Source of the DNA: a virus
Virus record (IMG/VR): IMGVR_UViG_3300021478_000791
Span: 1-25,081 of that record
Reading direction: 5' to 3' (one strand)
Length of the DNA: 25,081 bases
The notes under the pieces were generated by a model, which was not told the DNA's origin, did no database searches, and was given only the letters and a program-made list of their open reading frames with translations. Below, piece by piece: positions 1-25,081 of the stretch (positions are counted from its first letter, which is position 1; each line of letters opens with the position of its first letter). The translations under genes were made by a program, and so were the position numbers.

Positions 1-165
1 ATGACGAATGCGAAGGCGGTGTTTATTGGTGAAATCGCGCAGATTGCGGGAGTGGCGTCGGTGGTAGGTGGAGTGGTGCTGAGTTTGCGGCATTGGCCGG
101 CCGCGGCGGCGTTGATTGGCGGATTGGCAGCGTATTTTGTGGGGAAGAAGTTGAGGGGAGTTTGA
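1..165 (+). CDS. Small two-helix membrane protein, holin-like size
   Basis: A 54-residue ORF opens with ATG at the first base of the window and ends with TGA at 163-165. It has two hydrophobic stretches, about residues 13-28 (IAGVASVVGGVVLSL) and 33-46, separated by a short RHWP turn, and a basic C-terminus (KKLRGV). This fits a small inner-membrane protein. Its place just before the terminase, and perhaps just after a lysis group if the genome is circular, would suit a holin, but no family is recognised. The true start could lie upstream because the window begins exactly here, and no ribosome binding site can be seen. The function is inference only. Confidence 0.55.
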   Translation: MTNAKAVFIGEIAQIAGVASVVGGVVLSLRHWPAAAALIGGLAAYFVGKKLRGV

Positions 166-183
166 GGGAGAAGAAAAGAAAAA

Positions 184-230
184 GATAACGCAGAGACGCC
201 GAGTGCGCTGAGGGTGCGCAGAGAAGAGTA
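184..230 (+). repeat. R1 repeat (CGCAGAG array)
   Basis: Degenerate 10-12 nt units of the form aCGCAGAGacgcCGAG follow one another and end in GAGAAGAG. Other R1 copies lie at 1214, 2850, 6974, 9038, 10425 and 19700. Together with the hairpin at 235-266 it fills the 121-nt gap before the terminase gene. Confidence 0.8.
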
Positions 231-234
231 ACCC

Positions 235-266
235 CACAGCACGGCCAGGAATGGCTGTGCCACAGG
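235..266 (-). repeat. R5 REP-like hairpin
   Basis: The arms GCACGGCCA and TGGCTGTGC flank a GGAA loop and pair with one mismatch. On the minus strand the hairpin is preceded by GTGG, which fits the GTRG foot known for REP elements. A perfect version of the same hairpin lies inside the scaffold-like gene at 5769-5790. Confidence 0.7.
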
Positions 267-286
267 CGTGCGGAACATGATTTGGG

Positions 287-1918
287 ATGCGAATGAGTGA
301 AGCGGCGGGGGCGATCGAGCAGCAGGAAGAAGGGAAAGGGGAGAATCGGCGAAAGCTGTGGAAGAAGTACTACGAGGCGTATCCGCGGCAGGAGGAGTTT
401 CACCAGTCGAAGAAGAAGTATCGGTTGTTTGGCGGAGCGGCGGGACCAGGGAAGACGAAGGCGCTGCTGTGGGAAGCAATTAAGAAGGCGGAGGACCACG
501 ACGGCTGCGACACGCTGCTGTTGCGGCGAACGTTTCCAGAGCTGGAGAGTTCGCTGCTGGCCCAGTTCCGGAGGGATGTGCCGCGGTCGGCGTACCGGAG
601 TTACAACGAAGCGAAGCACGTGGTGACTTGGCTGAATGGGTCGACGACGCGGTTCGGGTACTGCCGAAATGAGAACGATGTCTATCAGTATCAGGGCGCA
701 GAGTTTTTGTTCATTGGGATTGATGAGCTGACGCATTTCACATTGAAGCAATGGCAGTTTCTGACTTCGCGGAATCGGTGCCCGATTCCGGGAACGAGTC
801 CTTGCATGGCTGGGGCGACGAATCCGGGGAATATTGGGCATGCGTGGGTGAAGGCGCTTTGGGTGGACAAGGTGGCGCCGGCGGGATTTGAGCGGCCGGA
901 GCTTTACGACGCGAGCGAGTATGACTTTGTGCGGGCGCGGATTGAGGACAATCCGATCTACGCAAATGACGTGAATTATAAGAAGACACTGGCGGCGCTG
1001 CCGGATCGATTGAGGAGGGCATTCCTGGAAGGGGATTGGAGCGTTCTGGAGGGGCAGTATTTTGATTTGTTCGAGATTGGACGGCACACGGCGCGGACGG
1101 AGGCGTTGCGGCTGGAGGAGTGGGCGCCGCGGTGGATTTCGATTGACTGGGGATTTAAGCATCCTAGCGCGGTGTATTGGCATGGGGCAGCGACCGGCGA
1201 CCGGCAGCCTGTAGCCTCAGAGAAGAGAAGAATTAACGCAGAGTTCGCTGAGAGCGCTGAGTGCGCTGAGAAGACGGGACGGATCCTGACGTACCGCGAG
1301 TTTGTTCAGAGCAGTTTGTCGCCGCGAATGTTGGGACAGGCGATCGTTGAGAAGACGCAGCGCGAGAGGATCCGCGAGATTTATTTGTCGCCGGATGCGT
1401 TTGCGCGGCGGACGAGCGAGGCTTCGATTGCGGAGCAGTTGGGCGACGTGCTCGAGCAAAACGGTTTGCCGCGGCCGATGCCGGCGAATGACGACCGGAT
1501 CGGCGGATGGCAGTTGATGTACCAGTTGCTGGAGCGTGACGCGTGGATGATCGCCGAAAATTGCCCGCGGCTGATTGAGTGTTTGCCGCTGCTGGTGCGG
1601 GACGACCGGCGCGTGGAGGATGTGCGGAAAATGGAAGGCGATGACGCGGCGGATGCAGCGCGTTATGGACTGGTTCCCGGCGTGAGATATGCCGGTGTTG
1701 GGGCATCCGCTGTAGGCGGACCCGGGGCGGGGCAAGCTCCGCCCGAATTTGGGAATGGAACGGCGCGATTTGTGCCGGGGATTCCAGTGGACGTGCAGAT
1801 CGAGCGGCAGATCACGGCGGAGGATCCGACTTCGCGGGCGATCCATCAGCAGAGGTTGCAGGCGGAGGCGAAGAGGCAGTTGGGGCCGCAGAAGTTTGGG
1901 AGAAGGAAGAAATGGTAA
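287..1918 (+). CDS. terL: Phage terminase, large subunit
   Basis: This is the packaging motor that drives DNA into the prohead and cuts concatemers. The 543 residues show an ATPase domain with Walker A GGAAGPGKT (49-57), Walker B FIGIDEL (142-148) and the coupling motif TNPGN (178-182). A nuclease domain follows, with first acidic residue D287 in SIDWGF, a second candidate D370 in LSPDAF and a third among D452-D456. Residues about 310-330 are encoded by an R1 repeat and residues about 475-486 by an R5 hairpin, so the protein is slightly longer than it would otherwise be. Starts at 287 and 293 are both possible; neither has a strong ribosome binding site. No small-subunit gene is visible nearby. 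Confidence 0.95.
   Translation: MRMSEAAGAIEQQEEGKGENRRKLWKKYYEAYPRQEEFHQSKKKYRLFGGAAGPGKTKALLWEAIKKAEDHDGCDTLLLRRTFPELESSLLAQFRRDVPRSAYRSYNEAKHVVTWLNGSTTRFGYCRNENDVYQYQGAEFLFIGIDELTHFTLKQWQFLTSRNRCPIPGTSPCMAGATNPGNIGHAWVKALWVDKVAPAGFERPELYDASEYDFVRARIEDNPIYANDVNYKKTLAALPDRLRRAFLEGDWSVLEGQYFDLFEIGRHTARTEALRLEEWAPRWISIDWGFKHPSAVYWHGAATGDRQPVASEKRRINAEFAESAECAEKTGRILTYREFVQSSLSPRMLGQAIVEKTQRERIREIYLSPDAFARRTSEASIAEQLGDVLEQNGLPRPMPANDDRIGGWQLMYQLLERDAWMIAENCPRLIECLPLLVRDDRRVEDVRKMEGDDAADAARYGLVPGVRYAGVGASAVGGPGAGQAPPEFGNGTARFVPGIPVDVQIERQITAEDPTSRAIHQQRLQAEAKRQLGPQKFGRRKKW
1214..1275 (+). repeat. R1 repeat in frame inside terL
   Basis: An R1 array (AGAAGAGAAGAATTAACGCA, then GAGTTCGCTGAGAGCGCTGA and onward) lies in the coding sequence and is read as about 21 residues, ending FAESAECAEKT. 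It matches the intergenic R1 copies unit for unit. It sits after SIDWGFKHPSAVYWHG and before ILTYREFV, that is, in a loop of the nuclease domain, and keeps the frame. Confidence 0.85.
1711..1744 (+). repeat. R5 REP-like hairpin in frame inside terL
   Basis: The foot GTAG leads into GGCGGA, which pairs with TCCGCC at 1738-1743. A second stem, GGGCGGGGC/GCTCCGCCC with an AA loop, lies within it. It is read as a Gly/Pro-rich stretch (GGPGAGQAPPEF). This is the one R5 copy with its foot on the plus strand. Confidence 0.6.
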
Positions 1919-1993
1919 GGGATTGTGTAACAGGGAGCGAGTTTGTCGGGGAGGGAACCTAGGAGTAGCGTAGAGTGTCCAATAGACAGAGGG

Positions 1994-2484
1994 ATGATGA
2001 GGCCGAGGCGCATCTCGAATGAATGGCTGATGGGCGCGGCGGTGGGCGCGTATTTGGTGTTGTCTTTTGTCCTGACTTTTTGGGAGTCAGCGTTTATTCA
2101 TTCCTATTGTGCGAATACTTCGTACGGATTCCTGGGGACGCGGCGCGCATCGCTGGGCAACTTGGTGATGCTGTGCCCGGAGCCGTCGTGGGAATTCTCG
2201 ACTGGTTGCAGCTGCGGCTCTTGCAGCCGGACGGGAAATTGGTGAGTGCTAGGGCCGTGAGATCGGCGCTGTGGATGAATTTTCTTGGGGTTGCGAGCCT
2301 CCTGCTAGCTGTGTCCGATAATTTTGGACCAGATTGGCGCACTAGTTTCCTCCGGGCACCGGCATTGGCGGGAATTGCTTTCCTGCCGGTAGGGGTATTG
2401 TTGTCGATTGGGAATGTCGTTGCAGGTTACGTGCAAAAATTAAGAGATAACGAGAGATTGAAGTCTCCTCCCAGCTTGAATTAG
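1994..2484 (+). pseudogene. Membrane protein of unknown function, probably frameshifted
   Basis: Two overlapping frames each hold part of what looks like one protein. From ATG 1994 the first frame gives a basic N-terminus (MMRPRRISNEW) and a good membrane segment (GAAVGAYLVLSFVLTFW). From about 2120 the other frame gives QLGDAVPGAVVGILDW, then two more hydrophobic segments (LWMNFLGVASLLLAV and LAGIAFLPVGVLLSIG) and a charged tail, ending at 2484. Joining them needs a -1 shift between about 2070 and 2140. An unbroken alternative is 153 residues from ATG 2023, but its first 40 residues look less natural. The DNA is less G-rich than the virion genes on either side. It looks like cargo between terminase and portal. 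No family is recognised. Confidence 0.5.
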
Positions 2485-2595
2485 GCAAGCCGAAGTAGGC
2501 ACTGATCGAATGGCCCGCATCGCAGTGGTCTGAGCATTCACTTAACAAATCACGAGGGATAGGCGAAGGCGGATGCTTGCGGATGGTGCCGAATT

Positions 2596-2841
2596 ATGAT
2601 TGAGCTGCTGAAGAGGGCGTTTACAACGAGGTATGTGGGGATGCTGGAGGGGGAAGTGGCACGGCTGCGGATGGAGAATCGGGCGCTGATGAATTCGCTG
2701 CTGGGGACGGCGGGGTTTCCGCCGGTGGAGTTTGCGGAGGCGGTGAAACCGGTGGAGTTGCCGAGGATGAGACGGAGATCGTGGCAGCAGATTCAGAGGA
2801 AGAATGAGAGTGAGGCCGCGAAGGCGATTGGCGGGGAGTGA
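2596..2841 (+). CDS. Small coiled-coil protein between terminase and portal
   Basis: An 81-residue protein with a likely coiled coil at about residues 14-38 (MLEGEVARLRMENRALMNSL), a proline-rich middle (GFPPVEFAEAVKPVELP) and a basic, glutamine-containing tail. Codon use matches the portal gene. Its place beside terL and the portal suggests a packaging or portal-linked role, but no family is recognised. There is no strong ribosome binding site. The 111 nt upstream hold nothing else I can identify. Confidence 0.65.
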   Translation: MIELLKRAFTTRYVGMLEGEVARLRMENRALMNSLLGTAGFPPVEFAEAVKPVELPRMRRRSWQQIQRKNESEAAKAIGGE

Positions 2842-2849
2842 GCGGAAAA

Positions 2850-2901
2850 AAGATTTAACACAGAGGGCACAGAGGAAGAGCACAGAGGTCGCGGAGAAGA
2901 A
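2850..2901 (+). repeat. R1 repeat directly upstream of the portal gene
   Basis: Units of CACAGAG follow one another (TTTAACACAGAGGGCACAGA and onward) and end in GCGGAGAAGAA, which touches the portal ATG. Its last purine run GGAGAAGA is the only ribosome binding site candidate for that gene. Read on the minus strand it gives the spurious peptide LFLCALCVKSFF. Confidence 0.85.
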
Positions 2902-3840
2902 ATGATTAGCAACAGCATAGAGAGCGCGATGACGGGTTGGGAGCCGGGGATGACGGCGCCTGCGGATGGGAATTCGTCGGGAGATGTGTCGAAGCATGGC
3001 GCGAGTCTAGGGGCGAATTTTGAGTTGTTGGAGGAGTTGCGGCCGGAACTGGTGAATGCGTTGCGCGAGCTGGTACGGCAGTACCGGCAGGAGGGCGTGA
3101 CGGCGCGTCGGCATGAGATTCGGCGGATTCGGCAGGCTCGGCTTTTTTGGCAGGGGTTGCAGTATGCGTGGTGGAATCCGAATGACATGAATTGGCATTT
3201 GCCGTTTGAGCAGAAGTTCAATGATGACCGGGCGCTGGAGGAGATGCCGCGCTACCAGTTTGTAACGAATTTTTATCAGGGATTCGGGCTTTCGTTTGTG
3301 GCGGTGCTTTCGCAGGATGTGCCGAGCGTTAGGTTTTATCCGCAGTCGGCGCAATCGCTGGTGGATATTGCGGCGGCGAAGGCGGCGAGCGACGTGGCGG
3401 AACTGGTGGAGCGGAATAATCATGTGGAGCATCTGCTGACTTCGATTGGGTATTTTTTGTGGACGGATGGGAAGCTGGGCGCGTATGTGCGGTATGTGGC
3501 GGATGGGCAGCGGTTTGGGTTTCGTGAGCAGGAGATCGTGGCGGGGGTGGAGATTTCGCTGGGGGAGGATGTTTGGAAGTGCTCGAGTTGCGGATTGGAG
3601 AGCCCGGTTGAAAGCGATCAGATAGCAGATAACAGCGATCAGGAAACTGGAAATGACGGTGAGTCCTTGCCTGGGTCCCTCCGCTCCGGCCAGCAAACGG
3701 CGCTGGCCTCCGGTCGGGATGACAGTTATGGAGATGGGCGCATCAGCAGAGATGAGGTCCTTCGGGGCGCAAACGGCGCGCCCCTCAGGATGACAAATTT
3801 TGGGAACGCGGGCCGGCCCTTCGTGACTCAGGGTAAATAA
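2902..3840 (+). CDS. Portal protein, N-terminal part (split by a stop in a repeat cassette)
   Basis: These 312 residues are the first part of the dodecameric portal through which DNA enters and leaves the capsid. Features include a charged helical region (ELRPELVNALRELVRQYRQE), an aromatic stretch (LFWQGLQYAWWN) and RYQFVTNFYQGFGLSF. The first half of a zinc ribbon, CSSCG (C227, C230), follows. From about residue 237 the sequence is translated repeat DNA, ending at TAA 3838-3840. The second half continues in the same frame at 3841, so a single stop codon splits the gene. ATG 2902 follows GGAGAAGAA of an R1 repeat. The portal call rests on position and overall character, with P22-type podovirus portals as the likely relatives. 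Confidence 0.8.
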   Translation: MISNSIESAMTGWEPGMTAPADGNSSGDVSKHGASLGANFELLEELRPELVNALRELVRQYRQEGVTARRHEIRRIRQARLFWQGLQYAWWNPNDMNWHLPFEQKFNDDRALEEMPRYQFVTNFYQGFGLSFVAVLSQDVPSVRFYPQSAQSLVDIAAAKAASDVAELVERNNHVEHLLTSIGYFLWTDGKLGAYVRYVADGQRFGFREQEIVAGVEISLGEDVWKCSSCGLESPVESDQIADNSDQETGNDGESLPGSLRSGQQTALASGRDDSYGDGRISRDEVLRGANGAPLRMTNFGNAGRPFVTQGK

Positions 3841-3858
3841 GAAGCCGGCGCTACTGGG
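3608..3858 (+). repeat. Repeat cassette (R3, R4, R4, half R5) inside the portal gene
   Basis: About 250 nt of repeats stand one after another: R3 at 3614-3645, an R4 hairpin at 3674-3725 ending GTCGGGATGACAG, a second R4 at 3755-3796 ending CTCAGGATGACA, and the right half of an R5 element at 3841-3858 (GAAGCCGGCGCTACTGGG). They lie exactly between the two cysteine pairs of the portal zinc ribbon. Only one stop, TAA at 3838, falls in the frame. Confidence 0.85.
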
Positions 3859-5454
3859 GTGTGTCCGGGATGCGGGGCGGAACTTGGGCAGGAGGATTTG
3901 CGGAAGGCGGAACGGGTGACGGTGCCGCGGGTGGTGGAGACGCGGCGGGTGGCGAATGGGCAGGAGGTGATTTCGATTGCGGGCGGGCTGGAATTGAATA
4001 CGCCGGTGTGGGCGAATGAGATGCATGAGTTTCCGTATTTGCAGTGGCAGACGGAAGTGCATCGCGCGAAGTTGAAGGCGGCGTATCCGCAAGCGGCGAA
4101 CAAGATTGAGACGACGCCTTCGCAGGGCGCGGAGGATGTGTACGCGCGCGTTTCACGGATCAGCGTGGAGCAGGGGCTGCCGTCGATTCATCCCGGCGAT
4201 GCGCTGATGAATCTGATTACGTTTGACCGGACGTGGCTGCGGCCATGGGCGTTTTATTCAGTGGAAGACCAAGATGTGCGGCGGGAGTTGCTGGCGCTGT
4301 TTCCGGATGGATGCTACGTGGCGTTTGCCGGCGACGCATATTGCGAAGCGCGGAATGAAAGCATGGACGATCACTGGCGAGTGCTGCATGCCTTGCCGGG
4401 AGACGGGCAGAACCGTCCGAGCGTGGGCGACTCGCTGGTACAAGTGCAGGAGCGGTACAACGTGCTGAGCAATATGCAGGCGGAGACGTATGAGTATGGG
4501 ATTCCGCCGATTTATGCGGATCCGCAGGTTTTGGATTTTGACGCGTTGGCGAATCAGGTGGCGGAGCCGGCGGCACATTTTCCGGCGCGGGCGCGGCCGG
4601 GGCAGCCATTGGCCGCGGGATTTTTTCAACCGGCGCCGGCGCAGATGCCTCCGGACATGATTCGTCATCAGCAGGATTTGATCGGGCCGGTGGCGCAATT
4701 TTTGACTGGACTGTTTCCCGCGGTCTTTGGAGGAAACATGGAGGACGTGAAGACGGCGAGCGGGTATGCGTTGGCGCGTGACCAGGCGCTGGGACGGCTG
4801 GGATTGGTGTGGCGGCGGCTGAAGCAGTTTTATGGCGAGGTGATGCTGCTCGGTGTGGAATCGTTTCGGAAGAACCGGCCGGAGGATGTGGACGTGCCGC
4901 TGTTGGGTCCGGACGGGATGCTGGACGCGCGGATGATTCGCGTGGCGGATTTGAAGGGGAACATTGCTGTGCATCCGGAGGCGGATGAGACGTTCCCGCG
5001 CTTGAAGTCGCAGCAGCGCGGGGTGTTGCAGCAGTTGTTTGGGTTGAAGGATCCGTTGATTCAGGAGGCGATGGCCGATCCGGCGAATATCGGGTACATC
5101 AAGAATGTGCTGGGGCTGACGGAGTTGGTGGTGCCGGGCGAAGATTCGAGGAATAAGCAGTTGCGGGAGATACAGGCGTTGCTGGGAGCGGCGCCGATCG
5201 TGGTGCAGGTGCCTGCTGCAGGCAATCAGATAACAGCGAGCAGCGATCAGGAGGCTGGCGGCGCGCACACCGTTGTGCTGCCATCGGTGGCGGTGGATTT
5301 GTTGCTGGACAACCACGCTGTGGAGTTTGAGGAGTGCAAGCGGTGGGCGAATGCGGAGGCCGGGCAGAGCGCGCGGATGACGAATCCGGCGGGATTTGCG
5401 AATGTTCGGGCACATGCGGAGGCGCACTTGCGGGCGATGGGGACGGCGAAGTGA
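3859..5454 (+). CDS. Portal protein, C-terminal part
   Basis: These 531 residues continue the portal in the same frame as 2902-3840. A possible GTG start at 3859 precedes CPGCGAE, the second zinc-ribbon knuckle; upstream there is only a weak AAGAAG. Typical portal stretches follow: DRTWLRPWAFY, the segment LVQVQERYNVLSNMQAETYE, and GGNMEDVKTASGYALARDQA, the helix-rich part expected near the portal stem and clip. Residues about 456-465 (NQITASSDQE) are an R3 repeat read in frame. If the stop at 3838 is real, the portal is either two polypeptides, rescued by readthrough, or dead. If it is an assembly error, one protein of about 850 residues results. Stop at 5452-5454. Confidence 0.8.
   Translation: MCPGCGAELGQEDLRKAERVTVPRVVETRRVANGQEVISIAGGLELNTPVWANEMHEFPYLQWQTEVHRAKLKAAYPQAANKIETTPSQGAEDVYARVSRISVEQGLPSIHPGDALMNLITFDRTWLRPWAFYSVEDQDVRRELLALFPDGCYVAFAGDAYCEARNESMDDHWRVLHALPGDGQNRPSVGDSLVQVQERYNVLSNMQAETYEYGIPPIYADPQVLDFDALANQVAEPAAHFPARARPGQPLAAGFFQPAPAQMPPDMIRHQQDLIGPVAQFLTGLFPAVFGGNMEDVKTASGYALARDQALGRLGLVWRRLKQFYGEVMLLGVESFRKNRPEDVDVPLLGPDGMLDARMIRVADLKGNIAVHPEADETFPRLKSQQRGVLQQLFGLKDPLIQEAMADPANIGYIKNVLGLTELVVPGEDSRNKQLREIQALLGAAPIVVQVPAAGNQITASSDQEAGGAHTVVLPSVAVDLLLDNHAVEFEECKRWANAEAGQSARMTNPAGFANVRAHAEAHLRAMGTAK
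5220..5256 (+). repeat. R3 repeat in frame inside the portal gene
   Basis: AATCAGATAACAGCGAGCAG is followed by CGATCAGGAGGCTGG and matches the R3 copies at 3614, 6882 and 23290. It is read as NQITASSDQEAGG, a polar linker-like peptide. Confidence 0.75.
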
Positions 5455-5494
5455 GTGGTGATTGGTGACTAGTGACTGGTGAAAGAGTTTAGAG

Positions 5495-5527
5495 GCGGGC
5501 GTAGCGATGCTGCGCTCCTTTTTTTGT
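5495..5527 (+). terminator. Likely rho-independent terminator after the portal
   Basis: GCGTAGC and GCTGCGC pair around a GAT loop with one G-T pair and are followed by TCC and a run of seven T. The stem sits 45 nt after the portal stop and just before the scaffold-like gene. The stretch before it (5456-5485, GGTGATTGGTGACTAGTGAC and onward) is another simple repeat built on TGACTGGTGA. Confidence 0.6.
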
Positions 5528-5540
5528 GGAGTGTGAAGAG

Positions 5541-6872
5541 ATGAGAGGGAATGAGTCGTTGATGATTCAGGATGCTGGTGGAAATGCGGTGCCGGAGATT
5601 TTTGCGCTGACTGATGAGCAGATTTTAGGGATGGAGGCAGAGGGACAGGAAGCCGAGAATGGATCGACGAGTCAGGCGCAGATTAATGATCGAGGTGATG
5701 CCGCGAAAGGCCTCACCCCTGAAGGGGTGAGCTACAGGGATGGGGCGAGTGGTAGGGATGGGAAAAGCGCACAGCCAGGAATGGCTGTGCCACGAGAGTC
5801 GGCACAGGAGCCGCCGGGGTGGTTGGCGCGGGAAATGAAGGATCCGTGGGTGGGGGAAGAGGCGCGGGAGTTTTGGGAGGGCGTGCAGAGGGCGCAGCGG
5901 GAGGCGGCGGCTTATCGGGAGGCGTTTGCTACGCCCGAGGATGCGCGGGCGTTGAAGGAAATTTATCCGGGCGGAGTGGCGGAGGCGAAGAGCGCGGCGC
6001 AACGGGCTCGGGAGCTCGCGGAGATTGATGCGGTGTTTTTTGGGGCGCCTGGAAAACCGGCGGAGGAGTTGCGCGCTGGGCGAATTCAGTTGGTGGAGAA
6101 GTTGCATGCGCAGGATCCGGCGGCGTTTCGAGAGATGGTGGAGGCGGGGAATAAGATTTTGGGGGGAGTCCCCAGTGGCCAGCTGGCGGTAGCCAGTGAA
6201 GTAGGAACCGCACTAGCGAACGACGCGACGAATGTTCGTGGCGTTGGTGGGCGAACTGATCGAGAGGTACAAGTAGGAGTGCCTGTGCCAGAAGAGGTCG
6301 CGAGGCGATACCGGGAGTTTGAACGGGCGACGAATGCGGAGTTGGAGAAGAGCGTGGGCGGGACGATTGCCCGGGCGATGGAGGCGGCGTTGCCGAATTT
6401 GCGGAACGCCCACGGATCCGGTGGGGAGGGGCAAGCCCCTCCCCTACAAGAGAGGTTGCGCAGGGTAGTAAGAGAAGAGGTGGAGACGGCGTTGCGGAGC
6501 GACGCGTCGCTGGGCGAGCAGGTGGCGCGAATTTTGGGTGGGCGGCGATTTGATGAGGCGGCGCGCACGCAGGTGGTGCGGTTGATTGATGCTCGGGCGC
6601 AGCAGTTGGTGCCGGGGGCGGTGCGGAGGGTGGTGGGATCGTGGACGCAGGCTACGTTGGGAACGGGCAAGACGGAAGCTGTGGCGGAAAGTGCTGGGCG
6701 CGGGGCGGAGGGGCGGAGAGTGGAACGGACATCGAGCTCCTCGCGGACGGCAGGTGCAGAGCAGACGGCGAATCGGAATGAGAATTCTTCGGCCAACGCT
6801 GTCGGCCGCAGTGTGTCGCGCGGGCGCGTGGATTACCGGAAGTTGAGTGATGAGCAGATTTTGGGGATGTGA
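5541..6872 (+). CDS. Scaffold-like capsid assembly protein
   Basis: A 443-residue hydrophilic, Glu/Ala/Arg-rich, mainly helical protein lies between portal and coat, the usual place of a scaffold. Helical parts include WLAREMKDPWVGEEAREFWE and REAAAYREAFATPEDARALK. The motif L(T/S)DEQILGM occurs at residues 23-31 and again as the last nine residues. Three stretches are translated R5 hairpins (GLTPEGVSYR, AQPGMAVPR, GEGQAPPLQE), and residues around 210-240 may be another foreign stretch. ATG 5541 is chosen because GGAG lies 9 nt upstream; GTG 5526 and ATG 5562 are alternatives. The scaffold role is inferred from position and composition, not from a recognised domain. Confidence 0.65.
   Translation: MRGNESLMIQDAGGNAVPEIFALTDEQILGMEAEGQEAENGSTSQAQINDRGDAAKGLTPEGVSYRDGASGRDGKSAQPGMAVPRESAQEPPGWLAREMKDPWVGEEAREFWEGVQRAQREAAAYREAFATPEDARALKEIYPGGVAEAKSAAQRARELAEIDAVFFGAPGKPAEELRAGRIQLVEKLHAQDPAAFREMVEAGNKILGGVPSGQLAVASEVGTALANDATNVRGVGGRTDREVQVGVPVPEEVARRYREFERATNAELEKSVGGTIARAMEAALPNLRNAHGSGGEGQAPPLQERLRRVVREEVETALRSDASLGEQVARILGGRRFDEAARTQVVRLIDARAQQLVPGAVRRVVGSWTQATLGTGKTEAVAESAGRGAEGRRVERTSSSSRTAGAEQTANRNENSSANAVGRSVSRGRVDYRKLSDEQILGM
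5709..5740 (-). repeat. R5 REP-like hairpin in frame
   Basis: CTCACCCC and GGGGTGAG (5712-5719 and 5724-5731) pair perfectly around TGAA and are followed by CTACAGGG. On the minus strand this is GTAG plus hairpin with a TTCA loop, the REP layout. It is read as LTPEGVSYR in the scaffold-like protein. Confidence 0.8.
5767..5795 (-). repeat. R5 REP-like hairpin in frame (GTGG type)
   Basis: GCACAGCCA (5769-5777) and TGGCTGTGC (5782-5790) form a perfect 9-bp stem with a GGAA loop, followed by CAC. The minus-strand foot is GTGG. It is the same element as the intergenic copy at 235-266. Confidence 0.8.
6420..6449 (-). repeat. R5 REP-like hairpin in frame
   Basis: GGGGAGGGGC and GCCCCTCCCC (6423-6432, 6435-6444) form a perfect 10-bp stem with an AA loop, followed by TAC. 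The minus-strand foot GTAG runs into the stem. It is read as GGEGQAPPLQ. Confidence 0.75.
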
Positions 6873-6881
6873 GACGGAAGA

Positions 6882-6920
6882 GGATAGCTGATAGCAACGA
6901 TCAGATAACAGGAAACAGGT
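6882..6920 (+). repeat. R3 repeat after the scaffold-like gene
   Basis: AGCTGATAGCAACGATCAGA and the bases after it match R3. It starts about ten bases after the stop codon at 6872. Confidence 0.65.
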
Positions 6921-6923
6921 GAG

Positions 6924-6956
6924 CGGCACAGTTTAGCTGTGCCGTTCTTGTTTTTG
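6924..6956 (+). terminator. Likely rho-independent terminator before the coat gene
   Basis: CGGCACAG (6924-6931) and CTGTGCCG (6937-6944) form a perfect 8-bp stem with a TTTAG loop, followed by TTCTTGTTTTTGG. It separates the scaffold-like gene from the coat gene and would allow separate dosage of the two. The stem resembles the GTGG-type R5 element, so the terminator may derive from one. Confidence 0.65.
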
Positions 6957-6973
6957 GGTGGAAGAAAGAAGGG

Positions 6974-7026
6974 ACTTAACGCAGAGGACGCTGAGGAAGA
7001 GCGCAGAGTTCGCTGAGAAGAGTAGA
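6974..7026 (+). repeat. R1 repeat upstream of the coat gene
   Basis: ACTTAACGCAGAGGACGCTG followed by AGGAAGAGCGCAGAGTTCGC and GAGAAGAGTAG. Same layout as the other R1 copies. Confidence 0.8.
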
Positions 7027-7030
7027 AGGC

Positions 7031-7062
7031 TGGGCGACCTGAAGGTCGCGGCTACTGGGATT
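7031..7062 (-). repeat. R5 REP-like hairpin upstream of the coat gene
   Basis: GCGACC (7034-7039), TGAA loop, GGTCGC (7044-7049), then GGCTACTGGG. The minus-strand foot is GTAG. The same stem recurs at 23767-23782. Confidence 0.8.
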
Positions 7063-7095
7063 TCGGATAGTAAAACTTAAGGAGAGATAAAAAAT

Positions 7096-8352
7096 ATGCC
7101 AGCACAAGCGAACGCGAATGTCATCGCGTTGCAGCTCGAGAAGGTGCGCGACAAAGTGCCCCTGCTCTATGAGCGCGACGACATTCTATTGACGATGATC
7201 CAGCAGCGGGGTGACATCGAGAAGGTATCCAGCCGCAACATGCGGCTGCCGCTGCAGGTGAATCCCGGAGGCAAAGCCGGCTCGTACAACGCGGACGGCG
7301 GGGACCTGGGGCGCGGTTCGGGAACGGCGTACGACGTGGCGCAGGTTTCGCCGATTTTCTTCCGGTTCGCGATTGAAATCACGAAGCTGGTGGAATATGC
7401 GACGACCGGGCGGGAACGGGCTGTTGAAAATGCGGCGAAGAGGGAAGTGGCGAACGGGATGAAGCAGTTCCGGGCGTTCCTGGACAAGCTGATCCAGACG
7501 GCAGGGAACGGCGTGCTGGGAACGATCAGTTCGTTTGCGAGCACGACGTGGACGATGGCAACACCTCCCGGTGCGGCGCTGGTGTACGTAGGACAAACGC
7601 TGCAGGTGTACGACTCGACGCTGACGACGAACCGCGGCACGTGCAACGTGGTGGCGGCGGATCCGATCAGCCCGACGCAGACGATCACCGTGGACACAAA
7701 TCCCGGCGGATTGACGAACGGCGACGTGATTGTGCATGACGGATTGAGCGGCGCGCAGCCGACTTCGCTGTTTGGCATCAAGTATCACCAGAACAACGCG
7801 ACGACGGGAACGTGGCTAAACCTGAACCGCGCGACGTATCCGGTGCAGCTGCAGACGCCTCGCGTGAACGCGGGGAATGCGGCGCTGACGCCGGCGAACG
7901 TGCGGCTGGCGATTAACAAGGTGAGGAAGGCGCTGGGTATCAATCACCTGAGCAAACTGATCGCGTACATGGCCGTGGAGCAGGAGCATGCGTGGGAAAA
8001 CCTGGGCATCACGGTGAGCCAGATCATCAAGGAAGGCGGCAGCGGCGGCGGGAATGATTTGGACCTGCTGTTCACGGGACGGAAAACGATGAGCGGGATT
8101 CCGATCAAGTCCAGCGTGAACGCGGATCAGACGCGCGTGGACTTCCTGGATTTGTCGCACTGGGGAAGGGCCGTGTTGAAGGACATTGATTTTTACGAAG
8201 TCAATGGGAACACGGTGTTTCCGATTTACGGGGCGAGCGGCGGTTTGGCGGCATCGTACATCTTTTATTTTGATACAGCGTTTCAGGTGTGGAGCGATTC
8301 GCCGCGCAGCGGTGCGTACATTGACACCTTGGCAAGGCCGAGCGGGTACTGA
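7096..8352 (+). CDS. Major capsid protein, probably HK97 fold
   Basis: A 418-residue protein expected to form the icosahedral shell. It has an N-terminal helical stretch (NANVIALQLEKVRDKVPLLY), then RNMRLPLQVNPGGKAGSYNA and a long helix region (RAVENAAKREVANGMKQFRA). A beta-rich middle (YVGQTLQVYDSTLTTNRGTC) and a C-terminal domain with RVDFLDLSHWGRAVLKDIDF follow. It has the best ribosome binding site in the window, AAGGAG at 7079-7084, 11 nt from ATG. Codon use favours C-ending codons far more than neighbouring genes, as expected for the most abundant virion protein. Position after the scaffold-like gene supports the call. Fold membership is inferred. Confidence 0.85.
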   Translation: MPAQANANVIALQLEKVRDKVPLLYERDDILLTMIQQRGDIEKVSSRNMRLPLQVNPGGKAGSYNADGGDLGRGSGTAYDVAQVSPIFFRFAIEITKLVEYATTGRERAVENAAKREVANGMKQFRAFLDKLIQTAGNGVLGTISSFASTTWTMATPPGAALVYVGQTLQVYDSTLTTNRGTCNVVAADPISPTQTITVDTNPGGLTNGDVIVHDGLSGAQPTSLFGIKYHQNNATTGTWLNLNRATYPVQLQTPRVNAGNAALTPANVRLAINKVRKALGINHLSKLIAYMAVEQEHAWENLGITVSQIIKEGGSGGGNDLDLLFTGRKTMSGIPIKSSVNADQTRVDFLDLSHWGRAVLKDIDFYEVNGNTVFPIYGASGGLAASYIFYFDTAFQVWSDSPRSGAYIDTLARPSGY

Positions 8353-8355
8353 TCA

Positions 8356-8433
8356 AGCGACCAGTGAGCAGTGGCCAGTGGCCGGTGAAGAAATACCTCT
8401 TCACTGGTCGCTGGCCACCGGTCGCTGGCCGCT
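8356..8433 (+). repeat. Long imperfect inverted repeat after the coat gene
   Basis: GCGACCAGTGA near 8356 is the exact reverse complement of TCACTGGTCGC at 8401-8411. Units of CAGTGGCCAGTGGCCGGTGA on the left face CTGGTCGCTGGCCACCGGTC on the right. It could end coat transcription, but no T run follows. The unit resembles the TGACTGGTGA repeat at 5456-5485. Confidence 0.65.
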
Positions 8434-8441
8434 CTATTTCC

Positions 8442-9017
8442 ATGATTCAAGTCATTCGGGAGATGCATGAGACGCCGGAGAATGTGGCGCGGCGACTTTG
8501 TTTGGCGGGTGGAATGAACCGGTATGGCGAGGCGAATTATCGGGTGGTGTGGGGATGGAACCGGTTGGGATGGATTGGCGGAAAATTTGAAGATCGGAAT
8601 GAGCGCGGAGATCTGATTCGCGAAGTCGTGGAGCTGCGATGGGAGCCGAAGTATCCGCAGGTGAATCGTTGGCACGTGGAGCGGTGGGTGGCGCCGGAGG
8701 CGTATGGGTCGCCGCGGGCGTGGTATGCGCAGACGATGGAACGGACGGATGGGAAGAGTGTGGCGGCGTTGGGGCCTTATCCGGAGCGCGGGGAGTATGA
8801 GCACTGTTTTACGTTGCAGGGGCCGCGAGGAGAGTTTGTTCAGTTGACGCCGACGATTGCGGAGCATGTGGCGCGGGCGATTGAGTGGGCGCGCGGACGA
8901 GACAACGCAAAACAACGCGCTAAATTGTATGAGAGGGAAGCGCGAGAAGAGCGGGCGTATGAGGAGTGGGCGTTTGAGGTGATGGATGACGGGGCGCCGA
9001 TGGTAAGCGTGCAGTGA
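8442..9017 (+). CDS. Conserved-looking phage protein of unknown function
   Basis: A 191-residue, tryptophan-rich, soluble protein: WGWNRLGWIGGKFEDR, then WHVERWVAPEAYGSPRAWY, and a helical charged tail (AKLYEREAREERAYEEWAFE). It lies right after the coat gene and uses codons like the portal. ATG 8442 is chosen because anything upstream is translated inverted repeat; ATG 8463 (MHETPENV) is a second option. It may be a head-completion or capsid-associated protein, but this is only positional inference and no family is recognised. Confidence 0.7.
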   Translation: MIQVIREMHETPENVARRLCLAGGMNRYGEANYRVVWGWNRLGWIGGKFEDRNERGDLIREVVELRWEPKYPQVNRWHVERWVAPEAYGSPRAWYAQTMERTDGKSVAALGPYPERGEYEHCFTLQGPRGEFVQLTPTIAEHVARAIEWARGRDNAKQRAKLYEREAREERAYEEWAFEVMDDGAPMVSVQ

Positions 9018-9037
9018 GCGACGAATGAAGGAGAAAA

Positions 9038-9082
9038 TCTAACGCAGAGACGCCGAGGACGCAGAGTTCGGAGGAGAAGACT
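9038..9082 (+). repeat. R1 repeat
   Basis: TCTAACGCAGAGACGCCGAG and then GACGCAGAGTTCGGAGGAGA. It lies 57 nt before the next gene. Confidence 0.8.
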
Positions 9083-9138
9083 GGCGGATTAGAGGACCGC
9101 GGATCGCTAGCGGTTTGATACGCGTCAATGGAGTGTCG

Positions 9139-9369
9139 ATGAGAGGAAGCCGGGTTGAGGTGTGGTTGAAGGGGATGCTGGCCGCGGGAGTGAGCGGGGC
9201 GGCGGGTGGAGTGATGACGGGGTTGGCGGCGGTGGGGATTGATCCGGGGCACTTTAATTTGCAGGCGGGGATTGGCGCAACGATGAGAATTGGGGCGGCG
9301 GCGGCGTTGATAAATGCGGTGATTGGGGTGGCGGCGTATTTACAGAAGTCACCATTGCCAGAGGGGTGA
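9139..9369 (+). CDS. Small two-helix phage membrane protein, holin-like
   Basis: A 76-residue protein with two membrane segments, about residues 12-32 (AAGVSGAAGGVMTGLAAVGI) and 48-66, joined by DPGHFNLQAG. It ends in AYLQKSPLPEG. From memory, the pattern KGxLAA...DPxxFNL...AAYLKQSPLP recurs in small prophage proteins sometimes labelled holin. ATG 9139 has TGGAG 6 nt upstream; TTG 9115 is less likely. If it is a holin it lies away from the lysis genes at 23.8-25 kb, so a structural or superinfection role cannot be ruled out. Confidence 0.65.
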   Translation: MRGSRVEVWLKGMLAAGVSGAAGGVMTGLAAVGIDPGHFNLQAGIGATMRIGAAAALINAVIGVAAYLQKSPLPEG

Positions 9370-9384
9370 CGTAAGAAACAAAAA

Positions 9385-9432
9385 GGGCGACCCGTTTAGG
9401 TCGCCCCGAAACTTAGCGTGTACTGGACACGC
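9385..9432. ncRNA. Candidate two-hairpin RNA element, copy 1
   Basis: Hairpin 1 is GGGCGACC, loop CGTTTA, GGTCGCCC (9385-9406). Hairpin 2 is GCGTGT, loop ACTGG, ACACGC (9416-9432). Copy 2 at 15994-16041 has other stem sequences but the same order and the same ACTGG loop. On the minus strand hairpin 1 is followed by TTTTTGTTTC, so it could also be a terminator for minus-strand transcripts. Type is tentative. Confidence 0.45.
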
Positions 9433-9500
9433 CTCTCAAGCGAATTCAGCTTGCAACCGTAAGAAATTATTGTCAAGCCCCTTCGAGTGAAGGACAAACC

Positions 9501-9523
9501 GGCCCGCCTTGGAAGGCAGGCCC
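9501..9523 (-). repeat. R5-like hairpin
   Basis: GGCCCGCCTT and AAGGCAGGCC pair with one mismatch around GG. The foot on the minus strand is TTAG rather than GTAG. The segment 9433-9500 between the two-hairpin element and this one holds nothing I recognise. Confidence 0.55.
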
Positions 9524-9560
9524 TAAAAGAGCTAGGAGTCGGAGAAACAAAACCCAAGAG

Positions 9561-9585
9561 GCTGGCTTGAAAGCCAGCGCTACAT
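9561..9585 (-). repeat. R5 REP-like hairpin
   Basis: GCTGGCT (9561-9567), TGAA, AGCCAGC (9572-9578), then GCTACATGG. The minus-strand foot is GTAG. The half copy in the portal cassette (3841-3858) resembles its right half. Confidence 0.8.
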
Positions 9586-9617
9586 GGCAGATTGCGGAGA
9601 GCGAAGAGGCGGGGAAT

Positions 9618-10340
9618 ATGCCAGTTGTTGGATCGAGTGCTTATAACACGGCGGGGCAGATTACGTCGCTGGTGAGGTCGCTGCTGAATGATGCGCAGGG
9701 GAATCTGTTTACGGATACGGTGCTGCTGCCGTACCTGAATTCGGCGTACCGGAAGGTGCAGCGGGCGATCGGGAATGCCGGCGGCGGAGGATTTATCCAG
9801 GACGATGCGCTGCTGGTGGTGACGGCGGTGGAGGGGCAGGATGCATCGCTGCAGGTTTCGATCAGCGATGCAACGGCGCCGCCGAACCAATTGCCTACGG
9901 ATTTGTTGGTGCCGCTGAAGATCTGGGAGCGGCCGAATCTGTCCACACAGGAATTCGACGAGATGGTGGACCTGACGCAGCACGGCGGGCTGCCTTCGCG
10001 TGTGCAGGACGTGGTGCTGAGCGTGTGGGAATGGCGTGCGGATGGATTGTGGTTTTTGGGCGCGACGCAGGATACGCAGATTCGTTTGCGGTATTTGAAG
10101 GCGTATCCGGATTTTACGGATGCGACTTCGCCCGTGCTGATCCGGAATGCGCAGGAAGCGCTGGCATACGGGACGGCAGCGGGCGCGGCGTGGGCTCGCG
10201 GCAGCCCACTGGCGGAGAAGTGGGACGACGCGGCTTCGGATGCGATCGAGGACCTGGTGGTGGCCGCGGTGCGGAGAGAGCAGCAGAGCGGGCGGCGGAG
10301 GCGGCCGTATTCGGCGAGGAGCGGATATACGCCGTTTTGA
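9618..10340 (+). CDS. Head-tail connector (adaptor) protein, putative
   Basis: A 240-residue protein with an N-terminal helical part typical of connector proteins (ITSLVRSLLNDAQGNLFTD, then LLPYLNSAYRKVQRAIGNAG). A beta-rich middle (LPTDLLVPLKIWERP, VWEWRADGLWFLGAT) and a C-terminal helix with a basic tail (RREQQSGRRRRPYSARSGY) follow. This arrangement fits proteins that dock under the portal and stop DNA leaking. ATG 9618 follows AGGCGGGG; an upstream start at 9567 would only add translated REP sequence. The connector role is inferred from pattern and position. Confidence 0.7.
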   Translation: MPVVGSSAYNTAGQITSLVRSLLNDAQGNLFTDTVLLPYLNSAYRKVQRAIGNAGGGGFIQDDALLVVTAVEGQDASLQVSISDATAPPNQLPTDLLVPLKIWERPNLSTQEFDEMVDLTQHGGLPSRVQDVVLSVWEWRADGLWFLGATQDTQIRLRYLKAYPDFTDATSPVLIRNAQEALAYGTAAGAAWARGSPLAEKWDDAASDAIEDLVVAAVRREQQSGRRRRPYSARSGYTPF

Positions 10341-10349
10341 GGAAGGAAG

Positions 10350-10380
10350 TAATCAGTTATCAGTAATCGGTAATCAGTAA
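10350..10380 (+). repeat. R2 repeat
   Basis: AATCAGTTATCAGTAATCGG followed by TAATCAGTAA. Other copies lie at 20571-20610, 24280-24312 and, inverted, 24391-24452. Confidence 0.8.
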
Positions 10381-10424
10381 GAGAGAAGAGAAGAGAAGAG
10401 AAGAGAAGAGAAGAGAAGAGAAAA
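10381..10424 (+). repeat. AGAAG microsatellite
   Basis: About eight uninterrupted 5-nt units (GAGAAGAGAAGAGAAG and onward). It joins R2 on the left to R1 on the right and ends 50 nt before the next start codon. Such tracts change length by replication slippage. Confidence 0.85.
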
Positions 10425-10470
10425 GCTAACGCAGAGGCGCTGAGAGCGCAGAGATTCGCAGAGGAAGAGA
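10425..10470 (+). repeat. R1 repeat with the ribosome binding site of the next gene
   Basis: GCTAACGCAGAGGCGCTGAG, then AGCGCAGAGATTCGCAGAGG, ending AAGAGAGGG four bases before ATG 10474. The purine run GAGGAAGAGAGGG is the only binding site for that gene. Confidence 0.8.
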
Positions 10471-10473
10471 GGG

Positions 10474-10830
10474 ATGAAGAATATGTCGATTACGATTTCG
10501 CTGCAGCCGACCAATGTGGACAGCAGCGCGAACAATTTTGTTTATGCGGTGGCGACGCTTGCGTTTTCGGGGAACTATGTGACGGGCGGGGACACACTGG
10601 ACTTTACTCAAATCGCAAACGTGGTGCCCTCGGACACGATCGTGCAGGTGTTCGCGGAGAGCCAGAACGGAAACAGTGGATATTACATTCCAATCCAGGG
10701 AGCGGCGCTGAACAACTGGAAGTTAAAGGCGTTCCTTGGCGGCGGGACCGAGGTTACCGCGGGCGCGTATCCGGCGGGAGTGACCGGCGATATTGTGCAG
10801 CTTTCGATTACGGCGCGGAAGTTGTTGTGA
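10474..10830 (+). CDS. Small beta-rich virion protein, perhaps capsid decoration
   Basis: A 118-residue protein rich in Thr, Val and Asn with alternating beta patterns (ITISLQPTNVDSSANNF, VQVFAESQNGNSGYYIPIQG, GDIVQLSITARKLL). It has no charged helices and no signal peptide. Codon use is like the coat gene. Size, composition and position between connector and fibre suit a decoration or minor tail protein; no domain is recognised. MSITISL from ATG 10483 is an alternative start. Confidence 0.65.
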   Translation: MKNMSITISLQPTNVDSSANNFVYAVATLAFSGNYVTGGDTLDFTQIANVVPSDTIVQVFAESQNGNSGYYIPIQGAALNNWKLKAFLGGGTEVTAGAYPAGVTGDIVQLSITARKLL

Positions 10831-10855
10831 GGCTCGCACCGCCAGTCACTAGGTA

Positions 10856-11404
10856 TCACTCATCAAGCCGCAACGAAGCCGTTGGAACTTGCCGGCGGAT
10901 CATTTCTCGGAGATTGCTAATTTCAGTGTGAGTGGCGAAAGATCGCTTGGGGATAACATTGGCGAGATTCTTACTCTGATACAGCAAAAACTGTTCCCGT
11001 GTCTCTCGAACTTGCAAAAAGCTATTCCATTGGAGTTCTCCGCGGGCAGTCGGACCAACTACACTTATTCCATTTTCCGCGAAAGCCCAGACTGTGGGTC
11101 CTTGCAAGGCGGGCGTATTCCGAAGGATAGAGTGTGCTGAGGAATAGGAACTGGCGTAAACGATCGCATACAGAAAAACTGGGGCAAACATTATTCCGAA
11201 AACGCTTCCGAACCAAACCGAGGGCATTCCATTCGTTTGAGAGGAAATCACCGCAAAAAGAAAGCCCCCTATAACCCCTGCACACGCAGCTATCCCCACC
11301 CATTCGTGGATTTTGTGGCGCCCCCAAATGATGGCGACGTTAGCTCGATATATATCCTTTTGGTTGAGTTGAACGGCGAGCTCGATGGATTGGGAATCGG
11401 TCAT
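10856..11404 (-). CDS. YcxB-like membrane protein, minus-strand cargo
   Basis: A 182-residue protein, the only believable minus-strand gene here. The N-terminal part (MTDSQSIELAVQLNQKDIYR) is followed by two membrane segments, about AACAGVIGGFLFAVI and FGIMFAPVFLYAIVYA. The C-terminal domain reads WAFAENGISVVGP, ELQWNSFLQVRE, FLLYQSKNLANVIPKRSF and EISNLREMIRRQV, the pattern of YcxB-like domains (facultative membrane proteins of unknown role). ATG 11404 is chosen because residues further upstream are translated fibre-gene sequence; no strong ribosome binding site is visible. The DNA is less G-rich than its neighbours. It is divergent from the fibre gene and lies inside the structural module, so it is probably acquired cargo. 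Confidence 0.8.
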   Translation of the reverse strand: MTDSQSIELAVQLNQKDIYRANVAIIWGRHKIHEWVGIAACAGVIGGFLFAVISSQTNGMPSVWFGSVFGIMFAPVFLYAIVYASSYSSAHSILRNTPALQGPTVWAFAENGISVVGPTARGELQWNSFLQVRETREQFLLYQSKNLANVIPKRSFATHTEISNLREMIRRQVPTASLRLDE

Positions 11405-11484
11405 TTGTGAAAAGGAAGTTATCACAAGTAGATACATAGTACAAAGTTGAATGGCTCGCGAAATTCGGGAAGAGATGAGAACTG

Positions 11485-14400
11485 ATGATACGATCGAAAA
11501 TGCGTATGGGGATTTTGTGGGCGATTGTGGCGATGGCGCTGCACTTGTGGCCGGGCGTGGTGAAGCCGGCACATGGGCAGGGATCGCGCAAAGACGACAT
11601 TGTGTTTAATACGCGCGGGGTGCCGCTGGCCGGGGCGACGGTGCGCGTCTGCGCGATGCCGGCTAGCGGGCAGCCGTGCACGCCGCTGGCGCTGATTTAT
11701 TCGGATGCGGCACTGACTCAGGCGCTAGCGAATCCGACTGCGACGGACGGGCTGGGGAATTATTCGTTCTATGCGGCACCGGGGAAGTATGAGATCGAGA
11801 TCAGCGGGCCGGGAATCACGACGAAGCAAGTGCCGAATGTGATTTTGCCGAGCGATCCGGCTTCGCCGACGTTCAGCAGCATCAGCTCGACCGGCGGGAT
11901 CAATGCGTTTTCGCTGACGTTGACGGGCAACTTGACGGTCAACGGCAGCACGAGCGTGGTGGGAAACCTGGCGAGCGGTACGCTGACGCTCTCGAACCAG
12001 GGAACAGCCCCGGGAGCGGCGGGCAGCGGCACGGTGAATTTGTACACGAAGAGCGCGGATAAGAGGCTGTACTACAAGGACGAGACCGGAACAGAGATAG
12101 GGCCCATTTCGAGTGCGAGCGGCGCGCAGACCAACCAGTCGAACACCTTTACGGCCCCACAAAATATTGATGCGGATTTTCACACCAAGGGGCCGAATCC
12201 GTGGCTGGACGTGACGCGATTCGGGGGATACATCGGACCGAACTTCAGCACGAATGCGACGACGTGCTCGATAAATTTAGGGTCGACGACGGCGAGTTGC
12301 GCTGCTGCGTCTGATTTTCAGAATGGGCATGGGATATTGATCCTGGGAGCGGGGCCTGCGCCGGCGATTGCGACGCCACAAGCGCCGACGGCGACGCCGC
12401 TCTTTCAGGTGGGCACGACGCAGCGGAACTACTGCGTGGCGGACCGCGATTGGGCGGGGGGAATCACGCCTTGCGGGGCGGTGGGATTTACCACCACCGC
12501 GCCGGCTTCGATGGCGCTGCAATCTTACCCGATCAGCGGAACCTGGACGTTCAGCAACGGCGTTTTTACAGTGACGACTTCCGCGGCTCACAACATGCCG
12601 ACAGCCGCATCCGGGATAGCGAGCGAACCCTTCGCGCAAATTGAAATCCAGTCCAACACTACCAATAGCCGGCAATGCGAAGGGGCATTCTCACTGACGG
12701 CGGTTCCCAGTGCAACGACCTTCCAATTTACGCGGAACGAATTGACGGCGGCCGGTGGTCCGAGTCCCGCGTGTATCGGCGGAACGATGCGGATCGCGCC
12801 GAAAATTATTTTGAAGTGGGACTCGCACTACACCTACAGCGTGCAGTCCGCAACGTGCTCCGGCGGAAACGCGATAGTCACTGTCTCTCCCGGGGTTTAT
12901 GGCCCGGCGAATACGGCGGCATCCACATGGGCTGTGCCGTGGTTTGTAATTGCAATCTTCTCCGGCGTGACGGACAGCCACTACAACGGAACTTTTACCA
13001 TCAGCAATTTCACTCCCTCTGGAACGGCGCCCAATGCTGTGCAATATACGCTTGGAAGCTGCGCGGGGGTGTCGAACGTCGGGGCCGGCGGGACGATGAC
13101 GATGGTCCCGGGCAAAGCCGTAAAAAATCACCTGATTTATGAATGCACCGGAACGTCCTGCGCCCTTCCCGTAAACGCCGCGAATTACTCGCTGGTGGGC
13201 GTGGCGGAGGGGAATGACGGCTACTTTGTGGACCGGGGCTGGAGCGTGACCGCCGCAAACGTGGATACGGGCGACGCGCCGCTTACGGCTCCGACCGCGA
13301 CAACGAACGAATACCTGGATACAACGATCGCTGCCGGCGGCGGCACGACGTCATTGACGCTTACGGCTGCGGCAAGCAACACGGTTTCCAGCGCGAAGGC
13401 ATTTCACGACAACACGCCGAACCTTCTCCTCGCGTGCGCGGCGCTTCCTGCAAACACCACCGGATCCAACGGTGGGCGAATCATGGTTCCGGCCGCCAAC
13501 AGCATCTACCAGTATTTTCCGCTGATCGGCAACTTCGACATGGTTGGCAACTTCTCACAAAACCCTAGAAATTGCCCCGGGAACACCACGATCGAATTCC
13601 GTTCGATCGTCTATCAGAGGGGAACAATCCTTCTCGGCGGGGGGAATAACCTTGTGGCTGGCCAGGGCGCGACGAACTGCCAGTCTTCTTTCTATCAGAT
13701 GAGCTCCTCACTGGCCTGTTTTCAAGGTATGGCCTATCCGATGGTGTACTTTGAACCGGAAACATCGAGCAATAGTTACCTGGAGAACCTTGTATTCCTC
13801 CCGTCACAGACTTATCAAAGTGCACTCTATTTCGACGAGCAATTGAACCATGACGGCGTGGTGGCGTTGCGCTTCGAGCATGTGCATGCCGACGGAGGTT
13901 TCCACAGCTATCCGGTGGTCAACAAAGCAGGGTTCGGATTCTTTTGGAATTACGGCGGATGGAGTGCTGTGGGCGGAAATTTCTCCGAGAGCCTCGATTA
14001 CATCATCACGCACAACTGCGGGATGCCGGCATACCAGACGGCACCGGCGCCGATGCCGTACATTTTCACCACAAATCAATCGTACTCCTTCGGAACTTTC
14101 GAGGTGGACACCTGCGGGTTCTCGAACGGCACATTTGGAAACAACGTGGTCTTTAACCAGGTGCTGACAGAAAACGCGGCCGGCCCCGCGTTCAAGATCA
14201 ACATGCTGCCTTACGGGCTTTCAGGCATTTCCTTCAACCAGGGCTCCTATGCCGATTTAACGGGTGGCTCCGCGACTCCGTATTTTGACCTGACCAACTC
14301 CTCCACTTCGGGAAGTGAATTTAACTACATGGAATGTGCAACGGGTTATCAGCCGGTGCTGCAGACGGGCACAACTGCAAGCTTTTACACAGGCATTTCC

Positions 14401-15300
14401 ATCCGGGGCAACCTGGGAGGGTGCACGGGCGGGATTGGGGCGGTGAACTATCGCTTCGACAACATGTCCAACAATCTGGGAATTGTCAGCGGATATAACA
14501 CACAGCTGAATGCGGGTTCGCAGGTGTTTTCGCCGATGCCGAGTCCAGCGAACTTTCAGAGCGCGACGGCGGTGAGCGGGACGGGATTGACCCCGGGGAC
14601 GTACAGCTATTGCGCGATTGCGATGGATGCTTTCGGCGGAGTGACGGCGACGAACCCTTCAGCGTGCACGACGGTGACAACGACAACGGGGAACCAATCG
14701 GTGCAGTTGGTGATGCCCGCAACTTTCCCCAGCGGGGCGGCGGGACTGGTGATTTTCGACCAGACCAGGGGTCAATATGTGAATTTTGCTACCTGCGCAT
14801 CACCGCAGGTGACGGTGCCGGGTTCGACGGTGACCTTGACGTCGACTTTTGAGGGATGCCCTTACGCAGCCCCAAACCAAACTTCTGCCGTGGCTAATTT
14901 TGTGAGCACGGCAAACGGGATCGGCGGAAACAAGCTTCTGCTGAACGGGGAGTTTCTGAATGCAGCGCCGCGGTCGGAACAGAATATATTTTTGCCGGGC
15001 GGATTGAGCACGACATGGACGGGCTCGACGTGGACGCTGGACCGCGGCGTTACAGTGACGCGCGTGCAGGTGCAGGCGAAGACCGCGCCTGCGGGGTGCA
15101 CGACGAATGCGGTGGTGAGGCTGACGGACGGCACGACGCCGGTGAATCTGACGATTGCGGCGGCGGCGAATGATTCGGGAGCGATCGCGCAAAATTATGC
15201 GAGCGGGGCGGCACTGACATTGAGCGTACAGACGGCGGCGGCAGGTTGTACGACGACGCCGGCGGACGCGAATGTGACGATACAGTATCGGATGCAGTGA
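11485..15300 (+). CDS. Large tail fibre or tailspike-like protein with a Sec-type signal peptide
   Basis: A 1271-residue protein. Residues 1-31 look like a signal peptide: basic MIRSKMR, hydrophobic GILWAIVAMALHLWPGVV, then AHGQG. A carboxypeptidase-regulatory-like beta-sandwich follows (about 38-120, RGVPLAGATVRVCAM and LGNYSFYAAPGKYEIEISG). Next come a repetitive beta region (FSLTLTGNLTVNGSTS), a linker ending in NIDADFHTKGPNPWLDV, and modules with TSAAHNMP and YNGTFTISNF. A likely parallel beta-helix follows at about 640-1000 (GGRIMVPAAN, LENLVFLPSQTYQSALYFDE, GISFNQGSYADLTGG). A C-terminal beta domain ends TVTRVQVQAKTAPAGCTTNA to YRMQ. It probably binds or degrades a surface glycan. No catalytic residues can be named. 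A host surface protein is the alternative. Confidence 0.75.
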   Translation: MIRSKMRMGILWAIVAMALHLWPGVVKPAHGQGSRKDDIVFNTRGVPLAGATVRVCAMPASGQPCTPLALIYSDAALTQALANPTATDGLGNYSFYAAPGKYEIEISGPGITTKQVPNVILPSDPASPTFSSISSTGGINAFSLTLTGNLTVNGSTSVVGNLASGTLTLSNQGTAPGAAGSGTVNLYTKSADKRLYYKDETGTEIGPISSASGAQTNQSNTFTAPQNIDADFHTKGPNPWLDVTRFGGYIGPNFSTNATTCSINLGSTTASCAAASDFQNGHGILILGAGPAPAIATPQAPTATPLFQVGTTQRNYCVADRDWAGGITPCGAVGFTTTAPASMALQSYPISGTWTFSNGVFTVTTSAAHNMPTAASGIASEPFAQIEIQSNTTNSRQCEGAFSLTAVPSATTFQFTRNELTAAGGPSPACIGGTMRIAPKIILKWDSHYTYSVQSATCSGGNAIVTVSPGVYGPANTAASTWAVPWFVIAIFSGVTDSHYNGTFTISNFTPSGTAPNAVQYTLGSCAGVSNVGAGGTMTMVPGKAVKNHLIYECTGTSCALPVNAANYSLVGVAEGNDGYFVDRGWSVTAANVDTGDAPLTAPTATTNEYLDTTIAAGGGTTSLTLTAAASNTVSSAKAFHDNTPNLLLACAALPANTTGSNGGRIMVPAANSIYQYFPLIGNFDMVGNFSQNPRNCPGNTTIEFRSIVYQRGTILLGGGNNLVAGQGATNCQSSFYQMSSSLACFQGMAYPMVYFEPETSSNSYLENLVFLPSQTYQSALYFDEQLNHDGVVALRFEHVHADGGFHSYPVVNKAGFGFFWNYGGWSAVGGNFSESLDYIITHNCGMPAYQTAPAPMPYIFTTNQSYSFGTFEVDTCGFSNGTFGNNVVFNQVLTENAAGPAFKINMLPYGLSGISFNQGSYADLTGGSATPYFDLTNSSTSGSEFNYMECATGYQPVLQTGTTASFYTGISIRGNLGGCTGGIGAVNYRFDNMSNNLGIVSGYNTQLNAGSQVFSPMPSPANFQSATAVSGTGLTPGTYSYCAIAMDAFGGVTATNPSACTTVTTTTGNQSVQLVMPATFPSGAAGLVIFDQTRGQYVNFATCASPQVTVPGSTVTLTSTFEGCPYAAPNQTSAVANFVSTANGIGGNKLLLNGEFLNAAPRSEQNIFLPGGLSTTWTGSTWTLDRGVTVTRVQVQAKTAPAGCTTNAVVRLTDGTTPVNLTIAAAANDSGAIAQNYASGAALTLSVQTAAAGCTTTPADANVTIQYRMQ

Positions 15301-15348
15301 ACGAGAAGTTTCCAGGAAGGTCTCCAGCTAACAATTAAGAGGTGAAAC

Positions 15349-15990
15349 ATGAATAAGCAGAGCGACGTGGTGTCGTTGGTGAATATCTCTACGCAGAAAT
15401 GGCCGCCGCGGCACCGGACGTATTTCGGATCGTTGACGATTCAATCGCCGGAGGCTCGCGCGGCGTATGCGGTGACTCCGGTGCGCGCGTGCACCAGCGT
15501 GATGGACCTGGGCGACAAGCGGACGATGGAGATTCGCTTGAGCGCGCAGGAAATTGCCGAGGACCTGGTGAGGGAGATCAACGGGGATTCGGGCGAGGGA
15601 AGTTACCACGGCGTGTTTGTGGCCGCGGGGCCGGAGCCGACGAAAGAGGAGCTAGTCGACGCGCGGAAGAAGCTGGAGGCGTTTCACCGGCGATTGGTGG
15701 AGACGGCGGACCTGGAGTGGGAGAGGTCGCACAACATGATGTTCATCACGGACCTGGAGCGGCGGGCGGCGCGGGAGTTGGGGCTAGAAAAGCCATGGCT
15801 GTATGACCCGAAGCCAATGGCGGACTGCCCGGCGTGCGGGGAGAAGATTCGGCCGGGCGTGGCGGTTTGCCGGACGTGCGGGGCGATTCTGGATCGGGAG
15901 AAGGCGGCGAAGTTTGGATTGGCGGAAAGGGAAGAGAGGAGTGGAGAAGTGGCGAAGGTGGCGGAGAAGCAGACGACGAGAGAGAAATAG
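15349..15990 (+). CDS. Zinc-ribbon protein of unknown function
   Basis: A 213-residue protein with a four-cysteine zinc ribbon near the C-terminus, C160-x2-C163 and C174-x2-C177 (CPACGEKIRPGVAVCRTCG). The N-terminal part begins SLVNISTQKWPPRHRTYFG and includes EIRLSAQEIAEDLVREING; a charged helix (KEELVDARKKLEAFHRRLVE) precedes the ribbon, and a Glu/Lys-rich tail follows. AAGAGGTG lies 7 nt before ATG 15349, a good binding site. Its place between fibre and tail genes suggests a virion or assembly protein. The portal protein also has a zinc ribbon. No family is recognised. Confidence 0.75.
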   Translation: MNKQSDVVSLVNISTQKWPPRHRTYFGSLTIQSPEARAAYAVTPVRACTSVMDLGDKRTMEIRLSAQEIAEDLVREINGDSGEGSYHGVFVAAGPEPTKEELVDARKKLEAFHRRLVETADLEWERSHNMMFITDLERRAARELGLEKPWLYDPKPMADCPACGEKIRPGVAVCRTCGAILDREKAAKFGLAEREERSGEVAKVAEKQTTREK

Positions 15991-15993
15991 AAA

Positions 15994-16041
15994 GGGCGGC
16001 GAAGATCGCCGCCCCGAGAAATTCAACGTGCACTGGGTACG
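15994..16041. ncRNA. Candidate two-hairpin RNA element, copy 2
   Basis: Hairpin 1 is GGGCGGCG, loop AAGAT, CGCCGCCC (15994-16014). Hairpin 2 is CGTGC, loop ACTGG, GTACG (16027-16041), with one G-T pair. Compared with copy 1 the stems differ while pairing is kept and the ACTGG loop is identical. It starts 4 nt after the stop of the zinc-ribbon gene. Type is tentative. Confidence 0.45.
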
Positions 16042-16118
16042 CCCGAGAAGCAAGTAAAGAATAACAAAAGAATTGGAGCTGCGTCGACGAATTTAACAAG
16101 CACAGTCGCGCGAAGGTT

Positions 16119-16161
16119 GAGATCCTTCGCGCATCCTCATCGGATGCGCTCAGGATGACAG
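16119..16161 (+). repeat. R4 repeat
   Basis: GATCCTTCGCGCATCC is followed, after a short loop, by GGATGCGCTCAGGATGACA. The GCGCATCC/GGATGCGC arms are perfect. It is part of a roughly 300-nt gap (15991-16289) filled almost wholly by repeats. Confidence 0.8.
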
Positions 16162-16210
16162 GTGTTGGGTGTGAATGGATAGATGAGTTGGTCGGTTGGG
16201 TTGAATGCGT

Positions 16211-16240
16211 AAAAGCGGAAGCGTTGCTTCCGCACTCAAA
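16211..16240 (+). repeat. R6 hairpin
   Basis: GCGGAAGC (16215-16222), GTT, GCTTCCGC (16226-16233), then ACTCAAA. Perfect stem. Related copies are at 19277 and 23386. Confidence 0.8.
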
Positions 16241-16242
16241 AT

Positions 16243-16272
16243 GGGGCCACTTGAAAGTGGCCGCTACGTGGG
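16243..16272 (-). repeat. R5 REP-like hairpin before the tail gene
   Basis: GGCCACT (16245-16251), TGAA, AGTGGCC (16256-16262), then GCTACGTGGGG. The minus-strand foot is GTAG. It ends about 20 nt before ATG 16290. Confidence 0.8.
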
Positions 16273-16289
16273 GCGACAAGTACAAGACT

Positions 16290-19238
16290 ATGACGACGAT
16301 TGGATCATTGGATGCGCCGATTGAGATTTTTGGCGGGTTGGTGAGCGACATGGCACCGGCGGATCTGCCGCACGGGGTGTCGCCGGATTGCCAGGACGTG
16401 CTGTTCAGCAGCGGCGGCGTGGCTACGCGGCCGGGGTTACAGGCATTGTTCGGACCGCTGGCGGGGAATCCGACGGTGAATTATGTGAGGAGCTACATCA
16501 CGCCGAACGGAACACTGCGGACGTTGGCGCAGGACGCGAATGGGAATTTGTATAAGGAGACGACGCCGGGAACGCTGACACAGATTGCGAGTGGGCTGAC
16601 GCCGAATTCTTTTGCGAATTCGACGACGCTTTTTGGCAGGGAATATCTGGCGACGAGCGATGGAATGACCGGGAACGACTTGCCGCGGCAGTATGACGAC
16701 ACGAATCTGGATCGCGTGAGCCAGGGCGGGCCGGGAGCGGGCCCGACGGTGGTGGACGAAAATGCGATCGTCGGGATCGCGGCGAGTCCAAGCGGGGCGA
16801 CGCAGCCGGCGGCGGTTGGAATTGTGGCTAGCCCGAGCGGTGCGAGCGAGAACGGCTTCCTTGTGACGATTACGACGAGCGCCGCGCATGGATTGAGTGC
16901 GGGGCAGACGGTGACGGTCGCCGGCGTGGGCGTGAGCGGGTACAACGGAACATATCCTGTGGTGAGCGTGCTGAGCACGACGCAGTTTACGTATATCGCG
17001 GGGGCAACCGGACTGGCAAATTCGGGCGGAGGCACGGCCGCTTCGGCGACGGTGACGATTCAGACGTCCGCGGCGCACGGATTGACAGCCGGTCAGTTGG
17101 TGACGATTACCGGAGTTGGCGTTGGCGGGTACAACGGAACGTTCAGCGCGGCGAGCGTGATTGACGCAACGCATTTTACATACTTCGGGGCGAATGGCGG
17201 GCTGGTGGCTTCCGGCGGCGGCACGGCGGCCGCGGCGGGTAACGTCGGCCAGGGAGTGCACCAGTGCTGCGTGATTTTTCAGACGCGTCAGGGATATTTG
17301 ACAGCGCCTGGACCGGCGACGAGCTGGACGGCAAGCGGCGGGAAGCGTGCAGTCGTGACGAACATTCCGACCGGCCCCTCGAACGTGGTGGCGCGGATTT
17401 TGTGTTTCACGGGCGCGGGAGGGGCAAGCTTTTTTTACGTGGGCGGAGGCGGGACGCTCTTCGGCGGAAACATGATTGTCGGCGACAACACGACTACGTC
17501 GCTGGTGGTGGATTTCTCAGACGCGATTCTGCTGGTGAGCACGAATGTGGACAACCAGTTTCGCTTGATCGAACTGGGCGACTGCGCTGGCGTGATTGAC
17601 TATGCGGAGCGGCTCTTCTGGTGGGGCGAACGCAACAAAATGAACAACTGGACGAACCTGGGATTTGACGGCGGGTTCACGGGGCCGTCGTTGCCTCATT
17701 ATCCCCTGGGCTGGACGGCAGACCCGACGTTTGCACCGGGCGGAACGGATGAGGAGAGTTTCGTGGTGTGGGGCGCGGCGTATTCGATTGTGGGGAACGG
17801 AACGACGGCGACGCGTGGCTTGATGACGCAAAGCGCGGTGAAGGATGCGCTGGGCGCGCAGCGGATTCAGGCGGGGACGGATTACACGGTGCGGGCGCGG
17901 TGCGCGCGCAATTCGACGCTGGTGCAGGGGACGCTGCACGTGCATTTGTTCAGCGCGAGCGGCGGGATCAACACGACTGGTTTGCAGCTCACCGCGGCGC
18001 AATTGACCACGAATTATGTGGAATACAGCGCGCAGCTGACGGCGCCGCTTATGACAATCCCGAGTGACTTGGTGCTGCGGATTTACGCGGATGGGACGCC
18101 AAACTCGAACGGACAGTTCTATGTGGATGCGATCGAGATTTATCCGACGGCGCAACCGGTGAATTCTTCCCTGGTGCGGGCGAGCCGCGTGGAAGATCCG
18201 GAGAGCTACGACGGGATCGATGGGATGCTCCGCGTGGCGGAGAACAACGGGCAGGCGATTCGCGCGGCGTTCAAACTGCGCGAACGGCTGTACTTTGTGA
18301 AAGAACATTCGCTGCACGTGACACAGGATGACGGAACGAACGAGCCGTCGTTATGGTCCATTTCGGAGGTTTCACGGCGCGTAGGAACGCCATCGGTGCC
18401 CGGGGTGGGATTTGGCGAGGACTGGGTGGTGATTGCCCACCGAACGGGTTTGTATCTTTTTTCGGGCGGCGAGCCGGTGAAGATTTCTCAGGAGATCCAG
18501 CCGACGTGGAATCAGATCAACTGGCAGTATGCGCAGACGCTTTGGGTGACGGTGGACACGCGGGAGCGGCGGATTTACGTGGGCGCGCCGTTTGAGAGCG
18601 CAACTACTCCGAATCGCGTGCTGATGCTGGATTATCACGACCTGGACTCGGCGTCGGATATTGAGGGGCGGCCGCCGGTGAATATTACGTACACGGGGCG
18701 GAAGACCGCGACGGACAATTCTCGAAAGTGGGCGCCGTGGTCGGTGGCGGCGAATTGCTGCGCGCTGATTGAACGGACGAATGGGACCGCGCTGGCGGCG
18801 TTTGGCGGGGGATCGCCGGGAGTTGGCGGTGGTGGAGCGACGGGGAAGATCTATCAGTTGAACGATACGCAGTTTTCGGACGATGGCGCAGCGATTCCGA
18901 GTTACTACACGACGCACTTTTTCCCGGAGCGGGCGGTGGAAAGTTCACTCGGATTGGGTGCGCACCGGAAACTATTCAGCTATCTGACGATGTATGTCGA
19001 GGGCGCGGGAAACCTGGCGCTGACGAGTTTTGTGGATTCGGAGAGCGCGGCGACGGCGCAGCAGCCGCTGGGGATGAGTTCGCCAGGGCTGAAGGATTTG
19101 GAATTGCCGATCAATGTGTTGGGTGAGCGGGTGGCGTTTCAGGTGGGGACGAATCAGGCGGGGGCCTGGTTTAAGGTGCAGAGGTTTGCGCCATCGGTGA
19201 GAGTGGATCCGTGGGCGCCGGTGCGGGGAGTGAATTGA
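16290..19238 (+). CDS. Large tail protein with tandem AHGL modules
   Basis: A 982-residue protein beginning MTTIGSLDAPIEIFGGLVSD. The N-terminal part (SPDCQDVLFSSGGVATRPGL, YVRSYITPNGTLRTLAQDAN) and the repeated WGERNKMNNW/GLYLFSGGEP-type strands suggest a beta-propeller-like tail stem or nozzle, as in podovirus tail proteins. Two tandem 63-residue modules (TSAAHGLSAGQTVTVAGVGV and its copy) lie at about 192-317. A beta-sandwich resembling a carbohydrate-binding module spans about 480-625 (DYTVRARCARNSTLVQG to FYVDAIEIYP). An upstream start at 16155 is rejected because those 45 residues are translated R6 and R5 repeats. The binding site at 16290 is weak. The tail role is inferred from size, pattern and position. 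Confidence 0.75.
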   Translation: MTTIGSLDAPIEIFGGLVSDMAPADLPHGVSPDCQDVLFSSGGVATRPGLQALFGPLAGNPTVNYVRSYITPNGTLRTLAQDANGNLYKETTPGTLTQIASGLTPNSFANSTTLFGREYLATSDGMTGNDLPRQYDDTNLDRVSQGGPGAGPTVVDENAIVGIAASPSGATQPAAVGIVASPSGASENGFLVTITTSAAHGLSAGQTVTVAGVGVSGYNGTYPVVSVLSTTQFTYIAGATGLANSGGGTAASATVTIQTSAAHGLTAGQLVTITGVGVGGYNGTFSAASVIDATHFTYFGANGGLVASGGGTAAAAGNVGQGVHQCCVIFQTRQGYLTAPGPATSWTASGGKRAVVTNIPTGPSNVVARILCFTGAGGASFFYVGGGGTLFGGNMIVGDNTTTSLVVDFSDAILLVSTNVDNQFRLIELGDCAGVIDYAERLFWWGERNKMNNWTNLGFDGGFTGPSLPHYPLGWTADPTFAPGGTDEESFVVWGAAYSIVGNGTTATRGLMTQSAVKDALGAQRIQAGTDYTVRARCARNSTLVQGTLHVHLFSASGGINTTGLQLTAAQLTTNYVEYSAQLTAPLMTIPSDLVLRIYADGTPNSNGQFYVDAIEIYPTAQPVNSSLVRASRVEDPESYDGIDGMLRVAENNGQAIRAAFKLRERLYFVKEHSLHVTQDDGTNEPSLWSISEVSRRVGTPSVPGVGFGEDWVVIAHRTGLYLFSGGEPVKISQEIQPTWNQINWQYAQTLWVTVDTRERRIYVGAPFESATTPNRVLMLDYHDLDSASDIEGRPPVNITYTGRKTATDNSRKWAPWSVAANCCALIERTNGTALAAFGGGSPGVGGGGATGKIYQLNDTQFSDDGAAIPSYYTTHFFPERAVESSLGLGAHRKLFSYLTMYVEGAGNLALTSFVDSESAATAQQPLGMSSPGLKDLELPINVLGERVAFQVGTNQAGAWFKVQRFAPSVRVDPWAPVRGVN
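16863..17240 (+). repeat. Tandem 63-residue modules inside the tail gene
   Basis: Two adjacent 189-nt units (16863-17051 and 17052-17240) each encode VTI(T/Q)TSAAHGL, then YNGT and FTY, ending in a GGGTA linker. Similar motifs occur in the fibre gene (TSAAHNMP, YNGTFTISNF), which points to a shared beta-sandwich module. Confidence 0.8.
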
Positions 19239-19272
19239 GGCACGACGGTTTGGGTGGACAGTTTTAGATCAC

Positions 19273-19302
19273 AAAAGCGGGGGCAGAGCCTCCGCACTCC
19301 AA
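19273..19302 (+). repeat. R6 hairpin
   Basis: GCGGGGGC (19277-19284), AGA, GCCTCCGC (19288-19295), then ACTCCAAAG. One mismatch. The AAAGAAGAGAGGG that follows it serves as the binding site of the next gene. Confidence 0.75.
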
Positions 19303-19317
19303 AGAAGAGAGGGTGTT

Positions 19318-19698
19318 ATGCCGAGTTATGGAAATGTGTTGCCGCCGGTGTCTGTGGGATTTGGGGACAGCGCGGCGGTGATCGCTTCGACGGATGTAAT
19401 TTTCCCGGCGCCGTTCAAAAGCGCTCAGGTGGCGCTGGCGCCGGCGTTCAGCAGCGGGAAGGTGCGGGTGGCGGTAGAGATTGTGTGGAACGCGGCGCCG
19501 GGGGCGATCAACGTGCAGCTACAGACGGCGGACACGGATATTGATGCGGCTTACATCCAGGAAGGCGCGGCGATCACGAATGTGAACGCGGCAAACGTGA
19601 CGCGGGCGGAGTTTCCGGATGTGGTGGCGAAGTTCGCGAGAATTTTGATTGCGACGCTGCCGAACAACGTGACGGCTACGGCGAAGATCGGTTCATAA
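19318..19698 (+). CDS. Small structural protein of unknown function
   Basis: A 126-residue beta-rich protein without charged helices or membrane segments (GFGDSAAVIASTDVIFPAPF, AVEIVWNAAPGAINVQLQTA, RILIATLPNNVTATAKIG). AGAGGG lies 6 nt before ATG. It is the first of three small genes after the tail protein, which together look like minor tail or fibre-associated components. No family is recognised. Confidence 0.7.
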   Translation: MPSYGNVLPPVSVGFGDSAAVIASTDVIFPAPFKSAQVALAPAFSSGKVRVAVEIVWNAAPGAINVQLQTADTDIDAAYIQEGAAITNVNAANVTRAEFPDVVAKFARILIATLPNNVTATAKIGS

Positions 19699-19699
19699 G

Positions 19700-19766
19700 A
19701 AAAAGATTTAACACAGAGAGCGCAGAGGAAGAGCACAGAGGTCACAGAGAAGAGGAAGAGAGAAGC
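19700..19766 (+). repeat. R1 repeat with the ribosome binding site of the next gene
   Basis: AAAGATTTAACACAGAGAGC, then units of CGCAGAG and CACAGAG, ending GAAGAGGAAGAGAGAAGC right at ATG 19767. Its purine tail is the only binding site. Confidence 0.85.
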
Positions 19767-20309
19767 ATGCTGACGGTTGCTCAATTGGCACCGATGAAGG
19801 ATCGGGATCCGTACCTGTACGAGACGCTGGTGAAAATTGTTTCGGCGGTGAATGCGACGAGCGCGAATGCGGGCGTGGATCCGGCGACACCGTCGCCCGC
19901 GCCGCCGTCGATTGCGGCGTTGAAGGTGCAGGCGGCGAACGGGTGGTTTGACCTGGCGATTACGGATCCGGCGGTGACGCGGCCGGGTCTCTTTTATTTT
20001 GCGGAGTCGGATGTGACGCTGGCGTTCTCCGCGCCACGAGTGTATTTCCTGGGAGCATCGAGGAATTTATACGTGCAACTGGGAAATCAGACGCTGTATT
20101 GGCGGGCATATTCGCAGTATGTGGGTTCGCTGGCGTCGGCGCCGGTGACGTTTGGGTCGCCGGCTACGGCGGTGGCGGGCGGAGGAACTTCGGGGCCGGC
20201 ACCGTTGCCATCGAGCGGAAGCGGAGCGTTGCCGAATGGGTCGCTGCGCGGGGGAAATGGATTTGGCGTGGTGCCGGGAGCACGCGTGGTGAAGCAGGTG
20301 GTTTTGTAA
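19767..20309 (+). CDS. Minor tail or fibre-associated protein, putative
   Basis: A 180-residue protein with an N-terminal helix (PYLYETLVKIVSAVNATSAN), a Pro-rich hinge (DPATPSPAPPSI), a beta domain (GWFDLAITDPAVTRPGLFYF, RVYFLGASRNLYVQLGNQTL) and a Gly/Ser-rich tail (GGGTSGPAPLPSSGSGALPN). This resembles the helix-linker-sheet build of short tail appendages. Codon use matches the tail genes. No family is recognised. Confidence 0.7.
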   Translation: MLTVAQLAPMKDRDPYLYETLVKIVSAVNATSANAGVDPATPSPAPPSIAALKVQAANGWFDLAITDPAVTRPGLFYFAESDVTLAFSAPRVYFLGASRNLYVQLGNQTLYWRAYSQYVGSLASAPVTFGSPATAVAGGGTSGPAPLPSSGSGALPNGSLRGGNGFGVVPGARVVKQVVL

Positions 20310-20359
20310 GGGCGTGAGAAAGCAATCAGCCATCAATAATCAGAAAGAGGAGAAAAGCG

Positions 20360-20563
20360 ATGCCGAATCTTACGTCCGATGCAACTTGGGATTTTAATCC
20401 TGGAGATACGGTGACGCTGAACGCGTCGTTTACATTTGATTTGCAGGATACGAACGACAACCAGACAGTGTCCGCCGTCTTGACGACGCTGCAGGCACGG
20501 ACGCCGCATTTGACGCTGACGCAGACGGATAACGCGACGATTAGCGTGGTGGTGACGATTTGA
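20360..20563 (+). CDS. Very small beta-strand protein
   Basis: A 67-residue Thr/Asp-rich protein (FNPGDTVTLNASFTFDLQDT, HLTLTQTDNATISVVVTI). AGAGGAG lies 8 nt before ATG, which supports translation. It follows the two small structural genes and shares their composition, so it is probably a minor virion component. The 50 nt before it hold a weak R3-like stretch (20320-20349). Confidence 0.6.
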   Translation: MPNLTSDATWDFNPGDTVTLNASFTFDLQDTNDNQTVSAVLTTLQARTPHLTLTQTDNATISVVVTI

Positions 20564-20570
20564 TGGGGAA

Positions 20571-20610
20571 GTTATCAGTAATCAGTAATCAGTAATCGGT
20601 AATCAGTAAG
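20571..20610 (+). repeat. R2 repeat touching the GNAT start codon
   Basis: GTTATCAGTAATCAGTAATC followed by AGTAATCGGTAATCAGTAAG, directly before ATG 20611. No purine-rich binding site is left in front of that gene. Confidence 0.85.
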
Positions 20611-21048
20611 ATGAAGATCCGAGTGTATGAGGAAAGCGATTTGGACGAGCTGCGGGCGATTCATGCGCGGCAGGGATTTGGATATGCGTTTCCGGATTTG
20701 AAGAATCCGCTGTTTCTGACGAAGCTTGTTTTGGGAAGGGAAGAGGGCGGGAAGGGAATTGCCGGCGCTGCCCTGCTGCGGTTGACGGCGGAGGCGTATC
20801 TGCTGCTGAATCCGGAGGCCGGTTCGCCGCGGGAGAAATGGCAGTGGCTGCTGGGATTGCACGAAGCGACGCGGCGCGATGCGCTGGCTCGAGGATTGGA
20901 AGATGTGCACGCGTGGCTGCCACCGGAAATCGCGCAGAAATTCGGCAAGCGGCTGACGAGATTGGGTTGGGTTCGGGATGACAAGTGGACGCCGTACTGC
21001 AAGCGTCTTGAGCCAACATTTGCTGTCGTCAACGGGAAGAAAACATGA
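20611..21048 (+). CDS. GNAT-family acetyltransferase-like protein
   Basis: A 145-residue protein with the shape of a small N-acetyltransferase: MKIRVYEESDLDELRAIH as strand 1 and helix 1, GFGYAFPDL, then GIAGAALLRLTAEAYLLL as the central strands, a helix (GLHEATRRDALARGLEDVHA) and FGKRLTRLGWVRDD near the end. The acetyl-CoA loop is not a clear R/QxxGxG/A, so activity is uncertain. It overlaps the next ORF by 4 nt, which suggests translational coupling. A substrate cannot be named; an odd presence among structural genes. Confidence 0.75.
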   Translation: MKIRVYEESDLDELRAIHARQGFGYAFPDLKNPLFLTKLVLGREEGGKGIAGAALLRLTAEAYLLLNPEAGSPREKWQWLLGLHEATRRDALARGLEDVHAWLPPEIAQKFGKRLTRLGWVRDDKWTPYCKRLEPTFAVVNGKKT

Positions 21049-21709
21049 AATCACTGGGCGATCTTTTCAAGAGAGCTCTCGACCACCACGCAGACCGCGA
21101 GTCGGCGGAAGACCATGTTCATGGAAGAGACGAAGAATCTCCGTATCTGTTGTTGGGGCAAAAGACGGGGTCGCTCGAAAAAGGCGCTGCTCCACCGACA
21201 CGGAAGGAGGTTCTTAACTACTTGGGAGAGTTAGCAAAGGATTATCACCTTCCTCCGAAGTTAGTGTATGCTGTGGCTGATGCGGAGAGCGGCGTCAACC
21301 CCGAGGCACCCACGCGAACTACTTAAGAAGGCACGGAAAGATCGTCCACGACAAACATGGAAGCCCAATCATCAAAAACTGGGATTATGGAATGATGCAG
21401 GTCAACAGCTCGGATATCAACAAGGGCGAAGTGAAGGACTCCCGCAAGCATCCTTTCAAAATTGGTGAGGATGTTAAGACAGATTGGAAGGCAAACGCTC
21501 GTGCGGGGGTTGCTTTATTGGCTCCGGCCTACCGACTCGCGGAAATGGAACAGGGACCGGGTGCGACAGCTGAGGACCATGCACAGCAAGCCTATTCCCA
21601 GTACAACGGTACTCCGCAGACCCGCGATCGGTATTTGAAGCAGGGCCGGGACGGGTTGCCACAGAATGACGCAGATCGGAACTTTCTGCAAAAGTATAGA
21701 CACTGGTGA
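21045..21709 (+). pseudogene. Lytic transglycosylase (SLT) gene with a frameshift
   Basis: The first frame (21045 to about 21300) gives a charged N-terminus without signal peptide and HLPPKLVYAVADAESGVNPE, with catalytic Glu81 in the ES motif. It then runs into TAA at 21324-21326. From about 21300 a second frame continues the fold: HANYLRRHGKIVHDKHGSP, then DYGMMQVN and AQQAYSQYNGTPQTRDRYL, ending at TGA 21707. A -1 shift near 21298-21322 would restore one protein of about 220 residues. ES, GMMQV and AYSQYNG are the SLT motifs. The DNA is less G-rich than neighbouring virion genes. It may be truly broken, or the shift may be an assembly error. Confidence 0.75.
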
Positions 21710-21715
21710 GAACCA

Positions 21716-22564
21716 ATGGTCGCGCGCATGGGGATTAGCAACGTTTCTTGGTCGAGAGTTGGCCGGTGGCTGCTCCTGAATGCAGCCGTGATAGCTGTTC
21801 TAGTAGCACTGCCATCGGTTTACGCCTTACGACAAAACAAGCCGGATGCGGCCTCGGTTAACATCCAGGAAAACGGCCACTTTCGCGCCGATCTGGGGTA
21901 TTTTTTCGTCGAGGATGGGCGGTTGGATGTTTATAGCGACTGGCGCGATATCGACGTGATTTGGGACAATGCTTTGCGCCAATATGTCCTGCCACGTGAC
22001 ATGGAAAAGGAGGTTCCAAGCGGGGGCGCGCCTTATTATCACGAAGTCTACCAGTTGGATCAGGGGGAATGGGGTCGGACAGAAAGGAATTTTACGCAGA
22101 AACCTGCACGCTATCTTGATTTTGGCCCCTGCGACGCCAGTGACCAGATTAACCTGCCGAACGATTTTGTCGCGGGATTAGACGCGGGGGCACGCAGAGC
22201 GTTGCCACGAGGCGCTAAGATAAAGGGAGTGACCTATATTGAAGAGGGACGTTTCGTCGTGGTTGTCGCTTCGACAATCCCCAGCAGGTCTCCTTCTATC
22301 TACCAGACGGGCACATATCCCCTTCATGTGTTTCTACTGGCTCTGAAGAAAGACAACTGGAAGATTGCTGCTAGGGTTCCGGTTGAGGAATGGGCCTATT
22401 ATTGCGGGATGCGGACCTCAAACACTATCCTCAAAGGCGGTGAGTCTGCCACTTTGCTGCTCGTCTATTCCTGCAGACCCGAAGGTTCAAGAATCGCTTC
22501 GGTGGGCCGACAAATTCGTAGTTACCTCATTCGGTCGAATGCCGGAACACAACAGCGACAGTAA
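21716..22564 (+). CDS. Membrane-anchored extracytoplasmic protein of unknown function
   Basis: A 282-residue protein with one N-terminal membrane segment (about residues 18-37, WLLLNAAVIAVLVALPSVYA) and a long soluble part that should face the periplasm. Motifs seen include DLGYFFVEDGRLDVYSDWRD, RYLDFGPCDASDQ, and VPVEEWAYYCGMR. It starts 7 nt after the stop of the broken transglycosylase gene, so the two probably form one unit. Its base composition matches that gene and not the phage genes around it. No family is recognised. ATG 21728 is an alternative start. Confidence 0.7.
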   Translation: MVARMGISNVSWSRVGRWLLLNAAVIAVLVALPSVYALRQNKPDAASVNIQENGHFRADLGYFFVEDGRLDVYSDWRDIDVIWDNALRQYVLPRDMEKEVPSGGAPYYHEVYQLDQGEWGRTERNFTQKPARYLDFGPCDASDQINLPNDFVAGLDAGARRALPRGAKIKGVTYIEEGRFVVVVASTIPSRSPSIYQTGTYPLHVFLLALKKDNWKIAARVPVEEWAYYCGMRTSNTILKGGESATLLLVYSCRPEGSRIASVGRQIRSYLIRSNAGTQQRQ

Positions 22565-22713
22565 TCAACCCCCGGCTGAATTCGGAGTCGTAAATCAGCT
22601 AAGTGCAGTTTGATTATCCGCTCGAGTGATTCACATCGAAAATTAATCAGTTCTAGTTTCTCATGATTGCAATTCGCTGACCGCACGTCGGTCGCAAAAC
22701 TGGAGGTGTCTTT
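22565..22713. other. Gap with no recognisable feature
   Basis: These 149 nt hold no gene, no clear hairpin with a T run and none of the repeat families R1-R6. The last bases carry CTGGAGGTG, the binding site of the gene at 22714. Confidence 0.6.
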
Positions 22714-23277
22714 ATGGGACGGGGAGCACAGGGACAGACACAGAGCTTGACGGACAATCAACTGGGCCAGACGAATGCGCTGAACCAGCAGGTGCTGGGC
22801 CAGCAGCAGTCGGTGGGAAACCTGGTGGTGCCGCAGTTTCAGAGCATTTTGAACAATCCGGGATTCAGTGCGGCGGACAAGGTGGCGATCACCGGGCAAT
22901 CGCAAGGAGCGCTGGCCAGCGCGTTTGATTCGCTGCAGCAGTCGGCGGCGAATCGAGCTGCGCGCACGGGAAATTCGGCGGGCTTCAGCGAGTTGACGGA
23001 TCAACTGGCGCGGCAGAAGGGGATTGCGGAAGGCAACCTGGCGCAGCAGAACCAGTTGAACTTCAGCAACACGGCGTTTCAGCGGCAGATGGCGGCGCTA
23101 CAGGGGCTCTCGGGTTTATTTGGAGTGGATTCCAACCTGTTGGGAAGAACGCTCGGGATTCCCGCGGAGCTGCTGAATGTTCGGGCTAATGCTTCGCGGA
23201 ACAATGGAGGATTTTTCTCGTCGCTGGGATCGAGCCTAGGCGGGGCATTGGGCGGAGTGCCGGGGTTGTTTTTGTAG
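22714..23277 (+). CDS. Internal virion / DNA-ejection-like protein, putative
   Basis: A 187-residue Gln/Asn/Ala-rich protein: QSLTDNQLGQTNALNQQVLG, then ALASAFDSLQQSAANRAART, SELTDQLARQKGIAEGNLAQ and a Gly/Ser/Phe-rich end (FFSSLGSSLGGALGGVPGLF). The Gln-rich amphipathic helices and hydrophobic tail resemble short ejection proteins that line the podovirus core and insert in the cell envelope. GGAGG lies 8-9 nt before ATG. The call rests on composition and position. Confidence 0.6.
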   Translation: MGRGAQGQTQSLTDNQLGQTNALNQQVLGQQQSVGNLVVPQFQSILNNPGFSAADKVAITGQSQGALASAFDSLQQSAANRAARTGNSAGFSELTDQLARQKGIAEGNLAQQNQLNFSNTAFQRQMAALQGLSGLFGVDSNLLGRTLGIPAELLNVRANASRNNGGFFSSLGSSLGGALGGVPGLFL

Positions 23278-23289
23278 GAAGACGAAGAC

Positions 23290-23317
23290 AGCGATCAGCT
23301 AACAGCGATCAGGAAGC
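23290..23317 (+). repeat. R3 repeat
   Basis: AGCGATCAGCTAACAGCGAT followed by CAGGAAGC, 13 nt after the stop of the internal-virion-like gene. Confidence 0.8.
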
Positions 23318-23380
23318 AAGAGTGGCTGCGTCATTCTTGGTTGGTGTTTGTCGCGTGGTTGGCGGTGGGGGTTCAGCCTG

Positions 23381-23412
23381 CAAAAGCGAAAGCTCCGCCT
23401 TCGCACTCCAAA
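23381..23412 (+). repeat. R6 hairpin
   Basis: GCGAAAGC (23386-23393), TCC, GCCTTCGC (23397-23404), then ACTCCAAAGG. One mismatch. Its trailing CAAAGGA supplies the binding site of the gene at 23422. Confidence 0.8.
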
Positions 23413-23421
23413 GGAAAACAC

Positions 23422-23676
23422 ATGGGGACTTCGGGGTGGACGTATGTGGTGGTGGTGTTTTCGGTAGGGGCGCAGTTGGTGGTGTTTCTCCGGTGGATGC
23501 ACCGGCGAATGCGCGATGACGAGATTCAGCGGGTGTTTGTGAGAGCCCTGGCACTGCGGCATTTGCCGAATATCTACCGGGCGCTGAATGTCATTGCCGA
23601 GCGGCAGGGAATTAAGCTCGAAGAGATGCCGAGCGTGAATTATGTGGATTTGCGGAACGGCGAGAGACATCGGTAG
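23422..23676 (+). CDS. Small single-pass membrane protein in the lysis region
   Basis: An 84-residue protein with one N-terminal membrane segment (WTYVVVVFSVGAQLVVFL) and a cytoplasmic-looking basic helix (RWMHRRMRDDEIQRVFVRAL), then NIYRALNVIAERQGIKLEEM. AAGGA lies 8 nt before ATG. A longer reading from 23341 is rejected because the added 27 residues translate the R6 hairpin. Its place just before a transglycosylase suggests a lysis role, for instance holin or antiholin, but this is weak inference. Confidence 0.65.
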   Translation: MGTSGWTYVVVVFSVGAQLVVFLRWMHRRMRDDEIQRVFVRALALRHLPNIYRALNVIAERQGIKLEEMPSVNYVDLRNGERHR

Positions 23677-23689
23677 AGCTGAACCGGAG

Positions 23690-23764
23690 GAGCACAGGCC
23701 CTTCGGATTCGCTCAGGACAGGCAAGAGGACCCTTCGGAGCTCAGGACTAGCCTGTGCCACACG
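23690..23764 (+). repeat. Two R4 repeats inside the loop of an R5-type hairpin
   Basis: The outer arms GCACAGGC (23691-23698) and GCCTGTGC (23751-23758) enclose two R4 units, CCTTCGGATTCGCTCAGGAC and CCCTTCGGAGCTCAGGACTA. The 3' end CCACACGGG is that of the GTGG-type R5 family. This looks like insertion of one family into another. Confidence 0.7.
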
Positions 23765-23793
23765 GGGCGACCTGAAGGTCGCTGCTACACGGG
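23765..23793 (-). repeat. R5 REP-like hairpin
   Basis: GCGACC (23767-23772), TGAA, GGTCGC (23777-23782), then TGCTACACGGG. The minus-strand foot is GTAG. Same stem as at 7034-7049. Confidence 0.8.
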
Positions 23794-23813
23794 AGCGGAC
23801 GGCTGAAGAGACT

Positions 23814-24257
23814 ATGCCCATTGATCCAAAACTTTTGGCGCTGGCGCAGCGCGCGGCGGAGGGGGAAGGATTGGACGCGGCGCTGGTGTGCGCGGTGGTG
23901 GAGCAGGAGTCGGGGTGGAACCCGTGGGCAATGCGGTATGAGCCGGCGTTCTTCGCAAAGTATGTCGCACCCTTATATACAAATAATAAGGTGGGGGCGA
24001 CGGAAGCCTATGCGCGGGGGATTTCCTGGGGATTGATGCAGGTGATGGGGCAGACGGCGCGGGAGAAAGGCGCGAGTTCCCTTTACCTTTCGACATTGTG
24101 CGATCCGGCAGTGGGATTGGCGGTTGGATGCAGAATTCTGCGGCAGAAATTGGAGGCTGCGGGCGGAGATGCGGCTCGCGCGCTGCTGGCTTGGAATGGC
24201 GGGGCGAACGCGGATTATGCGGACGAGGTGCTGGCGCGGGTGGGACGGTATCGGTGA
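23814..24257 (+). CDS. Lytic transglycosylase / endolysin with SLT domain
   Basis: A 147-residue single-domain enzyme that should cleave the glycan strand of peptidoglycan. Visible motifs in order are CAVVEQESGWNP with catalytic Glu32, GISWGLMQV (70-77) and LLAWNGG (124-130), then YADEVLARV. There is no signal peptide, so it needs a holin or acts as a virion-borne enzyme. It is intact, unlike the SLT gene at 21045. Codon use is like the phage genes. A GAAGAG run lies just before ATG. Confidence 0.9.
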   Translation: MPIDPKLLALAQRAAEGEGLDAALVCAVVEQESGWNPWAMRYEPAFFAKYVAPLYTNNKVGATEAYARGISWGLMQVMGQTAREKGASSLYLSTLCDPAVGLAVGCRILRQKLEAAGGDAARALLAWNGGANADYADEVLARVGRYR

Positions 24258-24279
24258 GGGGGAGCGGGAGCGGTAGAGA

Positions 24280-24452
24280 GTAATCCGTAATCAGTAATCG
24301 GTAATCAGTAAGAAAAGAAAAAGCAGATCCCTCACCCGCAAACAACGCGGGTTCGGAATGACAGTGTTATGTAGCATCGGGTGCGGGTGAACGATTACTG
24401 ATTGCTGAAAACTGATAACCGGTCACTGATTACTGATTTACTGATTACTGAA
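24280..24452. repeat. Inverted R2 repeats around an R4-like hairpin
   Basis: R2 on the left (24280-24312, TAATCCGTAATCAGTAATCG and onward) faces its reverse complement on the right (24391-24452, GGTCACTGATTACTGATTTA and onward). Between them is a hairpin ACCCGC/GCGGGT ending GGAATGACA (24325-24364). This fills the 203-nt gap between the transglycosylase and the last gene. No coding sequence is seen. Confidence 0.75.
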
Positions 24453-24460
24453 ACTGCGCG

Positions 24461-25081
24461 ATGGGAACCTGGATCAAGCTTGGGGCTCTTGTGGTTGTTG
24501 CGGTCCTGGCGGCTAGTCTGTTCGTTGCGTGGCGGGATGAGCGGAAGGAACAGGTGGCGCTGCAGGCGGAGTTGAAGACGACGCAGCAGGCGCTGGCGGA
24601 GGCGACCACGCGGCAGGCAACCCGGGATGCGGCCGTGAACGATTTGGTGGCGGGGTTGAGGAAGAAAGAGGCGGCCATGCAGAAACCGTCGCAGGTGGTG
24701 GCGGCGTTGCCGGATGTGCTGCCCTTGCCGGCCCCGATAACGATCGGTCCAGAGCGCCCCGCCCCAGAAGGCGGGCCCTACACAGGCAAGAGCGCAGCGA
24801 GTGCCGTGGATGGGATTCGGCCGAAGGTGAATTTCCCTGCTGCGGATTTGAAGCCACTGTACGACTTTGCGGCGGACTGCAAGGCTTGTCAGGCGAAATT
24901 GGGGGCGGCTCAGGCCGACCTGGCCGATGAGAAGGTCAAGAGCCAGGCCATCGGCAGGGAACGGGACGATGCCCTGCGAGCAGCGAAGGGCGGCTCGGTC
25001 TTGCGGCGGATTGCGCGAGCGGCGAAGTGGTTTGCGATTGGAGCAGCGGCGGGAGCGATTGCGGCGAAAGCGGCGCGGTAG
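24461..25081 (+). CDS. Spanin-like (Rz-type) membrane protein
   Basis: A 206-residue protein with an N-terminal membrane anchor (residues 5-23, IKLGALVVVAVLAASLFVA) and a long periplasmic coiled-coil stretch (QVALQAELKTTQQALAEATT). A Pro-rich hinge, a second helical region with CKACQAKLGAAQADLADEKV, and a hydrophobic tail (WFAIGAAAGAIAAKAAR) follow. This is the general build of inner-membrane spanins, here longer than usual. Residues about 98-109 (RPAPEGGPYTGK) are an R5 hairpin read in frame. It lies after the transglycosylase, as expected for a lysis group. No ribosome binding site is seen, since R2 ends 9 nt before ATG. The stop is the last codon of the window. Confidence 0.65.
   Translation: MGTWIKLGALVVVAVLAASLFVAWRDERKEQVALQAELKTTQQALAEATTRQATRDAAVNDLVAGLRKKEAAMQKPSQVVAALPDVLPLPAPITIGPERPAPEGGPYTGKSAASAVDGIRPKVNFPAADLKPLYDFAADCKACQAKLGAAQADLADEKVKSQAIGRERDDALRAAKGGSVLRRIARAAKWFAIGAAAGAIAAKAAR
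24753..24788 (-). repeat. R5 REP-like hairpin in frame inside the spanin-like gene
   Basis: CGCCCCGCCCC, AGAA, GGCGGGCCC, then TACACAGG. The stem is imperfect. The minus-strand foot is GTAG. It is read as a Pro/Gly-rich peptide. Confidence 0.7.

Follow-up and report, generated by a model that had tools for sequence, protein, structure and literature searches.

The window, a complete virus record of 25,081 bases (IMGVR_UViG_3300021478_000791), includes a portal gene that is interrupted by a single in-frame TAA, and the interruption lies among dispersed repeats that separate the two halves of a predicted zinc ribbon. The account of this region that we favour, and consider fairly probable as a whole, combines a domesticated cluster, a ribbon loop filled with repeats, a stop codon contributed by an extra repeat unit and a damaged allele. 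In this account, a phage-derived structural cluster made up of terminase, portal, scaffold, capsid and tail genes occupies a fixed chromosomal site in Acidiferrales and would be passed on mainly vertically. In the portal, the zinc ribbon sits between two adjacent strands of the wing region, and the chain between its knuckles, which is predicted to be disordered, could lengthen without harm to the fold. Short dispersed repeats of the host would insert into this loop and into a loop of the terminase, by a route that we infer, and purifying selection would retain the insertions in frame and free of stops. In the window lineage, one more unit carried the TAA and split the gene; this copy has presumably lost its function, and the loop would be disordered in vivo.

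The split portal gene and its zinc ribbon

The portal gene, with its loop and repeats, is on the plus strand, as are the terminase, scaffold-like, capsid and transglycosylase-like genes. Its N-terminal part (positions 2902–3840; 312 aa), recognized from homologues and from the portal fold of an intact relative, includes the start of the clip and wing and the first zinc knuckle, CSSCG, and is ended by the TAA at 3838–3840. The C-terminal part (3859–5454; 531 aa), recognized from homologues, starts around the second knuckle, CPGCG, and its GTG at 3859 is the first start codon past the TAA, 18 nt downstream. The two ORFs are in one frame, as are the knuckles (CSSCG at 3580, CPGCG at 3862), which are approximately 90 codons apart with 270 nt of repeats between them (3592–3861), and the TAA is the only break. 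The preliminary description had proposed two ribbon halves in one frame, separated by repeats and broken by a single TAA, and all of this was confirmed: units of the R3 type found between the knuckles recur in the window, and the segments at 3665–3732 and 3750–3795 match repeats dispersed in an Acidobacteria chromosome.

As neither half of the window gene matched a portal family in Pfam or PHROGs, the fold was used to identify the product. For the intact relative L005, a structure modelled from 53 relatives (mean pLDDT 72.9) resembles podovirus portals over residues 42–716, with Z scores of 24.4 for Pan3, 22.9 for GP4, 21.4 for P22 and 21.0 for SU10 (VIA), and the best Foldseek match was the N4 portal (E 5e-10). 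Sequence identity to these portals is only about 10%, and they differ from the portals studied here in that the latter have a zinc ribbon with a 10–115 aa loop between strands of the wing region. Judged from the model, the product of the split gene is a podovirus-type portal, as had been proposed. Its surroundings fit: the gene adjoins the terminase large subunit gene (287–1918) and precedes a scaffold-like ORF (5544–6872; function inferred) and the major capsid protein gene (7096–8352; phrog_14242), which is 88–96% identical in relatives, and a neighbouring gene matches Pfam SU10_adaptor. A relative with a short loop, L065, gave a P22_portal match (E 0.0035) that was under the cut-off, as were DZR matches in L065 and L070. 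No matches were returned when the read-through portal was used to search PDB sequences, or when the C-terminal half was used as a tblastn query against a phage collection. In a close relative, G009 (L004, L205), the capsid gene is in two frames (residues 1–140 and 139–418) and may be broken or misassembled.

The four ribbon cysteines, C227, C230, C295 and C298 in L005, are conserved in at least 90% of the 53 relatives, which agrees with the proposal that they form a split zinc ribbon with two CxxC knuckles. In the L005 model, the predicted ribbon lies between two long strands (207–219 and 312–325), and the pLDDT of the inter-knuckle chain (239–289) is 33–40. From this low pLDDT the chain is predicted to be disordered, and because of this the loop should be able to lengthen without harming the fold.

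Loop variation and uptake of host repeats

Homologues of the portal were found in about 80 viral contigs and in 17 from Acidobacteria. Ribbon and variable loop, rather than unrelated sequence, are present at this place in about 70 relatives, and the 68 distinct related loops range from 10 to 115 aa. A spacing of 10–20 residues, described earlier as normal, was seen only in distant relatives (10, 13, 15, 16 and 16 aa), whereas the loops of close relatives are 21–115 aa long. In portals with both halves in one open frame, to which the stop tally was confined with the others examined separately, the loops contain no stops in frame 0 (3,911 codons) but 82 in the +1 frame and 177 in the +2 frame; the shuffled mean was approximately 123. 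The dN/dS values were 0.43–0.92 in the loop and 0.02–0.05 in the C-terminal half of the portal. For the portal family, the variable in-frame loops thus bear out the option, raised earlier, that the loop accepts insertions. Programmed bypassing of the loop in the style of T4 gene 60 was set aside because the relatives have an open frame through loops of all lengths.

No other portal among the approximately 70 is split by a stop in the loop, but several are broken by frameshifts. Two of these breaks are in the loop and also fall within repeats, one inside a 7 nt tandem repeat (L029) and one inside a CACAGAGG-type repeat (L146). L023, L024 and L148 have a common frameshift upstream of the loop, while the frameshift in L030 is past the ribbon and that in L150 is further on. 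Since about 70 natural variants of a single loop are available, it is possible to measure directly how far insertions are tolerated, how the frame is selected for and where this occasionally fails. In five further relatives (L014, L015, L016, L026 and L046), the portal ORF extends up to about 250 aa beyond its usual end, toward the next gene.

Three repeat types were found in the window loop. An R3-type repeat made up of AGCGATCAG units (3606–3650) recurs at 23287–23321 and at 5212–5258, where it forms a second variable, repeat-bearing stretch of the portal that is also in frame. It is followed by the R4 hairpin repeat (3665–3732), which ends with CGGGATGACA, and by the R5 hairpin repeat (3750–3795; hairpin z -2.95), which has the form TCCTTCG-stem-CTCAGGATGACA and a second copy in the window at 16123–16160. 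Both R4 and R5 have dispersed copies in host genomes. The loops of the window and of Ca. Acidiferrum typicum (L135) have many dispersed matches in Acidobacteria chromosomes, and when the loops were compared with a sample of 698 kb from three host genomes in which the portal region had been masked, 46 of 69 loops matched dispersed host repeats. Only 6/69 control pieces of equal length from the same genes and none of the 69 shuffles did so. Wholly outside ORFs of at least 200 aa were 73 of the 156 host repeat places, though such ORFs make up 82% of the sample. Within the loops there are 25 forward copies of the repeat end GGATGACA and one reverse copy, none of them in the frame in which it would read TGA. 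As the loops are free of stops in frame 0 and 46/69 match host repeats, we conclude that host repeats are incorporated into the loop in frame, like the palindromic elements of Rickettsia.

The terminase has a repeat loop of its own, also in frame (approximately 1181–1291, with a repeat at 1219–1274). It is hypervariable, with 56 distinct forms of 11–84 aa, 23 of which match host repeats. In these loops, frame 0 has one stop, whereas the other two frames have 70 and 77; the frame 0 stop, in L086, is a TAA created by a one-base difference from the near-identical L087. Further dispersed repeats are found in frame in the scaffold-like ORF (5706–5745 and 5778–5793; LTPEGVSY) and in the last ORF of the window (24758–24792; APEGGPY). 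An ORF for a 1027 aa virion protein includes a 186 nt tandem duplication (16863–17048 and 17052–17237; 71% identity).

In-frame insertion of repeats is best known from Rickettsia and Wolbachia, and here it is seen in essential parts of a phage machine. The palindromic elements of those genera (RPE-4/6/7, WPE; PMC3767692, PMC2229807) are likewise short genomic repeats with hairpins that occur in intergenic stretches as well as in frame within conserved proteins, where they occupy exposed sites, and they frequently contain ATGAC motifs; R4 and R5 end in GGATGACA. The repeat family described here is also dispersed in the host genome, and the frame is kept in conserved proteins (the portal and terminase loops). 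However, the phylum is a different one, the repeats are 20–70 bp rather than about 100–150 bp, a single loop holds a stack of several unrelated families and the insertions are in components of a phage machine. The likeness is one of insertion mode, and ATGAC, the only motif in common, says nothing about descent. REP/BIME and MITE repeats (PMC3733652, PMC2229807) are also short dispersed palindromes with many copies that are mostly intergenic, but the repeats found here are in addition translated inside essential genes in many lineages.

Origin and consequences of the stop codon

The TAA is part of an extra short element, CCCTTCGTGACTCAGGGTAAATAA (3817–3840), that accounts for a net gain of 21 nt relative to the nearest relatives. 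Where L004 and L005 have GGCCGG-CTG-GAAGCC, the window has GGCCGG-CCCTTCGTGACTCAGGGTAAATAA-GAAGCC. The stop-bearing element, CCTTCG-TGA-CTCAGGGT, is absent from these relatives and belongs to a host-like family, CCTTCG-NNN-CTCAGGGT, with two copies in 180 kb of the host genome G002 and none in its shuffle. As L004 and L005 do not have the element and its type is present in G002, the TAA arrived with one more short element, presumably in a single insertion event. The view that a repeat unit supplied the stop is therefore upheld. Nothing notable was found in the RNA fold of the TAA region.

A second contig, IMGVR_UViG_3300050821_011578, shares this TAA; over the 16,131 positions compared, it shows three differences from the window, all of them outside the loop. 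An error in a single contig is therefore unlikely, though the two contigs are possibly from related samples. The L086 and L087 pair indicates that errors or rare alleles do occur in such data, and a sequencing or assembly error could have produced the TAA in the same way. However, in addition to its recurrence in the second contig, the TAA is in a 24 nt stretch that differs as a whole from the relatives and matches a host element type, and we regard an error as quite improbable.

A second gene in the window is also broken. A transglycosylase-like gene (21045–21709; name inferred from sequence) is a single 222 aa ORF in the relatives G012 and G015 but is disrupted by a frameshift in the window; its 3′ piece had no match in Pfam. 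All of the remaining genes in the window look full length, and they are collinear with those of relatives. Because this second gene is broken too, the window copy is most likely an allele that was damaged recently. Of the three fates for this copy put forward in the preliminary description, a dead gene, in the sense of recent damage, is thus favoured over two polypeptides and over readthrough, rather than established. In the C-terminal half of the portal, the changes unique to the window are 22 synonymous and four non-synonymous, and dN/dS past the stop is not raised. As selection past the stop is unrelaxed, either the damage is recent or a second chain is still made, and the second half of the portal may still be translated.

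If the second half is translated, ribosomes could stop at the TAA and restart just downstream, giving two chains that assemble through their common zinc ribbon. The GTG at 3859 is close to the stop, selection in the second half is unrelaxed and the break falls in a loop, where cutting the chain would do little harm. Pairing with the anti-SD upstream of this GTG is weak (-2.9), however, and although pairing upstream of the GTG at 3916 is stronger (-7.8, compared with a mean of -4.8 for internal starts), a start at that position would lose the second knuckle. Restart of translation is thus possible but weakly supported. Together with the uniqueness of this split among about 70 portals and the second broken gene, this leads us to consider a two-chain portal rather unlikely.

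Readthrough of the TAA could also yield the full-length portal, either by itself or together with the short form, since the frame is the same on both sides. In-frame stops with conserved sequence downstream have been reported in bacterial genes as possible readthrough (PMC7918605). However, the terminase gene of the window uses a TAA as its normal stop, and no recoding signal was found. TAA is also the least leaky stop, which counts against readthrough, and we consider this explanation highly improbable. The damaged allele remains the reading that we favour.

A conserved chromosomal location

A match to the portal was found in 47 of 95 genomes of Candidatus Acidiferrales, the order of Ca. Acidiferrum, nearly always as one copy. 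In all nine genomes with both genes on one contig, the portal is 6–11 kb from a gene for a MOSC-domain protein, and the order at this locus in Acidiferrales (Acidobacteriota) is MOSC-GYD-[cluster]-DsbA-NAD synthetase. Host genes are collinear on both flanks in eight genomes, with MOSC and GYD upstream and DsbA, NAD synthetase and more downstream, and DsbA and NAD synthetase are also downstream in the more distant G118. In a more distant group (G150, G098 and others), the same locus was not seen in the flanking stretches covered, and the fixed site is therefore described for the closer genomes. The GYD gene is upstream of the terminase gene in the window's near-identical contig, and the window lineage is therefore placed at the same site.

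Eight genomes that have the same flanks but no portal are 2.2–9.5 kb from MOSC to DsbA, compared with 27–36 kb where the cluster is present. Remnants of the cluster are found in two genomes. In G093, between MOSC and DsbA (L250-L251), the start of the portal (84% identity) runs straight into a homologue of the window gene at 22714–23277, a later gene of the cluster, and this relic looks to have been left by a large internal deletion. Another fragment of the cluster is at the locus in G076.

Comparison of G001 and G157 gave dS values of 0.14–0.65 for cluster genes and 0.19–0.42 for flanking genes, with low dN/dS in both. Distances for cluster and flanking genes are positively correlated (r 0.33–0.92), and since the correlations are moderate in places, some exchange between lineages is possible. 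Because the cluster is at a single conserved place in the chromosome, between the same host genes and normally with one copy per genome, the term prophage used in the preliminary description is not supported as it stood, and a domesticated element with vertical inheritance is the better reading. On the gene content and distances summarized here, it has probably been inherited mainly vertically and lost repeatedly.

A single location could also result if the cluster were an ordinary temperate phage that favours one integration site, and the absence of the cluster from about half of the order, the moderate distance correlations and tail genes that are more variable than the rest of the cluster are in keeping with this. 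However, the ORFs tested, which were a subset and of which many are without any family, yielded neither an integrase nor replication genes. There is no tRNA at the site in G001. The dS values like those of flanking host genes, the relics in G093 and G076 and the single copy per genome also argue against an ordinary phage, which we consider unlikely. The fixed locus instead suggests that the Acidobacteriota, a dominant phylum in soil, harbour a domesticated cluster of phage origin.

In its locus, inheritance and selection, the cluster resembles the gene transfer agents (GTAs) of alphaproteobacteria (RcGTA, CcGTA; PMC6821227, PMC10883770, PMC11841831), which are also structural clusters at a fixed locus, mainly vertically inherited, under purifying selection, often labelled as prophages and lost in some lineages. 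The differences are a podovirus-type portal and an Acidobacteriota host, and the cluster is known from genes rather than particles; as the defining trait of a GTA is the packaging of host DNA, we do not class it as one. No report of GTAs in Acidobacteria was found in the open-access literature, nor do they appear in a paper on viruses of Acidobacteriota. It is conceivable, though very improbable, that Acidiferrales have a vertically inherited podovirus-type GTA, the first in Acidobacteriota as far as we found, with a portal and terminase that evolve by taking up host palindromic repeats in frame, and that the window lineage uses a two-chain portal joined at the zinc ribbon.

In three IMG/VR contigs, G012, G013 and G016, the cluster adjoins the host MOSC gene, and these contigs are probably pieces of chromosome. 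This suggests that some IMG/VR contigs with related clusters are derived from chromosomes rather than from viruses.
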